Origin: Minwuiaceae bacterium
GTDB lineage: Bacteria; Pseudomonadota; Alphaproteobacteria; Minwuiales; Minwuiaceae
Direction of reading: 5' to 3'
NCBI GenBank assembly: GCA_028278525.1
Contig: JANQEE010000041.1
Location: 1-64,000 of the forward strand
DNA length: 64,000 nucleotides
In this document: positions 1-64,000 of the stretch, piece by piece
Numbering within the stretch: position 1 is the stretch's first letter
Layout of the letters: each line of letters opens with the position of its first letter
Made by a program: the position numbers and the translations under genes
Notes under the pieces: generated by a model
What the model saw: the letters and a program-made list of their open reading frames with translations, nothing else
What the model was told of the DNA's origin: nothing
Database searches by the model: none

Positions 1-258
1 CAGCACCACCGGGTTGGTCGACTGGAACCGCAGGTCCTGGCGGATCGTCTCCAGGTAGTCCGACAACGCAGACCGGCGGACCTCCATCAGCGCGCTCAAT
101 CTCGATGCGGCGCTCTCACGCAGAGCATTTGCCGATTGCAGATAGCTGGAAGCGCTTATCGCCAGGATCGAGACCAGCACGCCGGCGACCATGACGAGCG
201 GAAGTTTTTGGGAAATACGCAATGCTGAAAAACTGACAGAATCATGTTTCGAGGCCAC
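1..258 (-). CDS. Methyl-accepting chemotaxis-type receptor, N-terminal fragment (partial at window edge)
   Basis: The first 86 residues of a gene running off the left edge. The GTG start at 258 has a perfect AGGAGG (complement of 264-269) at ideal spacing. Residues 1-17 are cytoplasmic, about 18-40 form one hydrophobic membrane segment, and the rest is an amphipathic periplasmic helix (Ala/Leu/Arg rich, with YLETI near residue 68). This N-terminus is typical of alphaproteobacterial methyl-accepting chemotaxis proteins with a helical or Cache sensor. The HAMP and signalling domains would lie outside the window, so a sensor kinase or a cyclase cannot be excluded. Confidence 0.6.
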   Translation of the reverse strand, partial: MASKHDSVSFSALRISQKLPLVMVAGVLVSILAISASSYLQSANALRESAASRLSALMEVRRSALSDYLETIRQDLRFQSTNPVVL

Positions 259-352
259 TATTTCCTCCTGATATGCAAACAACGCCAGGCTAATTGGCGT
301 TTTCGGCAAGCCGCATGGCGATCGTCGAATGTCGCGGCCATTGCCCAAATAC

Positions 353-487
353 ATACAAATGTTCGAATTTTTGTATTAAATTATTGCTAATTTATAGACG
401 ACTGATGAAATACATTTGTATTGATCTATAGCGTGTAAAAGCCTGCGCTTCGATCAATCTATCGTGTTGAGATGTATTGCATACATC
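353..487. promoter_or_regulatory. Cluster of three ATACA/TGTAT inverted repeats upstream of the chemoreceptor gene
   Basis: Three related AT-rich inverted repeats lie in the 250-bp gap upstream of the leftward receptor gene: ATACAAA-N10-TTTGTAT (353-376), AATACA-TT-TGTATT (409-422) and GATGTAT-TGC-ATACATC (471-487). All share the core ATACA/TGTAT. This looks like a multi-site operator for one regulator, but the regulator is unknown. The rest of the gap shows no coding sequence. Confidence 0.45.
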
Positions 488-508
488 CCTTCAGCCGGGC
501 GCGGAGTC

Positions 509-1384
509 TTAAGGGGTTGATCCGACGAACTCGATCGCGACACCGAAGGCATCGTCGGCGCTGATTTGCAAGGCCTGCTCGGCTCTCCGGGCTGGGACGC
601 TGCCCTGAGAGAGCGCGGTTTCGATCTTTTTCAGCTCAGGCACTTCGATCTGAAACCCCGCCAGATGCGGGCTTTGCTCCGGCGGTTGGTGGGGCTCGGA
701 TGGGAATCTCTCGCCGAACCGGTCCGGTGTCAGAATCGTCACCCGGCCGAGGGCCGTCTCGACGGACAGTCCGTCGTCTATCGCTAAAACACTTTCCTGC
801 CCCTGCAGCTTCGCAAAATGCTCGGTCAGCGTTTCCGGCCGGTCGGCCACCATGACGACTTCGGATACGCGCCGGGCGCCGTTCGCGTGCCGTTGAAAGT
901 CCGGTTTCCAGAAGTATTCCGGCGCATGCTGCTGACAGACGAAGAACGCCGCGTCAGGCATCCGTTCGTCGGTGACGAAGGCCAGCGAAAACGCGACCGT
1001 GGCGGTCGAGCTGTCCGGCAGCTTGGCTTGACGGGAGAAGTCGAATGGCGCGTAGGTTGTCAGGCCCTTGTCGGCGAATTCCTGTTGGTCCCGGCGCGCA
1101 TCGTCGCTCTCGAACACCAGCATGGAGAACCCTTCGCGCTTTTCCAGGAAGTCCCGATTGAAGGCGCCGAAGCTGAACCCGCCGGGCCCCGCCGGCTGGA
1201 TCTTCTCCGGCTCCGCAATTTCGAGCAACTCCAGGAAGTTGCCCTGCATCTGCACCAGGCTGTTCGCGGTGCCCCATGGATGCAGCGCGCGTGGCGTGGT
1301 CGTGAAACCGAACTTTCGGTAAGCGTCGATGGCCGTGTCCAGGTCGCGCACCGCCAGCACAAGATGGTCTATCCCCCTTTTCAT
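509..1384 (-). CDS. VOC family protein (glyoxalase-3-like domain)
   Basis: A 291-residue cytoplasmic protein with two vicinal-oxygen-chelate modules. The first begins IDHLVLAVRDLDTA and contains His7 and Glu52/Glu55 (NFLELLEI), the usual positions of metal ligands. The second begins near residue 170 (SEVVMVADRPE) after a QHAPEYFW segment typical of the glyoxalase_3 subfamily. Members are metal-dependent lyases, isomerases or dioxygenases; the substrate cannot be read from sequence. It lies 22 bp downstream of the TauD-type dioxygenase on the same strand, so the two are probably one transcript acting on related substrates. Confidence 0.8.
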   Translation of the reverse strand: MKRGIDHLVLAVRDLDTAIDAYRKFGFTTTPRALHPWGTANSLVQMQGNFLELLEIAEPEKIQPAGPGGFSFGAFNRDFLEKREGFSMLVFESDDARRDQQEFADKGLTTYAPFDFSRQAKLPDSSTATVAFSLAFVTDERMPDAAFFVCQQHAPEYFWKPDFQRHANGARRVSEVVMVADRPETLTEHFAKLQGQESVLAIDDGLSVETALGRVTILTPDRFGERFPSEPHQPPEQSPHLAGFQIEVPELKKIETALSQGSVPARRAEQALQISADDAFGVAIEFVGSTP

Positions 1385-1406
1385 AAAACGCTATTCCTCG
1401 GGAGAC

Positions 1407-2288
1407 TTAGTGCGGCCGGTCGCCGGCGATCGTGGTGCGGTGCATCTCGCGCCGGAACCCCGGATAGTCGTTCAGCGCCAGATGCTGGGTGCATCGGTTG
1501 TCCCAAAGCGCCATTGACTTGTCCTGCCAGCGGAACCGGCAGGTGAATTCCGGCCGCACCGCGTGCTGGTGGAGATAGGTGAGCAGCGGCGCGCTTTCCC
1601 GCTCGGTCATATCCTTGAGCCGGATCGTATAGACCGGATTGACGAACAGACATTTGCGGCCGGTTTCCGGATGGGTGCGGACAACCGGATGCTCCATTTC
1701 CTTGTCGCCCTCCGCGCCGGTCTCGATCTCCATGGAGCGCAAACCCTTGAAGTTGTACTTGGCGCGGGTTCCGTACGCGTTCCGCGCGCTGTGCACGGCG
1801 ATCAGGCCGTCCAGCATCTCTTTCATGCCGTCGGATAACGCGTCGTACGCCTGATACATATTGGCGAACATCGTGTCGCCGCCATAGTCAGGCGTCTCCA
1901 GGGCGTAGAGGACGGACCCGAGCGGCGGCTCTTCCTGAAAGCTGAAGTCAGAGTGCCACGTGCCGCCGAAGTTCGCGGATGTCGTCTCGTCCGCTTCCTT
2001 CACAACGGCAATGATCTCCGGATGGCCGTCCAGCGGCTTGACGAACGGCACCGGGCCGTAGGGGCCGAACTTGCGGGTGAAGGCGACCTGCTGCTCCGGG
2101 CTGATATCCTGATCCCGAAAGAAGATCACCAGGTTGTCCAGGAACGCCTGATGGATTTCCTCGGTCGTCTGATTGTCCAGTTGCTGCGACAGATCGACGC
2201 CATGCACCTCGGCGCCAAGCGACCCGGCAATCGGGCGCACATCGATTTTCTGGTAAGGCACGGTCACTGCTCCAATCCCTGATTTCAT
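1407..2288 (-). CDS. TauD/TfdA family Fe(II)/2-oxoglutarate dioxygenase
   Basis: A 293-residue enzyme of the taurine/2,4-D dioxygenase family, which couples 2-oxoglutarate decarboxylation to substrate hydroxylation. The iron triad is visible as His112-x-Asp114 (TWHSDFSF) and His269 (TQHLALNDY). Arg280 (RREMHRTT) is the usual 2-oxoglutarate carboxylate contact. HPVVRTHPETGRK at about 200-212 is also family-typical. The ATG start follows GGGGGGA at a rather long distance. A GTG ten codons in has GGAG at better spacing and gives a start (PYQKIDVRPIAG) closer to relatives, so the true protein may be 284 residues. It is divergent from the acyl-CoA ligase across 121 bp and co-directional with the VOC gene. 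Confidence 0.88.
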   Translation of the reverse strand: MKSGIGAVTVPYQKIDVRPIAGSLGAEVHGVDLSQQLDNQTTEEIHQAFLDNLVIFFRDQDISPEQQVAFTRKFGPYGPVPFVKPLDGHPEIIAVVKEADETTSANFGGTWHSDFSFQEEPPLGSVLYALETPDYGGDTMFANMYQAYDALSDGMKEMLDGLIAVHSARNAYGTRAKYNFKGLRSMEIETGAEGDKEMEHPVVRTHPETGRKCLFVNPVYTIRLKDMTERESAPLLTYLHQHAVRPEFTCRFRWQDKSMALWDNRCTQHLALNDYPGFRREMHRTTIAGDRPH

Positions 2289-2409
2289 CCAATTTTATTC
2301 CCCCCGTAGCGCCGCCGCAATCGTCGCCGTCGGCGCGGGGATGGACCCGGCATCCGGGCCGTGATTTCATGCCGCAACAACAAACAGGAGTGTCGGGAGG
2401 GTTTCGCGT

Positions 2410-3912
2410 ATGAGTGTGCTGGCGAGCGACTGGATTGCGCATCACGCGCGTTTTTCGCCAAACAAGATTGCCGCCGTCGACGTCGGCTCGGGCCGGCGTT
2501 TCACCTACGCCGCGTTGGACGACCGTGTTCGTCGCCTGGCTCTTTACTTCAAGTCACTCGGCGTTTCCGAGAGCGACCGTGTCGCCGTGCTCTGTCACAA
2601 CGACACGGACATCTTCGAAGTTCAGTTCGCCTGCCAGCGCTTGGGCGCGATCTTCCTGCCCCTGAACTGGCGCCTTGCCGTGCCGGAGCTCGAATTCATT
2701 TGCAAGGACGCGGCGCCGAAACTGCTGTTGTACGGCACGGAGTTCTCTTCCGCGGCGGCCGAGGTCGCGAGACTCGCCGCGATCCCGCACCAAGTGGCAA
2801 TGGCGAATGGCGGCGACAGCGATTACGAGGCGGGCATCGCCGAGGCCGGCGGCGACTTGGCGCCGATGCCGAGAGCGATGAGCGACATCTGGACGATCAT
2901 GTACACCTCCGGCACAACGGGCCGGCCGAAGGGGGCGCAGATCACCTATCAGATGGCGTTCTACAATTCGGTCCATAGTGGCGTCTCGGCCAGCTCGAAC
3001 AACCTGGCGTTCCTGCCGATCTTCCATACCGGCGGGCTGAACGTGTACGCGAATCCGGTCTACCATGCCGGCGGCACCAACGTTGTGATGCGTGCGTTCG
3101 ATCCGGAGCAATTTCTGCATTTGCTCACCGACCCGGAGCTTGCGATCAGCCATGCGCTCGGCGTACCGACCAACTTCCTGATGCTGGCCCAGGTGCCCGG
3201 TTTCGCCGATGCGGATTTCAGTAATCTGGTCAGGCTCGGCGTCGGCGGCGCGTCGGCGCCGGAGTCGATGATCGAGCTCTACGGAAAGCATGGACTTCCG
3301 CTGCAGCAGGCCTGGGGCATGACGGAAACCGGTCCGGTCGGCCTGATGCTGAGCGGCGAAATGGCGCTGAAGAAAGTCGGTTCGTCCGGTCTTCCGGCGA
3401 TGTACGTCAAGCTTCGCATTGTCGACGAAGAGGGGCGGGACGTTGCCCAGGGCGAGGTCGGCGAACTGCTGATAAAAGGGCCGACGGTGACGCCCGGCTA
3501 TTGGAATCGGCCGGAAGCCAACAAACAGGTCTTTACCGACGACGGCTGGTTCCACACCGGCGATGCGGCGCGGATGGACGAGGACGGTTACTATTACATC
3601 GTCGATCGCTGGAAGGACATGTTCATTTCCGGTGGCGAGAACGTCTATCCGGCCGAGGTCGAGAACGTCATCTACCAAATGGATGGCGTGCTGGAGAACG
3701 CGGTGGTCGGCGTGCCGCATGACAAGTGGGGTGAGGTCGGCCGCGCCTTCGTCGTGCTCAAGCCCGGCGCCAATCTGGACGACGAGGCAATCCTGACCCA
3801 TTGCCGCAGCCAGCTAGCGACCTTCAAGGTGCCGAAACAGGTCCGCTATCTGGACGAGCTGCCGCACAACGCGACCGGCAAGGTGCTGAAGCACGAATTG
3901 CCGCGGGACTGA
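2410..3912 (+). CDS. Acyl-CoA synthetase (AMP-forming, ANL superfamily)
   Basis: A 500-residue adenylating enzyme activating a carboxylic acid to its CoA thioester through an acyl-AMP. The P-loop YTSGTTGRPKG is at 165-175, the GWFHTGD motif at 379-385 and the hinge/A8 region DRWKDMFISGGENVYPAEVE follows. The catalytic C-terminal lysine is K491 in NATGKVLK. Length is normal for medium/long-chain fatty-acid or aromatic acyl-CoA ligases; substrate is uncertain. The ATG sits behind GGAGGG (2396-2401). It is divergent from the TauD/VOC pair, so the three may form one small catabolic divergon. A paralogue lies at 27147. Confidence 0.9.
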   Translation: MSVLASDWIAHHARFSPNKIAAVDVGSGRRFTYAALDDRVRRLALYFKSLGVSESDRVAVLCHNDTDIFEVQFACQRLGAIFLPLNWRLAVPELEFICKDAAPKLLLYGTEFSSAAAEVARLAAIPHQVAMANGGDSDYEAGIAEAGGDLAPMPRAMSDIWTIMYTSGTTGRPKGAQITYQMAFYNSVHSGVSASSNNLAFLPIFHTGGLNVYANPVYHAGGTNVVMRAFDPEQFLHLLTDPELAISHALGVPTNFLMLAQVPGFADADFSNLVRLGVGGASAPESMIELYGKHGLPLQQAWGMTETGPVGLMLSGEMALKKVGSSGLPAMYVKLRIVDEEGRDVAQGEVGELLIKGPTVTPGYWNRPEANKQVFTDDGWFHTGDAARMDEDGYYYIVDRWKDMFISGGENVYPAEVENVIYQMDGVLENAVVGVPHDKWGEVGRAFVVLKPGANLDDEAILTHCRSQLATFKVPKQVRYLDELPHNATGKVLKHELPRD

Positions 3913-3923
3913 GAGCAAGGGCT

Positions 3924-4778
3924 CTACAGCAGCAGTGGGATCTCGCTGTACAGATGGTCGATGTCGGCGGCTTCCAGCCGCGTTGATTTAAAATAGCGTG
4001 GCACCGGTATTGATTGCGGCTCGGCGGCGACCGGATGGCCGCGCAGGAACCGATGGTCGACCATGAGAATGGCCTTCGGGTCGGCCAGCAGCCAGTCGGC
4101 GAAAGCCTGTGCGTACCGGGCGAACAGTTCCGGGTTGCCGACATACAAGGCTTCGTGCTGCGCGTCTCCCCGCTTGCTGGTCCGCCTATATAGAAATACC
4201 AAGCAATGCTCGCCGCCGTCTTGCAGGAGGTAGGGCTGTACGGGATAGGGGGCGTGGTCCTGCACCAGCCGCCGAGCGCCGTCCGTCAGGCGGGACAAGA
4301 TAGCCGCCGGCTCCGCCGCGACGTCGATGCCGGGCCTTGCCGCACCCGATCGCTGCCAGAAGTAGCGCTTGTCGTCGAGCACGCGAAAGCCCAGTTTCGG
4401 ATGGGTGGTGACCGATCGCACGTAGGGCGAGGGATCGAACACGTAGTAGGTCACATCCGGGTCGGCGGTGACCGCTTCGTGCAGACCGGTGCCGATACCC
4501 CGCCGCCGGTAATCGGCGTCGACATAGACGGACGACATGTTGCAGAGCCGTTCCGTCCGCCCGCCGATCTCCCGGTCGGCGAAGATCTTACCCATGAATC
4601 CGACGATCCGGTCGCCGTCGACGGCCACCTGGCCGAGGTCCGGTTTATCGGCGTGCCACGGATAGTCCATGATCCGCCGCCAGTTGTCGGGGCTAAGCGC
4701 GTCGTTCATCTGCCGGTGCAGGAACAGGGCGATGCCGTCGACATCCGACGGCCCGGCCGCGCGGATGACTATGCTCAT
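3924..4778 (-). CDS. GNAT family N-acetyltransferase
   Basis: A 284-residue protein whose N-terminal half is a GNAT fold. The acetyl-CoA pyrophosphate loop is YRRRGIGTGLH at about 90-100, preceded by the beta-4 strand MSSVYVDADY. The C-terminal 130 residues lack a recognised motif. The start overlaps the stop of the polysaccharide deacetylase gene by ATGA (4775-4778), implying translational coupling. The pair could deacetylate and re-acetylate a glycan or amino-sugar substrate; that is inference. Its stop faces the acyl-CoA ligase stop 11 bp away, with a short AGAGC/GCTCT hairpin between them. Confidence 0.8.
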   Translation of the reverse strand: MSIVIRAAGPSDVDGIALFLHRQMNDALSPDNWRRIMDYPWHADKPDLGQVAVDGDRIVGFMGKIFADREIGGRTERLCNMSSVYVDADYRRRGIGTGLHEAVTADPDVTYYVFDPSPYVRSVTTHPKLGFRVLDDKRYFWQRSGAARPGIDVAAEPAAILSRLTDGARRLVQDHAPYPVQPYLLQDGGEHCLVFLYRRTSKRGDAQHEALYVGNPELFARYAQAFADWLLADPKAILMVDHRFLRGHPVAAEPQSIPVPRYFKSTRLEAADIDHLYSEIPLLL

Positions 4779-5569
4779 GCGGCGCTTGCCCGGCCGACAT
4801 CGGCGAACGCCGCCGGCGCGCCCACCCAGCGCACCGCCGAATGCCCGGCGCAGAATTTGAAGAACCGGTCCAGGAACTGCCAGGTTGGCTCGTCATGCAC
4901 CCAATGATGGGTCAGCAGGCCGGTCGGTTCCGCCGGGTCGGCTTCGCCATGGCGGCGCTGCCAGAGATGCAGCAGCAGGTCGTAGATCACGTTCTCTTCG
5001 CCGGCGAAGCGGGCTTCCGGCTTCCAGTCGCTGACGGCGACATGGGCGTTGACCTGCGGCAAGTCCGGCGCGCCGTCGATTGTCCGGCGCGGCCAGAAAC
5101 CGGACAGGCCGGTCAGGCCGGCGCGCTGGATGTCCGGCACCAGGTCGGGATCGATGCGGCTCCAGGGCGGCGCCAGCACCGGCAGGAACTGCGCGCCGAA
5201 CAAGGCGTCGAGATGGGCGTGCCCTTGCGCCAGTTCGTTCAGTATCGTCGCGCGGGGCCGGTGTGCGCCCAGCTCCCACGCGCCGGCGCCCTTCGGGGCA
5301 TGATTGATATGGGCATAGCCGTGCTGAATGACGGTGGCCAATGGGAAATCGGCGACCAGACCGGCAGTGCCATTGTCCGCCTGCGTCGGTATCGTGGCGA
5401 GCGTGAGCGGCACCGCGTGGGCCGCGCTCTGCTCGAGCAGCCGCTTCAGGCCCTCGGTGGCCTGACCGGCATCGTCGTCGCGCCACCACAACGTCGCGAC
5501 ATGCCCGCCGTCGCGCCACGCGTCGAGCTCGGCTTGCAGGGTTTGCCAGTTCCAGACCTTGTATTCCAT
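4775..5569 (-). CDS. Polysaccharide deacetylase family protein (NodB-like)
   Basis: A 264-residue protein with no signal peptide, so probably cytoplasmic. It shows the NodB-type layout: WWRDDDAG at 28-34 gives the catalytic and metal-binding aspartates, and HGYAHINH at 83-90 supplies the histidine metal ligands (the classical spacing is H-x3-H). LAPPWSRIDPDL around 140 fits the MT3 (RxPW-like) segment. Substrate is not evident. It is the first gene of a two-gene leftward unit with the overlapping GNAT gene. Confidence 0.8.
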   Translation of the reverse strand: MEYKVWNWQTLQAELDAWRDGGHVATLWWRDDDAGQATEGLKRLLEQSAAHAVPLTLATIPTQADNGTAGLVADFPLATVIQHGYAHINHAPKGAGAWELGAHRPRATILNELAQGHAHLDALFGAQFLPVLAPPWSRIDPDLVPDIQRAGLTGLSGFWPRRTIDGAPDLPQVNAHVAVSDWKPEARFAGEENVIYDLLLHLWQRRHGEADPAEPTGLLTHHWVHDEPTWQFLDRFFKFCAGHSAVRWVGAPAAFADVGRASAA

Positions 5570-5685
5570 GGGGCCGGACTATGGCATGACGGGCGGCCGG
5601 TTGCATCCGTTCGGGCGATTGCTGCGGCTATTGACCGCAAGCCGCTGGATTGGCAAGAAACGGTCTCGCAACAGGTGTCTGGGCA

Positions 5686-6204
5686 ATGGAAATCGAGGAA
5701 AAGACGTTCCGACTGCGGCCGTTCCTCGAGTCGGACGAGCCGGCCATCGTTGACTCGCTCAACGACTGGACGGTCGCGCAATGGCTGACGCGCCCGCCGT
5801 TTCCCTACACGGCGGAGGATGCGCGCTGGTGGATCGATTTTGTCCGGCGCGACCATGAAGGGCCGCAGCCCGGCCACTTCGCGATTGCAGACCCATTGGA
5901 CGACCGGGCGGTCGGCTGCATCAGTCTGGACATCGCGGAGACCGGTAAGGCTGCGGAACTCGGCTATTGGCTCGCGACGTCCCACTGGGGTCGAGGCTTG
6001 GCGACGATGACCGCTCGGGCAGTGGTCGAGCACGGGTTCGGCACGCTCGGCTTGAAGCGACTGTTCGCGACGACCGACCCGGCGAACGACGCCTCTCAAC
6101 AGGTGCTCCGAAAATGCGGCTTCGAGGAAATCGGGCCGCGCCTTCTGGACCGGCCGACCAAGCGTGGCGCGACACAGCACATTCTCTTCGAACGCCATGC
6201 CTGA
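5686..6204 (+). CDS. GNAT family N-acetyltransferase (RimJ/RimL type)
   Basis: A 172-residue RimJ/RimL-type acetyltransferase. The acetyl-CoA loop is WGRGLAT at 101-107, preceded by ELGYWL, with the C-terminal NDASQQVLRKCGFEEIG segment characteristic of this subgroup. ATG 5686 is preferred over an in-frame upstream TTG (5650) because it puts MEIEEKTFRLRPF at the N-terminus, as in relatives. It heads a run of four rightward genes (GNAT, GST, 2H phosphoesterase, GNAT) with short gaps or overlaps. Confidence 0.85.
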   Translation: MEIEEKTFRLRPFLESDEPAIVDSLNDWTVAQWLTRPPFPYTAEDARWWIDFVRRDHEGPQPGHFAIADPLDDRAVGCISLDIAETGKAAELGYWLATSHWGRGLATMTARAVVEHGFGTLGLKRLFATTDPANDASQQVLRKCGFEEIGPRLLDRPTKRGATQHILFERHA

Positions 6205-6221
6205 GACCGAAAGAGGCGGAC

Positions 6222-6872
6222 ATGGACCTGACGCTCTACAGCTACCACCGCAATTCAGCCGGCCAACGCGTGCGGACCGCGCTGAACCTGAAGGGCGTCG
6301 ACTACACCTATCTGTCGGTCTCCGACATCGGCTGGGATGCCTATCGTGAGGTCAATCCGCAGGGGCTGTTGCCGGCGCTTCGAATTGGCCAGCGTGTCGT
6401 CGCTCAATCGACGGCGATTCTGGAATACCTGGAAGCCACCTACCCGGAGCCGCCTTTGCTGCCCGACGACCCGGTGGACGCTGCCGAGGTTCGTGCTTTC
6501 GCGCAGTTGATCGCCTGCGAAATGCATCCGCTTAACAACAACCGGGTGCGGCGGTTCCTGGAAACCGACATGGATGCGTCGGAAGCGGCCGTCCTGCATT
6601 GGTACAGGCACTGGATCGCGTTGGGCTTCGACAGCCTGGAGACAATGTTGCGGTCCCGGCCCCGCGATGGCGATTTCTGTTTCGGGGATCGGCCCGGCAT
6701 GGCCGATCTCTATCTTGTGCCTCAGGTGCAGAACGCCAGACGGTTCGATTGCGACTTGGTGCCTTACCCGCTGATACGCGCTGTCGACGAGGCCTGTCGT
6801 CGCCTGCCGGCGTTCCGGTCGGCGTTGCCGGAAAACCAGCCCGACTATCCGAAGGGACGGCCGGCAGGATGA
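6222..6872 (+). CDS. Glutathione S-transferase family protein, maleylacetoacetate isomerase-like
   Basis: A 216-residue zeta-class-like GST. The N-terminal thioredoxin-fold domain carries YSYHRNSAGQRVRTALNLKG, close to the zeta-class SSxxSxRVRIALNLKG, then NPQGLLPAL and the QSTAILEYLE glutathione contact. The C-terminal helical domain has CEMHPLNNNRV, typical of maleylacetoacetate isomerases of tyrosine/gentisate breakdown. No other gene of those pathways is nearby, so the role may be detoxification. ATG 6222 has GAGGCGGA just upstream. Its TGA overlaps the next ATG (ATGA 6869-6872). Confidence 0.82.
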   Translation: MDLTLYSYHRNSAGQRVRTALNLKGVDYTYLSVSDIGWDAYREVNPQGLLPALRIGQRVVAQSTAILEYLEATYPEPPLLPDDPVDAAEVRAFAQLIACEMHPLNNNRVRRFLETDMDASEAAVLHWYRHWIALGFDSLETMLRSRPRDGDFCFGDRPGMADLYLVPQVQNARRFDCDLVPYPLIRAVDEACRRLPAFRSALPENQPDYPKGRPAG

Positions 6873-7408
6873 GTTCTCTCTATGTAATCGGTTATCCGAA
6901 ACTGGCGGATCGCGATTTCGAGCGGATTCAAAGCCTGCGACAAGAGCACGATCCCCAGGCCGGCCTTGTGGCGCCCCACTTCACGTTGGTCTTCGGCCTT
7001 TCGGACGTGCCGGCCGATGCGCTCCAGGCGCATGTTCGCGCCGTCGCCGGCGCCGCGTCTCCGATTGCGTTTGTTTTGCGCCATACGGTGATCGACGCGG
7101 TGGGAGAGAGCGCCTACCTCTATCTCGTACCGCAGGAAGGCGGGGGTGAGTTGGTCAGGCTGCATGGCGGGCTCTATACTGGTCCGCTGCTGTCGGCGAT
7201 AACGCTCGGTGTTCCCTTTGTCCCGCATATCACCATTGGCCGGTTCGCCGACGACGGCTCGGCGAAAGCGGTATTCGACGAGGTGTGCCATACCGGTGTA
7301 GATATCGCGGGCCGGCTCTCGGCGCTCACGATCGTTCGTCACGACGGCGATGCGCTGCAGCCGCTGGCCACCGTTGCGCTCGACGGCGCGCCGCAACGGG
7401 CACCATAG
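6869..7408 (+). CDS. 2H phosphoesterase / 2'-5' RNA ligase-like protein
   Basis: A 179-residue protein with both diagnostic His-x-Thr motifs of the 2H phosphoesterase superfamily: PHFTLVFG (His37, Thr39) and PHITIGRF (His120, Thr122), each flanked by hydrophobic strands. Family members open 2',3'-cyclic phosphates or ligate/cleave 2'-5' RNA linkages. It is shorter and more divergent than canonical ThpR, so the substrate is open. Translation is coupled to the upstream GST gene by a 4-bp overlap. Confidence 0.82.
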   Translation: MSSLYVIGYPKLADRDFERIQSLRQEHDPQAGLVAPHFTLVFGLSDVPADALQAHVRAVAGAASPIAFVLRHTVIDAVGESAYLYLVPQEGGGELVRLHGGLYTGPLLSAITLGVPFVPHITIGRFADDGSAKAVFDEVCHTGVDIAGRLSALTIVRHDGDALQPLATVALDGAPQRAP

Positions 7409-7421
7409 AAGGTCAATCCCG

Positions 7422-7952
7422 ATGGAGCTGGATACGTTCCGAACCGAACGGCTCTCGGCGCAACGCCTTTCAGCCGAACATTTCGACACACTCTGCCGCA
7501 TGCACAGGGACGAGGCGGTCATGGCCACCTTGGGCGGCGTACGGTCGGACCGGGAGACGCGGGAATTCCTTGCCAATAACCTCGCGCATTGGGACCGCCA
7601 CGGCTTCGGTCTTTGGGTCCTGCGCGACCGGACAACCGACGGGTTCGCCGGGCGGGCCGGCCTCCGCCATGTCGACATCGACGGCAGTCCGGAGGTGGAG
7701 TTGGCCTACGCGTTAATGTCGGATTATTGGTCGCGTGGGCTCGCGACGGAAATCTCGGTCCGGCTTCTCGAGATCGGTTTCCGCCATCTCGGGCTGGACG
7801 ACATCGCCTGTTACACATCGACCGAGAACCGGGCGTCCCGGCACGTCATGCAAAAACGCGGTTTCGTTTACGAGCGGACATTCGTTCAAGACGACCTGCC
7901 GCATGTGCTCTATCGCCTCACCGCCGCCGACTGGCACGCCTCGCTCGAATAG
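7422..7952 (+). CDS. GNAT family N-acetyltransferase (RimJ/RimL type)
   Basis: A 176-residue acetyltransferase starting MELDTFRTERL, the classic RimJ/RimL N-terminus. The acetyl-CoA loop is YWSRGLATEI near 102-111 and the C-terminal ENRASRHVMQKRGFVYERTF helix-strand is standard for the group. ATG 7422 follows AAGG; upstream in-frame codons are rejected because they add unrelated sequence. It is last in the rightward four-gene run, 13 bp after the 2H phosphoesterase. Confidence 0.86.
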   Translation: MELDTFRTERLSAQRLSAEHFDTLCRMHRDEAVMATLGGVRSDRETREFLANNLAHWDRHGFGLWVLRDRTTDGFAGRAGLRHVDIDGSPEVELAYALMSDYWSRGLATEISVRLLEIGFRHLGLDDIACYTSTENRASRHVMQKRGFVYERTFVQDDLPHVLYRLTAADWHASLE

Positions 7953-7969
7953 CCGGCCGGTAGAGGCGC

Positions 7970-9013
7970 CTACTTGCGCGCTTTGCCGCGTTTGGCCTTG
8001 GGCTTGATCCGATAACTTCTGTCGTCGTGGATGTAAGCACGGCCCGCGATCTCGTCCGGCGTCTTACCTGAAAGCACCTGGTTGACGTCGGCCACCACCT
8101 CGGGCCGCAGCCGGTAGTACTGATGGTTCGAGAGGTCGCCCTTTGCTTCGTCGACGTCGCGGCAATCGACCAGGGAAATCTTACGCGGGATGTTATCCCG
8201 GATGCGCGGCCCTTCCGCGCCGAGACGGTCGGGATTGCGTTTCGTTCGGTCGCTGATCATCAGGGCCCTGTCGCCGCGGCTGTAATAAATATGTACGGCT
8301 TTCGCGAGGCTCGGCAGCAGTCTGAGCTTATGATCGTGTTCGAAGACGTCGTCGTCTTCGTCGGCGGCCATCAGGAATATGTTGTCGATAATCTGCGGCA
8401 ACCGGCCGCCCAGTTCGCCGCGGATCGCCTGGAAAGCGTGGCGCAAGGCATAGTTGCCCATCGAATGGGCGACCAGGTGGATCGACTGTTCGCAATGCCG
8501 CTCTCGGCCGATCTTGATCAGGAAGTCCCTTAGTTTCAGAAAGGCCCGCGCAATCGCCAGGCCCGATGCGCGTGCGTCGTCACGGTCGCTGTAATAGGAG
8601 ATCAGCGGCGCCATCGCGCCGTCGGATGGCCAGGAGAACACGAACGCCAAGGGCTCGCGTCCCTGCACCCGGTATTTGTCCTTAAGCTCGGCGGCGCGGG
8701 CCAGCGCGGACTCCATGTCGGACGCATAGCCATGAATAAGGCATATCACGTCGATATTCTCCGACTGCATGCGTTCGCGCAGCGTCTCGAAGATCTGCTT
8801 GCTGCCCAGGACCTCTTTTTCGCTTGCGCCCTCCACCAGGGTCTCGGGCGCGAGATCAATGCGCTCTACCGAATACTCGCCGCGCCGCTTTCGAACCGCC
8901 GCCGATCCGAACCGCAGCGTATGCGGGCCGCTTTCGTTGAAGGCATTGCCGAACGCCGGTTCGGCGCCCTCCGCCTCGACCTTTCTATTGGTCGCAAAAT
9001 AGACCTCGATCAT
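7970..9013 (-). CDS. Alpha/beta hydrolase, DUF900 family
   Basis: A 347-residue putative esterase. It begins MIEVYFATNRK, the signature opening of DUF900 (PF05990). It shows an oxyanion-region LIHGYA at 92-97 and the nucleophile elbow VAHSMGNY with Ser184. The C-terminus is very basic (KAKRGKARK). ATG 9013 is chosen because GGAGGGG precedes it and the family N-terminus starts there; the upstream in-frame extension is unrelated. The physiological substrate of DUF900 enzymes is unknown to me. Confidence 0.85.
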   Translation of the reverse strand: MIEVYFATNRKVEAEGAEPAFGNAFNESGPHTLRFGSAAVRKRRGEYSVERIDLAPETLVEGASEKEVLGSKQIFETLRERMQSENIDVICLIHGYASDMESALARAAELKDKYRVQGREPLAFVFSWPSDGAMAPLISYYSDRDDARASGLAIARAFLKLRDFLIKIGRERHCEQSIHLVAHSMGNYALRHAFQAIRGELGGRLPQIIDNIFLMAADEDDDVFEHDHKLRLLPSLAKAVHIYYSRGDRALMISDRTKRNPDRLGAEGPRIRDNIPRKISLVDCRDVDEAKGDLSNHQYYRLRPEVVADVNQVLSGKTPDEIAGRAYIHDDRSYRIKPKAKRGKARK

Positions 9014-9115
9014 CGCCCCCTCCAATCGACCGGTCTGTCGCTGCTTTGAAAAACAGAGCCTAAGGTCTGCCCGGATGCACGGCAACGCAATCGGCGAAAT
9101 TCCCTGGGGAGCCGA

Positions 9116-10036
9116 TCAACTTTCTTTCGTCGCGCTCTGCCCGGCTTCGGCCAGTATCCAGTCTCGGAAGGCGGCGACTTTCGGCGTATCGGCCGTCGCG
9201 ATCGGACTCACGACGAAGTAGGTGAACTTTGGGCATAGTCCCAACGCGAAAGGTCGCACCAGGCGGCCGGCGGCAAGGTCGTCCGCGACCAGGATATCGC
9301 TGACAAGGGCAACGCCGTGCCCTTGCATGGCGGCTTCCAACGCCAGGCTGCTGTGGGAGAATTGCGGCCCACGCTCCGGGTCGATATCCGTCACTCCGGC
9401 GGCGGTCAGCCACATCCGCCAGTTCGGCCAGATCGGGTCCTGGCTCTCCCAGACTTCATGCAGCAGGGTGTGATGCCGCAGGTCTTCCGGCGCCCGGATC
9501 GGGTGGCGACCGTCCCGCAATGCCGGGCAGCAAACCGGGAAAATCTCGTCGCTGACAAGTTTGTCGCTTCTGCATCCAGCATAGTTCCCGGGGCCGTAGC
9601 GGATCGCCATGTCGACGTCACCTCTGGTCAGGTCCGCCGGCAACATGTCCGAGTCGATCCGCACATCGATCTCCGGCTGACTATCGGCGAACCGGTCCAG
9701 CCGGCGCACCAGCCATTTGGCGGCGAACGACGGCGCGACACTGACGGTCAGGACGCCACGCCGATCCTGGCGCTGCATGGCCTTAGCCGCATCCGCCAGT
9801 TTGTCGAAGGCTTCGCTAAGCGGCCTTAAACCCGCCTGCCCGGCATCCGTCAGCAGCAAACGGCGGTTCAGGCGTCGGAACAGCGGGACGCCCAGGTGGT
9901 CTTCGAGCGATTTGACCTGGTGGCCTACGGCGGCCGGGGTGACATGCAGTTCGGCTGCGGCATCGGTGAAACTCAAATGGCGTGCGGCAGCCTCGAAGGC
10001 GCGTAACGCGTTGAGTGGCGGCAAACGGCGTGACAT
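9116..10036 (-). CDS. LysR-type transcriptional regulator, GcvA-like
   Basis: A 306-residue LysR regulator. The winged HTH (about residues 6-65, MSRRLPPLNALRAFEAAARH, then TPAAVGHQVKSLE) is of the GcvA/AmpR subgroup, followed by a LysR substrate-binding domain from about 95. A paralogue with nearly the same N-terminus is at 30866. It is divergent from the DUF1127 gene. A perfect 6-4-6 inverted repeat lies in the shared upstream region, likely its own operator. Confidence 0.88.
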   Translation of the reverse strand: MSRRLPPLNALRAFEAAARHLSFTDAAAELHVTPAAVGHQVKSLEDHLGVPLFRRLNRRLLLTDAGQAGLRPLSEAFDKLADAAKAMQRQDRRGVLTVSVAPSFAAKWLVRRLDRFADSQPEIDVRIDSDMLPADLTRGDVDMAIRYGPGNYAGCRSDKLVSDEIFPVCCPALRDGRHPIRAPEDLRHHTLLHEVWESQDPIWPNWRMWLTAAGVTDIDPERGPQFSHSSLALEAAMQGHGVALVSDILVADDLAAGRLVRPFALGLCPKFTYFVVSPIATADTPKVAAFRDWILAEAGQSATKES

Positions 10037-10054
10037 GTTCTTTCGCTATAGATT

Positions 10055-10070
10055 TTCTATGCTGATAGAA
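10055..10070. promoter_or_regulatory. Inverted repeat TTCTAT-GCTG-ATAGAA, probable LysR operator
   Basis: A perfect 6-bp inverted repeat with a 4-bp spacer 19 bp upstream of the LysR start codon, in the divergent region with the DUF1127 gene. Position and size fit autoregulatory sites of LysR proteins (T-N11-A type). The assignment is by location only. Confidence 0.4.
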
Positions 10071-10169
10071 GCAGAAAAATCGTTTGTCGGCAAGAGTATT
10101 AGGCCCCAATTTTCAGAGAGAACTTGGATCTGTTGTCGAGATTACTTTGGCTCGAATCAGGAGGCTGCC

Positions 10170-10565
10170 ATGAAGCGCTTTTCGGATGTCTACCTTCGCG
10201 TCATGTGGCCGCGCTCGCACCGGGATCGGCAACCCATCGACTTCTCGCTCGCCATCCTGACCTACCGGTTGGCCGTGCTCGTAGAGCGGGCGGTCGACGG
10301 CGCTGCCCTGGCGCTCGCCGCTTGGCGGAAGCGGCGACGGCGCCGCATGGCGGTTTGGGACCTTCTTCGATACAACGACCGGCTGCTGTCCGACATGGGT
10401 CTCGATCGCGGCCGGATACAGGCCTACATCGACGGTTTGGAGGACGACCCGACGCTAAAATCGCGGTTGCCCACCGCCGCGTGGGTTCGAGATATGAGGC
10501 CGGATACGCGCCGCACCGTGGCCAGTTTATCGTGCAACGACGATGCTGCCTCAGGCACCGCCTGA
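10170..10565 (+). CDS. DUF1127 domain-containing protein
   Basis: A 131-residue protein with a central DUF1127 motif (about 51-90): a basic stretch AWRKRRRRRMAVWDLLRYND then LLSDMGLDRGRI. DUF1127 proteins are alphaproteobacterial. Short ones have been linked to phosphate and carbon metabolism and RNA turnover; this one carries N- and C-terminal extensions, so a direct functional transfer is unsafe. ATG 10170 follows AGGAGG. It is divergent from the LysR gene and 48 bp upstream of the His-rich exported protein (9 bp if that gene uses its earlier ATG). Confidence 0.82.
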   Translation: MKRFSDVYLRVMWPRSHRDRQPIDFSLAILTYRLAVLVERAVDGAALALAAWRKRRRRRMAVWDLLRYNDRLLSDMGLDRGRIQAYIDGLEDDPTLKSRLPTAAWVRDMRPDTRRTVASLSCNDDAASGTA

Positions 10566-10613
10566 CGATCGATTATGCTATCCTGTCCGGGACTTTCAGA
10601 GGCCGGACGGGGC

Positions 10614-10997
10614 GTGCTGGGAAAACGGACGATAGCGCTGGTCGTGGCGACCGCTGTTCTGGCGGTGTCAACCTCGGCCGTGGCGGGTGGGTCGAAGCAT
10701 TATTACGGCCGGTATCACTACGGCCACCATCACCATCATAACGACGACGCCTATTGGATCGGCGTGGCGTTGATCGGCGGGCTGGTGCTGGGACATTTGT
10801 TGACTCGCGCCGCCGACGCGCCGCCTCGGCGGTACGCTCGACGGGTTCGGCCGGTACTCGGCGACTGCCGGCCGACCACGGGGATCGGCTACCGGGACGG
10901 CCGCAAGGCGGAATTCGGCGGCACCATCTGCTACGACGCCGCCCGCCGCGGCTACATAACGCCGGGCAGCGCGTACTTCATTCGATACTTGAGATAG
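10614..10997 (+). CDS. His-rich exported/membrane protein of unknown function
   Basis: A protein of about 127 residues with a Sec-type N-terminus (GKRTIALVVATAVLAVSTSAVAGG). It then has a Tyr/His-rich segment with five consecutive histidines (YHYGHHHHHNDD), a hydrophobic stretch (WIGVALIGGLVLGHLL) and an Arg-rich tail with two cysteines. The His cluster suggests metal binding in the periplasm (inference). GTG 10614 gives the best signal peptide. An in-frame ATG at 10575 without a visible ribosome-binding site would add 13 residues. No family recognised. Confidence 0.6.
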   Translation: MLGKRTIALVVATAVLAVSTSAVAGGSKHYYGRYHYGHHHHHNDDAYWIGVALIGGLVLGHLLTRAADAPPRRYARRVRPVLGDCRPTTGIGYRDGRKAEFGGTICYDAARRGYITPGSAYFIRYLR

Positions 10998-11014
10998 GGC
11001 CCGGCGGCGGCCCA

Positions 11015-11062
11015 AAAAGACGACGCGGCCCGGTGGAGGGGGGATCAATACCGGGCCGCGTC
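11015..11062 (-). terminator. Intrinsic terminator for leftward transcription (13-bp stem, T5)
   Basis: Perfect inverted repeat: GACGCGGCCCGGT (11022-11034) pairs with ACCGGGCCGCGTC (11050-11062) around a 15-nt loop. Read leftward, the stem is followed by GTC then TTTTT (complement of 11015-11019). This fits a rho-independent terminator for the cyclase transcript that ends at 11229. In that orientation the loop carries a C-rich ATCCCCCCTCC run. A GGGCC/GGCCC hairpin abuts it on the left. Confidence 0.7.
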
Positions 11063-11161
11063 TATTCGCCTACGTAGGATACCAGAGAGGATGGCCGCTC
11101 CCTGATCGTTGACGCGATAGTAGCGCGTGGCGGCGTCGAAGGTCCTAACAAGACGTGGCAT
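11045..11161 (-). CDS. Possible small protein (38 aa) between cyclase gene and terminator
   Basis: A short ORF starting MPRLVRTFDAATRYYRV and ending RRRIDAARY. It occupies most of the 166 bp between the cyclase stop and the terminator, with its stop codon inside the terminator loop. The composition is protein-like, but there is no strong ribosome-binding site, and no family is recognised. It may be a real small protein, a degraded gene end or chance. Confidence 0.25.
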   Translation of the reverse strand: MPRLVRTFDAATRYYRVNDQGAAILSGILRRRIDAARY

Positions 11162-11228
11162 TGTCGTGGCATTGCGACCCGAATTCCCGGACAATTTTCG
11201 ATAAAGTCAAAGGAGTTAGAGAGATTTC

Positions 11229-13064
11229 CTAGGCTTTCAGATGAAACACCGATATCGGCTCGTGGCGGCCCCGCAAATGTTGGCTGCCGACCGGCGAAAG
11301 GTCATAGCCCGGACCGATGCGGTCGGCCGTATCGCCGCTGACAAGCGTGGAAACGCCCGTATCCTGCCGCAGCAACTCGCGCGCCAGCCCTTCCAGCCGT
11401 TCGGCCGTGTTCACCACGTCGCCGATGATGGTGTAATTGACCCGGCCCGGCGCGCCGATATTGCCGACGATCACGGGACCGCTATGCATGCCGATCCTGA
11501 GGCCGATCGGCGGCAGGCCGGCATTACGGCGCCTTGCGTTGTCGGCTTCGACGGCCCGGGCGATGGCAAGGGCGGCGCGGCAGGCGCGTTCGGCATGATC
11601 GGCCTGTCGCTCCGGGGCGCCCCAGAACGCCATCAACGCGTCGCCCATATACTTGTCGACCGTGCCGCCCTCCGCCTCGATACAGCCGGCGACGAGTGTG
11701 AAATGCTCGTTCAGGAATGCGGCCACTGCCGGCGCGGGAAGCTCTTCCGCGAAGGCCGTGAAGCCGACGATGTCGGTGAACAGTACGGTCACCTCGCGCT
11801 CTTCGGATTGCTCCGGATCCTCGCCGCCGCGCGCGATCAGGCGCCGGACCAGGGACCGCGGCACATAGGTTTCGAACCAGCGCAACCCGCCGATCATGGC
11901 GTTGAAGGCGTTTGCCGCTTCGTTGACTTCGCGGAACCGGCTCCGTCCGATCGTCGGCGCGCCGTCGAGGTTGAGATAGCGGATTTGCCGCGCGGCGGAG
12001 GCCAGTTCCAGGATCGGCCGGCTCAGTCCCCGGCCAAGCCAGACGGCGAGGGCCAGCGCCACCGCCAGGATGCCGAGCCCGATCCACGGCATCAGGCCCA
12101 GGCGCTGCAACTGGCTGGCGGCGTCTCCAACCGGCGCATAGCTGCCGACCAGCCAGGCCGGCTTGCCGAATCCCGTTAGCGCGCGAAACAGCACCACATA
12201 GGTTTCGCCCTCCAGGTCGACGATGCGCGCTTTGAGGCCGTTTCTCATCGGCACGCTGATTTGCGCCGGTTGCTCCGCGGTCCAGAGCCGGGCCAGAACC
12301 GGGTCGCCCAATTCGCTTAGGGCCGGCAGCGGACGGATATCGCTGAGGCCGGGAAAGCCGTTCAGCAGCCTGGGATGCGCGAGGACCGAGTGCTGGCCCG
12401 ACAGTATGAAAGTATTGTCGGTATGGTTGCCGCCCAACGCGCCGAGGAAGCTGGACAGGTCGGAGATCGACACGCCGGCGATCAACGCGCCGGCGAAGCG
12501 TCCGTCGCGGCGAAGCGGCACCCGAATGTTGATGAACGTCTGACCGGTGTCCTCGGCGACAAACAGCTCGCCCCAATAGGCCGCGCCGGCATTTTTCACC
12601 TCGGCCATGGTACGCTGAAAATAGGCGCTGTCGCTCCAGTCCGCGAAGGAAACCGATTCGTTCGGGCGGTTTCGGAACGCGCGCAGCACCCTTAAGTCTG
12701 GATCGACGAACGCGACGACGGAAACCTGTGGCACGGCGGCAAGCGAGGCCGTCAACAGCTTGCCGATCGCCGTTTTGTCGGCGAGGTCGACGCTGGGGTC
12801 GGTCATCAGGTCGGCAAGGAACGCGATCTGCGCATGCGCCGGGTCGAGATGGGCGCGGGTATGCTCGATGATCGAGCCGATGATCAGTTCGGCCTTGTCG
12901 CGTATCAGTTCAGTCGTATTGCGGCGGGCGACCTCATATCCCGCGACGAACACTAGGGCCACGGCCACCAGCACCAGACCGCCGATGCCGCCGAGTATCG
13001 CATGGGCGATGGGCAGGCCGCTGGGTCGGTTGCCAGTCTTCGCTGTCCCAGGGGTATCGGTCAC
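11229..13064 (-). CDS. Membrane adenylate/guanylate cyclase (Cache-HAMP-class III cyclase)
   Basis: A 611-residue membrane receptor cyclase making cAMP (or cGMP). TM1 spans about 20-43. A periplasmic double-Cache-like sensor covers about 45-320 (FADWSDSAYFQRTM, GAYWGELFVAED). TM2 is about 326-345 and HAMP about 346-395. The class III catalytic domain (about 420-600) shows the metal-binding VTVLFTDIVGFT and the GTVDKYMGDALMAFWG segment. The start is GTG 13064. It probably senses a small extracellular ligand. It ends at a strong terminator. Confidence 0.9.
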   Translation of the reverse strand: MTDTPGTAKTGNRPSGLPIAHAILGGIGGLVLVAVALVFVAGYEVARRNTTELIRDKAELIIGSIIEHTRAHLDPAHAQIAFLADLMTDPSVDLADKTAIGKLLTASLAAVPQVSVVAFVDPDLRVLRAFRNRPNESVSFADWSDSAYFQRTMAEVKNAGAAYWGELFVAEDTGQTFINIRVPLRRDGRFAGALIAGVSISDLSSFLGALGGNHTDNTFILSGQHSVLAHPRLLNGFPGLSDIRPLPALSELGDPVLARLWTAEQPAQISVPMRNGLKARIVDLEGETYVVLFRALTGFGKPAWLVGSYAPVGDAASQLQRLGLMPWIGLGILAVALALAVWLGRGLSRPILELASAARQIRYLNLDGAPTIGRSRFREVNEAANAFNAMIGGLRWFETYVPRSLVRRLIARGGEDPEQSEEREVTVLFTDIVGFTAFAEELPAPAVAAFLNEHFTLVAGCIEAEGGTVDKYMGDALMAFWGAPERQADHAERACRAALAIARAVEADNARRRNAGLPPIGLRIGMHSGPVIVGNIGAPGRVNYTIIGDVVNTAERLEGLARELLRQDTGVSTLVSGDTADRIGPGYDLSPVGSQHLRGRHEPISVFHLKA

Positions 13065-13103
13065 CGGCGAATACTATTCATGCGCCGGCGACCGTGAATT
13101 GAT

Positions 13104-16100
13104 TCAGGTCAGATCGGTTTCGCCGGCTTGTTCGGCAACCGGGCTATCGATGCCGAGGATGGTCGCGATCCTTACCGCGTCGTCCCATGGCACTTCCACC
13201 TCATCCTCCACGGTCATGCCCAGCAAAGCCTGCCCGGTCGGATCGTCTGCGGAGGCGATGCCGTTGGCAAGATCGGTCGCGCCGGTATCGACAATCAGCG
13301 CGTAGTGTCGGTTCGGCTCGTCGGCGAAGGCCAGCACGACACGGTCCCCCGTCCGGACGGCTCTGACCGTTTGTTCCGTCTCGTCCGGGCCGATCTCCTG
13401 CGTTTCCCCTCGGATCGTTCTATGCGCGACCCAATCGAACGCCGTCGGCGCCGCCTCGTTCGGCCGGATCTCGGCCGCTTCCAGCGCGGCGACCAGGTCG
13501 GCCATGCAGGCGTCCGGGTCCAGGACGAAACTGGAGGCCCAGCAGCGCCAGATCCGCCAGCCGACCCTTTCCAGGACCTTTTGCCGGCGCCAGTCGTCCA
13601 GCCAATCCGGCGACCCGCCGCCGCTGTCGCCGTCCAGGCAGATGGCCAGGCGGCGGCCGTCGTTGCCTTCGACCACCAGGTCAAGCTCGAAGTCGCCGGC
13701 CCGGACCTTCGGCGTCGCATGGTAGCCGTGATCGGTCAAACGGTTGAACAGGTCGCGTTCCAGGTCCGTGCCGCACCGGTCGATCAGCCGGTCCGGGCCC
13801 GTCGCGCGGTCGGGCATCGGATTGCGGAAATGGTCGATCACGCGGGCTTTCAGATCGCGCGGGTTGGTCAGGTCGGACGGTTGGACGGAGCGGAACAAAT
13901 ACATCCGGTCGCGCGCCCGCGACAAAGCAACATTGAACCGCTGCTGCCAAAGCAGCGAGCTTTGCGCGTGGGCGCGGCCCGGGCTCGCCACCATCGAGAT
14001 GAACATCACATCGCGTTCCTTGCCCTGGAATGTGGCGGCGTCGCCGCAGGCGATATGGTGATGCATGAACCGGTCCTCGCCGATCCGTTCGATCAGCAGG
14101 CTCCGGATGTAATGCGCCTGGGCATCGCCGATCAGCGACACGACGCCGAACGTCCGATCGTCGAAAACGGGATCGCCGACCAGGCGTTCGATCTCGTCGA
14201 CGATGGCGTTCGCCTCGGCGGGATTGATCTTTCTGTCGTCGCGCCGGCCGTCCGGCAGATAAACATCGACCAACGGTGGGTCCAGCCGCTCGGCCATCGT
14301 CGGTATGCGAAGCGGCGCGATCTGTTCCGGATAGAACTGGGTGCTGAACCGGATGATCGCCTCGACGCAGCGGAAATGCTCGTTCAGCAGCACCCGTTGA
14401 CCCGGATAAACGGTCTGCGCCAACTCGTACAGCGACCCGCCGGGCATCAGCATGTCGGCGAACGGCTGCGACCCCAGATGGCGGCGGCGCAGTTGCAGCA
14501 ACTTGCGTTCCTCCAGGCCGACCGAGGCCGGGCTGACCTGCCGGTCGTCGCCGACCACCAGCACCTTCTTCGCCCGCAGCAGCGCCGGCAGCGCCATGGC
14601 GTCCGACTGCGAGGCTTCGTCGACGATCACCAGGTCGAATGCACCGATATCGGCCGGCAGGGTTTCGGACACCCGCCAGGTCGGCATCACCCAGCAGGGC
14701 ACGGAGGCCAGGCATTCGTCCATGGCCCGGCGGGCGTCGCCGCGATAGCGCCGGGCGCGAACGCCGGTGCCGGCGCCGATCCGGCGCACGGCGGAAATGA
14801 AGCGCACCAATGCCGCCAGCCGCGCCTCGGTCATCCGGCGGTGCAGGCCGATATAGGTGCGCAGCCGAACCAACTCGGACATGGCCCGTTCCATCTGGCT
14901 GTCCAACGTCAGGCGCCGCTCGGACAGCGCCTTCAGCGGTGCCCGGGGATCGATCTCTTCCAGGTGGCTTTCCAGGCGGCGAAAGGCCCAGGACCGGTGC
15001 CAGTCGTCCGGCGTCAACCGATCCCCGGTCTCCTCCGCCGGTTCGGATTTCAGCAACGCGGCCCAGTTCGGCGCGCCGGATGCCTCGATTGACGCTGCGA
15101 TACGCTTTATCTCGTCGAAATCGGCCTCAAGCGCGTGAACTCGGCTAAGTTCGGCCAACAGGGCGGCCCAGTCTTGTTCGATAACGTCCAGAGTGGTTTC
15201 CGGGTCACCGACCATCGTCCCGAGAAAACCGCGCAGCGCGTCGACTACCGGCCCGTCGAATTCGGCAAGGTTATTCAGCGCCTGGTTCAGCCCGTTGCGC
15301 GCGGCGCTCAATCGGATACGCGCCAGGTTGTTCTCCAACGCGGCGATAGCGCGGTCCAGCGCCGCCGTGTCCGTCGCAGTTTCGCCTGGGTCCAGACCAT
15401 AGGGAAACAGGACCTCCATCTCGGACTTCCAGGTGTCGCGAAAAGTTGTGGCAGTGTCGCGGAGACGGTTCAGCGACCGATGCATATCCGCGAGCCATCG
15501 ACCGGTTTCGCCAAGGGTAGCTTCGTCACCCTGCGGTGCGGGCGGCAGGTCCAACGCCTCGACGACGCCGGCCCAGCGGGCCGTCAACCGCTTCAAACCG
15601 GCTTCGTAGTCGAGAAACGTCGCGATGTGCGACCACTGCCCGGCATCCTTTGGCGGCTCGCCGGCCACGGTGATTTCCGCGGTCAGCGCTTTGGCACCCG
15701 CTTTGCCGGGCATAAGGGCGGGGAAGGGACGTTTGCCTTCCGCCGCTCTGGCGACCGCCGCGGTGACGGCGTCCCGCTCGGTGCCGAGCGCAGGCACGAT
15801 TACCGGCCGTTCGATAAAGGCGAGCCTGCCCTCCACCAGCACGGCCATATCGTCGATCAGCGCATCGACTGCGGCAACGTCCGGCCGCTCGCCGTCCGGA
15901 GCCAGCCAGGCCAGGTAGAGATCGTTCAGCCATTTCCGGTCGCCGGTTTCCCGCAGAACCGTGCGCTGATCGCGAAGCGCCGACAACAGCGCGTCGGCGC
16001 GCTCGACCGCATCTTCCGCCTCCGTAGCGAGCGTGGGCATCCGATCCGCTTCCGCCAGTCGAAGCAGGGCGTCCGCCCTTGTCAGGTCGTCATGCGCCGC

Positions 16101-18092
16101 GGTGATTTCATTGGCGGCCGGTATTTGGTCGGCGCTTGGCAACAGGCAACTCAGATAGACGATGTCGGCGCCGACCTTTCGCCGTGCCGCCCGCAGCTTG
16201 GCGATATCCGCGTCGGTGAACTGCGGATCGAAGTCCAAACCCGCCCCGATCCGGTCTTCCAGCCAGGCATGGGCCGGGCGTTCCTGCGCGACGCGGGCCG
16301 CCAGGTCGGCGGGCATTCGGTCGCCGCTATCCCATACATTGTCCGCAATGGGCGTCAGCTGCTTGCCGGCCCAGTCGCGAACGGCGCCATCCAGCGCGGC
16401 CGTCTCCTGGCGGAGGTCCAGGATCTCCCGCTCTTTCGCCAGCCTCTCTCGGTCGATCCGCGCGGGATCCTGGTTGGCGACGTCGTTGGCGATGAACGCG
16501 ACCGCCTTTTCCAACTGCCTCAGGCCGTCGCGTTCGCTGGTCAGCAAGTTGATCGTCAGGTCGCGCAGCTCCGGCGGAAAGTGCCCGCGCAGCACCTCCA
16601 GCGCCCCTTCGCCTTTGGAGGTAACCAGTACGCTTCGCCCCGTCGCCAGGTAGTGGCAGACGATGTTGGCGATGGTGTGCGACTTGCCGGTGCCGGGCGG
16701 TCCTTGCACGACGATGCCGTCGGCGGCCTCCAGCCGGCGGACGATATCCAGTTGCGCGTCGTTGTAGGGTTTCGGAAAGAATACGTCGCCGTCGAAGCCG
16801 GCCGGATACGCTGCCGATTCCGATGTTTCCGCTTCGCCGCTCAGCGACAGCGGCAAGGCGATGCCGGCGCCCGCCGCCATGTCGCCGGGCAGGGTGACCA
16901 GCCGCGCCGCCGCGGCGGGCAGCGCTTCCGGCGAAGCGGCGGCGATATGGCGTCTCAGCCTTTCGACATCCTGGATGAAGAAGTTGCCGCCGCGCGGCCG
17001 CGCATAGACCGCCCAGCTATCGGTGATCGTCAGGTTGGCGCCGGCGGGCGGCGGCCGCCGGTCGGTGGGATCGTGCGACGTGTCGGGATGGTAGACGCCG
17101 TCGGACGACAACAGCGTGGCTGCCTGGCGCAATATCGGCTCGTAGCTCGCCCGCTCGAACGGCGAGAAATCGGCCGGTCCGTCCGCGGTCGCGCCGTTCT
17201 CCCGTTGCAGGATGGCCGTCAGATGCCGTTCCGCCGCCTCGCGCACCCGCGCTGCGCCTGGGTTATCCAGTTCCTCGAACGGTTTCAGGTAGATCTGCGG
17301 GTCGCTCTCGCGCGGCCGTACCCGGATCGTATGGGTCAGCGGATCGATTTCGACCTCGACCAGGGCCTCGATCAGCGGGTGTTCGATCGTCCGACCTTCG
17401 GTCCGCCACAGAGCCAGGCCGACGCCCAGCGCGACTTCTGTCGGATTTTCAGCGCCTTCCGCCTCTATGGTTTGCGCCAGCGCGAAGAACCGGTCGTAGA
17501 TGGCAATGCTCTCGCGCCGCGGCCGTTCCGCCTCCGACCACCGCTGCCACGGGCCGCTGATGTAAGCGTCCACCTGGCGTTGAATGGCGGGCAGCCGGTC
17601 GAGTTGCAGGCGCACCTGGACCTGGTCCGGCGCGGTTTCCGATATTTCCAGGTCCGCCACGTCACCCGGGTCGGTGGCGCCGGTCCGCACCAGGTCAGCC
17701 GCCGCCACCCGCGACATCGTCGCGGTCCGGCTGGCCGTGACGCCGGGTTCCTGTCCGGGGTCGGGCGATATCTCGAGCCAGTCCGCGATCGCGCTCGGCG
17801 GCTCGGGCGGATCGTGGCGCTGCAGTCGGTCCAGCTTCAGCCAGACGGCGCCCTCGTCGTCGACCAGGTCGTGCAGGATGCCGACCCTGTCGCGCAGCTG
17901 ATATTCGTGAAACGCCAGCGCCCGGTAGCTCCGAAGCGAAAAAACGGCGCTCTCGGTCAGCCGCGCCATCTCCTCGACATAGGTCAGCAGTCCGTTCAAA
18001 CGTTGTTTGGTTTCCGGCAAACGGGTCGCCCTCTTTTCATCCCGGCCGGAATCGCGGCCTAACCCTATATGGGAGGCGTTTGGGATCTGCAT
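13104..18092 (-). CDS. Giant SF1 helicase with C-terminal Vsr-like nuclease and GreA/GreB-like tail
   Basis: A protein of 1662 residues. Residue numbers here count from a TTG two codons before ATG 18092. The N-terminal 440 residues are unassigned. Walker A GPPGTGKS is at 466-473. A long helical insertion of roughly 650 residues follows. Then come Walker B VIVDEAS (about 1157), GDDRQVSP, HFRC (about 1237) and NVALSRARDR (about 1391), giving a DNA2/UPF1-type SF1 helicase. Residues about 1444-1530 (LERDLFNRL, DFELDLVVEG, ICLDGD, RRQKVLERVGWRIWRCW) match the Vsr/MTES_1575-type endonuclease fold. Residues about 1584-1650 (GDRVVLAF, GIASADDPTGQALLGM, EDEVEVP) resemble the GreA/GreB C-terminal FKBP-like domain. 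Helicase-nuclease proteins of this size are often defence-associated. No partner genes adjoin it. Confidence 0.85.
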   Translation of the reverse strand: MQIPNASHIGLGRDSGRDEKRATRLPETKQRLNGLLTYVEEMARLTESAVFSLRSYRALAFHEYQLRDRVGILHDLVDDEGAVWLKLDRLQRHDPPEPPSAIADWLEISPDPGQEPGVTASRTATMSRVAAADLVRTGATDPGDVADLEISETAPDQVQVRLQLDRLPAIQRQVDAYISGPWQRWSEAERPRRESIAIYDRFFALAQTIEAEGAENPTEVALGVGLALWRTEGRTIEHPLIEALVEVEIDPLTHTIRVRPRESDPQIYLKPFEELDNPGAARVREAAERHLTAILQRENGATADGPADFSPFERASYEPILRQAATLLSSDGVYHPDTSHDPTDRRPPPAGANLTITDSWAVYARPRGGNFFIQDVERLRRHIAAASPEALPAAAARLVTLPGDMAAGAGIALPLSLSGEAETSESAAYPAGFDGDVFFPKPYNDAQLDIVRRLEAADGIVVQGPPGTGKSHTIANIVCHYLATGRSVLVTSKGEGALEVLRGHFPPELRDLTINLLTSERDGLRQLEKAVAFIANDVANQDPARIDRERLAKEREILDLRQETAALDGAVRDWAGKQLTPIADNVWDSGDRMPADLAARVAQERPAHAWLEDRIGAGLDFDPQFTDADIAKLRAARRKVGADIVYLSCLLPSADQIPAANEITAAHDDLTRADALLRLAEADRMPTLATEAEDAVERADALLSALRDQRTVLRETGDRKWLNDLYLAWLAPDGERPDVAAVDALIDDMAVLVEGRLAFIERPVIVPALGTERDAVTAAVARAAEGKRPFPALMPGKAGAKALTAEITVAGEPPKDAGQWSHIATFLDYEAGLKRLTARWAGVVEALDLPPAPQGDEATLGETGRWLADMHRSLNRLRDTATTFRDTWKSEMEVLFPYGLDPGETATDTAALDRAIAALENNLARIRLSAARNGLNQALNNLAEFDGPVVDALRGFLGTMVGDPETTLDVIEQDWAALLAELSRVHALEADFDEIKRIAASIEASGAPNWAALLKSEPAEETGDRLTPDDWHRSWAFRRLESHLEEIDPRAPLKALSERRLTLDSQMERAMSELVRLRTYIGLHRRMTEARLAALVRFISAVRRIGAGTGVRARRYRGDARRAMDECLASVPCWVMPTWRVSETLPADIGAFDLVIVDEASQSDAMALPALLRAKKVLVVGDDRQVSPASVGLEERKLLQLRRRHLGSQPFADMLMPGGSLYELAQTVYPGQRVLLNEHFRCVEAIIRFSTQFYPEQIAPLRIPTMAERLDPPLVDVYLPDGRRDDRKINPAEANAIVDEIERLVGDPVFDDRTFGVVSLIGDAQAHYIRSLLIERIGEDRFMHHHIACGDAATFQGKERDVMFISMVASPGRAHAQSSLLWQQRFNVALSRARDRMYLFRSVQPSDLTNPRDLKARVIDHFRNPMPDRATGPDRLIDRCGTDLERDLFNRLTDHGYHATPKVRAGDFELDLVVEGNDGRRLAICLDGDSGGGSPDWLDDWRRQKVLERVGWRIWRCWASSFVLDPDACMADLVAALEAAEIRPNEAAPTAFDWVAHRTIRGETQEIGPDETEQTVRAVRTGDRVVLAFADEPNRHYALIVDTGATDLANGIASADDPTGQALLGMTVEDEVEVPWDDAVRIATILGIDSPVAEQAGETDLT

Positions 18093-18215
18093 CGGCAATC
18101 AACCTTAATGTCCCGGCGTGACGGTTATCGCAGCCGGCGCGGAACCTTGTCTGCCACCGCCTTGCGCTTTTGGTGGCATCTTCGTGGCAATTTGGGGGCA
18201 GGCCTTACAAAGGCT

Positions 18216-18881
18216 TTATGCAGCCAGGCGATGCTCCAGCCGGCTCAGCAGGCGGACGACCGGCCACAGCAGCAGCAGGTACAGGCCGGCGGCCAGGATA
18301 ATGGGGGAGGCGTTGTAGCTGATGGACCGCGCCATCTCAGCCGAATAGAGCAGTTCTGGCAAAGCCACGACGCTCGCGATCGACGTCAGCTTGACCACTT
18401 CCAGCGTATTGCTGATCAGGTCGGGAAGAACGTTGCGGACGGCCTGCGGCAGTATGACGTTCGTCATGGCCAGCAGTTTGGTCAGACCGGTGGAGCGGGC
18501 GGCCTCCATCTGTCCCTTGCCGATGCTCTCTATGCCGGCGCGCAGGATCTCGCCGTAGTAGCAGGATGTATTGAGGAAGAAGGCCAGGGTCACGGCCGCG
18601 AAGGCCGGCAGGTCGATGCCCGCGAACGGTAACCCCGCATGGATGAAGATCAGCAGCACCAGCGGCGGGAAAGCCCGGAAGAAATCAACATAGGCGATCA
18701 TCGGCCAACGCAGCAGGCGGGACCGGGCGCCGCTTACCAGCGCCACCAGCAACCCGCCCGCGAAGCCGACCGGCACGACCACGGCGACCAGCAGCAGGGT
18801 CATGCCGAAACCGGTCAGCACGGTCGGCAGCGCGCTCTGCATGATCGCCAGGTTGAAGAAGTTTTCGACCAGGATATCCAT
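18216..18881 (-). CDS. Amino-acid ABC transporter permease (HisM/GlnP type)
   Basis: A 221-residue inner-membrane permease with about five hydrophobic segments. It has the EAA-loop EAARSTGLTKLLAMTNVILP, which contacts the ATPase and is typical of polar amino-acid transporters. Start and upstream stop share a base (TAATG at 18881), so it is translationally coupled to the other permease. It is last in the operon binding protein - ATPase - permease - permease. The substrate is not predictable beyond a polar amino acid or relative. Confidence 0.9.
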   Translation of the reverse strand: MDILVENFFNLAIMQSALPTVLTGFGMTLLLVAVVVPVGFAGGLLVALVSGARSRLLRWPMIAYVDFFRAFPPLVLLIFIHAGLPFAGIDLPAFAAVTLAFFLNTSCYYGEILRAGIESIGKGQMEAARSTGLTKLLAMTNVILPQAVRNVLPDLISNTLEVVKLTSIASVVALPELLYSAEMARSISYNASPIILAAGLYLLLLWPVVRLLSRLEHRLAA

Positions 18882-19564
18882 TACTGGCGCTTCCAGGCGA
18901 ACCGGGTTTCGATCCAGCGACCGAACACGACCACGGGAATGAACAGCAGCAGGTAGGCGGCGGCGCCCAGCATCAGCGGCGATGCGTTGCCGGAGAACGA
19001 CTGCGCCGTGGTCGCCTGATTGAGGATCTCGCCGACGCCCACCACGGAGCCGAGCGCCGTGTTCTTGGTGATCGCGATGGTGCGGTTGGTCAGGGGCGGT
19101 ACGGTGATCCGGATCGCCTGCGGCAGGACCACGCTGATCAGCGTTTGGATGTGGGTCAGTCCGGTCGAGCGGGCGGCCTGCCACTGGCCTTTATCTATGG
19201 ACACGATGCCGGCCCGGAAGATCTCCTCCGCGAAAGCGCCCAGGACCAGGGTGAGCGTCAGCCAGACGACCGTGAAGCCGCTCATGCTGATGCCGACGCT
19301 CGGCAGGGCGAAGTAAAACAGGATGATCAGCACCAGCGGCGGCAGCGCTCGCAACAGGTCCGCATAGAGCACGATCAGCAGATCGACCGGCGTAAACTTG
19401 AGCGATCGGATCAGCGCCAGAACCAGTCCCAGCGCAATGCCGGCGACGACGATCTGTATCGCCAGCAGGCAGGTCAGGAAAAAGCCGTCGACAATCGACG
19501 GCAGATACTGCTCGATGACGTCCGAATTGAAGAAACTGAAGACGAAGCGGTCCCAGTCGTTCAT
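18881..19564 (-). CDS. Amino-acid ABC transporter permease (HisQ/GlnP type)
   Basis: A 227-residue permease with the family-typical DLLRALPPLVLIILFYFALP region and the EAA loop AARSTGLTHIQTLISVVLPQ. It pairs with the following permease as a heterodimeric membrane channel. Its ATG overlaps the ATPase stop (ATGA, 19561-19564) and its TAA touches the next ATG, showing tight coupling within the operon. Confidence 0.92.
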   Translation of the reverse strand: MNDWDRFVFSFFNSDVIEQYLPSIVDGFFLTCLLAIQIVVAGIALGLVLALIRSLKFTPVDLLIVLYADLLRALPPLVLIILFYFALPSVGISMSGFTVVWLTLTLVLGAFAEEIFRAGIVSIDKGQWQAARSTGLTHIQTLISVVLPQAIRITVPPLTNRTIAITKNTALGSVVGVGEILNQATTAQSFSGNASPLMLGAAAYLLLFIPVVVFGRWIETRFAWKRQ

Positions 19565-20304
19565 GCGTGGGCGACCCGGGCCAGGAACTCGCGGGTGCGC
19601 GGGAAGGTCGGGTTGCTGAACATCTGTTCCGGCGGCCCCTCTTCGACGATCAGTCCGCCGTCGATGAAGGTGACCCGGTCCGCCGCCGCGCGGGCGAACT
19701 GCATCTCATGGCTGACGACCACCATGGTCATGCCGGACTCGCGCATGTCCTGCATAACCTTCAGCACGCTGCCCACCAGTTCAGGGTCCAACGCGCTGGT
19801 CGGTTCGTCGAACAGCATGATCTTCGGCTCCAGCGCCAGCGCCCGGGCGATTGCCACCCGCTGCTGTTGCCCGCCGGACAATTCGTTCGGAAAGGCTTCC
19901 GCCTTGTCGGCCATGCCGACCCGTTCCAGCGCGGCCAGAGCGGTCTCGGCCGCTTCCGCGCGGCCCTGCTTCAGCACCTTGCGCAAAGCCAGCGTCACGT
20001 TGCCGGACGCCGTCATATGCGGATACAGGTTGAACGACTGAAACACCATGCCGATCCGCTGGCGCATTTTGTTGATGTCGACGCCCGGTGCGGTCAGGTC
20101 GACGCCGTCAACGGTGACCGTTCCGCTGGTCGGTTCCTCCAGCAGGTTGCAGCAGCGAAGCAGGGTGCTCTTGCCGGAACCGGACGGGCCGATGACGAAC
20201 ACAAGCTCCCGTTCGGCTACTTGGAAGTCGATCCCGGCCAAGACCTCGGTATGGCCGAAAGACTTGTGCAGCCCGCGCACGTCCAGCAGGTACGGATTGG
20301 TCAC
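19561..20304 (-). CDS. Amino-acid ABC transporter ATP-binding protein
   Basis: A 247-residue ATPase of the GlnQ/HisP family that energises import. Walker A GPSGSGKST is at 39-47, the signature LSGGQQQR at 142-149, Walker B LFDEPTSALDPE around 164-175 and the switch His in VVSHEM. GTG start at 20304 (MTNPYLLDVRG). It is separated from the binding-protein gene by 63 bp containing a strong hairpin. Confidence 0.95.
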   Translation of the reverse strand: MTNPYLLDVRGLHKSFGHTEVLAGIDFQVAERELVFVIGPSGSGKSTLLRCCNLLEEPTSGTVTVDGVDLTAPGVDINKMRQRIGMVFQSFNLYPHMTASGNVTLALRKVLKQGRAEAAETALAALERVGMADKAEAFPNELSGGQQQRVAIARALALEPKIMLFDEPTSALDPELVGSVLKVMQDMRESGMTMVVVSHEMQFARAAADRVTFIDGGLIVEEGPPEQMFSNPTFPRTREFLARVAHA

Positions 20305-20333
20305 CGCGATTGTCGCCTTGTTCGGGAAGGGGT

Positions 20334-20358
20334 GCGGCCGCCCCGGAAAGGCGGCCGC
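20334..20358 (-). terminator. Intercistronic hairpin between binding protein and ABC core genes
   Basis: Perfect 9-bp inverted repeat GCGGCCGCC/GGCGGCCGC with a 7-nt loop. It lies 9 bp after the binding-protein stop and 29 bp before the ATPase start, reading leftward. There is no T-run, so it is probably an attenuating or mRNA-stabilising element. Such elements are commonly found where a binding protein is made in excess over the membrane components. Confidence 0.55.
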
Positions 20359-20367
20359 TCAATCAAG

Positions 20368-21219
20368 CTAGTCGCACTTCGGCGTATGCGCGGAGGCCTC
20401 GTAGCCGTCCTTGTCGGGAACGCCGTAGCCGGCCTGCACGGTCACCGCAGCCGAGCCGGCGGCCGGGGTTACGCCGAACCATTTCTCGCTCAGCTTGGCG
20501 ATGGTGCCGTCCAGCTTCATGCACTCGATCGCGCCTTCTACCATATTGCGTGTTTCGACGTCGTCCTTGCGGAACGGCATGGCGAACACCCGGCCGGTCG
20601 AATGCAGGTAGGACAGTTCCAGGTTGTCGTTTTTCTTCGCGGCCCAGGCGATCACCGTGTTGCCGGCCACGTTGGCGGCGGCCCGTCCGGCCAGTACCGC
20701 CTGCACGGCGTCGGTATTGGTGCCGTAGGATTCCACCTTCCAGCCGACTTCCTTGGCCAGGTTGCGCGCCCACCGGTCGTAGGCCGACCCCTTGTTCACG
20801 GCGATGGTCTTGCCCTTCAGGTCGCTGAGCTTGGTGATCTGCTCTCCGCCCTTCTTGATCACGAACTGGTAGTCGGTGTTCAGGTAGCCTTCGGTGAACA
20901 GCAGGGTCTTGGTGCGCTCGTCGGTCACCGTGGTCGGCGCGACGATGAAGTCGTACTTGCCGGCGTTCATCGCCGGCAGCAGGCCGGACCATTGCGCGGC
21001 GGTGATATCCATCTTCACGCCAAGCCGTTTGCCGATCTCGTTCGCCAAATCCACGTTGAAGCCCTCGACCCCGCCGTCCGCGGTTGGCATCGCGTGCGGC
21101 GCGAAAGTGCCGTCCAGCGCGACCTTGAATTCCTTCGACTGCGCTGTCCCGGTAACGGTTGTCGCGGCGATCAGGGCCATGCCGGCCAGAACGCCCAATT
21201 TCGTAGCAATCTCTCTCAT
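20368..21219 (-). CDS. Amino-acid ABC transporter substrate-binding protein
   Basis: A 283-residue periplasmic binding protein of family 3 (PF00497). The signal peptide is about residues 1-28 (MREIATKLGVLAGMALIAAT), followed by KEFKVALDGTFAPH, VEGFNVDLANEIGKRLG and WSGLLPAMNAGKYDFIV, all family-typical ligand-lobe segments. ATG 21219 follows AGGGGA; the long in-frame upstream extension is discarded. It is the first gene of the importer operon. Confidence 0.92.
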   Translation of the reverse strand: MREIATKLGVLAGMALIAATTVTGTAQSKEFKVALDGTFAPHAMPTADGGVEGFNVDLANEIGKRLGVKMDITAAQWSGLLPAMNAGKYDFIVAPTTVTDERTKTLLFTEGYLNTDYQFVIKKGGEQITKLSDLKGKTIAVNKGSAYDRWARNLAKEVGWKVESYGTNTDAVQAVLAGRAAANVAGNTVIAWAAKKNDNLELSYLHSTGRVFAMPFRKDDVETRNMVEGAIECMKLDGTIAKLSEKWFGVTPAAGSAAVTVQAGYGVPDKDGYEASAHTPKCD

Positions 21220-21356
21220 GTCGTCCCCTGTTAGGTTGTCTTGTTCGCGCCGGCTTTGTTCTCGCGGTGTCCGCTCGTTGTTCCGACGCCTGATCCGGCT
21301 ATGGTAGCCAGCATCTATTGTGCACCGCAATATGGTCGGGGAAATTCGTTTGGCGG

Positions 21357-21572
21357 CTACTCTCCGCGGTATGTCGCCGGAACAATCGTCGGCCGGTTGA
21401 TTTCCGGTGTCGTGTAGCAATCCACCAGTGCCAGGGTGCGATAGCAGTAACCGACCGTGTCGACGGGTCCGGCGATGGGCGCCGGGCCAACGCAGGCGCC
21501 AAGCATGGCTGCCGCCGAACAGATCGCGGCAACCCGAAGAATCCGCGCTGGGCGCCGGTGCAATTCCGCCAT
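21357..21572 (-). CDS. Small lipoprotein of unknown function
   Basis: A 71-residue protein with a lipoprotein signal (RILRVAAICSAAAMLGAC; lipobox LGAC, Cys27) and a short mature part rich in Pro, Tyr and Cys (GYCYRTLALVDCYTTPE). GGGAG lies upstream of ATG 21572. Two cysteines near 43 and 52 might form a disulfide. It lies upstream of the amino-acid importer and divergent from the cyclase-TPR gene. No family recognised; similar short lipoproteins are common in alphaproteobacteria. Confidence 0.6.
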   Translation of the reverse strand: MAELHRRPARILRVAAICSAAAMLGACVGPAPIAGPVDTVGYCYRTLALVDCYTTPEINRPTIVPATYRGE

Positions 21573-21695
21573 CCTCGAATCTCTCCCGCCGCGCAATTTG
21601 CCGTTGATTGACGGCTCTCCGACGCGCCAATATACACCGATATCGTCTCGCAAAATCCGCTCAAACACCGGCGCGTCGCGCAGTCCGAGGGTCTC

Positions 21696-23471
21696 GTGGC
21701 AAAGGAAACCGTAGTTCGCAGGCTTGCCACCGTCGTTTGCGCGGATGTGGCCGGGTATTCGCGCCTTATGGGGGCCGACGAGACCGGAACGCTGGCGGCC
21801 TTCAAAGCTCACCGGCGGGAGGTGATCGATCCGCTGGTGGCGCACCACCGGGGCCGCCTGGTCAGCGCAGCCGGCGACGGCCTGCTGCTGGAGTTCGCCA
21901 GCGTCGTCGATGCCGTGTCCTGCGCCGTCGCGGTGCAGGAGCGGATGGGCGAGCGCAATGCCGACCTGCCGGACGACCGCCGGATGCTTTTTCGCTTTGG
22001 CATCAACCTCGCGGACGTGATCGTCGATGGCGACGATATTCACGGCGACGGCGTCAATGTCGCCTCGCGGCTGGAAACGTTGGCGGACCCCGGGGCGATC
22101 TGTCTGTCCGGCCCGGTGTACGATCAGGTGCATAACCGGCTCGACCTCGACTATGCCGATCTCGGCGACCTGCCGGTCAAGAACATCGCGGAACCGGTTC
22201 GGACCTACATGGTCCGCACAGCCGCGATGGCGGCGGAACAGCCCGCCACGCCGCCGCAGCCGGAATCGGCGCGGGGCTCGATCGCCGTGCTGCCGTTCGA
22301 AAGCCTGTCGCGCGGCGACGACGACGCCTATCTGGCGGACGGCATCACGTCCGAAGTGATCAGCATGCTGTCGCGGGTGCCCGACCTGCGCGTGACCTCG
22401 CGCGTGGCGTCGTTCGCCTACCGGGCGCGCGGCGGCGTGCACGGTGTGATGCGCGATCTCGGGCCCAGCTACATCCTGACCGGCAATGTCAGGCGCGCCG
22501 GTGACAGGATCCGGGTTATCGCCGAGTTGTCGGACGCGGCCGACGGCACCCAGCTCTGGTCCAACCGCTACGACCGCGAATTCGCCGACTTCCTCGCGGT
22601 TCAGGAAGAACTGGCGGAGGCCATCGTCATCGCCTTCGGTGGCGAATACCTACGGGCTGAATGGCGCCGCGCCAGCCACCGTCCGACCGACTCGCTGGAC
22701 GCCTGGGGCCTGGTCCAGAAAGCCAAGACACGGCATATACCCGACAACCGCGCCGCCATCGACGAGGCGCTGGAACTTGGCCACCGCGCGGTGGAACTGG
22801 ATCCGGCCTATGCCGGCGCCCATGCATCGGTGGCGTCGACCCTGATGTTCCGGGTGATCAACGGCTTCAGTGCGCAGCCGGAAGAAGACCGCAAGATGGC
22901 GCTGGCGGCGGCCGATAAGGCGAGCCGGCTGGCCTCCAACGACCCGGCCGTCCTGCGTTCCCTTGGCAATGTCTGGAGCAACTGTGGCGCCCACGGCAAG
23001 GCGGTGCGATCGCTCCGCCGAGCGGTGGAACTGGCGCCGTTCGACTTCCATTCCTGGGGCCGCCTCGGCCGCACCCTGGCCTATGGCGGCGGTGCCGAGG
23101 AACTGGCCGAAGGCCACGCCATTCTCGACCGCATCCTCGCCTCCGCGCCGAACCATCCGATGGTGCCGTTCTGGCTCTACTTCAAGGCCAATGCCTGCAT
23201 GAAGGACGACCGGTACGAGGAAGCGGCCGACCTGGCCCGCCGCAGCATCGAGTTGCAGCCGGGCTATTCCGGCGCCTGGCTGGCGCTTGCCAATGCTCTC
23301 GGCCGGTTGGACCGGCCGGAAGAAGCACGCCAGGCGATGGACCGGGCGCGGGAGGCCAATCCGGACATGACGCCGGAACACCTGGCCGCCCAGATCCGTA
23401 TTCTGTCGGGCGGGGCGGAAGGGTCCGACGATAAAGCGCTGGCCGGTCTCCGCGCCGCCGGCTTGTTGTAG
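21696..23471 (+). CDS. Class III adenylate cyclase fused to TolB-like domain and TPR repeats
   Basis: A 591-residue cytoplasmic protein. The class III cyclase domain is at about 5-175, with VVCADVAGYSRLM holding the first metal-binding Asp and AGDGLLLEF following. A segment from about 190 to 330 (GSIAVLPFESLS, YLADGITSEVISMLSRVPDLRV, YILTGNVRRAGDRIRV, LWSNRYDREFADFLAVQEEL) is the FlgO/TolB-like domain. TPR-like helices fill about 340-570. GTG start at 21696 behind GAGG. This architecture is widespread in Rhizobiales and Rhodospirillales but its signal is unknown. A methyltransferase gene follows after 8 bp. Confidence 0.88.
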   Translation: MAKETVVRRLATVVCADVAGYSRLMGADETGTLAAFKAHRREVIDPLVAHHRGRLVSAAGDGLLLEFASVVDAVSCAVAVQERMGERNADLPDDRRMLFRFGINLADVIVDGDDIHGDGVNVASRLETLADPGAICLSGPVYDQVHNRLDLDYADLGDLPVKNIAEPVRTYMVRTAAMAAEQPATPPQPESARGSIAVLPFESLSRGDDDAYLADGITSEVISMLSRVPDLRVTSRVASFAYRARGGVHGVMRDLGPSYILTGNVRRAGDRIRVIAELSDAADGTQLWSNRYDREFADFLAVQEELAEAIVIAFGGEYLRAEWRRASHRPTDSLDAWGLVQKAKTRHIPDNRAAIDEALELGHRAVELDPAYAGAHASVASTLMFRVINGFSAQPEEDRKMALAAADKASRLASNDPAVLRSLGNVWSNCGAHGKAVRSLRRAVELAPFDFHSWGRLGRTLAYGGGAEELAEGHAILDRILASAPNHPMVPFWLYFKANACMKDDRYEEAADLARRSIELQPGYSGAWLALANALGRLDRPEEARQAMDRAREANPDMTPEHLAAQIRILSGGAEGSDDKALAGLRAAGLL

Positions 23472-23479
23472 GAGGGACG

Positions 23480-24307
23480 ATGTCGGTCGACGGCAAGGTC
23501 GCGAACCATTACAGCCATGGCGACCTGGCGCAGACCATCCTGGCGGCCTTGGCGGCGGCAGGTAAGGACCTCGACGAGCTCACGCCGGCGGATCTGGCGC
23601 CGGTGGACGAGTTCCATATCGGCGGCCGCGAGGCGACGGTCGATTTCGCCGGCCGTTTCGGCGCCAAGGCGGGCATGCACCTGCTCGACGTCGGCTGCGG
23701 CATCGGCGGTGCCTCCCGCTACTTTGCCGGCAGTCATGGCTGCCGCGTAACGGGCATCGATCTGACGCCGGAATACTGCGCCGTCGCGGCCACCCTGGCC
23801 GAGAAGGTCGGTCTTGCCGATCACGTCCGCTACCGTCAGGCCAACGCGCTCTCGATGCCGTTCGAAGATGAGACATTCGACGGCGCCTATACGTTTCACG
23901 TCGCGATGAACATCGCCGACAAGGCTGGCCTCTATGCGGAGATCGCCCGCGTGCTGCGGCCCGATGCGATCTTCGGCATCTACGATGTCTGCGGTGGGGA
24001 GACGGAAGAACTACACTTCCCGGTGCCGTGGGCCGACGATCCGTCGATCAGCTTTCTGGCAGGGCCAGACGAAATGACCGCCTTGCTGGACGTTGCCGGC
24101 TTCGATGTCGTCGAAACCCTAGACCGGTCCGAGTTCGCCAAGGACTTCTTCGACCGTATGCGTCAGGCCGCCGCCGAAACCGGCCCGCCGCCCCTGGGCC
24201 TGCATCTCCTAATGGGACCGGCATTCCCTGAAAAGCTGAAGAACATGGTGCGCAACCTGCACGAAGGCAGAATCTATCCCACCGAATTCATCTGTCGGCG
24301 CCGCTGA
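23480..24307 (+). CDS. SAM-dependent methyltransferase (class I, small-molecule type)
   Basis: A 275-residue Rossmann methyltransferase. The SAM loop HLLDVGCGIGGASR is at about 67-80, then GIDLTPEYC (acidic ribose contact) and ALSMPFEDETFDGAYTFHV (motifs II/III). The sequence resembles sterol/tocopherol/sarcosine-type methyltransferases acting on small molecules; substrate unknown. The start has GGAGGGACG upstream and lies 8 bp after the cyclase-TPR stop, so the two are probably co-transcribed. Confidence 0.85.
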   Translation: MSVDGKVANHYSHGDLAQTILAALAAAGKDLDELTPADLAPVDEFHIGGREATVDFAGRFGAKAGMHLLDVGCGIGGASRYFAGSHGCRVTGIDLTPEYCAVAATLAEKVGLADHVRYRQANALSMPFEDETFDGAYTFHVAMNIADKAGLYAEIARVLRPDAIFGIYDVCGGETEELHFPVPWADDPSISFLAGPDEMTALLDVAGFDVVETLDRSEFAKDFFDRMRQAAAETGPPPLGLHLLMGPAFPEKLKNMVRNLHEGRIYPTEFICRRR

Positions 24308-24330
24308 ACCGGTAACGAAGATGATGAGCG

Positions 24331-24358
24331 ACCGGCCGGAACTGCGTTCCGGCTCGGT
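24331..24358. terminator. Hairpin between convergent genes
   Basis: Stem CCGGAAC (24336-24342)/GTTCCGG (24346-24352) with a 3-nt loop, extended by ACCG/CGGT. It lies in the 88-bp gap between the methyltransferase and the convergent PEP-CTERM gene. No T-run on either strand, so any termination role is tentative. Confidence 0.4.
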
Positions 24359-24395
24359 CAACCCGTCCGCCGAATGACGTGCGATGCAAATCGCG

Positions 24396-25145
24396 TCAGT
24401 CGGGCCTGCGTCGTCGCACCAGGACAAACCCGGCAAGGCTAAGGCCGAGCAGCCCAAGAGCAGCGGGCTCCGGGACCGCATCGCCGTCGTCCGTGACCAA
24501 GATAAGCCTTTGTATTCCCTCCGGCCCTGGAACGCCTCCTGAATTGGTGAACAGGACGTCGATCCCATCGCTGCGGCTGAGCAACGCCCCTCCGACCGTG
24601 AAGAACCCACCGATAGCGTCGTTCAGGTCGCTGATCGCGTCGGTGTTGAGATCGAAACTAAAGAGATCCAATTCGATGCTGCTGGTAGTCGGGACCTCGA
24701 AAGCGCCGTAGCTGGTTCCGCTGCCGAGGTCGTCGAATATCGCGGCGTTTATACCGGTATTGTTGTTGACTAATGCCGCGTCGGTTGAGACGTCGAACAG
24801 CCCAAGCGTTTCGGTCGCGTCGCCAAAGGTGCCAAACGCGGTCAACTCAAGCTTGGCGCTGACGATCGTCCGGCCGGCCAATTCCGGAATGTCGAGGTCG
24901 AACGTAAAGAAACTGCGCAAATTTTCTTTCGTGCCAGTCGAATAGTTTTGATTGGTGGTGAGACTTGGGTTCTCGAGCGACCACCAGCCCTGATTCCTCA
25001 CTCCTGGATCGAATGGATTGTCCGAGGTATTGCGGATGATTTCGGCTGCAACCGACTGCGTTGCACTGAAGAGTGGCAGCCCGGCCGTAATAACCACCCC
25101 GCCGACGACTGCGGTCAGAGCCTTGCAAAAATAATTTAAGTACAT
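24396..25145 (-). CDS. PEP-CTERM sorting-domain protein
   Basis: A 249-residue exported protein. Signal peptide about 1-34 (cleavage near QSVAAE). The mature part looks like a beta-sandwich (SFFTFDLDIPELAGRTIVSAKLEL). The C-terminus is a textbook PEP-CTERM signal: VPEP at 224-227, a hydrophobic segment GLLGLSLAGFVLV, then RRRR. Such proteins are sorted and processed by exosortase (EpsH) and are usually linked to exopolysaccharide. No exosortase gene lies in the window. A candidate promoter is at 25267-25296. Confidence 0.88.
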   Translation of the reverse strand: MYLNYFCKALTAVVGGVVITAGLPLFSATQSVAAEIIRNTSDNPFDPGVRNQGWWSLENPSLTTNQNYSTGTKENLRSFFTFDLDIPELAGRTIVSAKLELTAFGTFGDATETLGLFDVSTDAALVNNNTGINAAIFDDLGSGTSYGAFEVPTTSSIELDLFSFDLNTDAISDLNDAIGGFFTVGGALLSRSDGIDVLFTNSGGVPGPEGIQRLILVTDDGDAVPEPAALGLLGLSLAGFVLVRRRRPD

Positions 25146-25612
25146 AGAGCGGATCCCTTCGCGATAAATCCGAACAAGGGACCGGCAAAACGAAAGCGAA
25201 GTACCGCTTCGTTCCCGGTACCGGAAAGAAGCGTGTCGCGCCCATGGTCTGAGTTATGCAATTTCGATACCAAATGCATAGTATGTATGTTTTCAATGGT
25301 TTGTGGACTTGTTACGAACGCGGCGCGCGGCAATTGTAAATTTTTCTGACGCCTTTATTTTCCGCTCGACGGGCTATCAGATCACACTGAAATCCAAAAT
25401 ATCAATGAATTCAATCAAGTAATGATGTGACGGGAGGTTGTGGCGCACGTGAAGCACCTGTAAGAAATTCTGACAGATCCCGGCTGACAGTTGGAATTTG
25501 ATGCGTTGGAGTATTTAGCGTCGAAGGAGGAGCGATGCCATTAACGGAGGACGGATGTCGGACGCCCGGACTCCGCCTTGTCCCGGCTTCGGTTCACGAT
25601 CCGGTCGGTGAT
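25146..25612. other. 467-bp AT-richer intergenic region, no gene seen
   Basis: It holds the leftward promoter candidate for the PEP-CTERM gene and a symmetric motif at 25465-25499: two direct CTGACAG copies 14 bp apart (25470 and 25484) framed by AAATTC/GAATTT. A 36-codon ORF at 25535-25645 behind AAGGAGG runs antisense into the DUF2145 gene and is not called. Confidence 0.5.
25267..25296 (-). promoter_or_regulatory. Candidate sigma-70 promoter for the PEP-CTERM gene
   Basis: Reading leftward: -35 TTGAAA (complement of 25291-25296), an 18-bp spacer, and -10 TGGTAT (complement of 25267-25272). It lies about 120 bp upstream of the PEP-CTERM start codon. Found by eye; the spacing is good but the -10 is weak. 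Confidence 0.35.
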
Positions 25613-26407
25613 TCAGTTAAGGGCGATCTCAACCCTTTTGGCTAAGCCGCCGGTCCGGTCCAAGTAGCGGATGATCGACCGGACCGTCACGACCGTATAC
25701 TTGCTCCGTCGTGCTTCGCTGTCCGGGTGATCGTCGAACTGCACGTTGGCGCGAAAGAGCCCTGCGCCCAGGCGTCGAAAGGCGGAGATGGAAACGACGT
25801 CGCCCTGATAGCCTTTCGCTTTGTGAAACGCCTGCGCCTTGTCGCGGCTTAGCACCGGCGCGGTGCCCATCTGCGCCACCGTAAGCACCTCCAGCAGCCA
25901 CTGGTTTGAGTTCTGATACTTCGTGGCGAACGGGTAGGCGATCATGCTGTAGGACGGATTGTGCAGCGCGGTGACTGTTTCGCTCCGCAGGATTGCGTCG
26001 AGATTGTCCTGCAATGGCGGAGTCGGAACGGCGATGACGGCGTCGTAAGCGAACGGATCGTCGACGAAGAAGTTGATCAGTCCTTCGTCGTAGATGCCGG
26101 AACTGCTCGATCCGCAGGTATTCAGCAGGTGGACGAAAACCCACCGGCCTTTCGGGTGATCGCGCTGCACGAAACCGGCGTGTGTATAGCGCAGGCCCTG
26201 GTCGGAAATGTCGGAACCGACGCGCCCGACGATTGCGACCTTGGCGCCGCTGTCGGACAGGGTATCCCTGAGCTTCACGGCCATTGTGCTGGCCTTGGAA
26301 AACGCCTCCACCGTCAGCGCCTTTTCGCTGCAGTCGCTGCCGGCAAAGGCCGGGCCCGCCGCCAACACGGCCAGCGCCGCGGCGAAACCGATCGCGCCTT
26401 TTAGCAT
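25613..26407 (-). CDS. DUF2145 family exported protein
   Basis: A 264-residue secreted protein with signal peptide (GAIGFAAALAVLAAGPAFAG). The conserved DUF2145 core follows: VAIVGRVGSDISDQGLRYTH, RDHPKGRWVFVHLLNTCG, GLINFFVDDPFAYDA and PFATKYQNSNQWLLEVL. The conserved His, Asp and Cys residues suggest a catalytic (NlpC/P60-like papain) fold, which I infer rather than know. ATG 26407 shares its A with the stop of the upstream gene (TGATG). Confidence 0.82.
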   Translation of the reverse strand: MLKGAIGFAAALAVLAAGPAFAGSDCSEKALTVEAFSKASTMAVKLRDTLSDSGAKVAIVGRVGSDISDQGLRYTHAGFVQRDHPKGRWVFVHLLNTCGSSSSGIYDEGLINFFVDDPFAYDAVIAVPTPPLQDNLDAILRSETVTALHNPSYSMIAYPFATKYQNSNQWLLEVLTVAQMGTAPVLSRDKAQAFHKAKGYQGDVVSISAFRRLGAGLFRANVQFDDHPDSEARRSKYTVVTVRSIIRYLDRTGGLAKRVEIALN

Positions 26408-26865
26408 CACTGCTTCTTGTGCTTCGAATGAAGGAACATCGAGTCGTCGTCATCGTGCGGAACGAACGCCACGACATCACCAGCGCTGTTGATCAGCACC
26501 GTGCCGGTGCTCACCGCGGCCGTCGCGATTGACGCGCCGGCGGCCAACGAGGCGATGCCCGCGCCTTGGGATGCCGTGCCGGCGGCCTGCGAAGCCGCCG
26601 CGCCGCCGCTCGCGACCAGCTTGACGACGCCCTCCGTCGCCTTCGACGCGTCGGTCAGCACGACGGTCGTGACCTCGCCGACGGTTTCGACCGATGCCAC
26701 GGTCAGGTGGCCGCCGGCGGACAGCAGATCGGCGGAACCTTCGATCAGTTTCACCGATCCCATCGCGGACAAGTCGGAGCCGGTCACGGACGACTGCGCC
26801 ATCGCCGGCGCGGCGAGGAAAAGCATTGCCCCGGCCACAAAATGCATAAATGGAATCGGTTTCAT
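26407..26865 (-). CDS. Exported Ala/Ser/Gly-rich protein of unknown function
   Basis: A 152-residue protein with signal peptide (MHFVAGAMLFLAAPAMAQ). A hydrophobic Ala/Gly/Ser-rich segment (about 85-125) might insert in or span a membrane, and the tail ends HDDDDSMFLHSKHKKQ. Translationally coupled to the DUF2145 gene (TGATG at 26407), so the two products probably act together in the envelope. No family recognised. Confidence 0.65.
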   Translation of the reverse strand: MKPIPFMHFVAGAMLFLAAPAMAQSSVTGSDLSAMGSVKLIEGSADLLSAGGHLTVASVETVGEVTTVVLTDASKATEGVVKLVASGGAAASQAAGTASQGAGIASLAAGASIATAAVSTGTVLINSAGDVVAFVPHDDDDSMFLHSKHKKQ

Positions 26866-27146
26866 AGAAACACTCCGTAATTGATCAAGTCACTCCCGCC
26901 TCTTTCGGTACACGCCGTTCCGTGACGGGAAAGTCCTTCCTGTTCGGGAGGAGACCCGAACACCCACCAAATATCAACAACAGGTGGCATGGATGTGGGA
27001 ATGATCACCCAGAATGCGAGAAAATTTTGCGGCGGACCTGACCCTTTGGCGCAGCTTCTTGGCTGTATCGCTTGAAAAATCGGGGATATCCGCACTACGC
27101 TCTTGCGCCGCGTCGGTGGCGTTTTGGTGACCAGGGGAGGGACGTC

Positions 27147-28706
27147 TTGTATCTCACGCAGGCCTTGAAACGGGCAATGCAGGTCAACGGCCAAGGGGTG
27201 GCGACCCACGATCATGGCCGCCAGCGGACATGGGCGGAATGCGCGGGTCGAGTCGCCAAGATGGCCGGTGCGTTGCAGGCGCTCGGCATTCACGACGGCG
27301 AGCGGGCGGCGATCCTGGCGCTCAACTCTGACCGCTATTTCGAGTACTTCTACGCGGTGCCTTGGGCCGGCGGCGTGTTCGTACCCGTCAACACCCGGCT
27401 GGCGCCGCCGGAGATCGCCTATTGGCTGAACGATTCCGGCAGCCGCGTCCTGTTCATCGACGACGCCTTCCTCGGCGCCTGGAAAGTGCTGGACGGCCAG
27501 CTTGAGACCGTGGAGCACGTGATCTATCTCGGCGATGGCGCAACGCCGGAAGGCACGCTCAACTACGAGGAAATCCTGGCCGCCGCCGCCCCTGCCGAAG
27601 ACGCGCTGCGCGGTTACGACGACATCGCCGGCATCTTCTACACCGGCGGCACCACCGGCAAATCCAAGGGCGTGATGCTCAGCCACCGCAACCTGGTCTG
27701 CAATTCGCTGAACGTAATCCCCAGTTTCAATTTCAAGCCCGGCCTGCGCTGGTTGCACGCGGCGCCGATGTTCCACATCGCCGACGGGCTGTCGGTGTTC
27801 GGCGTCACCATGGTCGTCGGCGAGCACTACTTCATCCCGGCCTTCACGCCGGAGGCGAGCCTGGAAGCGCTCGAAAAGCACCGCATCACCACCGGCCTGT
27901 TCGTGCCGACCATGGTCAACATGCTGGTTCACCATCCGGGTGTCGAAAAGGTCGACCTGTCGCACCTGGAGACCATCGCCTACGGCGCGTCGCCGATGCC
28001 GGAGTCGGTGATCATGCGCGCCATGGAAGTGATCCCCGACTGCCGCTTCCACCACGCCTACGGGCAGACCGAATGCGCGCCGCTCGTCTCCCAATGCGGA
28101 CCCGAATATCACGTTGTCGATGGCCCCAATGCCGGCCGCTTCAAATCGGCCGGCAAAGCCGTTCTGGGCGTCGAGGTCCGCATCTTCGACGCCGACGACA
28201 ACGAGGTGCCGCGCGGCACCGTCGGCGAGATCTGTGTACGCGGGCCCAACGTCATGCTCGGCTATTGGAACAAGCCGGAGGAGACGGCGGCGGCGCTCCG
28301 CAACGGCTGGATGCATTCCGGCGACGGCGGCTACATGGACGAGGAGGGCTTCATCTACGTGGTCGACCGGGTCAAGGACATGATCATTTCCGGCGGCGAG
28401 AACATTTACTCGGCGGAAGTCGAGGATGCGGTGCATCAGCATCCGGCGGTGGCCGAATGCGCGGTGATCGGCATCCCCGACGACAAGTGGGGCGAGGCGG
28501 TACACGCCGTCGTTCGATTGAAGGACGGCGAAAACCTGACCGAGACCGATCTGATCGAGCATTGCCACACGCTGATCGCCGGCTTCAAATGCCCTCGCAG
28601 CGTTGCGTTCCGCGACGATGCCATGCCGCTCTCCGGGGCCGGCAAGATCCTCAAGACGGAGCTACGCAAACCGTACTGGGAAGGCCACGACAAACAGGTG
28701 AACTAG
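27147..28706 (+). CDS. Acyl-CoA synthetase (AMP-forming, long-chain fatty-acid-CoA ligase type)
   Basis: A 519-residue ANL enzyme. The P-loop reads FYTGGTTGKSKG (164-175), with Gly in place of the usual Ser at 167, a variant found in one ligase subgroup. The GWMHSGDGGYMDEEG segment, VKDMIISGGENIYSAEVED hinge and GAGKILKTELR catalytic-lysine motif are present. TTG 27147 is chosen because GGGAGG lies 6 bp upstream and it yields the family N-terminus MYLTQALKRA; an earlier TTG (27072) adds unrelated residues. Monocistronic as far as visible. Confidence 0.9.
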   Translation: MYLTQALKRAMQVNGQGVATHDHGRQRTWAECAGRVAKMAGALQALGIHDGERAAILALNSDRYFEYFYAVPWAGGVFVPVNTRLAPPEIAYWLNDSGSRVLFIDDAFLGAWKVLDGQLETVEHVIYLGDGATPEGTLNYEEILAAAAPAEDALRGYDDIAGIFYTGGTTGKSKGVMLSHRNLVCNSLNVIPSFNFKPGLRWLHAAPMFHIADGLSVFGVTMVVGEHYFIPAFTPEASLEALEKHRITTGLFVPTMVNMLVHHPGVEKVDLSHLETIAYGASPMPESVIMRAMEVIPDCRFHHAYGQTECAPLVSQCGPEYHVVDGPNAGRFKSAGKAVLGVEVRIFDADDNEVPRGTVGEICVRGPNVMLGYWNKPEETAAALRNGWMHSGDGGYMDEEGFIYVVDRVKDMIISGGENIYSAEVEDAVHQHPAVAECAVIGIPDDKWGEAVHAVVRLKDGENLTETDLIEHCHTLIAGFKCPRSVAFRDDAMPLSGAGKILKTELRKPYWEGHDKQVN

Positions 28707-28742
28707 CGGCCTTTCGGTAGGCTTGTGCTCCTTTACCGACGA

Positions 28743-28852
28743 TGCTTCGAGACGGCGCTGCGCGCCTCCTCAGCATGAGGAGCTTGTTTGAAACAACACA
28801 CAGCCCTCATCCTGAGGAGGCCCCGTTAGGGGCCGTCTCGAAGGGTGGGCCA
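28743..28852. repeat. Long imperfect palindrome, alphaproteobacterial REP-like element
   Basis: The left arm (28743-28780) carries CTTCGAGACGGC...GCCTCCTCAGCATGAGGA. The right arm (28804-28852) carries its complement CCCTCATCCTGAGGAGGCCCC...GGCCGTCTCGAAGG. The words CTCATCCTGAGGAG and GTCTCGAAGG are those of dispersed intergenic palindromes common in alphaproteobacterial genomes. Only one copy occurs in the window. It can fold into a large hairpin between convergent genes. Confidence 0.7.
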
Positions 28853-28874
28853 CTAGTTCGGTCTCACCACGTCG

Positions 28875-29591
28875 TTACACCACCCGGCCTCGCTCCCAAA
28901 GCCGCCAGGCGACCCACAGGTTGATCAGCACGAACAACGGCACCCCGATCATCGGCGCGATCGACATCGGATAGGTGAACACGGCCCGTGCGTCCGGCGA
29001 CGCGGTGAACACCTGCAGCGGCCCCGGCAGACCGAGTTGCAGCAGGATCGGCGCCGCCGGCACGATGATCAGCGCGCCGATCAGGTTCCATACCAAGAAG
29101 GTCCGTTCCGTCAGGGCGCCGCGTTTCGCTTTGGCGGCGATCCAGAATGCCGACAGCCCATACAGCAGGTCCGGTATGCCGACGCCGATCTCGAAGGACA
29201 GCGGGAATTCACCAATCATCGTCTTGTAAGCGGTGCCGAGCGCGCCAATCCGCAATCCGTGAAAGTAGGCGAACCAATGCCACGGCGTTACGTCGACGAT
29301 CCGCCGCATGGCGTTCCGTAGGGTGGGGAAAAGCATCACCGGCAACACGCAAACCGCGACGGTGATGACCTGCAGCCAAAGCGCGGGCAGCCATCGTAAC
29401 AGGTCATCGGATATGTAGACGCCGCGTGCGCCCAGTACGCTGGTCAGGACGGCGTAGGCCGCGATCCATACAATGAAGAGATAAACCGGCGTCACCGAGC
29501 CGGGCGCGGTAATCCGGCCCATCCGCCAGGCCAGTACTGCGACAAAGCCAAGTTCAACGGCGACAAGGATCGGTGTGAGAGAAAGCTGCAT
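28875..29591 (-). CDS. Multi-pass membrane protein of unknown function
   Basis: A 238-residue protein with about seven hydrophobic segments, for example ILVAVELGFVAVLAW, VYLFIVWIAAYAVLTSVLG and VITVAVCVLPVMLF. No family signature recognised; charged loops contain TPWHWFAYFHGLRIG and FPLSFEIGVGIPDLLYG. ATG 29591 overlaps the SDR stop (TGATG), placing it last in a leftward three-gene unit with the SDR and a 130-residue unknown protein. Confidence 0.7.
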   Translation of the reverse strand: MQLSLTPILVAVELGFVAVLAWRMGRITAPGSVTPVYLFIVWIAAYAVLTSVLGARGVYISDDLLRWLPALWLQVITVAVCVLPVMLFPTLRNAMRRIVDVTPWHWFAYFHGLRIGALGTAYKTMIGEFPLSFEIGVGIPDLLYGLSAFWIAAKAKRGALTERTFLVWNLIGALIIVPAAPILLQLGLPGPLQVFTASPDARAVFTYPMSIAPMIGVPLFVLINLWVAWRLWERGRVV

Positions 29592-30328
29592 CACCACTTC
29601 TCCGCGAAAGGCCTGATTTCCACGTCGAACGACCAGGTCGACCGGCCCTGATGCGCCGTATGGTAGACCTCCTCCGCAATCTCGTCCGGGTGACTGAAGA
29701 AGTCCTCCCGTTCGCCCCGCCAGTCCGGCGGCGGGATCAGCCAGGGCGGCCGCTCGTCATCAGGACCGAGCCAGGCGACGTCGATCGCCGCGTCGACGGT
29801 GATATAGGCGACATGCACGCCTTTCGGCCCGAGGTCGCGCGCCAGAGACTGCGCCAGGATGCGCTGCGCCGCCTTGGTCGGCGCGAACACCGCGTAGGAC
29901 GGAACCCCGCGCAAAGCCGCTGTATTGCCGGTCACCATGATCGCACCGTGCTTTGCCGCCACCATGTCCGGCGCAAGCGCCCGGGCCAGGTAGAGCAGGG
30001 ACGTGGTGTTGACCCGGAAGTTCCGCTCCAGGTCGGCTGGATCGGCATCCATGAATGTCTCGAACCCGCCGGCCACCGCGTTGTGGACCAGCACGCTCGG
30101 CTTGCCTAACTCGTCGCGGATCGTCTCGACGGTGTTGGTCAGCGCCACCAGGTCGCCGACGTCGCAGATATAGCCCTTGGTGTCCGGGACCCCCTTCTCC
30201 AGCGTGGCGAGCCGGTCGCGGTTTCGGGCAATCATCGCGACCCGGTAGCCGCCTTCAGCGAAGCGATGGACCAGGGCCGTGCCGGTGCCGTCTCCGACGC
30301 CGACGATCAGGCAAAGCGGTTTGGTCAT
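29591..30328 (-). CDS. SDR family oxidoreductase with Phe at the catalytic Tyr position
   Basis: A 245-residue short-chain dehydrogenase-like protein. The nucleotide loop is GVGDGTG (10-16), followed by MIARNRDRL, CDVGD and VHNAVAGG (NNAG-like). The active-site region reads VTGNTAALRGVPSYAVFAPTK: aligned on the lysine, the YxxxK tyrosine becomes Phe (FAPTK). This occurs in a recognisable SDR subgroup, so reduced or altered catalysis is possible. ATG 30328 starts MTKPLCLIVG. One base separates it from the upstream gene. Confidence 0.82.
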   Translation of the reverse strand: MTKPLCLIVGVGDGTGTALVHRFAEGGYRVAMIARNRDRLATLEKGVPDTKGYICDVGDLVALTNTVETIRDELGKPSVLVHNAVAGGFETFMDADPADLERNFRVNTTSLLYLARALAPDMVAAKHGAIMVTGNTAALRGVPSYAVFAPTKAAQRILAQSLARDLGPKGVHVAYITVDAAIDVAWLGPDDERPPWLIPPPDWRGEREDFFSHPDEIAEEVYHTAHQGRSTWSFDVEIRPFAEKW

Positions 30329-30329
30329 C

Positions 30330-30722
30330 TCACGCCGCCGCGCCGTAGGCCGGATCGTCCTGTCCCTGCTTGACCACATCGTGGATGGTCTCGTCCACTT
30401 CGTAGGTCCGCACCCATTCCAGGTCGCCCTCCAGCATCAGGCGCTTCGAGTGCAGCGACCGTATCCGTGTCTTGTAGGAGACCAGCGTCATGCGGCAGGC
30501 CTGCCCGCCATGGCCGTACTGGTACTCCGTACCCCCGTCCGCGACCCAGCGCGCGAGGTACAGTTTCCAGTACTGCCCGTCGTGCTCGTAGATGCTGAAG
30601 CTCAGTTCGTGGGTGTCGTATTGCCAGTGCCACGGGCCTTGCTCGATCTTGCGCCAGTCCGTCAGTGCGCTGCCGTCTTCGAAGGTCTTGTCGGGGATCG
30701 CCCATTTCAGCGTGTGGGTCAT
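30330..30722 (-). CDS. Conserved-looking protein of unknown function (130 aa)
   Basis: A soluble 130-residue protein rich in Trp, Tyr and His with beta-type alternation (WHWQYDTHELSFSIYEHDGQ, WKLYLARWVADGG). No motif recognised. It is first in the leftward unit with the SDR and the membrane protein and is divergent from a GcvA-like LysR gene, its likely regulator by position. ATG 30722 follows a GGAG-containing leader. Confidence 0.65.
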   Translation of the reverse strand: MTHTLKWAIPDKTFEDGSALTDWRKIEQGPWHWQYDTHELSFSIYEHDGQYWKLYLARWVADGGTEYQYGHGGQACRMTLVSYKTRIRSLHSKRLMLEGDLEWVRTYEVDETIHDVVKQGQDDPAYGAAA

Positions 30723-30865
30723 CGTCCGTCTCCTAACTCGAGGCTAAGTATTTCTCGGTGCGGCATAGAATGGCGCCGCTGTTAAGCTTGTAGATGAGGC
30801 AGGACTGAACGCCCGACAAACGATCTTTTCTTGTACTAAGATCAAAATTTCCTAAGTCATACGGT

Positions 30866-31771
30866 ATGTCGCGCCGGCTCTATCCCCTGAACGCCTTGCG
30901 GGCCTTCGAAGCGGCCGCCAGGCATCTGAGTTTCGTGAAGGCGGCCGAGGAACTGCATGTCACGCCCGCCGCGATCAGCCATCAGGTCAAGACGCTGGAG
31001 GCGTTTCTCGGTGTGGCCCTGTTCCGCCGCCGGGCCCGCGGCCTGCTGCTGACCGATTCCGGCCAGGACGTTCTGCCCGACCTGCGGGACGGCTTCTCGG
31101 CTTTGGACAGGGCGGTCGAGCGTGTGCAGCGGGCCGGATCCCGGACGGCGCTTACCGTCAGCGTCGCGCCGGTATTCGCCACGAAGTGGTTGGTGCCCAG
31201 ACTGCGGGATTTCAGCGAAACCCACCCGGATTTCGATGTGCGCATATCCGCCGGTCTCGAGGCGGTCGATTTTCAGCGAGACGATGTCGACGCGGCGATC
31301 CGCTTCGGCCGCGGCGACTATCCCGGCATGCGCGCGGTCAAGCTGTTCGATGAAGCGGTGACACCGATGTGCAGCCCGCGCATCGGCGACCGCGGCGCAC
31401 CGCTAGGCCGGCCGGAGGATCTGGCGGGCCATGTGCTGCTGCACGACGATTCCCTGCAGTTCGACCGGGATGCGCCGACCTGGGCGACATGGCTGAAGGC
31501 GGCCGGCGTCACTGCGGTCGACCCGGCGCGCGGCACTCATTTCAGCCATCCCGATCACTCGCTTCAGGCCGCGATAGACGGCGCCGGTGTGGTTCTCGGC
31601 TGGCGCAACCTGGCGGCGGCCGACCTAGCTGCCGGCCGCCTGATCGCGCCCTTCGACCTGGTTCTGCCCATGGGGCTCGGCTTCTACCTGGTCTGCCCGG
31701 AACATCACGCCGCCCGCCCCGGGCTCTCGCCGTTTCGCGATTGGCTGCTGGCCGAGGTCGGTGCGGGCTAA
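30866..31771 (+). CDS. LysR-type transcriptional regulator, GcvA-like
   Basis: A 301-residue LysR regulator with HTH at about 6-65 (MSRRLYPLNALRAFEAAARH; TPAAISHQVKTLEAFLGVALFRR) and effector domain from about 93 (TALTVSVAPVFATKWLVPRL). Close paralogue of the 9116 gene. The 143-bp divergent region toward the 30330 gene is AT-rich near 30820-30860 and probably holds both promoters. Confidence 0.9.
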   Translation: MSRRLYPLNALRAFEAAARHLSFVKAAEELHVTPAAISHQVKTLEAFLGVALFRRRARGLLLTDSGQDVLPDLRDGFSALDRAVERVQRAGSRTALTVSVAPVFATKWLVPRLRDFSETHPDFDVRISAGLEAVDFQRDDVDAAIRFGRGDYPGMRAVKLFDEAVTPMCSPRIGDRGAPLGRPEDLAGHVLLHDDSLQFDRDAPTWATWLKAAGVTAVDPARGTHFSHPDHSLQAAIDGAGVVLGWRNLAAADLAAGRLIAPFDLVLPMGLGFYLVCPEHHAARPGLSPFRDWLLAEVGAG

Positions 31772-31785
31772 CCAGCGTCCGCCCC

Positions 31786-32265
31786 TCACTCCCATTTCAG
31801 GTAACGCACCGACTTGCCGCGGTCGGCGAGCGTCGCCTGGCCGACCTCTTTAAAGCCGAGCGCGGCGTGAAAGGCGTCGGACCCCGGGTTCGGCGGGTCG
31901 GTATTGACCTCGCAGACGATCCTTGCGTGGCCGGAGGCGCCGGCCTGCTCGAACAGGTCCTCGTAGAACCGCCGCGCCAGACCCTGTCCCCGGTAGCGGT
32001 CTGAAACGGCAACCCGGTCCACATAGATGAACCGGTCGAACCGCTGTCGGAACCAAAGGAAGTTCGGGCTGTCGTAATCGGCGGCCCGCTCGAACGCCAG
32101 CAGGAAGCCCGCCTGATCGTCGATTACCTTGGCATAAGTTGCCCGTGTGATCAGTTCCGCAAGGCGATCCACCGTAAGGTCCGACAGTTCGACCGCGTGT
32201 CGCTGGTTCAAGGCATGAACCCAGCCGATATCGCCGGGTTCGATGGGCCGGAGCCTGTTCGTCAT
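31786..32265 (-). CDS. GNAT family N-acetyltransferase
   Basis: A 159-residue GNAT protein with a clear acetyl-CoA loop SDRYRGQGLARRFY (about 88-101) preceded by the beta-4 strand FIYVDRVAV. ARIVCEVNTDPPNPGSDAFH lies before the C-terminal strand KEVGQATL. Single gene, convergent with the LysR gene 14 bp away. Substrate unknown. Confidence 0.85.
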   Translation of the reverse strand: MTNRLRPIEPGDIGWVHALNQRHAVELSDLTVDRLAELITRATYAKVIDDQAGFLLAFERAADYDSPNFLWFRQRFDRFIYVDRVAVSDRYRGQGLARRFYEDLFEQAGASGHARIVCEVNTDPPNPGSDAFHAALGFKEVGQATLADRGKSVRYLKWE

Positions 32266-32613
32266 ATCGTCTTCCGCAAGCTACCGTTGCGCCGCATCCT
32301 AACGCCGCTAATGCGTTGCCGAAAGGCCGCCGCCCGATACTCTGGATATCCGCAAACGGTGCCCTAAATCGCATTGTAGAACCAAAAACCGCAAGTGATG
32401 TTTCAGTTCTTGGAAGGGTAATCTTTCGGTTAATTCAAGAATACTGGATGAAAATGTTTCTCCTAAATGATGATTGTCGTTTACTTGTACAAATAGATTT
32501 TAGATATTTTCTACTTAAATTTTAACGAAGGTTAACAGAATACAAATATTTCTTGACTTGTTCGCGCGATCGGGTAATAAACACTTAACAATGACTCTCA
32601 CGGGGGCAACGTC
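32266..32613. other. AT-rich regulatory region, no gene before 32614
   Basis: Markedly AT-rich from about 32370 to 32600, unlike its surroundings. It contains several TTAA words (32515, 32522, 32532; the last two are 6 bp apart, not the 7 of a CtrA box) and a near-consensus promoter at 32553-32580. The AT-rich flank could serve as an UP element or be bound by a nucleoid protein (inference). Confidence 0.5.
32553..32580 (+). promoter_or_regulatory. Strong-looking sigma-70 promoter
   Basis: TTGACT (32553-32558), 16-bp spacer, TAATAA (32575-32580), with AT-rich DNA upstream. Predicted start near 32587, about 27 nt before the GTG of the following gene. A possible 8-codon leader ORF (ATG 32591 to TGA 32615-32617) overlaps that GTG. 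Confidence 0.6.
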
Positions 32614-32943
32614 GTGAACTCTCAAGCAATGATGGATACTGGCGCGCTGGATAGCGAGCCTTCCAAGAACGGTGATTTTGAGCTCGGCAGCGAGGAAAAG
32701 TTCCGGGCTTTGGCCGCCGGCATCGCCGCGCGGGCCCTCGGCATCCTCGATACGGAGGAGCGGGAAGCGTTTTTCCGGACCGTGCATGAGGAGTATTGCG
32801 CGGTATTCTTCTCCAAGGGCGGGACGTCCTTGGAAGCGCGGGAAAAGGCCGACCGGCTGGTCGTCCTGGCCCGTGTGATGGTCGACCAACTTAAGTTCGA
32901 ACTGGCCCGGCGTATTTCCGCCGGCTTGCGTCGCTGCGCCTGA
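32614..32943 (+). CDS. Small protein of unknown function (109 aa)
   Basis: A 109-residue soluble protein with an acidic N-terminal third (about 1-28) and then a helical region (EEKFRALAAGIAARALGIL, EREAFFRTVHEEYCAVFF, REKADRLVVLARVMVDQLKFELARR). The GTG start at 32614 sits just behind a strong promoter and after CGGGGGC. No family recognised. High predicted expression and helical, charged composition would suit a regulatory or stress-related protein, but that is a guess. Confidence 0.6.
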   Translation: MNSQAMMDTGALDSEPSKNGDFELGSEEKFRALAAGIAARALGILDTEEREAFFRTVHEEYCAVFFSKGGTSLEAREKADRLVVLARVMVDQLKFELARRISAGLRRCA

Positions 32944-32969
32944 AGTTTCCGCCGATGGGCGGACGCGAC

Positions 32970-33695
32970 CTACTGCTCGCCCCGCGCGGCTTCTATCAAA
33001 GCGGATAGCCGCGCGGTCTGCTTGCCGTCTGCGTCGAAATTCTCCGGCGCCAGCCATTTCTCGAAACCACGTTTCACGGCCGGCCACTCGCTGTCGATGA
33101 TCGAGTACCAGGTGGTGTCTCGATTGCGGCCCTTGTACATCGTGGCCTGCCGGAACAGGCCCTCGTAAAGAAAGCCGAGCCGTTTCGCCGCGGCGTTCGA
33201 AGGCGCGTTGAGGGAGTCGCACTTCCATTCGTAGCGCCGATAGCCCAGCTCGTCGAACGCCCGCGCCATCATCAGGTACATCGCTTCCGTCGAGGCGGGC
33301 GTCCGCTGCAACGCCGGCGAGAAACTGATAAAGCCGACCTCGATGGAGCCGTTCGCCGGGTCGATCCGCAAATAGCTGGCGATCCCGACCGCTTTGCCGG
33401 ATTGGCCGTCGATAACGGTGAAGAACAGAAACTCGTCGCCTAGGCAGAAGGCGCGCATCCATTTATCGAACTTATCGAAGCTATCGAACGGCCCGACCGG
33501 CAGATAGGTCCAGTTGCGGCCATCCGTGTCGGCGCTGTAGGCCTCGAACAGTTCGGGGCCGTGCCGGTCGGCATCGATCGGTTCCAAGCGGCAGTAGCGG
33601 CCGGTCATCGGCGTCCGCTTCGGACGCTCCGCTCCCGCCCAGCCCTCAACTGGAAAGCCGATCAGTTGGCCCAATTCGTTCGTGCGTTCGTTCAT
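32970..33695 (-). CDS. GNAT family N-acetyltransferase (RimJ/RimL type)
   Basis: A 241-residue acetyltransferase of the larger RimJ/RimL-like subgroup. It has YCRLEPIDADRHGPELFEAY, VGFISFSPALQRTPASTEAMYLMM and YRRYEWKCDSLNAPSNAAAKRLGF, followed by YKGRNRDTTWYSIID. These segments are typical of proteins once annotated as ribosomal-protein or aminoglycoside acetyltransferase-like. ATG 33695 is preceded by GGAGGATTGGGG. Substrate unknown. Confidence 0.87.
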   Translation of the reverse strand: MNERTNELGQLIGFPVEGWAGAERPKRTPMTGRYCRLEPIDADRHGPELFEAYSADTDGRNWTYLPVGPFDSFDKFDKWMRAFCLGDEFLFFTVIDGQSGKAVGIASYLRIDPANGSIEVGFISFSPALQRTPASTEAMYLMMARAFDELGYRRYEWKCDSLNAPSNAAAKRLGFLYEGLFRQATMYKGRNRDTTWYSIIDSEWPAVKRGFEKWLAPENFDADGKQTARLSALIEAARGEQ

Positions 33696-33874
33696 CTGCC
33701 CCAATCCTCCGATTTGCCGCGATCCTAGTCTGCCGGTGGCTGTCGAAAAGAGCCAATTTGGTCTTTCCCAAGGTGCCATTTGGGCTTGGCCCTCACGATG
33801 ACGTGTTCCCCGGCCCCTTGCTGCCGCCGGGCCGCGTCTCATGTTGTTCGTAGGAAAAAGAAGGGGGACGGCCA

Positions 33875-34075
33875 ATGCGCACATGGACTCTGTTCGCGGT
33901 ATTGTTGATCGGCGCCGGCTGCGCGCCGAATTTCGAAGAAGCCTGCATGAAGGCCGGGTTCCAACCCGGCACCTCCGCCTATTCGAGCTGTGTGGCGGAG
34001 AAGGAAGCGGAGATGGCCGCCTGGCGGGAGGAGGTGTTTCGCTATCGCAGTGTCAATGTCGGCGGCGGTATCTAG
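33875..34075 (+). CDS. Small lipoprotein of unknown function
   Basis: A 66-residue protein with lipoprotein signal MRTWTLFAVLLIGAGC (lipobox IGAGC, Cys16). The mature part is short and charged, with two further Cys (EEACMKAGFQPGTSAYSSCVAEKEAEM), a C-x14-C spacing that recurs in small alphaproteobacterial lipoproteins. GGGGGA is upstream of ATG. Its TAG overlaps the stop of the convergent MFS gene. Confidence 0.7.
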   Translation: MRTWTLFAVLLIGAGCAPNFEEACMKAGFQPGTSAYSSCVAEKEAEMAAWREEVFRYRSVNVGGGI

Positions 34076-35265
34076 GCGCCCGCTGCGTTTACCTCCGTGC
34101 GAGCGTTCGGCAGCATGATCGCCGCCGCCAGTGTCACGACCACCAACCCGGCCAGCGCGAGCAAAAGGTTGTCGAACCCCGTCTTCTCGTCGAACAGCCA
34201 TGCCACCATCTGGACGCCCAGCGGGCCGGCGGCGATAGCGATCCCATTGCGGATGCCGTAGGCAAGGCCGCGGCGCCGGCTTGTGGTGAAGCGGGCGATC
34301 AGTACGTTCTCCACCGGGGCGGCGATATCGAACACGAAAATCACGACCACCGCCATCGCGACGACCGGCCAGCCGCCGACCGTAAGTGCCAGCAGCAGCG
34401 CGCCGAGTTTCATCCCATAGCTCGCCACATAGACCTGTTTGGCAGCGCCGCGGTCCGCGAAATGTCCGCCGACCAGTTGCGCCGTCGCGCCCAGCAGGTA
34501 GACCATGGTCACCACGGCGCCGATGCCGAACAGGCCGTCGCCCAAGCTCGCGCCCACTTCGCGTTCCAGCCATTTCGGCAGCATGGTGGTGAAGGCGTAA
34601 TACATGACCGTGGTGAGCGACATGGTTACCGCCAGCACGGCGAAGGCCTGTCTTACGTCGCCCTTGCTTGGTTCCGGTTCGGTGAGCGCGTCGCTGTCGC
34701 GGTCCACGATCCGCCCCGTGGCAACGGCCCAGGTCAGGCCGCAGCCGGCCAACACGGCCAGGGCGCCGGGCAGGACGAACGCCATACGCCAGTCGAACAG
34801 ATCGGCGAGCGACGCCGCGATCAGCGACGCGGCCGCGCCGCCGATGCTCCCCCAAATGCCCAGCACGGCGATAGACCGGCCCCGCACCGTCGCATGTTTG
34901 GTGATCCAGGCGGTGCCGACCGGGTGGTAGATCGCCCCGAACAACCCCATCAGGCTCAGCGAGACCGCCAGCGGTATCGGACCGCTGGACAATCCGCAAA
35001 AGATCGTCGCGATGCCGATGCCGAAGAAAAAAACGATGATCAGCTTTGCCTCGCCGTAGCGATCGCCCAGCCAGCCGGCGAGCGGCGCGCCCAGGCCAAG
35101 CAGCAGGGCGCCTGTCGTCCAAAGCCCGATAAGCTCGTCGTAGGGCCGCTGCCAGATCGGCTCCAGAACCAGAACCAGCGTTAGGAACAATGCCACCAGC
35201 ACGTGGAACCAGGCGTGCGCGAAACAGGCGAAAAACATCGTCAGGCGAAAGTTCTGCTGTTCCAT
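34072..35265 (-). CDS. MFS transporter
   Basis: A 397-residue transporter with about twelve membrane segments in two six-helix halves. GAPLAGWLGDRYGEAKLI in the 2-3 loop is the MFS motif A (GxLxDRxG). PVGTAWITKHATVRGRSIAVLGIWGSIGG marks helices 4-5. ATG 35265 (MEQQNFRLT) is used; a TTG two codons earlier is possible. Substrate unknown. Divergent from the serine-hydrolase gene across about 140 bp. Confidence 0.9.
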   Translation of the reverse strand: MEQQNFRLTMFFACFAHAWFHVLVALFLTLVLVLEPIWQRPYDELIGLWTTGALLLGLGAPLAGWLGDRYGEAKLIIVFFFGIGIATIFCGLSSGPIPLAVSLSLMGLFGAIYHPVGTAWITKHATVRGRSIAVLGIWGSIGGAAASLIAASLADLFDWRMAFVLPGALAVLAGCGLTWAVATGRIVDRDSDALTEPEPSKGDVRQAFAVLAVTMSLTTVMYYAFTTMLPKWLEREVGASLGDGLFGIGAVVTMVYLLGATAQLVGGHFADRGAAKQVYVASYGMKLGALLLALTVGGWPVVAMAVVVIFVFDIAAPVENVLIARFTTSRRRGLAYGIRNGIAIAAGPLGVQMVAWLFDEKTGFDNLLLALAGLVVVTLAAAIMLPNARTEVNAAGA

Positions 35266-35405
35266 CGTCAATCGGGCCCTTCAAGCCGACAGGGGAGACG
35301 ACCAAAGCCTAATCGGACCGTCCGCAATTGACAGGGCAAACTCGGTAGGCGCGGCATGCCTCTGTTGCCTCATGTCGTATAAGATCATGCGCTCTAAGCG
35401 ACGGT

Positions 35406-36683
35406 ATGGGCAACGGGACGGACAGGATGGACCAGAAGGCAAACGCGGTGCGCCGCGAGATTTCAGACGACGCGGTGATCGAGGGATTTTGCGACCCCCG
35501 CTTTTCGGCGGTGGTGGATGCGTTCGAGCGTAACTTCGCCGAACAGGGCGAGGTCGGCGCCTCCGTCTGTCTCAGCCACCAGGGCGAAACCGTCGTCGAC
35601 CTCTGGGGCGGCCTCGCCGATGCCGAAAGCAAGGTGCCCTGGCAGAGCGATACGATTTCCATCGTCTTTTCCAGCACCAAGGGCGCGACCGCGCTCTGTG
35701 CCCACATATTGGCCGCCCGGGGCGCGTTGGACCTGACCGCGCCGGTCACCGACGTCTGGCCGGAATTCGGCCGCCACGGCAAGGACAAGGCGACCGTCCG
35801 CATGATGCTGGACCATTCCGCCGCCGTCCCCGCGCTCCGCCAACCGATGAAGGAGGCCGGCTACTGCGACTGGGACTATATGGTCGCCCGGCTGGAGGAC
35901 GAGGAACCGTTTTGGGAACCGGGCACGCGCAACGGCTATCACGGCCTGACGTTCGGCTGGACCGTCGGCGAACTGGTGCGCCGCGCGTCCGGTAAGTCCC
36001 TCGGACAATTCTTCGCCAACGAAGTCGCGGGCCCGCTCGGGCTGGACTTCTGGATCGGTCTGCCGGAAGAGCGGGAACCGCGCGTCGCTACGATGCTGCC
36101 CTACCGCTTCGGTCCCGACGATCCGATGACCCCGTTCATGGACGCCGTGCTCACGGACCCGGAGTCGATACCGGCTCTGTTCCTGCTGAATTCAGGCGGC
36201 TTCATCCAGGGCGGCGCCCATACCCGCGAAGCCCGCGCCGCGGAGATCGGCGCCGCCAATGGCATGACCAACGCACGCGGTCTCGCCGGCATGTACGCGC
36301 CCCTGGCCAACGGCGGCAGCCATAATGGCCAGCGCCTCGTCGACACGGACACCCTGACCAAGATGAGCCAGGTATCGATGGCCACCCATCAGGACGCCAC
36401 GCTGATGATTCCGACCCGCTTCGGTCCGGGATTCATGATGTCGATGGACAACCGTCATCTGGGCCCGGACCAGAGCGCCGTGCTCGGCCGCCGCGCCTTC
36501 GGCCATGTCGGCGCGGGCGGCAGCATCGGCCTCGCCGACCCCGACTGCGGCCTCAGCCTCGGCTACACCATGAACCGCATGGGCGCCGGCCTGCTGCTCA
36601 ACGCCCGCGGCCAGGCCCTGGTCGACGCCGCGTATCGAAGCCTTGGTTACGCCTCCGATAAAGGCGGGGTCTGGTCCAACTAG
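35406..36683 (+). CDS. Serine hydrolase, beta-lactamase-fold esterase (class C/EstB-like)
   Basis: A 425-residue enzyme of the beta-lactamase/transpeptidase-like superfamily (PF00144). The nucleophile motif SxxK is S89-S-T-K92 in IVFSSTKGA. The tyrosine motif is probably YHGLTFGW (about 179-186), and a Gly-rich strand FGHVGAGGSIGLADP supplies the HxG-like third element. No signal peptide, so a cytoplasmic esterase or amidase is likelier than a beta-lactamase. ATG 35406; another in-frame ATG at 35427 is possible. It ends overlapping the convergent CoA-transferase by 4 bp. Confidence 0.87.
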   Translation: MGNGTDRMDQKANAVRREISDDAVIEGFCDPRFSAVVDAFERNFAEQGEVGASVCLSHQGETVVDLWGGLADAESKVPWQSDTISIVFSSTKGATALCAHILAARGALDLTAPVTDVWPEFGRHGKDKATVRMMLDHSAAVPALRQPMKEAGYCDWDYMVARLEDEEPFWEPGTRNGYHGLTFGWTVGELVRRASGKSLGQFFANEVAGPLGLDFWIGLPEEREPRVATMLPYRFGPDDPMTPFMDAVLTDPESIPALFLLNSGGFIQGGAHTREARAAEIGAANGMTNARGLAGMYAPLANGGSHNGQRLVDTDTLTKMSQVSMATHQDATLMIPTRFGPGFMMSMDNRHLGPDQSAVLGRRAFGHVGAGGSIGLADPDCGLSLGYTMNRMGAGLLLNARGQALVDAAYRSLGYASDKGGVWSN

Positions 36684-38077
36684 GTGCCTGCGGGCCAGGC
36701 TGGTGGGTGAGTGCCGAGTGGCACCGCCGGGCTGGCCCAGTAGGCCGGCGTCTCCGACAACTGCGCCGCGGGCGCTACGTGGCTGACACGGCCGAAAGCC
36801 GTATCGGACTGCTGGATCAGATCGCCGACCTCGTCCAGTTTCATGTCCGGATGGTCCATGCCGTCGACCCGCCCCAGCCCGTCGATCCAGCGCCCGGTCT
36901 GGGCCAGCGATACGCGCACCAGATAGCTGCCGCCTTCCGTGGCGCGCCGGGCCAGGGCAACCATGGCGCCGAATGCGGCCAGGTAGCCGGTCGCGTGGTC
37001 CAGCGCCTGGGCTGGCAGGTGCTTCGGGCCATCGATGCCGGCCGCGCGGCCACCCTCGTAGGCGATACCGCTTACCGATTGCACCAGACTGTCGAAGCCC
37101 CGCCGATCGGCCCACGGCCCGACATGGCTGTAGGCGCAGAGCGTGACGCAGACGATACCGGGCCTAAGCTCGGCCAACGCTTCGGGCGAAAAGCCGCGGC
37201 CGGCGATCGTGCCGGGCCGATACCCTTGAATGAAGATATCGGCGTCTCGCGCCAGATCGCGCAGGCGCTCGGTATCCTCTTCCCGCCGCAGATCGAGATG
37301 GGCGGACAGCTTCCCCCGTCCGGAATCGATCACCAGCGGCCCGATGCTCGGCAGATGCGGCCCGGCGATGCGCATGACCGTCGCGCCGTGCTCCGTCATG
37401 GTACGCCCGCAGACCGGCCCGGCGATCACCCGGGTGAGGTCCAGGGCGCGGATGCCTGAAAGCGGCCGGTCGCCTTCGCCGAACGGTTCCGGCTCGCTAT
37501 CGCCGATCTTGTCGATCTCGAACAGCGGCAGTTCGGCGATTGCCTCGGCTTGCGGATGCGCCTGCCACTCCGCCGGGCTGCGCACCATGCCGGCGCACAT
37601 GCCCGCCGCCGCCAGCGCATCCTCCAATGCCTGTCCGTCCCAGCCGAGGATCGCCTTCTGCACCGCATCGCGGTCTTCTTCGCAGCCCAGAACGGTCAGC
37701 ACCCCGTCGCGGTGATGCGGGAAGTTGGTGTGAAGCTGGATCCAACCGTCGTCGCCTGTCTTGTAGAAGCCGGCGATCGGACTCCAGAGGTCGGCCGGCG
37801 GGGCGCCGTCGACGCTGAGATAGCGTTCGCTGCGGAATGCGGCTGCGGCCGCCCGCATGGTCAGCGACACGTCCTGTGTCCGGCCCGTGCGCAGCCGCCA
37901 GAGTTCGGACGCCGCCAACCCGGTCGCGCCGATGATCGCGGACGCGGCGGTCCCCACCTTGAAGACGGACGGCAAAACCGGATCCGCCCCGGTCATTGCG
38001 ATGCGTTGCAGCGCTTCCGGATTGCACCCGGCGTCGGTCCAGATGTCCCGAAGAAGCTCGACAGCTTCGCCGGTCAT
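36680..38077 (-). CDS. CaiB/BaiF family III CoA-transferase with permuted domain order
   Basis: A 465-residue protein of the family III CoA-transferases, but not in the usual order. The first 200 residues hold sequence normally found in the middle and C-terminus (ASELWRLRTGRTQDVSLTMR, then GFYKTGDDGWIQLHTNFPHH). The usual N-terminal segment (LSGIRALDLTRVIAGPVCGR) appears near residue 207, followed by DADIFIQGYRPG and RRGFDSLVQSVSGIA. The gene at 41459 shows the canonical order for comparison. Its ATG overlaps the GNAT stop (ATGA, 38074-38077). Probably transfers CoA between carboxylic acids; the substrate is unknown. Confidence 0.85.
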   Translation of the reverse strand: MTGEAVELLRDIWTDAGCNPEALQRIAMTGADPVLPSVFKVGTAASAIIGATGLAASELWRLRTGRTQDVSLTMRAAAAAFRSERYLSVDGAPPADLWSPIAGFYKTGDDGWIQLHTNFPHHRDGVLTVLGCEEDRDAVQKAILGWDGQALEDALAAAGMCAGMVRSPAEWQAHPQAEAIAELPLFEIDKIGDSEPEPFGEGDRPLSGIRALDLTRVIAGPVCGRTMTEHGATVMRIAGPHLPSIGPLVIDSGRGKLSAHLDLRREEDTERLRDLARDADIFIQGYRPGTIAGRGFSPEALAELRPGIVCVTLCAYSHVGPWADRRGFDSLVQSVSGIAYEGGRAAGIDGPKHLPAQALDHATGYLAAFGAMVALARRATEGGSYLVRVSLAQTGRWIDGLGRVDGMDHPDMKLDEVGDLIQQSDTAFGRVSHVAPAAQLSETPAYWASPAVPLGTHPPAWPAGT

Positions 38078-38559
38078 CCGGCTGTTTCGCTGGCCAGATT
38101 GAGTTTCATGCCTTCGTGGCTCGCCTTAAAGCCGAGCCGTTCGTAGAACCTGACGGCGTCGGCGCGGGTTTTGTTGGTGGTGAGCTGTACCAGATGGCAG
38201 CCTCTTTCCCGCGCCTGATCGATCGCCCACTGGAACAGGGTTTCGCCGACGCCTTTGCCGCGATACCGGCTGTCGATCCGCACCGCCTCGATCTGGGCGC
38301 GCACGCCGCCGCCGAACGCGAGATGCGGAATGATCGTCAGCTGCAGGGTGCCGATCACTTTGCCGTCGTCTTCGACGACGATCAGCTCGTTACCGGGGCT
38401 CGCCTCGATGGCGTCGAACGCGCGGTAATAGAAATCGGGCAGGGGACTCTCGTAGTGTTCGCGGGTGCTGCCCAGTTCGTCGTCGGCCAGCATGCGGACG
38501 ATGTCGTCGACATCCTCCCGCCGCGCGGCGCGGATTTTCAAGGCTGCCGGTTCCGTCAT
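38074..38559 (-). CDS. GNAT family N-acetyltransferase
   Basis: A 161-residue acetyltransferase with acetyl-CoA loop SRYRGKGVGETLFQWAIDQA and C-terminal AVRFYERLGFKASHEGMKL, a standard single-domain GNAT. It overlaps both neighbours by 4 bp (ATGA with LysE at 38556-38559 and with the CoA transferase at 38074-38077), so the three genes form one tightly coupled leftward operon. Confidence 0.88.
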   Translation of the reverse strand: MTEPAALKIRAARREDVDDIVRMLADDELGSTREHYESPLPDFYYRAFDAIEASPGNELIVVEDDGKVIGTLQLTIIPHLAFGGGVRAQIEAVRIDSRYRGKGVGETLFQWAIDQARERGCHLVQLTTNKTRADAVRFYERLGFKASHEGMKLNLASETAG

Positions 38560-39170
38560 CGCGCCGCCACCACCAGGCCGGTGCCGATCATCACCGTGCC
38601 GGCGCTGCGGTTCAGGCCGCGCATCGCCCGCCGGCTTTTGAAGATCGCCCGCGTCCGCGCGGCGAGGTAGGCGTAACCGGCCAGAACGGTCGCCAGGACA
38701 ATCGATACCACGGTGGCGACCACGGCGATATTCAGCACCGTCAATTGCGCCAGGTCGATGAAGGTCGGCAGAAAGGCCACGTAGAAGATGATGACCTTCG
38801 GGTTGCCCAACGTGATCGTCAGGCCGGGTACGAAACCGCCGGCCAATCGCCGATTGTCGTCAGTCTTGTCGATCTCGACCGCCGACGGCTCGGTTTTCCA
38901 CATTTTCCACCCCAGCCATATCAGGTAGAGGCCGCCCGTCACTTTGACGATCAGGAAGAAGTCGCCCAGCGTCTCGGCGACGACGGCAAGCCCGAATACG
39001 ACGAGCAGCAGGAACAGCACGTCGCCGGTGACGATGCCGGCAATCATCGACAACGCGGGCCGGAAGCCGCCGTGCAGGGCCCGGGCGATTGTGGCGAACA
39101 TGCCCGGGCCCGGCGTAATCGCCAGGACGAACATGGCAACCGCAAGTGCGATATAGGTCTCAAGGCTCAT
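38556..39170 (-). CDS. LysE/RhtB family exporter
   Basis: A 204-residue inner-membrane exporter with about six hydrophobic segments. The family signature ITPGPGMFATIARALHGGFR follows the first helix and GNPKVIIFYVAFLP lies in the middle. Family members export amino acids or homoserine-lactone-like metabolites. First gene of the LysE-GNAT-CoA-transferase operon; an acetylated or CoA-derived product might be its cargo (inference). Confidence 0.9.
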   Translation of the reverse strand: MSLETYIALAVAMFVLAITPGPGMFATIARALHGGFRPALSMIAGIVTGDVLFLLLVVFGLAVVAETLGDFFLIVKVTGGLYLIWLGWKMWKTEPSAVEIDKTDDNRRLAGGFVPGLTITLGNPKVIIFYVAFLPTFIDLAQLTVLNIAVVATVVSIVLATVLAGYAYLAARTRAIFKSRRAMRGLNRSAGTVMIGTGLVVAAR

Positions 39171-39498
39171 TGCGATCTCTAGGTCGTGTGACGAGGAAAT
39201 CCGAACGGTTTATACGCCTCGCTGTTCGGTTGCGGCAACAGCGGCGATCCCGGTTCCGGGCAGCATACATCTCGACCGTTCCTGTATGTTTGTCGCTGTG
39301 ACATTTGTCACTGATTAACTACGAGTATTAGGTGGATAATAAGAACAGTCGGATAGTATTTGTAAATTACTGTCCGGTTTTCTGAAATATTCACCGGTAT
39401 TAGGTCAAATTGTATCAAATACGGCAGCGCGGTGAGTTTAGGTTGCGTAGGTCATGACGGCGAGTGCGTTGTTGTACGCGCCGTGTTTGGGAGGTGAT
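39171..39498. other. 328-bp intergenic region with a palindrome
   Basis: No gene. It contains the perfect inverted repeat GTGACA-TT-TGTCAC (39298-39311), followed by AT-rich DNA to about 39415. TTAACTACGAGTATTA (starting 39316) resembles but does not match a CtrA box. The region should hold promoters for both the leftward LysE operon and the rightward receiver gene. Confidence 0.4.
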
Positions 39499-39864
39499 AT
39501 GACCAAAACCGTGCTTGTCGTAGAAGACCATCCGGCCAATCTTCGATTGATGCGGGAAATACTGGAGACGCGCGACTACCGTATCGTGACCGCGGAAAAC
39601 GGTCTGGAGGTCATCGATATCGCTCGCGCGCAAAGGCCGGACCTGATCCTGTTGGACCTCCAACTGCCCGGCGAGTCCGGCCTCGATGTGGCTACTCGCA
39701 TGCGGAGCGACGATGAACTGAAGGCGATACCCATCGTCGCGACTACGGCCTTCTTCACCCCGACCATCGAAGATGACATCCGCGACAGCGGCTGCGTCGC
39801 CTACCTGCCCAAGCCGTTTTCCATCGACGTGCTTCTTCGGACCGTGGATTCCATTCTCGGCTGA
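39499..39864 (+). CDS. DivK-like single-domain response regulator
   Basis: A 121-residue stand-alone receiver. It has acidic Asp10 with Glu9, phospho-acceptor Asp53 (LILLDLQLPGESGL), a switch Thr in VATTAFF and the conserved Lys in YLPKPFS. The opening KTVLVVEDHPANLRLMREIL and the whole length resemble DivK, the alphaproteobacterial polarity/cell-cycle receiver, more than CheY. No kinase is adjacent. The ATG has GGGAGGTGAT immediately upstream, a strong site. It could be DivK itself or a paralogue. Confidence 0.82.
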   Translation: MTKTVLVVEDHPANLRLMREILETRDYRIVTAENGLEVIDIARAQRPDLILLDLQLPGESGLDVATRMRSDDELKAIPIVATTAFFTPTIEDDIRDSGCVAYLPKPFSIDVLLRTVDSILG

Positions 39865-39979
39865 AGAATCGGCTGCCGGCCCTGGAAATGGCCGCGCGTA
39901 TCGCGCATCCTTTGCGGTGGTCGAAGCCGTGGCCGGGATTGTTCGCGGCGGCCGAACCTTTACAGCGAGGATGGGCTTC

Positions 39980-40579
39980 ATGAGCGGATTGAAGATTTAC
40001 GGCGTGCCGCAGTCGCGGGCGTTCCGCACCTATTGGATGGCGGAAGAACTGGGGCTGGACTACGACAGTGAGCCGATCCATTTCGCGTCGGACGACCGCA
40101 AGTCCGACAGCTACCTGAAGATCAATCCGAACGGGCGTATCCCGGCCATCGACGACAATGGCCTCCAGCTATTTGAGTCGATGGCGATCAACCTGTATCT
40201 CGCCCGCAAGCATGGCGGCGACTTGCAGCCCAAGACTCTGGAAGACGAAGCGCGGGCGACGCAGTGGAGCTTCTGGGCGATGACCGAGGTCGAGAAGCCG
40301 CTGCTGACGGCGCTATTCAACTTGGCGATTCTTCCGGAGGATCAGCGCGACGCTACGGCCGCCGACAAGGCCATAACCGAATTGCAGGCCCCGCTAGCGG
40401 TGCTCGACAAAGCCTTGGCGTCTTCCGAGTACCTGCTCGGCGGCGGTTTCACCGTTGCCGATCTGAACGTCGCGTCGGTCCTGTCGTGGGCGCGCATGGC
40501 GAAGATCGACCTGTCGAATTTCTCCTCGGTCGACGCGTGGCTCGGGCGCTGCCTGTCCCGGCCGGCGGCTCAGCGGTAG
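39980..40579 (+). CDS. Glutathione S-transferase family protein
   Basis: A 199-residue GST. The thioredoxin-like domain begins LKIYGVPQSRAFRTYWMAEELG, has the cis-Pro region NPNGRIPAIDDNG and the gamma-glutamyl contact LFESMAINLYLA. The helical domain ends with TVADLNVAS. Start ATG 39980 is preferred over 39971 because GAGG is 8 bp upstream of it. Likely role is conjugation or reduction of electrophiles. Confidence 0.86.
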   Translation: MSGLKIYGVPQSRAFRTYWMAEELGLDYDSEPIHFASDDRKSDSYLKINPNGRIPAIDDNGLQLFESMAINLYLARKHGGDLQPKTLEDEARATQWSFWAMTEVEKPLLTALFNLAILPEDQRDATAADKAITELQAPLAVLDKALASSEYLLGGGFTVADLNVASVLSWARMAKIDLSNFSSVDAWLGRCLSRPAAQR

Positions 40580-40597
40580 GATAACTGGCGGGGCCGG

Positions 40598-41419
40598 TCA
40601 GCGCCCTTTGAAGACGGGCTTCCGTTTTTCCATGAAGGCGCGCCGGCCTTCGACATAGTCTTCGCTGTTGAAGCAGTCCATCACTAGCCGCTCGCATTTC
40701 TCGGCGTCCAGGTCGGCGCGCGACTTCAGCAGTTCCTCGATGATCTTCTTCGATGCGTGGATCGTCATCGGCGCGTTCGCGGCGATGGTATCGCAATAGC
40801 CGCGCACGTAGGCGTCCAGCTCGCCGTCGGGCAGCGACCGGTTGATCAGGCCCATTTCGATGGCCTCCGCCGCGCTGAACCGCCGGGCGGTGAAGAAGAT
40901 CTCCTTGGCGAAGGAGGGACCGACCAGTTCGAGCAGCTTCTTGATGCCGCCGGCGCGGTAGCCGAGGCCGAGCTTGGCCGCCGGCACGCCGAACTGCGAT
41001 CCTTCCGTGGCGATCCTTAGATCGCAGCCGAGCGCGATGCCGAGTCCGCCGCCGATGCAATAGCCGCGCACCATCGCGATGGTCGGTTTCGGGCAGGTCG
41101 CCAGTCGGTAGCCCGCGGTGTCGGCCAGGTCTTCGTAATGCTTGACCAGTTCCGGGGAGGAGCGCTGCTGCTCGAACTGCGAGATGTCGGCGCCGGACAC
41201 GAACGCTTTTTCGCCGGCGCCCTTCAGCACGATGACCCGGACATCCGGGTCGGCCTCGAACTCGTCCAGGATCTTCGGCATCGCTTCCCACATCTCGACG
41301 GAGATGGCGTTGTGACGCGCCGGATTGTTGAAAATCATCCAGCCGATGGCGCCGTCTTTCTCGGCAATCATCTTGTCGGTGATGTCGGGCAGGGCGGCAG
41401 CTTCGGTGGCGGACGACAT
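40598..41419 (-). CDS. Enoyl-CoA hydratase/isomerase family protein
   Basis: A 273-residue crotonase-fold enzyme. The oxyanion-hole segments are KAFVSGADISQF and CIGGGLGIALGCDLRIATEGSQFGVPAAKLGLGY. The first catalytic Glu of hydratases is Ala/Gly-like in the GLGIALGCD region and the acidic residue after GLGY is absent, so an isomerase, hydrolase or other crotonase activity is possible. ATG 41419 follows GGGAG; a GTG at 41428 is in frame. It follows the CoA-transferase gene by about 40 bp, giving a two-gene acyl-CoA operon. Confidence 0.88.
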   Translation of the reverse strand: MSSATEAAALPDITDKMIAEKDGAIGWMIFNNPARHNAISVEMWEAMPKILDEFEADPDVRVIVLKGAGEKAFVSGADISQFEQQRSSPELVKHYEDLADTAGYRLATCPKPTIAMVRGYCIGGGLGIALGCDLRIATEGSQFGVPAAKLGLGYRAGGIKKLLELVGPSFAKEIFFTARRFSAAEAIEMGLINRSLPDGELDAYVRGYCDTIAANAPMTIHASKKIIEELLKSRADLDAEKCERLVMDCFNSEDYVEGRRAFMEKRKPVFKGR

Positions 41420-41458
41420 CTTTCTCACTCCCTATGTATGACGTTGTTGTCTCGGCGG

Positions 41459-42649
41459 TCAGATCACGCCGCGCGCACGGAACCCGGCGATGGTCTCCGC
41501 ATCGTAGCCGAACTCCGACAGGACCGTGTCGGTATGCTGGCCGGCATCGGGCGACGCCTCGCGCATTTCGAACGGCGTGCGGCTCAGTTTGACGCCCTGC
41601 CCGACCAGCCGAACGGGGCCCATCGAATGATGCTCGGCGGCCGGGCCCATATCCAGGTGCTCGACCTGGGGATCGGCGAACATTTCGTCGATCCGGTAGA
41701 TCGGCCCGGTCGGTACGCCGGCCTCGTTCAGCAGCTCGATCCAATAGGCGCTGGTCTTGCTTCGCGTCACGGCCGCAATCTCGGCATTCAGCGCGTCGCG
41801 GTTCTTCGACCGGGCGGACCCGGTCGCGAAATCCGGGTTGGTCAGCAGGTCCGGCCGGCCGATCGTCTCGCAGAACCGCTGGTAGATCTTGTCGCCCGAC
41901 GCGGCGATGTTGATATGGCCGTCCTCGGTTTCGAACACGCCGGTCGGAATGCTGGTCGGGTGGTTGTTGCCGGCCTGCGGCGGCACCTCGCCGGACATCA
42001 GCCAGCGCGCGGCCTGGAAATCCAGCATCGCGATCTGCGCCTGCAACAGCGACGTCTGCACCCATTGTCCTTCGCCGGAGACCTCCCGTTCGTGCAATGC
42101 GACCAGGATGCCGATTGCGCAGTACAGCCCGGCGGTGAGGTCGGCGATCGGAATGCCCGCCCGCACCGGTCCCTGACCGGGCAGGCCGGTGATCGACATC
42201 AGCCCGCCCATGCCCTGTGCGATCTGGTCGAAGCCGGCACGGTTGGCATAGGGTCCGTCCTGGCCGAAGCCGGAGATCGAGGCATAGACCAGCCGGGGGT
42301 TGACCGCTTTCAGGCTCTCGTAGTCGACGCCCAGGCGATGCTTAACGTCCGGGCGGTAATTCTCCACCACCACATCCGCCTGCGCCGCCATCTGCTTCAG
42401 CACCGCGACGCCTTCCGCTTCCTTCAGGTTCAGCGTCATCGACCGCTTACCGCGATGCAGGTTCTGGAAATCCGGCCCGTGCCGCGGCCCGCCCATGCCG
42501 CGGTCGCCGCCGGCATGCTCGGGCGTCTCGATCTTGATCACCCTGGCGCCCCAGTCGGACAGTTGCCGGACGGCGGTCGGGCCGGCCCGCACCCGGGTCA
42601 GGTCCAACACGGTGAAGCGGGCCAGGGGCCCGGAGGAACTGTCGGTCAT
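41459..42649 (-). CDS. CaiB/BaiF family III CoA-transferase
   Basis: A 396-residue CoA-transferase in canonical order: FTVLDLTRVRAGPTAVRQLS, GKRSMTLNLKEAEG, DVVVENYRPDVKHRLG, SGFGQDGPYANRAGFDQIAQ, then the small domain GVFETEDGHINIAASGD and the C-terminal AGVPTGPIYRIDEMFADPQ. Enzymes of this family activate acids by swapping CoA. Together with the following crotonase gene it suggests a short acyl-CoA degradation route. First gene of the pair. Confidence 0.92.
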   Translation of the reverse strand: MTDSSSGPLARFTVLDLTRVRAGPTAVRQLSDWGARVIKIETPEHAGGDRGMGGPRHGPDFQNLHRGKRSMTLNLKEAEGVAVLKQMAAQADVVVENYRPDVKHRLGVDYESLKAVNPRLVYASISGFGQDGPYANRAGFDQIAQGMGGLMSITGLPGQGPVRAGIPIADLTAGLYCAIGILVALHEREVSGEGQWVQTSLLQAQIAMLDFQAARWLMSGEVPPQAGNNHPTSIPTGVFETEDGHINIAASGDKIYQRFCETIGRPDLLTNPDFATGSARSKNRDALNAEIAAVTRSKTSAYWIELLNEAGVPTGPIYRIDEMFADPQVEHLDMGPAAEHHSMGPVRLVGQGVKLSRTPFEMREASPDAGQHTDTVLSEFGYDAETIAGFRARGVI

Positions 42650-42739
42650 TTTTGCGGCTTCGCTGGTTGCTGATGCGCCGCAATACTAGCCCTGTTGCCC
42701 GGCCGGACGCAAAACGATGCGGTCCGGCCGGGCGATTGT

Positions 42740-43033
42740 CTATCGGCGGAGGTCGCGCATCACCAGGCGGTAGGCTTTCTCTATCTCCTCGTCCTGCACG
42801 ACCGGCTCCTCTTCGTCGTCGCGGCGCCAGCAGCGGGCGTGATGCTCCGGGCAATAGGATGAACCGGGCAGTGTCGGGCGATCGCATTTGCAGCTGTCGT
42901 CGGGCGTCGGCTGCCCGGCGATGTACTGACAGGTGTGCGGCGGGGGCGCCTCGAACCCGGGCTGGATGCCGAACGGCATCCGCCCGCGGTTGAGGGAGCG
43001 AAGTTGTAAGCCGGCGATATTGCTACGGCGCAT
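42740..43033 (-). CDS. GcrA-like zinc-finger domain protein
   Basis: A 97-residue protein whose central segment HTCQYIAGQPTPDDSCKCD, then RPTLPGSSYCPEHHARCW, matches the C-terminal domain of GcrA, the alphaproteobacterial cell-cycle regulator that binds RNA polymerase sigma factor. It has the Cys-x10-Cys-x-Cys and CPEHH pattern expected of a zinc site. The N-terminal DNA-binding HTH of full-length GcrA is absent. It overlaps the XRE gene by 11 bp. It may tune sigma-70 or GcrA activity (inference). Confidence 0.75.
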   Translation of the reverse strand: MRRSNIAGLQLRSLNRGRMPFGIQPGFEAPPPHTCQYIAGQPTPDDSCKCDRPTLPGSSYCPEHHARCWRRDDEEEPVVQDEEIEKAYRLVMRDLRR

Positions 43034-43457
43034 CGGCGGGCGCCCCGTCGGCGATGGTGCGGACGACGGCGGCGGGCGGCGTGCTTTCGCCCGCGACCAG
43101 GGCGCGGACCAGGTCGGCGATGGCGCGTCGGGCGCTGCGGCCGCGGATCTCCGCGAAGTTGCGCGCGACCTCGATCTGCAGGCGGTCGGCCCGGCCGTCG
43201 CCGACCGGCTTCCGCCGGTAGCCGCCCTCGCGGCCGTCGAAGAAGAAGGCGACGGGCGCGTCGAGCGCCTCCGCGATACGGCAGAGCGTGCCGGACGAAA
43301 CCCGGTTGGTGCCGTTCTCGTACTTCTGGACCTGCTGGAACGACAGGCCGAGCCGTTGCGCGAGCTGAGTCTGGCTGAGGCCCATCAGGCGGCGGCGGGC
43401 GCGGATGCGGCGGCCGACATGGCTGTCGATGGCGCGGATGAGCTGGCGTGCGTTCAT
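43023..43457 (-). CDS. XRE family transcriptional regulator
   Basis: A 144-residue regulator with an N-terminal HTH (about 13-70: RRIRARRRLMGLSQTQLAQR, then LSFQQVQKYENGTNRVSSGT). Then comes FFFDGREGG and a helical C-terminal region. It resembles the short alphaproteobacterial Cro/CI-type regulators. AAGGAGA is upstream of ATG. The start overlaps the stop of the preceding gene by ATGA (43454-43457) and the stop overlaps the GcrA-like gene, so three genes form one leftward unit. Confidence 0.88.
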   Translation of the reverse strand: MNARQLIRAIDSHVGRRIRARRRLMGLSQTQLAQRLGLSFQQVQKYENGTNRVSSGTLCRIAEALDAPVAFFFDGREGGYRRKPVGDGRADRLQIEVARNFAEIRGRSARRAIADLVRALVAGESTPPAAVVRTIADGAPADAP

Positions 43458-43831
43458 GGGGCGTCTCCTTGTGCGGCGGGTTGAGAGCTGGCGGCAGGGC
43501 AGGGCGCCCGTACCGGCGAGGCGGGTGTCGGCGGCGGCTCGCGGTGCCGTGCCGTCCGGGTTTCGCCGATTGGCGACACGGATACGCGTCCCGGCCGGGC
43601 GCTGGTCACGGCGACCAGGGCGTGGTCCGCGGCTTCGATCCAGTCGCCGGACGCGTCGTGTCTGATGGCGGCCGTGACGTGCAGGTGGTGGCCCGACCGG
43701 ACCAGCCCGTAGGCAGGGTTGAAATAGCCGGGTGCGAGCACGTCGCTCAGACGTTCCCGCGTCGCGTAGTGCCATAAGGCGAACCCGTGGCATGCACCGA
43801 TCACGCGCAGGCCGTTGGATTGAAATGTCAT
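43454..43831 (-). CDS. Phage-type small protein of unknown function
   Basis: A 125-residue protein. Its first 65 residues (VIGACHGFALWHYATRERL, APGYFNPAYGLVRSGHHLHV) have the GFxLWHY...GYFNxA...xRxGxxxxV pattern I associate with small phage virion proteins. The C-terminal 50 residues are Pro/Ala-rich and probably disordered. GGAGAGG precedes ATG 43831. It is first in the leftward phage-derived unit, downstream of two operator sites. Confidence 0.6.
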   Translation of the reverse strand: MTFQSNGLRVIGACHGFALWHYATRERLSDVLAPGYFNPAYGLVRSGHHLHVTAAIRHDASGDWIEAADHALVAVTSARPGRVSVSPIGETRTARHREPPPTPASPVRAPCPAASSQPAAQGDAP

Positions 43832-43910
43832 GCGATACCTCTCCGGTGGAGGGCCGGTCCGAATTCGCGGTTTCGGAGTGTGGCGGCCCGGGGTAATCGA
43901 TGGCGCAATT

Positions 43911-43927
43911 ATCACCATAACGGTGAT
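43911..43927. promoter_or_regulatory. Operator site A: ATCACC-ATAAC-GGTGAT
   Basis: A perfect 6-bp inverted repeat with a 5-bp spacer, 80 bp upstream of the leftward phage-type gene. It is the best copy of a 17-nt motif found four times in this islet. Together with site B it flanks an AT-rich stretch suited to promoter function. Confidence 0.65.
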
Positions 43928-43945
43928 TTTTCTGTCAAACAGAAA

Positions 43946-43962
43946 ATAACCAATTTGGTGAT
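43946..43962. promoter_or_regulatory. Operator site B: ATAACC-AATTT-GGTGAT
   Basis: The second copy of the 17-nt motif, 35 bp (centre to centre) from site A, with one mismatch in the left half-site. The pair resembles adjacent phage operators. Confidence 0.55.
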
Positions 43963-44065
43963 TATTTGCTTAAGCGCACCGACCCGCCAGGATTTCCGCG
44001 GCATGGCGGGCGGCGTATACTTCGGTTCGCGGTCGCCGACGGTCGCGCTATTGCGGAGAGGCTTG

Positions 44066-44368
44066 ATGGCAGGAGGGTCGGAGACGGGCGGGCAGGCGCA
44101 AGCCACCGTTCAGTCGGACAATGCGAGGACGCGGGTCACCGAATGGCGGTTCGCGCCCGGTGCGGCGACGGGCTGGCATCGTCATGAATACGACTACGTG
44201 GTGGTGCCGATGACCACGGGCCCGCTGAAGATCGTCGGGGCCGGCGGTTTGGAAACCATCGCCGAGCTGACCGCCGGCGTTTCCTATTTCCGCGAGGCCG
44301 GCGTCGAGCACGACGTGATCAACGCGTCCGGAAAAGAGTTCGTGTTCGTCGAGGTCGAGCTCAAATAG
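44066..44368 (+). CDS. Cupin domain protein
   Basis: A 100-residue single-domain cupin. The metal-binding motif 1 is WHRHEYDYVVVPMTTG (His-x-His, Glu nearby) and motif 2 is reduced to VEHDVINASG. Small cupins of this type bind metals and may be isomerases or sensors. GGAGAGG is upstream of ATG. It lies between the two operator pairs of the phage-like islet but is not itself phage-like; it may be host DNA. Confidence 0.8.
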   Translation: MAGGSETGGQAQATVQSDNARTRVTEWRFAPGAATGWHRHEYDYVVVPMTTGPLKIVGAGGLETIAELTAGVSYFREAGVEHDVINASGKEFVFVEVELK

Positions 44369-44423
44369 ACCCGCGCCCGGCGGGCGGCGTCACACCTTGT
44401 TGCCGCTGTCCGGCAGCGTCCCG

Positions 44424-45050
44424 TCACTCGGGCGTATAGCTGCCGGTCACCAGGGCGACCAGTTCCGCCTCTTCGGCCGGAATCGGTTGCTGATGCTGGG
44501 GATCGTGACTGTCGAGCCACAGCCAGGCTTGGCCGTCCCGTTCGCCGTCTTCGTGGCGGAGCAGTCGCGCGGTGACCTCCACATGGCCTTGGCCGTCGCG
44601 GCGGTGGCAGATCACCCGCTTGCCCGATTCCGGCGCGGTGTCCAAATCGCCGATCGCCACGCAGATCAGGATGGATCCCTCCGGGTAGCGTCGGTTAAGC
44701 GCGGTGCCGCGGACTTCCAGTCCGAAGCGGGGCACTCCGGCATATCGCGGGTCTTCCGGTACGGAAGCGGGGTATCGCTCCTCGGCGGGCCAGTCCGCCT
44801 CGGTTCGCCACACCCCGGCTTCGGCGGCGCCGCGTACCGTGACCGGCTCTACCGTCGACAGCGCGGCGCCCAGCACCTCGGCCTCCGTGCAGCCCATGGC
44901 GCGGGCCAGCCGGCGGACCCAGTCCAGGGTCATTCGCCGTTCGCCGCGCTCCAGCCGGCTGATCTGCTGTAAGGTCGTGTCGGCGCGTTCGGCCAGCTGT
45001 TGCTGGGTCAGGCGCCGTGCCTTGCGGGCAATGCGAAGCTGATTTTCCAT
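44424..45050 (-). CDS. XRE/S24-type repressor lacking the peptidase catalytic residues
   Basis: A 208-residue C2/CI-like repressor. HTH at about 8-55 (ARKARRLTQQQLAERADTTL, then QQISRLERGERRM). The S24 (LexA-like) C-terminal domain runs from about 90. The catalytic serine should occur in GxSM but the sequence reads VRGTALNRRYPEG (Ala). The catalytic lysine region reads VTARLLRHEDG where VKRL is expected. Self-cleavage is therefore unlikely. ATG 45050 lies 10 bp from operator C, implying autorepression. Confidence 0.82.
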   Translation of the reverse strand: MENQLRIARKARRLTQQQLAERADTTLQQISRLERGERRMTLDWVRRLARAMGCTEAEVLGAALSTVEPVTVRGAAEAGVWRTEADWPAEERYPASVPEDPRYAGVPRFGLEVRGTALNRRYPEGSILICVAIGDLDTAPESGKRVICHRRDGQGHVEVTARLLRHEDGERDGQAWLWLDSHDPQHQQPIPAEEAELVALVTGSYTPE

Positions 45051-45059
45051 ATCTCGGCC

Positions 45060-45076
45060 ATCACCGGATTGGTGAA
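45060..45076. promoter_or_regulatory. Operator site C: ATCACC-GGATT-GGTGAA
   Basis: The third copy of the 17-nt motif (one mismatch), immediately upstream of the S24-like repressor start codon. Confidence 0.6.
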
Positions 45077-45117
45077 TTTCTGTTGCGCCAAGTGGGCGAA
45101 TTCTGGTAAAACCAAAA

Positions 45118-45134
45118 TTCTCCAATATGGTGAT
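45118..45134. promoter_or_regulatory. Operator site D: TTCTCC-AATAT-GGTGAT
   Basis: The fourth, weaker copy: the right half is perfect and the left half has two mismatches. It lies 58 bp from site C in the divergent region between the repressor and the 45211 gene. A TGGT-AAA-ACCA palindrome (45104-45114) lies between C and D. Confidence 0.45.
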
Positions 45135-45210
45135 AACGGTTGATGGCGCACTTTGCAACCCCTCTCTTCGGATCCGCATCGATCTGCCTGGCTGTTGCCG
45201 GAGGCGGGCG

Positions 45211-45810
45211 GTGACGGACCGGACCGATTTCGGCCCCGGCGAGCTCTATCCGTTTTGCCCCTGGGAACCGCGGGCGGGGGCACGTCGGCGCAGGCGCGGC
45301 AGGCCGCCGATCTACTATGCGCGGGATGGCGACCCCGACCGGGTCGTGACCAAGGCGGAGCGGTCGGCGCGCGAGGGCCGGGCGGTTCGGGCCCAGGCGA
45401 TCGATACGCTGGAATGGTATTACCACCGCAAGCCCGATTTGATTCCGCGGCCGATGTATTCAGCCGGCCGGCGTCTGCGCGACACCTATGAGACCTGTTT
45501 GATCAAGGCCGGTGTCAGCGCCTTCGACTTCACCAGGGATCGGGTGTCGGGCGGGGTGGGCCGGGACCAGGGCATCAGTGCGCTCGATTCTGTCGAGGAG
45601 CTCAACTTCGCGCTCGACTACGTGGGCGGCCCGGAACTCGACAGTCTGCTGCTGTCGGTGATTTGCCAGAACCAGAGGATGGAGGACTTCGAGCGGCGTC
45701 ACGCCTGGCGGACCGGCGGCGGTCAGATAGCGTTACGTATCGCACTTTACCGGCTTGCGTTGCATTACGGCTATATTCAGGAGCCGCGTCGCCGGCGGAT
45801 CGCGCCGTAG
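45211..45810 (+). CDS. DUF6456-like / phage-type protein
   Basis: A 199-residue protein starting at GTG 45211, which has GGAGG at ideal spacing. The N-terminus is very basic (RRRRRGRPPIYYARDG). The C-terminal half has MYSAGRRLRDTYETCL and LLLSVICQNQRMEDFERRHAW plus IALRIALYRLALHYGY, a pattern close to DUF6456, a helical domain in alphaproteobacterial and phage proteins. Divergent from the S24-like repressor and probably controlled by operators C and D. Confidence 0.65.
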   Translation: MTDRTDFGPGELYPFCPWEPRAGARRRRRGRPPIYYARDGDPDRVVTKAERSAREGRAVRAQAIDTLEWYYHRKPDLIPRPMYSAGRRLRDTYETCLIKAGVSAFDFTRDRVSGGVGRDQGISALDSVEELNFALDYVGGPELDSLLLSVICQNQRMEDFERRHAWRTGGGQIALRIALYRLALHYGYIQEPRRRRIAP

Positions 45811-45828
45811 GACGGAACCGCTGTCAGG

Positions 45829-46020
45829 TCAGTCGAGGGGGGTGCCCCGATCGGCGATGGCTTCCCCTGCGGTGGCGGATGGTGTGTCGTCGTCCGTCTC
45901 GGGCGTCGCAGCGACGTCGCTGGAGCTTCCTCCGTTTGCCTTCATCCAGGCCGCCAGGCGCCGGGTCTGCGCCAACAGGCGCTGGCTTTTAACCGTGGAG
46001 CGTCGAACCACGTTTGTCAT
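45829..46020 (-). CDS. Small hypothetical protein (63 aa)
   Basis: A 63-residue ORF with GGAG 6 bp upstream of ATG 46020. N-terminal half basic and helical (MTNVVRRSTVKSQRLLAQTR), C-terminal half acidic and probably disordered. No family recognised. Convergent with the DUF6456-like gene, 18 bp away, and possibly part of the same islet. Confidence 0.45.
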   Translation of the reverse strand: MTNVVRRSTVKSQRLLAQTRRLAAWMKANGGSSSDVAATPETDDDTPSATAGEAIADRGTPLD

Positions 46021-46213
46021 GCAGCACTCCAATGCGGGCCCGACTTGGCGGCGACTTGGCTCGCCCTCGTTGGAACGTAAACAATCGGTTAAAGAATGTC
46101 CCTCAAGTGGTAAATAAAACGTTAAAGCGTTCTACTAAAAGTAGATGATTTCTCCGGCCCGGTCGCGACCGGCTCTGAAGTGAGCGGCGGTCCGTGAGCC
46201 AGGCGTTCTCGTT

Positions 46214-46247
46214 TTGTCAATTGCGGAGATGAATGTTTTAGTATAAA
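46214..46247 (+). promoter_or_regulatory. Candidate promoter for the sensor kinase gene
   Basis: TTGTCA (46214-46219), then TAGTATAAA (39-47) with a spacer of 17-19 bp depending on the -10 chosen. The rest of 46021-46296 holds a CTACT-AAA-AGTAG hairpin near 46131 and the palindrome CCGGTCGCGACCGG (46159-46172), with no gene. Confidence 0.35.
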
Positions 46248-46296
46248 TGCCGAGTCTTAGGTTGGTGTGGCGTCGGGTTTCTTGGGGGAACGCTCG

Positions 46297-48816
46297 TTGA
46301 GTGGACCCTTGTCTTCAATGAAACCCTCATCCTCTGGCTACTCTTTCCAACTGCTGCTGTTCGCTGTCGCTGCCGCTTGGTTGCCGTCGTTGGCCGGAAC
46401 GGGCCCGGCGAAAGCAGACGAGGGGGCGTCTTCTCCGCGGTCCGAAGTCGTCGCGGTCGTGCCGGGGCATTGGCCACCGCAATACGCGCTGGACGACAGC
46501 GGCCGCCCCGTCGGCTTCGCCATCGATGTGATGGAAGCGGTCGCCGCGCGGTCCGGGCTTCGTGTCCGCTATCATATCGCCGAGACCTTTCCCGAAGCCT
46601 ATGACCTGTTGCGGTTCGGGCAGGTCGACCTGATCCCAAATATGGGCATCGTGCCGTCACGGCGCGAGCATTTCGGCTTTACGGAACCGGTCGAAACCTT
46701 TGTCGTATCGTTGTTCGTACGCAGCGAAGGCAATGCCGTGCGCGGTCTGGACGACTTGGCGGGCCTCAAAGTCGCGACGGTGAAATACAATGTCGCTGTG
46801 CGCCTGCTCGGCGGGCGCGACGACATCGACTTGGTCGTCTATCCGGATATTCACGAGGCCCTGTTCAAGCTGCTGGCCGGCCATGTCGATGCGCTCGCCT
46901 ATCCGCGTCCCGTCGTCACCCGTTTGTTGGCGGAGAGCGGTGTTGCCGACCGGGTCCTGACCGCCGGCCCGCCGCTTGCCGAAGTCAAGCGCGGCATCGC
47001 CGTGCGCCGGGACGACATCGAATTGCGCGCCAGGTTGGATGCGGCCGTTGCGGCCTACGTCGGTTCGCCCGGCTATCGCGAGGTTTATCGGAAGTGGTAC
47101 GGCGCCCAGGGCAAGGGCTGGCTTACCGAAGATATCGTTTGGACATTGATCGCGCTTGTCGCCTTCACCGCCCTGGCGATGGGCTACTGGCGCTTTCAGT
47201 CCGTTCTCCGTCTAAACAGGCGTCTGCGGGCGAGCATATGGGATCGGGAGCGGGCCGAAGTCGCGCTCAGCGCCAGCGAGGAGAAGCTGCGCGTCCGCGA
47301 GGCCTACTTCCGCGCTCTGATCGAAAACGCGACCGACGTGATCACCGTGCTCAGCGAAGACGGAACCATCCTGTTCGAAAGCGCTTCGGTGGAGACGCAG
47401 TTCGGCTACCGGACCGATGAATTGATCGGCCTGAACGCATTGGATTTCATCCACCCGGACGACCGGCAGCGCGCCAGGGAAGCGCTTGGCCGGGCGGTTG
47501 CCAACGTTGGCACGGCGCATGCGACCGAGTATCGCGTTCGGCACAAGAACGGCGAGTGGCGCATTGTTTCATCTATCGGCAAAAACGCCTTGGATAACCT
47601 CAGCGTCGCGGGCATCGTCGTCATCTCGCGTGATATCACCGAAGCGAAGTCGATCGAGGAACAGCTTCATCACGCCCAGAAGATGGAGGCGGTCGGACGG
47701 TTGACCGGCGGCGTGGCGCACGATTTCAACAACCTGCTTGCCATCGCCATGGGCAATCTGGAACTGGTCGAGGAAGGCTTGGCGGACCGGCCGAAGCTTA
47801 GGGATCTGTCGCACCGCGCGCTCGAAGCGGCCCAGCGCGGCGCCAATCTCACCCAGCGGCTTCTGGCCTATTCGCGCAAGCAGCCGCTGCGGCCGCAGGT
47901 CGTCGATCTGAACGTCCTGATCGCCGACACCGTCGAACTGCTTGGGCGCACCCTGGGCGAGACGATCGAGATCGAGACCGTGCTGACGGACGACCTCTGG
48001 CCGGTCCCGGTCGATCCCCACCAGCTTGAAAACGCATTGGTGAACCTGGCGGTCAACGCACGCGACGCCATGCGTAAAGGCGGCAGGCTCACCATCGAAA
48101 CCGCCAATACGGATCTCGATGCGGCCTACGCCGAAAGCGTTGGGGATCTGGCACCCGGGAAATACGTCGTGCTGGCGGTCAGCGATACCGGCGGCGGCAT
48201 CCCGGCGGATGTCCTGCCGGACGTGTTCGAGCCGTTTTTCACCACCAAGGATATCGGCGAGGGCAGCGGGCTTGGTCTGTCGATGGTCTACGGCTTCGCC
48301 CGGCAATCCGGCGGGCACGCGACCATCTACAGCGAACCGGGGCAGGGCACGACGGTCAGGCTGTATCTGCCATGTGCCGAGGCCGGCGATGTCGTGGCGA
48401 CATCCGAACCGGCGGCGAACGACATGCCGCGCGGCGCGGGCGAGCGGATCCTCGTGGTCGAGGACAACGACGACGTTCGCGCGACCTGCCTGCGCCTGTT
48501 GGCCGATCTCGGCTACCGGACCGTTGCCGTGCCGGACGCCGCATCGGCTCTGGCCAAGCTGGAGACCGTGCCGGAAATCGAACTGCTGTTCACCGACATT
48601 GTCCTGCCCGGCGGTATGAGCGGGGCCGAACTGGCGCCGGAAGCGAGGCGCCGCCAACCGACGCTGAAAGTGCTCTACACCTCCGGCTACACCGAGAACG
48701 CCATCGTTCACCAGGGCCGGCTGGATGGCGGCGCTGATCTGATCGAAAAGCCGTATCGTAAAGATCAGTTGGCTTGCAAGTTGCGTACTGTGCTCGACCA
48801 GGGGGGACTCGTGTAG
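46297..48816 (+). CDS. Hybrid sensor histidine kinase with periplasmic solute-binding (SBP family 3) sensor, PAS and receiver
   Basis: About 839 residues. A signal/anchor segment (FQLLLFAVAAAWLPSLAG) precedes a periplasmic family-3 binding domain (about 50-260: GHWPPQYALDDSGRPVGFAI, VGSPGYREVYRKWYG). One TM helix (about 268-288) leads to PAS (about 320-440), HisKA with His475 (GGVAHDFNNLLAI), HATPase (VNLAVNARDAM, DTGGGIP, GLGLSMVYGF) and a C-terminal receiver with Asp767 (LLFTDIVLPGG). TTG 46297 has GGGGGAA upstream; GTG 46267 or ATG 46318 are possible. Probably senses an amino-acid-like ligand, as in BvgS-type kinases. A receiver gene follows. Confidence 0.9.
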   Translation: MSGPLSSMKPSSSGYSFQLLLFAVAAAWLPSLAGTGPAKADEGASSPRSEVVAVVPGHWPPQYALDDSGRPVGFAIDVMEAVAARSGLRVRYHIAETFPEAYDLLRFGQVDLIPNMGIVPSRREHFGFTEPVETFVVSLFVRSEGNAVRGLDDLAGLKVATVKYNVAVRLLGGRDDIDLVVYPDIHEALFKLLAGHVDALAYPRPVVTRLLAESGVADRVLTAGPPLAEVKRGIAVRRDDIELRARLDAAVAAYVGSPGYREVYRKWYGAQGKGWLTEDIVWTLIALVAFTALAMGYWRFQSVLRLNRRLRASIWDRERAEVALSASEEKLRVREAYFRALIENATDVITVLSEDGTILFESASVETQFGYRTDELIGLNALDFIHPDDRQRAREALGRAVANVGTAHATEYRVRHKNGEWRIVSSIGKNALDNLSVAGIVVISRDITEAKSIEEQLHHAQKMEAVGRLTGGVAHDFNNLLAIAMGNLELVEEGLADRPKLRDLSHRALEAAQRGANLTQRLLAYSRKQPLRPQVVDLNVLIADTVELLGRTLGETIEIETVLTDDLWPVPVDPHQLENALVNLAVNARDAMRKGGRLTIETANTDLDAAYAESVGDLAPGKYVVLAVSDTGGGIPADVLPDVFEPFFTTKDIGEGSGLGLSMVYGFARQSGGHATIYSEPGQGTTVRLYLPCAEAGDVVATSEPAANDMPRGAGERILVVEDNDDVRATCLRLLADLGYRTVAVPDAASALAKLETVPEIELLFTDIVLPGGMSGAELAPEARRRQPTLKVLYTSGYTENAIVHQGRLDGGADLIEKPYRKDQLACKLRTVLDQGGLV

Positions 48817-48830
48817 TGGAAGGGCCAGCG

Positions 48831-49196
48831 ATGCGAGAAAGGAACCTGTTGGTGGTCGATGACGAGCCCGGTTTCGGCGAACTCGTCCGCGAGATAGCAG
48901 AGGAGGCGGGCTATCGGGTCAACGTCACACAGAACGCTTCGGCCTTCAAACGCGCCTACGATACCGTCGATCCGAATGTCGTATTAGTCGACATCGTCAT
49001 GCCGGAAATCGACGGCATCGAGGTCATCCGCTGGCTCGCCGACCGCGGGTCGAAGGCGAAGCTGATCGTCGTCAGCGGCTACAACCCGCGCTACGTGGAG
49101 ATGGCCGAAGACCTCGGCAAGCTGCACGGCCTGGTCGAGGTGATCAGCCTGTCCAAACCGTTCCGGGTCGCCGAACTCCGTGCGGTGCTTGCGTAA
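48831..49196 (+). CDS. Single-domain response regulator
   Basis: A 121-residue receiver with Asp10/Asp11, phospho-acceptor Asp54 (VVLVDIVMPEIDG), a switch Ser in VVSGYN and Lys in SLSKPFR. It lies 14 bp after the hybrid kinase stop and is certainly co-transcribed. No output domain, so it probably relays the phosphate or acts by protein contact. ATG 48831 has GGAAGGG upstream. Confidence 0.88.
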   Translation: MRERNLLVVDDEPGFGELVREIAEEAGYRVNVTQNASAFKRAYDTVDPNVVLVDIVMPEIDGIEVIRWLADRGSKAKLIVVSGYNPRYVEMAEDLGKLHGLVEVISLSKPFRVAELRAVLA

Positions 49197-49205
49197 CGAC
49201 GTCGG

Positions 49206-50573
49206 TCACTCCGCTGCCGCCGCGTCCTCGTTCGGCCGGCCGAACGCCGCCTCCATTTCGCGGCGGAACACGACGGCCGCGTCGGTTTCGTCGATCTCGA
49301 CATCGGCCCAGGTGAGCTGCTGGCCTTCCGCGATGTCGGATTTCAGCTTGATATTGTTGGCCAGGCCCAGCGGCAGACCGCCCAGTTTCATCGAGGCCTC
49401 GGCCGGCATCTGTTTACCCCAGACGCAGTAACCGCCTTCGCCATCCAGGATCTCGCCGGCTTTCAAGGCGCGTTTGGCGGTGGCCACCACGTCGGCGCGG
49501 AACCCGGTCGCGGCGCCCGTCGGTTCGCCGCGCAACGCCGCCGACGCCACTGAAATGCCAAGCTCAAGCCCGATCAAATGCGTCGGCCGATACAAAGCCA
49601 TGAAGTCGTAAGTGCTGTCCGGCAGCATCTTGTATTCCTCGATGCAATGACGGACGTAGTCGTGGCCGGCGCGCACCACAACGTAGGTTCCCATCTGCAG
49701 GTGATGCTCCACCGGAGTCATGTCGCGGTTGATCGACGACACAACCTCCGTGGTGCCCATGTGACTGAGCGTGCCGCCGGCGGAGGCCGGCTTGCAGATC
49801 TCCGCCAGGTCGTAGCAGGACGCCGGCGGAAAGTTCAGCCCGCCCGGCTGCGGCGTCAGGCCCGTGGCGTTGCAGACCGCCGTCATCTCGATGCCGGACT
49901 TGGTGCCGTCGATGAAACTGTTGAACATCTTCGGGTTCATACGGCCGCGTTCGGCGACCTCCGGCGCGATGCCGAAATTGCCCCACACATCGTCCGGCGT
50001 GGAGTGGTGGAAGGTCGGGTGATAGCGCGTGCCTTTACCGGCCGACGCCACCTCGAAGCCGGACGCGCGGGCCCAGTCGACATGCTCGCAGATCAGTGCC
50101 GGCTGGTCGCCCCAGGCCAGGCTGTAGACAACGCCGGCCTGCTCGGCCCGTCGGGCGAGCAGGGGGCCGGCCACCACGTCCGCCTCCACGTTGACCATGA
50201 TCACGTGCCGGCGGTGCTCGATCGCCATCAGGCAGTGGCGAATACCAGCCGTCGGGTCGCCGGTCGCGTCGATCAGCACCTCCAGGCCATCCGCCTTGAT
50301 CAACGCCTCCGCGTCCTCGGTCAGGTGCGTCGCGCCGCTTCGCATCGCATCGGCGAACGACGTGGCGGCATAGCGCTCCGCTTCCCAGCCTGTGACTTGC
50401 AACGTGTCGCGCGCGCGTTCCAGATTTAGGTCTGCGATCCCCAGGATCTGCATGCCATCGGTGCGTCGCGCCTGGGCCAGGAACATGGCGCCGAACTTGC
50501 CGGCGCCGATCAGCCCGACGCGAACCGGGTTGTCCGCTTCGGCGCGGGCCTTGAGAAGTCTGTGCAGGTTCAT
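49206..50573 (-). CDS. NAD(P)-dependent oxidoreductase, predicted homoserine-dehydrogenase-like (COG4091) with SAF domain
   Basis: A 455-residue enzyme. An N-terminal Rossmann fold (NPVRVGLIGAGKFGAMFLAQ, LGIADLNLERA, LIDATGDPTAG) is followed by a catalytic/dimerisation region and a C-terminal SAF-type segment (LGLANNIKLKSDIAEGQQLT). These match the COG4091 group annotated as predicted homoserine dehydrogenase; true substrates are probably other 2-hydroxy/oxo acids. GGAAGG upstream of ATG 50573. It lies about 100 bp downstream of the aspartate dehydrogenase gene, same strand. Confidence 0.85.
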   Translation of the reverse strand: MNLHRLLKARAEADNPVRVGLIGAGKFGAMFLAQARRTDGMQILGIADLNLERARDTLQVTGWEAERYAATSFADAMRSGATHLTEDAEALIKADGLEVLIDATGDPTAGIRHCLMAIEHRRHVIMVNVEADVVAGPLLARRAEQAGVVYSLAWGDQPALICEHVDWARASGFEVASAGKGTRYHPTFHHSTPDDVWGNFGIAPEVAERGRMNPKMFNSFIDGTKSGIEMTAVCNATGLTPQPGGLNFPPASCYDLAEICKPASAGGTLSHMGTTEVVSSINRDMTPVEHHLQMGTYVVVRAGHDYVRHCIEEYKMLPDSTYDFMALYRPTHLIGLELGISVASAALRGEPTGAATGFRADVVATAKRALKAGEILDGEGGYCVWGKQMPAEASMKLGGLPLGLANNIKLKSDIAEGQQLTWADVEIDETDAAVVFRREMEAAFGRPNEDAAAAE

Positions 50574-50673
50574 GGCCGATCTTCCTTCCTGTTGTAAACG
50601 TGTATCGCCGCGTCGGCGGCGCTATTCTGGCGGTCTTTGGCCGACGGCGACAGGGCAGTATTCACCGGCGGTG

Positions 50674-51483
50674 TCAGCTACCGGCCTTCAGCGGCGCGAC
50701 CAGGCCGCGCAGGCAGGCGATGACGCTAAGCGCGGTTATCTTACCAGTGCGCGGGTTCTCTTCCGACGGGATATTCTCAATCGTCATGCTGAACCGGGCG
50801 CTGTCCGCTTCGACCTCGATGCGGTGGACGTTCCGGGTGACGCCGGGGTCGGCCCAGATCTCCAGCCGGGTCCGGTCAGGCCCGATGCCGGCGAGACTGA
50901 GCGCCGCGCCGACATTGACGTTGGCCGGAAAGCCTTTCGCGCCGTCGCGCGCGCTGCCGGCAAAAACGCGCAACGGTTCGGTGAGGTTGCCCACCGAGAT
51001 ATCATTTTCCTCCAGGTAGGGCGCGCCGGCCAGGCCGCCCGGCGGTTTGCGTGTCACCAGGGTGACCGTTTCGATGGTCCCTTCCGCGGCGGCGCGCACG
51101 GCGTCCAGGCCGATCAGCGCGCCGGTCGGAACGATGATCCTTGCCCCGGTCTGCTCGGCCCGGTCGATCAGGTCGGCGTGGCTTAGCAGGGCGCCGACGC
51201 TGGAGGGCACGAAAATCCGGCCGGCTTCGACGGCCGGCCGCGCGACCTCGGCGAACGCCGCCGCCGGCGCGCATTCCACCACCACATCGGTAATGTCGGC
51301 CAGTTCGCCCAGCGGCAGGACGGGTACCGCCGCCCGGAACGCGGCCATCCGGCGATCGGCCTTTTCCAGGTCGCGCGCCGATACGGCGGCGAGTTCCAAT
51401 CCCGCGATGCCCTGGTCCAGCCTGGCGGCGACGGCATGCCCGATGGCGCCGAAACCGCCGATCCCAACTTTCAATGGCTGCAT
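50674..51483 (-). CDS. nadX: Aspartate dehydrogenase
   Basis: A 269-residue enzyme of the L-aspartate dehydrogenase family (aspartate to iminoaspartate with NAD(P)+). Rossmann loop KVGIGGFGAIGHAVA, then VVECAPAAAF and VGALLSHADLIDRA. ARIIVPTGALIGLDAVRAA and PGVTRNVHRIEVEAD follow, with the catalytic His. nadA and nadC are not nearby; instead it is paired with a COG4091 dehydrogenase, suggesting a catabolic amino-acid role rather than NAD synthesis. Confidence 0.88.
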   Translation of the reverse strand: MQPLKVGIGGFGAIGHAVAARLDQGIAGLELAAVSARDLEKADRRMAAFRAAVPVLPLGELADITDVVVECAPAAAFAEVARPAVEAGRIFVPSSVGALLSHADLIDRAEQTGARIIVPTGALIGLDAVRAAAEGTIETVTLVTRKPPGGLAGAPYLEENDISVGNLTEPLRVFAGSARDGAKGFPANVNVGAALSLAGIGPDRTRLEIWADPGVTRNVHRIEVEADSARFSMTIENIPSEENPRTGKITALSVIACLRGLVAPLKAGS

Positions 51484-51572
51484 CGTCTGCCCTTCCCTGA
51501 ACGCCGAAGCGCGGTCAGGAAAAGGCGGGGTATCCGTCTTGTCAAGTTGGTCGGGTTTGAAGCGGTCCGCCG

Positions 51573-52379
51573 TTATAGGCGTTCGCCGGGGTCCTTCAGC
51601 GCGTGTTCCATCAAGTCGCTGGTGATGTACTCGAACGCTTCGTCCACCGAATCCGTGCGGAACATCAGGTCCAGGTCGTCGGCATTGATGGTGCCGAATT
51701 TGACCAGCGCGTCGAAGTTGACGATTTCGTCCCAGTATTCGGTTCCGAACAGAACGATCGGCAGCCGCTTTTTGATCTTGAAGGTCTGGATCAGGGTCAG
51801 GATCTCGAACAGTTCGTCCAGCGTGCCGAACCCGCCCGGCATGGCGACGATCGCCTTGGCCAGATAGGTGAACCAGAACTTGCGCATGAAGAAATAGTGG
51901 AATTCGAACGCCAGCGAGCGGGTGACGTACGGATTGCCGCTGTCCTCCATCGGCAGGGAGATGCCCAACCCGACATTCATGCCCTTCGCCTCCGACGCGC
52001 CGCGGTTGGCCGCCTCCATAATGCCGGGGCCGCCGCCGGTGCAGACCACGAAGCGGCGTTCGTCGCTATCCAGTTGTTTCGACCATTCGGTAAGCCGGCG
52101 CGCCAGTTCGCGCGACGCTTCGTAGTAACGGGCCATATGGACCTGGGCCTTTGCCTTCTCCGGATCGGCGTCCGGGTCGGCCGCTCGGGCCGCGGCGTCT
52201 TCCTCGGAGATCAGCCGGGCCGAGCCGAAGAACACGATCGTGTCGCGCACCTGATGCCATTCCAGGCGCGATTTGGGCTCCAGGTATTCGGCCAGAATCC
52301 GCATCGGGCGGCCGTCGCGGCTGCTCATGAATGCTTCGTTGCTGTACGCCTTCTCGGGAGAGTGCGGCTTGGCGCTCAT
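51573..52379 (-). CDS. LOG family protein (cytokinin riboside 5'-monophosphate phosphoribohydrolase-like)
   Basis: A 268-residue Rossmann-like protein. CTGGGPGIMEAANRGA and the diagnostic PGGFGTLDELFEILTLIQT (PGGxGTxxE motif) identify the LOG/lysine-decarboxylase-like family, nucleotide N-glycosidases that release a base from a nucleoside monophosphate. It belongs to the longer bacterial subgroup with an N-terminal extension (FMSSRDGRPMRILAEYLEP). Single leftward gene. Confidence 0.9.
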   Translation of the reverse strand: MSAKPHSPEKAYSNEAFMSSRDGRPMRILAEYLEPKSRLEWHQVRDTIVFFGSARLISEEDAAARAADPDADPEKAKAQVHMARYYEASRELARRLTEWSKQLDSDERRFVVCTGGGPGIMEAANRGASEAKGMNVGLGISLPMEDSGNPYVTRSLAFEFHYFFMRKFWFTYLAKAIVAMPGGFGTLDELFEILTLIQTFKIKKRLPIVLFGTEYWDEIVNFDALVKFGTINADDLDLMFRTDSVDEAFEYITSDLMEHALKDPGERL

Positions 52380-52525
52380 GGGGGCGGATCCATCCTATGG
52401 TTAACGACTGATAACGATAAAAGACAGCGATTAACGAACCGTATGCCATACCCGGCGCGCTGAAATAAGGCCGGACTAAAGCGGACAATAAGGCCCAGAA
52501 AAGGGTCCAAAATTCGTCCGATATT

Positions 52526-52540
52526 TTAATGCTTCATTAA
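52526..52540. promoter_or_regulatory. CtrA-type binding site TTAA-N7-TTAA
   Basis: TTAA-TGCTTCA-TTAA followed by CC, an exact match to the alphaproteobacterial CtrA full site TTAA-N7-TTAA(C). It lies about 25-40 bp upstream of the sRNA candidate at 52564, a typical activating position. Confidence 0.6.
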
Positions 52541-52563
52541 CCATCTAGGGATTATCTAAGCAA

Positions 52564-52633
52564 CATCACGGTCTTGCACTGATTCGTGATGCCTCCCTGT
52601 TGACTCGGCCCGCCATTGCGCGGGCCTTTTTTT
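52564..52633 (+). ncRNA. Small RNA candidate: two stem-loops with C-rich linker and intrinsic terminator
   Basis: First stem CATCACG (52564-52570)/CGTGATG (52585-52591) with a 14-nt loop. Then a single-stranded linker containing CCTCCC, complementary to a ribosome-binding site. Then the terminator hairpin with T7. There is no coding sequence upstream on this strand for the terminator to serve. A CtrA box lies just upstream. The 5' end could be near 52555-52564. Confidence 0.5.
52607..52633 (+). terminator. Rho-independent terminator (7-bp GC stem, T7)
   Basis: GGCCCGC (52607-52613), 6-nt loop, GCGGGCC (52620-52626), then seven T. A textbook rightward intrinsic terminator. Confidence 0.85.
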
Positions 52634-52710
52634 GTCTCGCCGGCCGAACCGCGCCGCTCTGCCGGTTTCTTCGGTTCAGCCGAGCTAAGACCCATTTTAT
52701 CAACCTATGG

Positions 52711-52743
52711 TTGACGTTGATTTCGGTGCCGAGATATATCTCG
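52711..52743 (+). promoter_or_regulatory. Promoter-like element with palindrome upstream of the 52950 gene
   Basis: TTGACG (52711-52716), then GATATA 16 bp later inside the perfect palindrome CGAGATATATCTCG (52730-52743). An operator overlapping the -10 would fit a repressed promoter. It would give a leader of about 200 nt. Confidence 0.35.
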
Positions 52744-52863
52744 ATGCATGATTGGCACACCGATTCTCTCACCGGCATGTAAAACAATGTGGAAATACCT
52801 CGTGATCTTGCCGATTGGAATCGATGCCAATCGCAGTCGGAAAACGATTTATGGAGCCTCTAC

Positions 52864-52953
52864 ATGCGAAAGCCTCTCACGTTACCGGTCGATGATACGC
52901 GAAAATGGTGTGTTTGGTCGGCCTCTTGTCGCCGTCGGAGGCACACTTCATGA
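52864..52953 (+). CDS. Possible 29-aa upstream ORF coupled to the next gene
   Basis: ATG 52864 has GGAG 7 bp upstream. The peptide begins MRKPLTLPVDDTRKWCVWSA and ends CRRRRHTS. Its TGA overlaps the ATG of the 52950 gene (ATGA), a typical coupling arrangement. It could be a leader peptide. Too short for any composition test. Confidence 0.3.
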   Translation: MRKPLTLPVDDTRKWCVWSASCRRRRHTS

Positions 52954-53276
52954 AAACAGCGATGGATTACCGATTGGACTTTCGGCGCGATGCCGAATTC
53001 TTCTCGACCCCCTTGTTTCCTCCCCGCAGCTACCGGCAGTCGCATTTTACGGCGCCGGACTTCGCCCGTTACGAGCCGGTGGCCGGCGACGCGCAGGCGC
53101 TTCAGCGCATTATCGAACAAAGCGATCTGATCCAGACCGGGGAAAGACACTGGCTTTTGGTGGAGTTGACCCCGCCGCTGTTCGATTACCTGATGATGTA
53201 CGGTGCGTCGGACGTGGACGACGAGGACGGCGGCGACAGCGAGCCGAATGCCTGTGAGGAAGGGCCCTGGTTCTGA
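52950..53276 (+). CDS. Small protein of unknown function (108 aa)
   Basis: A 108-residue soluble protein. A hydrophobic/aromatic middle (HWLLVELTPPLFDYLMMYG) is followed by a very acidic tail (SDVDDEDGGDSEPNACEEG). The N-terminal part has FFSTPLFPPRSYRQSHFTAPDF. GGAGG is 8 bp upstream of ATG 52950. No family recognised. Short acidic tails like this occur in regulatory adaptors, but that is only a guess. Confidence 0.6.
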   Translation: MKTAMDYRLDFRRDAEFFSTPLFPPRSYRQSHFTAPDFARYEPVAGDAQALQRIIEQSDLIQTGERHWLLVELTPPLFDYLMMYGASDVDDEDGGDSEPNACEEGPWF

Positions 53277-53403
53277 CGGCGGGGCCGGATCGACGCGGCT
53301 CGATGGTGGCGCCACCGTTCGGTGCATCGAGTCGAACTTCTTTTTGGACTAGCTATTTAATCTGATTAACCGAGCTTTTACGGTATTCCGATATCTCGGA
53401 ACC

Positions 53404-54141
53404 ATGAGTAACCGCGAAAAACCGCGCCGGTCGGAGGTTGGGGGCCGGGGCCGAAAGGTTTATGTCGTCGCCTTGGCGGCTGCCGCGCTGCTTGGCCTGT
53501 CTCGTGTCGATCTGGGCGCGGTCAGCACAACGATGCGGCAGCAGGACGAGTGGAAATCCGAACCTGCCGCCGTCGCGTCGGCCAACCCGGCCCCGGTTAT
53601 CGTCGACCCGTCGAGTCTGGTCACAGTGGCGCCGGTAATGCTTGCGTCCTTGACGACTGTCGGCGTCGGTTTGGGCGCGCCTCAGACAACCGCCGACATC
53701 GCGCGTCTGCCGGCGGCGCCGGGCCCTGAAGCGGGCCAACTCGCGGCTTTGACCTTGCCGGCGGCGGCGGTCGAGCCGGGCGCGACGGCGGCCGTGTCCC
53801 GGGACTTTCGCGATCCCGCGCCGACATCCAATCCCACTGCCGGGAAAGCGCCGGCCGAAGAAAGTTACGTGGTGATCGGCAGCTATGCGCGGCTCGAAGT
53901 CGCGGCGCGTCATGTGGCGCGAAACCGGCACTGGAAGCCGGTTATACTTCCCGTGATGGTCGACGGTCGGCGGCGCAACTTGGTCGCGATCGGCCCGTTC
54001 CTCCGGCAGCAGCTCGCTGAAACGCTGCAACTCGTGATTTGGGACGGGTTCGGCGACGCCTGGGCGTTCTCGCCGGGTTCCGATTCCAGAATCCGGACGG
54101 CACTGACCGATGGACCGATTGGCAGCGGCCACTACCGCTAG
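53404..54141 (+). CDS. SPOR-domain protein, membrane-anchored
   Basis: A 245-residue protein with a basic cytoplasmic N-terminus, one TM segment (about 19-36, VYVVALAAAALLGLS) and a long Pro/Ala/Thr-rich periplasmic linker. A C-terminal SPOR-like domain lies at about 152-224 (SYVVIGSYARLEVAARHVAR, RNLVAIGPFLRQQLAETL). SPOR domains bind denuded peptidoglycan glycans at septa. It precedes an FtsH paralogue by 179 bp on the same strand; the gap contains its own regulatory site. Confidence 0.75.
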   Translation: MSNREKPRRSEVGGRGRKVYVVALAAAALLGLSRVDLGAVSTTMRQQDEWKSEPAAVASANPAPVIVDPSSLVTVAPVMLASLTTVGVGLGAPQTTADIARLPAAPGPEAGQLAALTLPAAAVEPGATAAVSRDFRDPAPTSNPTAGKAPAEESYVVIGSYARLEVAARHVARNRHWKPVILPVMVDGRRRNLVAIGPFLRQQLAETLQLVIWDGFGDAWAFSPGSDSRIRTALTDGPIGSGHYR

Positions 54142-54174
54142 CGCAACCCGCGGTTCGCCCTTGGGATCTGTCCG

Positions 54175-54188
54175 TTGACTTAGGTCAA
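54175..54188. promoter_or_regulatory. FNR/FixK-type box TTGAC-TTAG-GTCAA
   Basis: A perfect inverted repeat matching the FNR/FixK family consensus TTGA-N6-TCAA, 133 bp upstream of the ftsH start and 34 bp after the SPOR stop. It suggests oxygen- or redox-dependent control of this FtsH paralogue. Other CRP/FNR-family proteins could bind it. Confidence 0.5.
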
Positions 54189-54320
54189 TGGTGGGTCCGA
54201 CAATCTCACCTATTCAATGACCATGGCCTGACTGGACTGTTGCCTCCGCCTTGGTTGCCCGGTCCGGCATCGCGCCGGCGTTGCGATCGCGACGCTGGGT
54301 ATGGAAAGGCCGGCAAACGT

Positions 54321-56219
54321 ATGTTTGCAAACCTGAACAAGTGGCTGCCTTATCTGATCGTCGCGGTGGCGGTGCTGGCGCTGTTGCTGTTCTCCAACGG
54401 CGCAGCCCAACGCGAGGCAGCGCGTCACGACATTTCATATAGCCGGTTCAAGGAACTGATTGCGGCCGGCGAGGTTGCGCGCGTGACGTTCGAAGGAGAG
54501 ACGGCGCGCATTGATCTGAAACGGACCCTCGATCTCGGGCCTGAGGGTCAGCAGACATTGTCCGTCGAGACCCGCATTCCCTCCTTCGGCGACTCTGAGC
54601 TGCTGTCGAGCCTGGAAGCTAACAAAGTCGAAGTTGCGAGCGTGGAGGAGCAGACCGGCGGTTGGATTGCCAGCCTGCTGCCGTGGATTATCCTGCTCGG
54701 CATCTATCTGTTCGTGATGAACAGGATGTACCGCAACATGTCGATGCGGTTCGGCGGGCGGGAGCCGACCGATTTCCTGCAGGGCTCGGCCAAGCGCGAA
54801 CAGAAGGGCACCCGCAAGATCACGTTCGCGGACGTCGCCGGACAGGAGAACGCGAAGCGCGAGGTCGCGGAGCTTGTCGATCTGCTGCGCCAGCCGGATC
54901 GGTATTCCAGGCTCGGTGCGGAGCCGCCGCGCGGTGTCCTGCTGGTCGGTCCTCCCGGCACCGGGAAAACGCTGCTGGCGCGGGCCCTGGCCGGGGAGGC
55001 GGGCGTTCCCTTCTTCCATACGTCGGCGTCGGAGTTTATCGAGATGTTCGTCGGTGTCGGTGCCTCGCGCGTCCGCAACATGTTCGAGGAGGCGAAGAAA
55101 CGGGCGCCGGCGATCATCTTCATCGACGAGTTGGACGCCGTCGGGCGGGTGCGCGGTTCGGGCCTCGGCGGCGGCAACGACGAACGGGAGCAGACGCTCA
55201 ACCAGATCCTGTCGGAAATGGACGGTTTTTCCGGCCACGAAGCTGTAATCGTGCTGGCCGCGACAAACCGGCCCGATGTGCTCGATCCGGCGCTGCTCAG
55301 GCCCGGACGTTTCGACCGCCACGTCACGCTGGAACTGCCGGACAAGGACGCGCGGGAAGCGATACTCAAGGTTCATACCGCCGATGTGCCGCTTGGCGCC
55401 GATGTCGATCTCGGCATTGTCGCCGCGGCGACGCCCGGTTTCTCGGGCGCCGACCTCAAAAATCTGGTCAACGAGGCGGCGATGGCCGCGGCCCGCGCTG
55501 GCGAGGACCTGGTCTCGAAGCGCCATTTCGACGAGATGCGGGACAAGGTGATCATGGGCTCGGTCCGGACGCTGGCGATCCAGCCGGCGGAGCGCCATCG
55601 CCTGGCGGTTCACGAGGCGGGCCATACGACCGTGGCCTATTATCTGCCGGAAGCGGACCCGATCTACAAAGTCACCATCATCCCGCGCGGCCGCTCTCTC
55701 GGCGGCACCCATATCCTGCCTGAGGAAGAGCGTCATACGCTGCCCGAGCCCTATTTGAAGGACCGTCTGGCCGTGATGCTGGGCGGCCGCATGGCCGAGC
55801 GTGAGGTGCTCGGCACGGTCAGTTCCGGCGCTGACGACGATATCCGCCAGGCGACGCAACTCGCACGCGCGATGGTTGCCCGTTGGGGTATGGCGGAAGG
55901 CATCGGTCCCGTCGATCTGCGGCAGAGCGAGGAGCATCCGTTCCTCGGCCGCGAGATCGCCCAGCCGCGGCGGTTCAGCGAAACCACGGCGCATGACGTC
56001 GACAAGGCGGTGCGCGATCTGCTCGGCGATGCCGAAGAGCGGGCCAGGGCGGTCCTCGCCGCGCACCGCGATGCCTTTGACAAGCTCGTCGCCAGTCTCG
56101 AACAGCATGAAACCCTGGAGCATCGGGAGATCGAAGCCTGCCTGGGATCGGGCACGGCCGGTGATGCGGATGGGGCTCGATTAGCGGCGCACGGGATGAC
56201 GGCACGCCAACGCATGTGA
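54321..56219 (+). CDS. ftsH: ATP-dependent zinc metalloprotease FtsH
   Basis: A 632-residue membrane AAA+ protease degrading membrane and regulatory proteins. TM1 about 9-25, periplasmic loop, TM2 about 115-133. The AAA domain has Walker A GPPGTGKT (210-217), Walker [12 protein letters not shown] (about 266), the GVGASRVR region and second-region-of-homology GFSG..LNQIL...PGRFDRHV. The protease domain has zinc motif HEAGH (431-435) and a third ligand in the SSGADDDI region. ATG 54321 ([10 protein letters not shown]) is the standard start. It is not beside tilS, the usual alphaproteobacterial neighbour, so it may be a second copy. Confidence 0.95.
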
Positions 56220-56324
56220 TCGCGTGCGGCCGGTTTTACGACACATATCCGCTGACGCACGAGCGATCCGTTTTGGCTATTATTCGCCGATAGCGGGGGA
56301 TAGAACAGAACGACGCGTTGGCTG

Positions 56325-58493
56325 ATGGAAAAGTACTTCGACATGTCGGGCATCAAAAGCCTCTGGGTGAAGCAGCCCGCTGAAGGTTCGCCGTTGGGCC
56401 TGGCGGTGCGTGTGGAACAGGCGGTGACGATGGTCGGGCAGACGCCGTTCATCACCGCCGCCAGTATCATCAATCCGCTCATTCTGGTGATCCTGTTTTG
56501 GCCGTTCGCCGATAAGGTCTTGCTGCTCGCCTGGGCGGGTTTCATCTGGGGTTTTTGTTTGTTGTGGCTGCACCGGTGGCGCCGCCGCAAACAGTTCAAA
56601 CCCGAACGGGTCGGCCCGGGCATCAATCGGCGTCTGGTGCGCTACGCCGCGATCGGAGGGCTCGCCTGGGCCACCGGAGCGGTGGTGCTGTTCCCGTCGG
56701 CGCCATTGACCCATCAGGTGTTCCTCGCCTTCGTTTGCGGCGGCATGGCGGCTGGTGCGGCCATGTCGCTTTCCGCCGTGCCGCTGGCGACGGCCGTGTA
56801 TATCGGCCTGTCTATGATGCCGCTGACGGCGATGTTCGCGTTGCAGGGCACAGCCGTCCATGTCGGCATGGCCCTTATGCTCGCCCTGTTTTCCATCTTG
56901 GCGATCATGATCGCGCGAACGTCTTTCATTCGGTTCCTCGAAAGCGTCCGGATCAGCCAGTCGAATGCCGATCTGCTGGCCGAACTCGCCGATACCAGGG
57001 CGGACCTGCTCGACCTGATCGCCAGCATGCCGGTCACCTTCGCCCTGTTCGACAAGGACGACCGCCTGCTGCTGTGCAGCGATAATGTCGAGGCGTTCCT
57101 GTCGGGCGGCAAGGAAAAGCCGGCGGCTGCGGCGGAGACCGATACGTATGAGCGGGTAAGAAGCGCGCTGGCGGACTATCGCCGGCATACCGGTACGGTG
57201 GAACGGCAACTGCCCGACGGCCGCTGGGTGCAGGCGGGCAACCGGTCGACCCGGCGGAGCGGCTCGATCACGGTGCTGGTCGACATTACCGAACTGAAAA
57301 ACGCTGAACAGGCGCTGCGGTCGGCGAAGGAGACCGCCGAACAGGCGAACGAGATGAAGTCGCGCTTCCTCGCGACCGCAAGCCATGACCTGCGCCAGCC
57401 TTTGCAGGCCCTCGACCTGCTGGTCGGCAGCCTGTCGAAGGCGGCGGACGAGGACAATCGCGGTGAAATTATTGTGGATATGGGTCATGCTCTGCGGATC
57501 ATGGCCGATATGCTCAACGGGTTGTTGGATATCTCGAAGCTGGACGCGGGCGCCGTCGTGCCGGAGATCGAGGACATCCCGGTGCAAACGCTGTTTCGCC
57601 GTATGGAATATGTTTTCGCGGCGACCGCCCGCGCCAAGGGTCTGGCGTTTCGGGTCGTGCCCTGCAGTCTCTCGGTGCGCAGCGACCCGGTATTGCTGGA
57701 GAGGATTGTCGAGAACCTGCTGGCGAACGCCGTTCGCTATACGGAGAGCGGTAAAGTTCTCCTCGGCTGCCGGCGCCGTGGCGACGCGCTCCGCATAGAT
57801 GTCTGGGATACCGGTATCGGTATCCCTCAGGAGCATTTCCGCCAGATTTTCGAGGAGTACTATCAGCTCGGCAATCCGTCGCGCGATCGCGACCGTGGCC
57901 TGGGCGTCGGTCTTGCGATCGTCGATCGGGTGGCTCATTTGCTCGGGCATCCGATAGAGGTGCACTCCACGGTCGGGCACGGGTCGCGCTTCACCGTCAC
58001 CGTGCCGTTGGCCGAATCCGTGGCGGTTTCCGAACGCTCCCTGCTGACGCCGATCGGCGGCGACCTGGATTTGGACGGCACCACATTGGTCGTCATCGAC
58101 GACGACGAAATGGTGCTGCGGGCGACCGACCGGCTGCTTCGAAAGTGGGGCGCCGGCGTCATTGCCGCGCCCGGCGCAGAGGAGGCGCTGGCGTCGATAG
58201 CGGAGATCGGTGTCGTCCCGGACCTGATCGTGGCGGATCACCGGCTCGGCTCCGGCAAAACCGGCTCCGAAGCGATCAGGAGCATCGAGGCGTTTTGCGA
58301 TACCGATCTGCCGTCGATCATCATCACCGGGGATACCGCTGGCGTCGGCCTGAAGCCCGATGCCGGGCATCTCGGTCATGTCCTGTACAAACCGGTGGAC
58401 CCGGCCAAGCTTCGTTCCCTGATACGGCACATGCTTCTGCCGCAGGCAATCCGCCAGGCCGCGCATCTCAGCAGCTCCGGTGCTGCCGAGTAG
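56325..58493 (+). CDS. Hybrid sensor histidine kinase with multi-pass membrane N-terminus and C-terminal receiver
   Basis: A 722-residue protein. Residues about 40-205 hold roughly six membrane helices without a large periplasmic loop, so the signal may be intramembrane. A PAS-like segment (LLDLIASMPVTFALFDKDDR) follows. HisKA has His354 (FLATASHDLRQPLQALDLL). HATPase boxes are VENLLANAVRYTESG, WDTGIGIP and GLGVGLAIVDRVAHLLG. The receiver is at about 590-705 with Asp638 (LIVADHRLGSGKTG). The SHDLRQP form marks a kinase subgroup common in alpha- and gammaproteobacteria. Partner unknown. Confidence 0.9.
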   Translation: MEKYFDMSGIKSLWVKQPAEGSPLGLAVRVEQAVTMVGQTPFITAASIINPLILVILFWPFADKVLLLAWAGFIWGFCLLWLHRWRRRKQFKPERVGPGINRRLVRYAAIGGLAWATGAVVLFPSAPLTHQVFLAFVCGGMAAGAAMSLSAVPLATAVYIGLSMMPLTAMFALQGTAVHVGMALMLALFSILAIMIARTSFIRFLESVRISQSNADLLAELADTRADLLDLIASMPVTFALFDKDDRLLLCSDNVEAFLSGGKEKPAAAAETDTYERVRSALADYRRHTGTVERQLPDGRWVQAGNRSTRRSGSITVLVDITELKNAEQALRSAKETAEQANEMKSRFLATASHDLRQPLQALDLLVGSLSKAADEDNRGEIIVDMGHALRIMADMLNGLLDISKLDAGAVVPEIEDIPVQTLFRRMEYVFAATARAKGLAFRVVPCSLSVRSDPVLLERIVENLLANAVRYTESGKVLLGCRRRGDALRIDVWDTGIGIPQEHFRQIFEEYYQLGNPSRDRDRGLGVGLAIVDRVAHLLGHPIEVHSTVGHGSRFTVTVPLAESVAVSERSLLTPIGGDLDLDGTTLVVIDDDEMVLRATDRLLRKWGAGVIAAPGAEEALASIAEIGVVPDLIVADHRLGSGKTGSEAIRSIEAFCDTDLPSIIITGDTAGVGLKPDAGHLGHVLYKPVDPAKLRSLIRHMLLPQAIRQAAHLSSSGAAE

Positions 58494-58517
58494 GGCTGCC
58501 GAAGCGCCGGAGCAGGC

Positions 58518-59057
58518 TCAGTCCGTCAGCGGCTTGCCCAGGAACAACAGGTCCCGATCCTTCCCCCATCGGCGGGTGACCGCGTGGGTAAATCCATGAC
58601 GGCGATAGAACGAAACGTTCCGCGCGTCGACGGCTGTCACCACGTGGACGCCGGGGATCCCCTCGCGCCGGCACTCCTCGACGAACGCATCGACCAGTGC
58701 GCCGCCGACGCCACGGCCGCGCTGGTCGGGCCGGCAATTGACATGCAGGTGGGCGGGAAACGCCGCAAACAGGTCCTCGAACACCGCATAGAGCTCGATG
58801 TCTCGGAACAGTTGCTCGGCGGCAAGGCTGTTGGCGCAGCCGGTCAGGTAACCGGCCAAGCTGCCGTCCGATGCCAGGGCCAGCAGAATGCGGTCCGGCT
58901 CCTCGGTCCGGTAGTAACCTGTCCAGGTATCGAAGAAGGTGGCCCGCACCGCCGCGGACGGGAATTCGGTGGTTGCCGAAGAGGCGAAGAATATCGCCTC
59001 GATCTCGCGCCATCGCGCCACTGGATCTGGCTCGTCGGTCAATCGTACGATACGCAT
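58518..59057 (-). CDS. GNAT family N-acetyltransferase
   Basis: A 179-residue GNAT protein: LYAVFEDLFAAFPAHLHVNC then PDQRGRGVGGALVDAFVEEC is the acetyl-CoA loop, and VTAVDARNVSFYRRHGF the C-terminal signature. ATG 59057 (MRIVRLTDEPD) is used; earlier in-frame codons add unrelated residues. It faces the hybrid kinase stop 24 bp away and is divergent from the epoxide hydrolase. Confidence 0.85.
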   Translation of the reverse strand: MRIVRLTDEPDPVARWREIEAIFFASSATTEFPSAAVRATFFDTWTGYYRTEEPDRILLALASDGSLAGYLTGCANSLAAEQLFRDIELYAVFEDLFAAFPAHLHVNCRPDQRGRGVGGALVDAFVEECRREGIPGVHVVTAVDARNVSFYRRHGFTHAVTRRWGKDRDLLFLGKPLTD

Positions 59058-59136
59058 CGATCGCGCCCTGCGCGCCGGCAAAAGTGGCCGGCCAAGGTGT
59101 TGACCTTTCACATAATGCCGTTCCGGAGTTCTGCCA

Positions 59137-60300
59137 ATGCCTGCGACGCCGTTTGAAGTCGGATTTCCAGAAACCGCCCTGCAGGATTTGTGGGACCGGA
59201 TCGCCCGGGTGCGTTGGCCGAACGCGCCGGCGGACGCGGGCTGGGATTACGGCGCCGACACCGATTATGTCCGGGATCTGGTGGCCTATTGGCGCGACGG
59301 CTACGACTGGCGGGCGGCGGAAGCGCGCCTGAACCGGTTTCCCCAATATCTCGTGCCGGTCGACGGCCGCGACGTGCATATTGTCCACGAGCGCGGATCG
59401 GGTTCCAACCCGTTGCCGATTGTCATTACCCATGGTTGGCCGGGATCGGTCTTCGAGTTCGTCGATGTCATCGACCCTCTCGCGCATCCGGAACGGTTCG
59501 GCGGCGACCCGGAAGACGGTTTCGACGTGATCGTGCCGAGCCTGCCCGGATACGGCTTCTCGGCCGCGCCGCCAAAGCCGATCGATCAGCGCGCGGTTGC
59601 CGCGATCTGGCGCAAGCTGATGGTCGACGAATTGGGGTACGGTCGTTTCGTCGCCCAGGGCGGCGATTGGGGCAGTCTGGTCACCAGTTGGCTGGGCAGG
59701 GACCACGCGGACGTGGTCGCGGCGATCCACCTCAACATGCTGATCCTGCGGCCGCGGCTGGACGATACCCAACCGCCGTTGGACGAAAGCGAAACGACGT
59801 GGGCAAAACGCGCCCGGGCCAGGCAGGCCGCGGAAGGCGGCTATCAGCGCATTCAGGCGACCAAACCGCAGAGCCTGGCTTATGGCTTGACGGATTCGCC
59901 GGTCGGGCTGGCGGCCTGGATCGTCGAGAAGTTCCACCGCTGGGGCGATACCGGCGGCGATGTGGAAAGCCGCTTTTCGAAAGACCGGCTGTTGGACCAC
60001 ATAACCCTCTATTGGCTGACCGGCTGCATCAATACCGCGAACTGGATGTATCGGGCGATTGTCGAAAGCGACAATTTCCACCTGCCCGCCGGCGAACGGA
60101 TCGAAGTGCCGACCGGCATCGCCAATTTCCCGGGCGACATCTTCGAAATGCCGCCGCGCCGTTGGGTGGAACGGGTCTGCAACGTGCGGCACTGGACGGA
60201 CATGCCGGCCGGCGGCCATTTCGCGGCGATGGAGGAGCCGGATTTGTTTGTCCGGGATTTACGCAGCTTCTTCAGCGCTTTCCGGGAGGCCGCCGACTGA
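59137..60300 (+). CDS. Epoxide hydrolase (alpha/beta hydrolase with EHN domain)
   Basis: A 387-residue enzyme of the microsomal-type epoxide hydrolase family. The N-terminal EHN domain (about 5-115: FEVGFPETALQDLWDRIARV, W..GY DWR) precedes the oxyanion motif THGWPGSVFEF and nucleophile Asp177 in QGGDWGSLVT. The cap region carries the ring-opening Tyr (AYGLTDSPVGLAAWI), and the catalytic His is in AGGHFAAMEEP. It hydrolyses epoxides to diols; substrate unknown. Confidence 0.92.
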   Translation: MPATPFEVGFPETALQDLWDRIARVRWPNAPADAGWDYGADTDYVRDLVAYWRDGYDWRAAEARLNRFPQYLVPVDGRDVHIVHERGSGSNPLPIVITHGWPGSVFEFVDVIDPLAHPERFGGDPEDGFDVIVPSLPGYGFSAAPPKPIDQRAVAAIWRKLMVDELGYGRFVAQGGDWGSLVTSWLGRDHADVVAAIHLNMLILRPRLDDTQPPLDESETTWAKRARARQAAEGGYQRIQATKPQSLAYGLTDSPVGLAAWIVEKFHRWGDTGGDVESRFSKDRLLDHITLYWLTGCINTANWMYRAIVESDNFHLPAGERIEVPTGIANFPGDIFEMPPRRWVERVCNVRHWTDMPAGGHFAAMEEPDLFVRDLRSFFSAFREAAD

Positions 60301-60382
60301 CAACCTACCGCTTTGGCCAGCCTGTGCTTTTTCTTTCGGTGTGATAGGGTCGCGGGCGTTCGAATCAGGGTTTCGTTGGGCG

Positions 60383-61348
60383 ATGTCGAAGTACGCGGTT
60401 CTACTGGCCTATCTGTGCGTGATGCTGGGCGTCATGGGCCATGCCTCCAGCGAGTTCGTATCGGTGGTCACCGGATTGTTCGGCCCGGAGCTGTCGGTCT
60501 GGCGTTTCATGCTCGGCGGCTTGGGGCTGATTACAGTCTCGCTGATCTACCCGCCGTCGCGGGACCTGCTGACGCCGTTGCGCGAAAACGGCATTCGCAT
60601 TGCCGCGTTGTCGATCTTCGGCATGACGTTCGGCCAGCTCATGTTCCATTGGGCGCTGGACCACGCGTCGGTGGTCCAGGTCGCGACGGTCGTCACCACC
60701 ATGCCGATCTTCGTCGTCATCGCCGATCATTTCATCAATCGAACGCCGCTCACGGCGCCGAAGATCGTCAGTGGCATCGGCGCCTTCGGCGGCGTCGCGT
60801 TCTTGCTGACCGACGGTTACCTCGAACAGCTTCGCGGCACCAGCGATGCGCTGTTCGGCGTTCTGCTGGCGCTCGGGTGCGCCTTTGTCGGCGCAATCTA
60901 CATGGTGCTGGTCAAGCCGATGATAAATCGCTACGGCGCGATCCGGATGACGACCTATACCTTTGCGCTCGGCGCCTTCGCGCTGTTTGCGACGGTTGGG
61001 CTGGCGTGGGGTATCTGGGTCGATCCGACCACGCTGTTCGACCGGCCGCCGCAGCAGTATCTGGCGATGATGACGCTCGGCTGGTGGAACACCACGATCG
61101 CCATGGTGCTTTGGCTTGGCGGCCTGGCCGCGGTTCCGGACATGGGCCGGGCCAATTACCTGTTCTTTCTCAAGCCGGTTATCGCGGCCGGACTGGCATT
61201 CTTCATTCTCGGACAAACGGTATCGTCGATCCAAATGCTGGCCATCGCCGTGATATGCGGATGTGTTGCGGTCGAGGTTTTTTGGGACCAGATCCGGTCT
61301 CTGTTCGGGCGCCGGCGGACGGAACGGATAGGGACCGGCGCCGAGTAG
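60383..61348 (+). CDS. DMT superfamily transporter (two EamA domains)
   Basis: A 321-residue inner-membrane transporter with about ten hydrophobic segments arranged as two EamA repeats. LSVWRFMLGGLGLITVSLIY and LFHWALDHASVVQVATVVTT are in the first repeat; GCAFVGAIYMVLVKPMI and DMGRANYLFFLKPVIAAGLA in the second. Likely an exporter of metabolites or amino-acid-like compounds. ATG 60383 (MSKYAVLLAYLC) fits the topology. Confidence 0.9.
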   Translation: MSKYAVLLAYLCVMLGVMGHASSEFVSVVTGLFGPELSVWRFMLGGLGLITVSLIYPPSRDLLTPLRENGIRIAALSIFGMTFGQLMFHWALDHASVVQVATVVTTMPIFVVIADHFINRTPLTAPKIVSGIGAFGGVAFLLTDGYLEQLRGTSDALFGVLLALGCAFVGAIYMVLVKPMINRYGAIRMTTYTFALGAFALFATVGLAWGIWVDPTTLFDRPPQQYLAMMTLGWWNTTIAMVLWLGGLAAVPDMGRANYLFFLKPVIAAGLAFFILGQTVSSIQMLAIAVICGCVAVEVFWDQIRSLFGRRRTERIGTGAE

Positions 61349-61372
61349 CCGGGCGCGCCAGTCCCGGACTGT

Positions 61373-61744
61373 CTATCGATGCATCAGTTCGATGGCTGAG
61401 ACGTTCGCCGCTGCCAGGTTGGGAAGATCCAGCTTTTCGCCGATAACGTAGATCGCGGCGGCTTGCGCCACATCCTGGCCGGCATTGTATTCGCACCGGA
61501 CTTGCACGGTCACGGGGGAGGGGCCGTTTTCACGCTGGCTTACGGTGACCCATTTGCGCCGGTTCTCGGTTTGCTCCGGCGGCATGGTCTCTACCAGGTA
61601 TGTGGCGCTGGACCGTTCGCTTGCGATCAATACGTTCGCGACGTTCTTGCAGTGCGCAATCTGCCTGTCCTGCTCGCTGCAGCCGGCAAGCGCCGCTGCG
61701 GCCAGTGCCGTGGCAGTCGTTGCAAGCAAAACTGATTTGTTCAT
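61373..61744 (-). CDS. Small lipoprotein of unknown function
   Basis: A 123-residue lipoprotein: signal MNKSVLLATTATALAAAALA with lipobox LAGC, Cys22. The mature domain (EQDRQIAHCKNVANVLIASE, WVTVSQRENGPSPVTVQVRC) has two further cysteines and predicted beta strands. No family recognised. A good leftward promoter (61782-61810) lies upstream. Convergent with the DMT gene. Confidence 0.75.
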   Translation of the reverse strand: MNKSVLLATTATALAAAALAGCSEQDRQIAHCKNVANVLIASERSSATYLVETMPPEQTENRRKWVTVSQRENGPSPVTVQVRCEYNAGQDVAQAAAIYVIGEKLDLPNLAAANVSAIELMHR

Positions 61745-62279
61745 CGGCCCCCCAGCCGTACTACTACGCTCTTCATGCCGCTAATTTGGCTGGGTGCCAT
61801 TAACAGTCAATAAATCCCCCCGAATGCCCCGAAAAATGCCACAGACAGCTCGCGTCGAGGGCCGGCGGCGAATAGCGTCGCGGCACGGGAAGCGATCGTC
61901 CAACGCTTCATTCACCTTTGAAACAGGTCGTTTAACTATATGTATTTACTATGGTTTTCTCAGTCTCGGCTGAGCCCGGCCCGTGGACCGTCTGGCGACA
62001 CACCGCCAGAACGCGTTTGACGCTTCTTCTGCCGGCGGATACCCTCCGCGTGGTTGGCCAACGGAGAACAGAGATCTAACGCGTCAATTGACAAGAATCG
62101 GTCCGATTAAGAACATCGGTGGTCACAGGGCAAACATCTACTATGAGTTCGGCAATCGCGGCTGATCTGGCTTAAGCTGGCAACGGCTGGCCGTGGAGCG
62201 TTGGGTATTGTCGATAAGTCGGGTCGGCTCACGGCCTTTGATAAGAATTACGGGCGGCACGAACGGGAGACGCTGAATC
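61745..62279. other. 535-bp intergenic region between divergent genes
   Basis: It holds the leftward lipoprotein promoter, an AT-rich patch at 61915-61965 and short palindromes (CTCAG-N6-CTGAG near 61957, GTTGGCCAAC at 62053, GTCAATTGAC at 62083). A 60-codon ORF at 61983-62165 has no convincing start signal and is not called. Confidence 0.5.
61782..61810 (-). promoter_or_regulatory. Candidate sigma-70 promoter for the lipoprotein gene
   Basis: Reading leftward: TTGACT (complement of 61805-61810), 17-bp spacer, AAATTA (complement of 61782-61787). It is about 40 bp from the lipoprotein start codon. Confidence 0.45.
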
Positions 62280-63947
62280 ATGTCACGTGAAAATAGCTCC
62301 AAAGAGCATGTCTACATACCGGAGCTGAAGAACCAGTTCCTGAAGGGCGACATCGGTCGCCGCGATTTTCTGAGAACCGCGACCTTGCTCGGCTTGTCCG
62401 CGCCTGCCGCCTTCGCTTTCGTCAACATGATCGAAGGCAAATCGCCGATCCAGGCGGCGGCGGCCGAAACGCCGAAGAAGGGCGGCGCGCTCCGCGTGTC
62501 GATGGAAGTGCAGGAAATGGCGGACCCCGCTTTGTTCGACTGGACGCAGAAGTCGAACGTCGCGCGCCACATCGTCGAATACCTCACGATTACCGACTCG
62601 GACAACATCACCCGCCCGTATCTTTGCGAGAAGTGGGAAGCCTCCGACGATCTGAAAACCTGGACGCTGCACCTCCGCAAAGGCGTGAAATGGTCGAACG
62701 GCGACGATTTTGGCGCCGACGACGTTGTCTTCAACTTCGAGCGCTGGCTCAATCCGGAGACTGGCTCGTCGAACATCGGTCTGTTCGCCTCGATGACGGA
62801 CGACCTCGGCGACGGCAAGAAGAAGATGACCGACGGCGCCGTCGAGAAGGTCGACAAGCACACCGTCCGTCTGCACCTGAATGCGCCGGAACTGGCGATT
62901 CCCGAAAACCTCTACAACTACCCGACGGCCATCGTGCATAGGCGGTTTTCCGAAGAGGGCGGCAACCTGTCGAAGAACCCGGTTGGCACCGGCCCCTACA
63001 CGTTGGCGTCGTTCGCGGTCGGTGAGAAAGCGGTGCTGAAACGCCGGGACGAACCCTATTGGGGCGGCGAGGTTTACCTCGACGAGATCCACTACATCGA
63101 CACCGGCGAAGACCGGGCCGCCCGTGTCGCCGCGCTCGCCTCTGGCCAGGTCGATGCGGCGTACGAGATTGACGTCACCCAGCTCGAGATCCTGGAGCGT
63201 TTGCCGAACGCCGTGGCGCACGAAGCGGTGACCGCTCAAACCGGCGTGGCGCGCATGCAGATGGACCAGGCGCCGTTCGACGATATTCGGATCCGCCAGG
63301 CTGTCGCTGCTTGCATGGACCACCAGAAACTGCTCGACATTTCCTACCGCGGCCGCGGCGCTGCCGGTGAGAACCATCATGTCGCGCCTATTCATCCGGA
63401 GTACGCGGAACTCCCGAAGCTGAAGCAGGACCACGCGCTGGCGCGCAAACTGCTCGCCGATGCCGGTCATCCGGACGGCATAAAAATCAGCATCGATGTC
63501 GGCAGCACCAGTGGGCCTTGGGAACTGGCCTGCATGCAGGCGTTCAAGGAGCAATGCGCGCCGGGCGGCATCGACCTTCAGCTCAACACGATGCCCAGTT
63601 CCCAATATTGGGAGATCTGGGACAAGACTCCGTTCGGCTTTACCTCATGGACCCACCGTCCGCTCGGTGTCATGGTGCTCAATCTTGGCTACCGCTCCGG
63701 CGTGCCGTGGAACGAGAGCCATTATTCCAACCCGGCGTTCGACCAGGCGCTGGCCGACGCCAGTGCGATCCTGGACGTCAACGAGCGCAAGAAGGCGATG
63801 GCCAAGGTGCAGAAGATCCTGCAGGACGACGCCATTATCGCCCAGCCGCTTTGGCGCTCGGTGTTCTCGGCGGCGAACAAGAACGTCAAGGGGTATCGCA
63901 CCCACCCGACCCTTTACCATCAATTCCACAAAGTCTGGCTTGCCTAA
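62280..63947 (+). CDS. Peptide/nickel-type ABC transporter substrate-binding protein, Tat-exported
   Basis: A 555-residue family-5 binding protein (PF00496). A twin-arginine signal [20 protein letters not shown] (RR at 27-28) implies folded export; processing is probably after AAAAE near 63. The mature protein shows [60 protein letters not shown] and [16 protein letters not shown], all family landmarks. It binds oligopeptides or similar solutes. Permease and ATPase genes would be expected to the right, beyond the window. Confidence 0.93.
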
Positions 63948-63977
63948 ACAGACGCTAGAGCTTTAAACGCGACGCGC

Positions 63978-64000
63978 CCTCCCCGGGAAACCGGGCGAGG
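63978..64000 (+). terminator. GC-rich hairpin after the binding-protein gene, at the window edge
   Basis: CCTC-CCCGG (63978-63986), GAAA tetraloop, CCGGG-C-GAGG (63991-64000) with one bulged C. Any T-run lies outside the window. It may be an intercistronic stabilising hairpin rather than a terminator if permease genes follow. Confidence 0.5.

Follow-up and report, generated by a model that had tools for sequence, protein, structure and literature searches.

The window, the whole 64,000-nucleotide stretch of DNA analysed here, encodes a single protein in which an SF1 helicase, a Vsr-fold domain and a GreA/GreB-type C-terminal domain follow one another in one chain, an architecture that is near certain. 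We give about an even chance to the reading that this is a defence-family SF1 helicase tethered to RNA polymerase (RNAP) by a flexibly linked, Gre-type docking domain. Taken on their own, the claims that the tail binds RNAP and that this copy acts in defence each seem moderately probable. The preliminary description had placed the gene at 13104-18092; the open reading frame exists, on the minus strand, with its stop at 13104, and 18092 is an in-frame ATG (residue 3, giving 1662 aa), but a TTG start codon lies in the same frame at 18098. Residues of the protein are counted from this TTG throughout (Table 1).

Table 1. Parts of the window gene, with positions in the window
Feature	Residues	Position	Strand	Basis or remark
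Full-length gene (SF1 helicase, Vsr-fold and Gre-type C-terminal domains)	1664 aa from TTG	13104..18098	-	
N-terminal region	22-445	16764..18035	-	Family-conserved, no Pfam family
Walker A, GPPGTGKS	466-473	16680..16703	-	Motif reading
Extended insertion separating helicase motifs I and II	about 540-1100	14799..16481	-	Limits approximate
Walker B / motif II, DEASQS	1160-1165	14604..14621	-	Motif reading
Second RecA-like domain (AAA_12), including motifs V and VI	1222-1401	13896..14435	-	Pfam and motifs
Vsr/MTES_1575-fold domain	1447-1539	13482..13760	-	Pfam and AlphaFold2 model
Degenerate nuclease motif (C for conserved E, G for conserved H)	C1487, G1494	13617..13640	-	Alignment
Low-confidence linker without Gre-type coiled coil	1551-1575	13374..13448	-	AlphaFold2 model
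GreA/GreB C-terminal domain (putative RNA-polymerase-docking domain)	1580-1650	13149..13361	-	Profiles and fold

Both profile and fold identify the tail. Searched within the whole protein, the Pfam family GreA_GreB (PF01272) matched residues 1580-1650 at E 1.8e-5 and 25.0 bits, just below its cut-off of 26.9; the tail scored above that cut-off when searched alone (30.2 bits) and in a six-frame search of the genome (31.3 bits). The only stronger matches in the whole genome were its own GreA and GreB (contigs C12 and C7), and the tail is therefore no misplaced housekeeping gene. A profile of six helicase tails, built without any GreA or GreB row, was searched against all PDB sequences, and E. 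coli GreA ranked first (E 6.5e-5). For the tail in an AlphaFold2 model covering residues 1436-1664 (mean pLDDT 84), the first ten rows of a Foldseek search were all Gre-family entries, and VIA-align ranked Gfh1 (Z 13.5, 78 residues, rmsd 2.3), GreA (Z 11.1) and RNAP-bound Gfh1 (Z 10.6) above the FKBPs (Z at most 7.8). These results bear out the GreA/GreB-like tail of the preliminary description, which had named the lack of a significant profile match, either of the last 80 residues to Gre or of the preceding segment to a nuclease fold, as a sequence result against it; neither lack arose.

The domain thus shares, by profile and fold, the C-terminal globular domain of GreA, GreB, Gfh1 and Rnk. 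It differs from them in being fused to a helicase and in having no adjoining N-terminal coiled coil with an acidic tip; in the model it is preceded by a low-confidence linker, so the tail is a Gre docking domain only and not a Gre factor, one for which we infer RNAP binding. HelD, too, joins an SF1 motor to a Gre-like region, in its case one that binds RNAP (PMC7749165), but there the Gre-like region is N-terminal and includes a long coiled coil, the core is UvrD-like and the protein is described without a nuclease domain (PMC7749165). The Gre domain of the window protein lies at the C-terminus, behind a Vsr-fold domain and without an adjoining coiled coil.

The helicase itself carries every SF1 motif (YNDAQ at 445, GPPGTGKS at 466, DEASQS at 1160, GDDRQVSP at 1183, HFRC at 1241, FQGKERDV at 1357 and NVALSRARDR at 1389), and about 700 residues separate motif I from motif II, as expected from the earlier claim of a complete motif set split by a very long insertion. 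Pfam places AAA_30 at 445-507 and AAA_11 with AAA_12 within 1153-1401. Matches of the motor among PDB sequences were the SMUBP-2, Upf1 and Sen1 helicases, and homologues from plasmids and genomes aligned over nearly the full length of the window helicase at 29-40% identity.

Family models place the protein among known helicase-nucleases. The NCBIfam model antiphage_ProA (NF058533) matched at E 3e-57 and 193.9 bits against a cut-off of 1500, Hhe (NF042953) at E 9e-35 and 119.5 bits against a cut-off of 2000, and the PADLOC candidate PDC-S37 at E 4.5e-52. These matches, the first two far below their cut-offs, support membership in the MTES_1575-type SF1 helicase-nuclease (ProA/Hhe/PDC-S37) superfamily, and it is at this level that the proposed link to anti-phage helicase-nucleases holds; with 193.9 of 1500 bits, the protein is a relative of antiphage_ProA and not a ProA. 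The best family-level matches, ProA and PDC-S37, share with it the SF1 core, the long insertion and the C-terminal MTES_1575 domain, but the ProA match spans residues 440-1553 and leaves the Gre tail outside, and nuclease residues are lost in the window copy. Hhe too combines an SF1 helicase and MTES_1575 in one chain, and some DUF4011 relatives (L150 and L152) are also Gre-tailed; the window protein, however, has no Pfam match to DUF4011 and lies on a separate branch of the tree. The helicase-Vsr architecture is already known (PMC3710099), with anti-phage members in NCBIfam and candidates in PADLOC: the MTES_1575 proteins of a HEPN survey similarly combine, in a single chain, an SF-I helicase and a Vsr-type REase domain with further domains that vary, there HEPN, transglutaminase and winged-helix (the last overlapping DUF3320), with GreA unmentioned (PMC3710099). 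Among the open-access titles and abstracts that literature searches returned, none described the Gre-tailed form, and no paper in the searchable open literature brought MTES_1575, helicase and GreA together.

The segment before the tail, earlier read as a Vsr/MTES_1575-type endonuclease, matched Pfam MTES_1575 across residues 1447-1539 (E 4.1e-22, 78.5 bits against a cut-off of 38.2), and its modelled fold was nearest, among the structures listed by VIA-align, to the homing endonuclease I-Bth0305I (Z 13.5), followed by NGO0050 (Z 12.4) and Vsr (Z 9.9). The helicase-nuclease reading therefore stood for the helicase and the Vsr fold but not for an intact nuclease, two conserved motif residues being absent from the window copy. 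In close kin the motif runs E...D...AI-E-(C/L)-DGDxY-H; in the window protein it ends AI-C-LDGDSG-G, with Cys 1487 for E and Gly 1494 for H. Each of the other 25 rows in alignment A3 kept both residues, and in a wider set of 120 the E was kept in 111 and the H in 91, only L052, L067, L101 and L006 otherwise being without both. The order of the motif suggests that these two positions are catalytic; EDxHD is the family motif named in a review, and the FASTKD4 paper names an Asp-His pair of Vsr. With two conserved motif residues replaced (E1487C and H1494G), cutting was probably lost, and the window copy would cut weakly or not at all. A frameshift or assembly error behind the change is unlikely because close homologues can be aligned to the segment with no gaps. 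The FASTKD4 paper also describes a Vsr-like domain that possibly lost its nuclease activity and turned adapter.

Gre tails recur among relatives of the window protein. When the C-terminal part of each protein was searched, scores above the Pfam cut-off were obtained for a Microvirga ossetica plasmid (L021, 36.4 bits), Betaproteobacterium MS502-43 (L092, 34.3 bits), an IMG/VR viral contig (L108, 31.7 bits), Streptomyces diastatochromogenes (L059, 31.2 bits) and R. leguminosarum pRLN2 (L152, 29.0 bits), and scores slightly under it for an alphaproteobacterial genome (L150, 25.3 bits) and Streptomyces ST2-7A (L067, 23.9 bits). On a tree of 95 sequences, drawn from the conserved C-terminal part, these tails fall in three separate clades: that of the window, a DUF4011/Hhe-like clade and Streptomyces. 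A single origin of the Gre tail was rejected, as the tree requires 7 changes, at least 5 of them forced by supported branches. Most close kin stop shortly past the nuclease, and DUF3320 tails are found in L024, weakly in L107, and in L162 by its sequence. Tails are swappable across the family (none, DUF3320, WGR or Gre).

The nuclease motif is retained in the Gre-tailed Microvirga and viral-contig proteins. The Gre-tailed protein of Streptomyces sp. ST2-7A (L067:10160-10954, plus strand) has also lost the conserved E and H, and its close Gre-tailed relative L059 keeps both. Loss of the nuclease residues was counted in 2 of 8 proteins with a Gre tail and 3 of 112 without (Fisher p 0.035), an association that ignores phylogeny, was noticed post hoc and is suggestive only.

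The Gre-tailed architecture is rare. The tail alone, used in tblastn against plasmids, matched only Microvirga, and a second scan of viral contigs with the Gre-tailed clade added nothing. Close homologues occur in 4 of 385 genomes of the class, with the tail seen only in the window's own (one homologue ends at a contig edge), and none of the eight same-family genomes searched held a comparably strong homologue.

A survey of homologues for defence islands, proposed in the preliminary description, gave a divided answer: homologues lie beside Wadjet, BREX and restriction-modification genes, but the neighbourhood of the window gene is not a defence island. The Gre-tailed L092 directly adjoins a complete Wadjet operon (jetABCD, with JetA to JetD recognised by PADLOC), and a capP-like gene lies on the opposite side. 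Among relatives without a Gre tail, one in Acinetobacter follows brxL of a BREX operon, two on Sphingobium plasmids follow a methyltransferase and a restriction endonuclease, one in Variovorax lies near a DUF4194/AAA gene pair, and one has AbiE genes some kilobases away. On the viral contig, the L108 helicase adjoins what its sequence marks as an apparent large serine recombinase (L108:4532-5905, minus strand; no PADLOC match), which suggests carriage on a mobile element.

On the same strand, the window gene has an amino-acid ABC transporter on one side and a dCache adenylate cyclase on the other, and no defence system was found among its ten neighbours. The cyclase gene (window 11229-13064, minus strand) starts 39 bp past the helicase stop and resembles an ordinary sensory adenylate/guanylate cyclase. 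It matches PycC models but was rejected as Pycsar, given its dCache domain and the cyclase-domain homologues present in 8 of 8 same-family genomes. The adjacent permease had no match at E ≤ 1e-30 in eight same-family genomes, so the window region itself is not family-conserved.

These observations lead us to a model in which the tail would dock on RNAP, most likely on the beta-prime rim helices at the site used by GreA and GreB. Gre factors bind RNAP through their C-terminal globular domain, which sits on those helices, and their coiled coil reaches into the secondary channel (PMC4598747, PMC7527559, PMC7749165). As the tail lacks the coiled coil that carries the two acidic residues of Gre factors, it should act as a tether to RNAP or a competitor of GreA, GreB and DksA and should not stimulate transcript cleavage. 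Docking would bring the ATP-driven helicase to DNA, RNA or hybrids where a polymerase is transcribing or has stalled, invading DNA being one such setting. Cutting by the Vsr-fold nuclease would follow in most relatives; in the window copy, with the two conserved motif residues lost, that domain more likely only binds nucleic acid, and the helicase would strip or block the transcribed element. Against docking stand the divergence of the relatives' tails (19-30% identity to that of the window), whose RNAP contact surface may not be conserved, and the report that the C-terminal domain of GreA alone is insufficient for fully specific binding (PMC7527559); the non-defensive flanks of the window gene and the antiphage_ProA and Hhe scores far below cut-off also count against tethering of a defence helicase.

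It is unlikely, in our estimate, that the tail is instead a general-purpose FKBP-like module for interaction or autoinhibition with a target other than RNAP (a partner, the protein's own nuclease or a phage protein) on a helicase otherwise of the ProA/Hhe type. Such a module would fit the FKBP-like fold common to Gre C-terminal domains, the FKBP matches noted above and the divergence of the tails, and the unrelated DUF3320 and WGR tails of other members indicate that tails in general may be regulators. Nevertheless, RNAP-binding Gre and Gfh1 proteins come clearly first by both sequence and structure, and RNAP binding is the simpler explanation for the repeated acquisition of one RNAP-binding domain.

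The non-defensive context of the window gene, the loss of its nuclease residues, which would fit domestication, and the precedent of HelD could also describe a housekeeping helicase for RNAP recycling or repair that arose from a defence family and clears stalled polymerase or R-loops with no anti-phage role. We regard this as rather improbable, since a housekeeping gene should be family-conserved and this one is sporadic in the family and the class, with homologues carried by plasmids and a viral contig or lying among defence genes. The same E1487C and H1494G changes might mark a decaying defence gene whose nuclease is dead and whose protein is functionless, a very improbable outcome for a frame of 1664 codons that is intact, keeps all its helicase motifs and still has a Gre domain above the Pfam cut-off in the tail-alone and genome searches.

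The recurrent Gre tails suggest that immune helicases may patrol DNA during transcription, and a repeatedly acquired RNAP-docking domain would point to transcription as the cue by which helicase-nuclease immune proteins recognise foreign DNA. More tentatively, anti-phage-family helicases may have gained the Gre domain repeatedly to ride or seize RNAP on invading DNA, a transcription-linked immunity in which, for the window copy, the nuclease would be dispensable and interference would come from the polymerase-tethered motor. A copy with a degenerate nuclease allows the effects of motor and docking to be told apart from those of cutting.

The N-terminal region of the helicase family (window 16764-18035, minus strand) is conserved and confidently modelled, without a Pfam family or a clear relative among solved structures. 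Its model (window 16743-18035, about residues 22-452) is well folded (pLDDT 84); Foldseek against the PDB returned no match at E ≤ 0.001 and VIA-align none at Z ≥ 5, Upf1 at Z 3.1 over 136 residues being a weak hint. A distant Sphingomonas relative (L101:13184-13543, plus strand) has a WGR domain (E 9e-17) as its tail; like L006, it lacks the conserved nuclease E and H. In G611, a DUF4011/MTES_1575/DUF3320 helicase gene is overlapped at its 3' end by a separate 103-residue open reading frame (L151:7504-7815, plus strand), which has a weak match (17.6 bits) to the GreA/GreB C-terminal domain and is perhaps a split, two-gene form of the helicase-Gre fusion or a frameshifted tail.

Follow-up and report, generated by a model that had tools for sequence, protein, structure and literature searches.

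Does the intergenic stretch between positions 52526 and 52633 encode a small RNA (sRNA), and would that RNA answer to the cell cycle regulator CtrA? A first-pass annotation of the window (the whole 64-kb stretch of DNA that was analysed) had described this region as a CtrA-box-driven sRNA candidate with an anti-Shine-Dalgarno (anti-SD) linker. Judged from its sequence, the region very probably encodes an sRNA of about 70 nt that is able to block ribosome-binding sites. It is likely to be a stand-alone gene for a CtrA-activated anti-SD sRNA, a single-hairpin paralogue of the group that we refer to below as type II.

Architecture of the locus

The TTAA-N7-TTAA site, the hairpin, the CCTCCC-containing linker, and the T7 terminator of the first-pass annotation were all found in place and were correct to each base (Table 1). 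The box TTAATGCTTCATTAA was the only TTAA-N7-TTAA site within the window. It is separated by 24 bp from the 5′ hairpin, which would consist of 6 bp and about 2 inner pairs if the RNA started at 52565. The terminator was the strongest on the plus strand in the 3.5-kb stretch scanned. As the annotation had noted, there is no ORF for it to serve: no plausible plus-strand ORF ended ahead of it, and the sole candidate (51603-52463) is antisense to the LOG-family gene. The locus is placed between this gene and an ORF without assignment.

Table 1. Features of the focal locus and its siblings in the same genome
Feature	Position	Strand	Remark
CtrA box TTAA-TGCTTCA-TTAA (TTAATGCTTCATTAA)	52526-52540	.	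full palindromic site
-10-like TATCTA	52553-52558	+	promoter alignment anchored on the box
5′ hairpin, CATCACG (52564-52570)/CGTGATG (52585-52591)	52564-52591	+	7 bp
Anti-SD linker CCTCCCTGTTGAC, core CCUCCC	52592-52604	+	predicted unpaired; common to siblings and to the SorX, SorY, mmgR, and BjrC1505 models
Intrinsic terminator GGCCCGCCATTGCGCGGGCC	stem 52607-52626; T7 52627-52633	+	7-bp stem, 7/7 G-C pairs
Inferred sRNA, ~69 nt	52565-52633	+	Y/R step at box +38/+39; predicted fold
LOG-family gene (Pfam PF03641)	51573-52379	-	divergent neighbour
Sibling	G000 C57:200925		linker and terminator
Sibling	G000 C71:14289		linker and terminator
Sibling	G000 C61:59281		linker and terminator
Sibling, weaker linker	G000 C12:12561		linker and terminator

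A 96-nt stretch of the locus folded better than 199 of 200 shuffles (z −2.7). In the predicted ensemble, the linker (CCTCCC through 52606) was unpaired with a probability of 0.84 to 1.00, and the CCUCCC core with a probability of at least 0.94, so that an accessible CCUCC-type stretch would be presented. The context of the linker is GTGATG, which is partly paired, unlike the TTTGACG of most type II members. When the 140 nt upstream were shuffled with dinucleotides preserved, 1% of the shuffles contained a perfect box, and the box alone is therefore no more than suggestive. What lifts it far above chance is its recurrence, at an almost constant distance, in relatives with the same linker.

Sibling loci and known sRNA families

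The genome has five intergenic loci that carry a CCTCCCTGTT linker ahead of a terminator. With the siblings of the focal locus, the small-RNA claim of the first-pass annotation withstood testing. Since no CtrA box was found at C71, C61, and C12, a locus of the linker group need not be under CtrA control. The unboxed loci G000:C61:59281 and G000:C71:14289 have the exact CCTCCCTGTTGACTC linker, and the T-run of the former is preceded by an unusually long G+C-rich stem.

A covariance model of the linker and terminator (R1), built from 12 sequences including the focal one, had matches in 200 of the 387 genomes sampled from the class. The focal copy obtained the best R1 score of the survey, partly by construction, being one of the 12 model sequences. 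No focal orthologue was present in the genomes searched, and a single genome is so far the only source of this copy; its nearest single-hairpin analogue (G009:C110) lies at a different locus. Other single-hairpin boxed forms are L068, L080, L090, L174, L201, and L237. These comparisons place the focal gene, as a paralogue, within a genuine group of sRNAs. Tandem copies about 200 bp apart were also seen, of the boxed type in L191 and L210 and of type I in L298.

An Rfam search of the focal sequence returned nothing above gathering. The best match below it was SorX (29.6 bits against a gathering threshold of 46.6; E 3.9e-5); SorY, RyhB, and others came next, and the matches to mmgR and BjrC1505 were weaker. 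We rejected assignment to SorX, SorY, mmgR, or BjrC1505, as all scored under gathering. The alignments of these four families converge on CCUCCCUGUU or CCUCCCU ahead of the terminator, and by this recurrence the claim of an anti-SD linker held. SorX and SorY of Rhodobacter sphaeroides (RF02784 and RF02651) further share CCUCCCUGUUG-AC and the layout of a hairpin plus terminator with the focal RNA. Both are under the control of stress sigma factors.

BjrC1505 (RF02356) resembles the focal RNA in its linker, TTGACG-CCTCCC-TGTT, in the GCCGCC terminator arms of many members, and in a CtrA-like box upstream. Its linker GACGCCUCCCUGUU plus terminator has a focal counterpart in GATGCCTCCCTGTTGAC, with one difference in the upstream part. 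However, the focal RNA scored 15.1 bits against a gathering threshold of 50, the locus is different, and BjrC1505 has two hairpins between start and linker where the focal RNA has one. The sibling C57 reached 38.4 bits with this model, and 10 of the 15 relatives tested passed gathering (L193, L182, L212, and seven others; 52 to 101 bits). The RF02356 consensus starts with UUuACggccuAUUaa, which reads TTTA-N7-TTAA. Since the match in L193 begins 48 bases upstream of the inferred start, part of the model looks like a promoter; model positions 1 to 45 probably represent promoter DNA and not RNA.

The alpha-r8 RNAs (MmgR of Sinorhizobium, RF00519, and SisA-D of Caulobacter) likewise combine a weak 5′ hairpin, an unpaired CCUCCCU stretch, and a terminator, and occur as several siblings per genome. 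Their 10-mer UUUCCUCCCU lies downstream of the weak hairpin (PMC12559287); the focal RNA has AUGCCUCCCU, which agrees at 8 of the 10 positions. It scored 17.5 bits compared to 41 for RF00519. Moreover, alpha-r8 adjoins an N-formylglutamate amidohydrolase gene in most species, whereas the focal neighbours are the LOG-family gene and unassigned ORFs. SisA repressed 8 of 10 tested mRNA fusions, and its authors ascribe an anti-SD signature to the 10-mer, which is also the pairing site of the sponge CrfA (PMC12559287). The sisA-D promoters reportedly lack a common motif (PMC12559287), which sets the boxed type, with its conserved CtrA promoter, apart from them. NfeR1 uses CCUCCUCCC in similar anti-SD repression (PMC10746234).

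CtrA-linked RNAs are known from Caulobacter: CcnA (PMC8959179), six ncRNAs among the promoters with a CtrA motif (PMC4287350), and further predictions (PMC5988900). CcnA is set apart by its description, being 182 nt long, located inside the replication origin, and equipped with a C-rich loop directed against the ctrA/gcrA mRNAs. EcpR1 and GspR of Sinorhizobium are similar in being tied into cell cycle control but repress dnaA/gcrA or ctrA, EcpR1 with the pairing motif UCCGCCGCAUCU (PMC4414408). Identity with either was ruled out by the other pairing motif or by the absence of CCUCC from the papers' text.

The CtrA box in relatives and promoter geometry

About 110 of the best R1 matches were retrieved and divided by eye according to linker context. 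Type I has ...ACGTCTCCCAGACGTGAAG before CCTCCC; type II comprises the remainder, mostly with ...TTTGACG or TTTGATG, and its pattern TTGACG-CCTCCCTGTTGA covers Rfam BjrC1505 and diverged kin. The box was searched for in the 140 nt ending 30 nt upstream of the linker, and distinct loci were counted. A perfect TTAA-N7-TTAA was present in 14/29 type II loci versus 0/81 type I loci (Fisher p 4e-10; because loci share ancestry, p-values here overstate the number of independent events). Spacings of 5, 6, 8, and 9 gave no perfect box in the type II search regions, and the other 256,608 bases of these loci contain two sites with spacing 7. Because the type I loci lack boxes, we rejected CtrA control as a property common to all CCTCCC siblings. 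Two more boxed copies were found among the weak linker matches of relatives (G001:C248 and G035:C3), one of them in the same family.

For an independent set, genome contigs were scanned for TTGAYGCCTCCCTGTTGAM while the promoter was disregarded. This gave 80 named loci, reduced to 69 distinct ones with a terminator and sufficient upstream sequence; both sets draw on public genomes and thus overlap in part, and the invariance of the linker in the named set is circular because the linker was the selection criterion. A perfect box was present in 30/69 loci, and 67 had a box with no more than one mismatch. Spacings of 5, 6, 8, and 9 yielded 0, 1, 0, and 0 perfect and 10, 29, 6, and 6 one-mismatch boxes, respectively. 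At the level of sequence, the CtrA-box promoter of the first-pass annotation is thus borne out by a spacing-specific box in relatives picked regardless of promoter. The hosts include Bosea, Hyphomicrobium, Filomicrobium, Devosia, Aurantimonas, Microvirga, Rhodoplanes, and Mesorhizobium (all Hyphomicrobiales), as well as Sneathiella (Sneathiellales) and Kiloniella (Rhodospirillales), the last with one-mismatch boxes.

We aligned 87 promoters on the box, taking its start as 0. They share TAnnnT at 26 to 31 (T 83%, A 89%, T 67%), a pyrimidine at 38 in 84%, and a purine at 39 in 85%; both the −10 and the Y/R step are features outside the selection of these promoters. Counted from the start that they indicate, the first base of the box is at −39. 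The focal copy has A52565 at +39, preceded by C52564, which would put the box 39 bases before the start. In Caulobacter, activated promoters are reported to have the full CtrA motif close to the −35 region, and the position given for ctrA P2 is −39 (PMC4287350), which the focal box fits. The boxes of relatives stand 11 to 12 bases ahead of a −10 pointing toward the sRNA, and 83 to 106 bases (two-hairpin forms) or 66 to 74 bases (single-hairpin forms) from the linker. The focal −10 is weak, matching TATAAT at 3/6 positions, and like that of sibling G000:C57 it is 1 base farther from the box than the family mode.

GANTC (CcrM) was dismissed as a family-wide promoter feature, as it occurs in just 17/87 promoters, which are Bosea-type sequences. 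In Bosea-type loci (L172, L176, L180, L193, and others) it is found at positions 16 and 29 from the box start, in 13 promoters each, flanking or touching the −10.

The genome carries ctrA (G000:C52; NF045991, 427 bits against a cutoff of 350), and the region upstream of ctrA itself contains TTAATCCTTGTTTAA, 77 bases before the start of the gene. Among the first 50 TTAA-N5..9-TTAA sites listed genome-wide, 25 have spacing 7 and the other spacings account for 3 to 9 each (p 2e-6 versus equal shares). Most of the 20 such sites inspected lie in intergenic stretches.

Under the mechanism that we propose, phosphorylated CtrA on the TTAA-N7-TTAA site at −39 to −25 would recruit sigma-70 polymerase to the weak −10, and a 69-nt RNA would be made from about 52565 while CtrA is active. 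This RNA would open with the 5′ hairpin, continue with an unpaired CCUCCCUGUUGAC linker, and close with a terminator ending in U7. The linker could pair with GGGAGG-type ribosome-binding sites, probably on Hfq, and translation of several mRNAs would be repressed, as with SisA (alpha-r8) of Caulobacter. By this analogy, translation of mRNAs whose leaders carry GGGAGG may be repressed by the focal RNA while CtrA is active. For pairing between the linker and the ctrA leader, −18 kcal/mol was calculated, a value that we do not put forward as evidence of targeting.

Homologues had been anticipated beside LOG genes, and this expectation failed. LOG proteins of relatives are 62 to 66% identical, linkage to LOG is not conserved, and LOG-linked orthologues were ruled out, as the relatives' LOG genes have no adjoining linker and terminator. 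The sibling C57:200925 and the boxed copies in G009:C124, G001:C248, G035:C3, and many named genomes lie instead among genes for a quinone oxidoreductase-like protein, TrcR, and/or an O-acetylhomoserine lyase-like protein. The trcR product (Pfam PF06242, formerly DUF1013) is named "Transcriptional cell cycle regulator TrcR." From these neighborhoods we conclude that the vicinity of trcR and the quinone oxidoreductase gene is the ancestral place of the boxed (type II) locus and that the focal gene is an extra copy, its genome holding both the ancestral-type and the focal boxed copies. The boxed sRNA gene adjoins trcR across several orders (L185, L193, L236, and others).

The covariation proposed as a check was obtained for the two-hairpin relatives; the focal hairpin itself falls outside the test, as the searched genomes contain no orthologue of it. 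Across 10 pairs in an alignment of 43 two-hairpin relatives, 44 cells changed on both sides with pairing kept, a count that 0 of 500 shuffles matched; slid partners fared far worse. The covarying regions are hairpin 2, in all five of its pairs, and the terminator, with hairpin 1 left out of the pair count as it was misaligned by MAFFT. A short UUGACG-CCUCCC-UGUUGA hairpin is predicted around the core; it is too invariant for covariation, and the invariance is partly a selection effect.

Competing readings and significance

Three other readings of the locus were weighed. The RNA could be a genuine anti-SD sRNA whose box is no activator but a CtrA repressor site, part of the LOG promoter, or an AT-rich sequence for another factor. 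The box also lies about 150 bp ahead of the LOG start, and a full CtrA site placed over a start can repress, as at ctrA P3 with its box at −14 (PMC4287350). LOG is not the neighbour in relatives, yet there the box keeps its distance to the linker and the −10, and its spacing is strictly the 7 of CtrA, with 5, 6, 8, and 9 nearly absent. We regard this possibility as unlikely. It is less probable still that the locus is a relic, a duplicated sRNA gene with recognisable promoter and terminator that has lost transcription or function. The missing orthologue, the weak −10, and the drift of the TTTGACG part of the linker to GTGATG would suit such decay, but no damage is seen in the box, the core of the linker, the hairpin, or the terminator, and the R1 score is the best of the survey (in part by construction).

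A free-standing terminator that halts read-through between divergent genes, next to a chance TTAA pair, would involve no sRNA at all. The rate at which shuffles produce the box would allow for the pair, but the siblings and the class-wide conservation of linker, terminator, and box argue strongly against this explanation, and we give it very little credence. A CtrA-activated sRNA gene thus remains our preferred reading of the locus.

With somewhat less assurance, we favor a conserved CtrA-to-sRNA module in at least Hyphomicrobiales, Sneathiellales, and Rhodospirillales. In this module, CtrA would directly activate a trcR-linked anti-SD sRNA, some genomes would hold a second boxed copy, and the 5′ part of the BjrC1505 model in Rfam would be a CtrA promoter mistaken for RNA. 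If so, a broad translational brake would be applied in step with the cell cycle. Anti-SD sRNAs and CtrA-driven sRNAs are each already known; their conserved union appears to be unreported. In the literature searched, which did not extend to subscription papers and supplements, the listed family BjrC1505 came up in a single paper, and no link between it and CtrA was found. CtrA regulons of Alphaproteobacteria are mostly described as protein genes. A CtrA site at a constant position before a widely conserved, multitarget sRNA would add a posttranscriptional arm to the cell cycle circuit well beyond Caulobacter. For the uncharacterised family BjrC1505, the analysis supplies a candidate regulator, a pairing motif, and a predicted start site; with these, direct tests of its function could be made in Bosea, Hyphomicrobium, Devosia, and Sneathiella, which are culturable. 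Within one genome, sibling anti-SD sRNAs can be separated by promoter; boxed and unboxed copies have a common seed and would be expected to differ in timing.

The type I arrangement, ...ACGTCTCCCAGACGTGAAG-CCTCCCTGTTNAAC-terminator, occurs very widely across the class (L060 to L169, e.g., L119:1173-1250, L081:1504-1573, and L317:6542-6617). The type I copies tested scored 30 to 44 bits with SorX, under the Rfam gathering threshold of 46.6, and a separate family for type I, or a broader SorX model, may be warranted.
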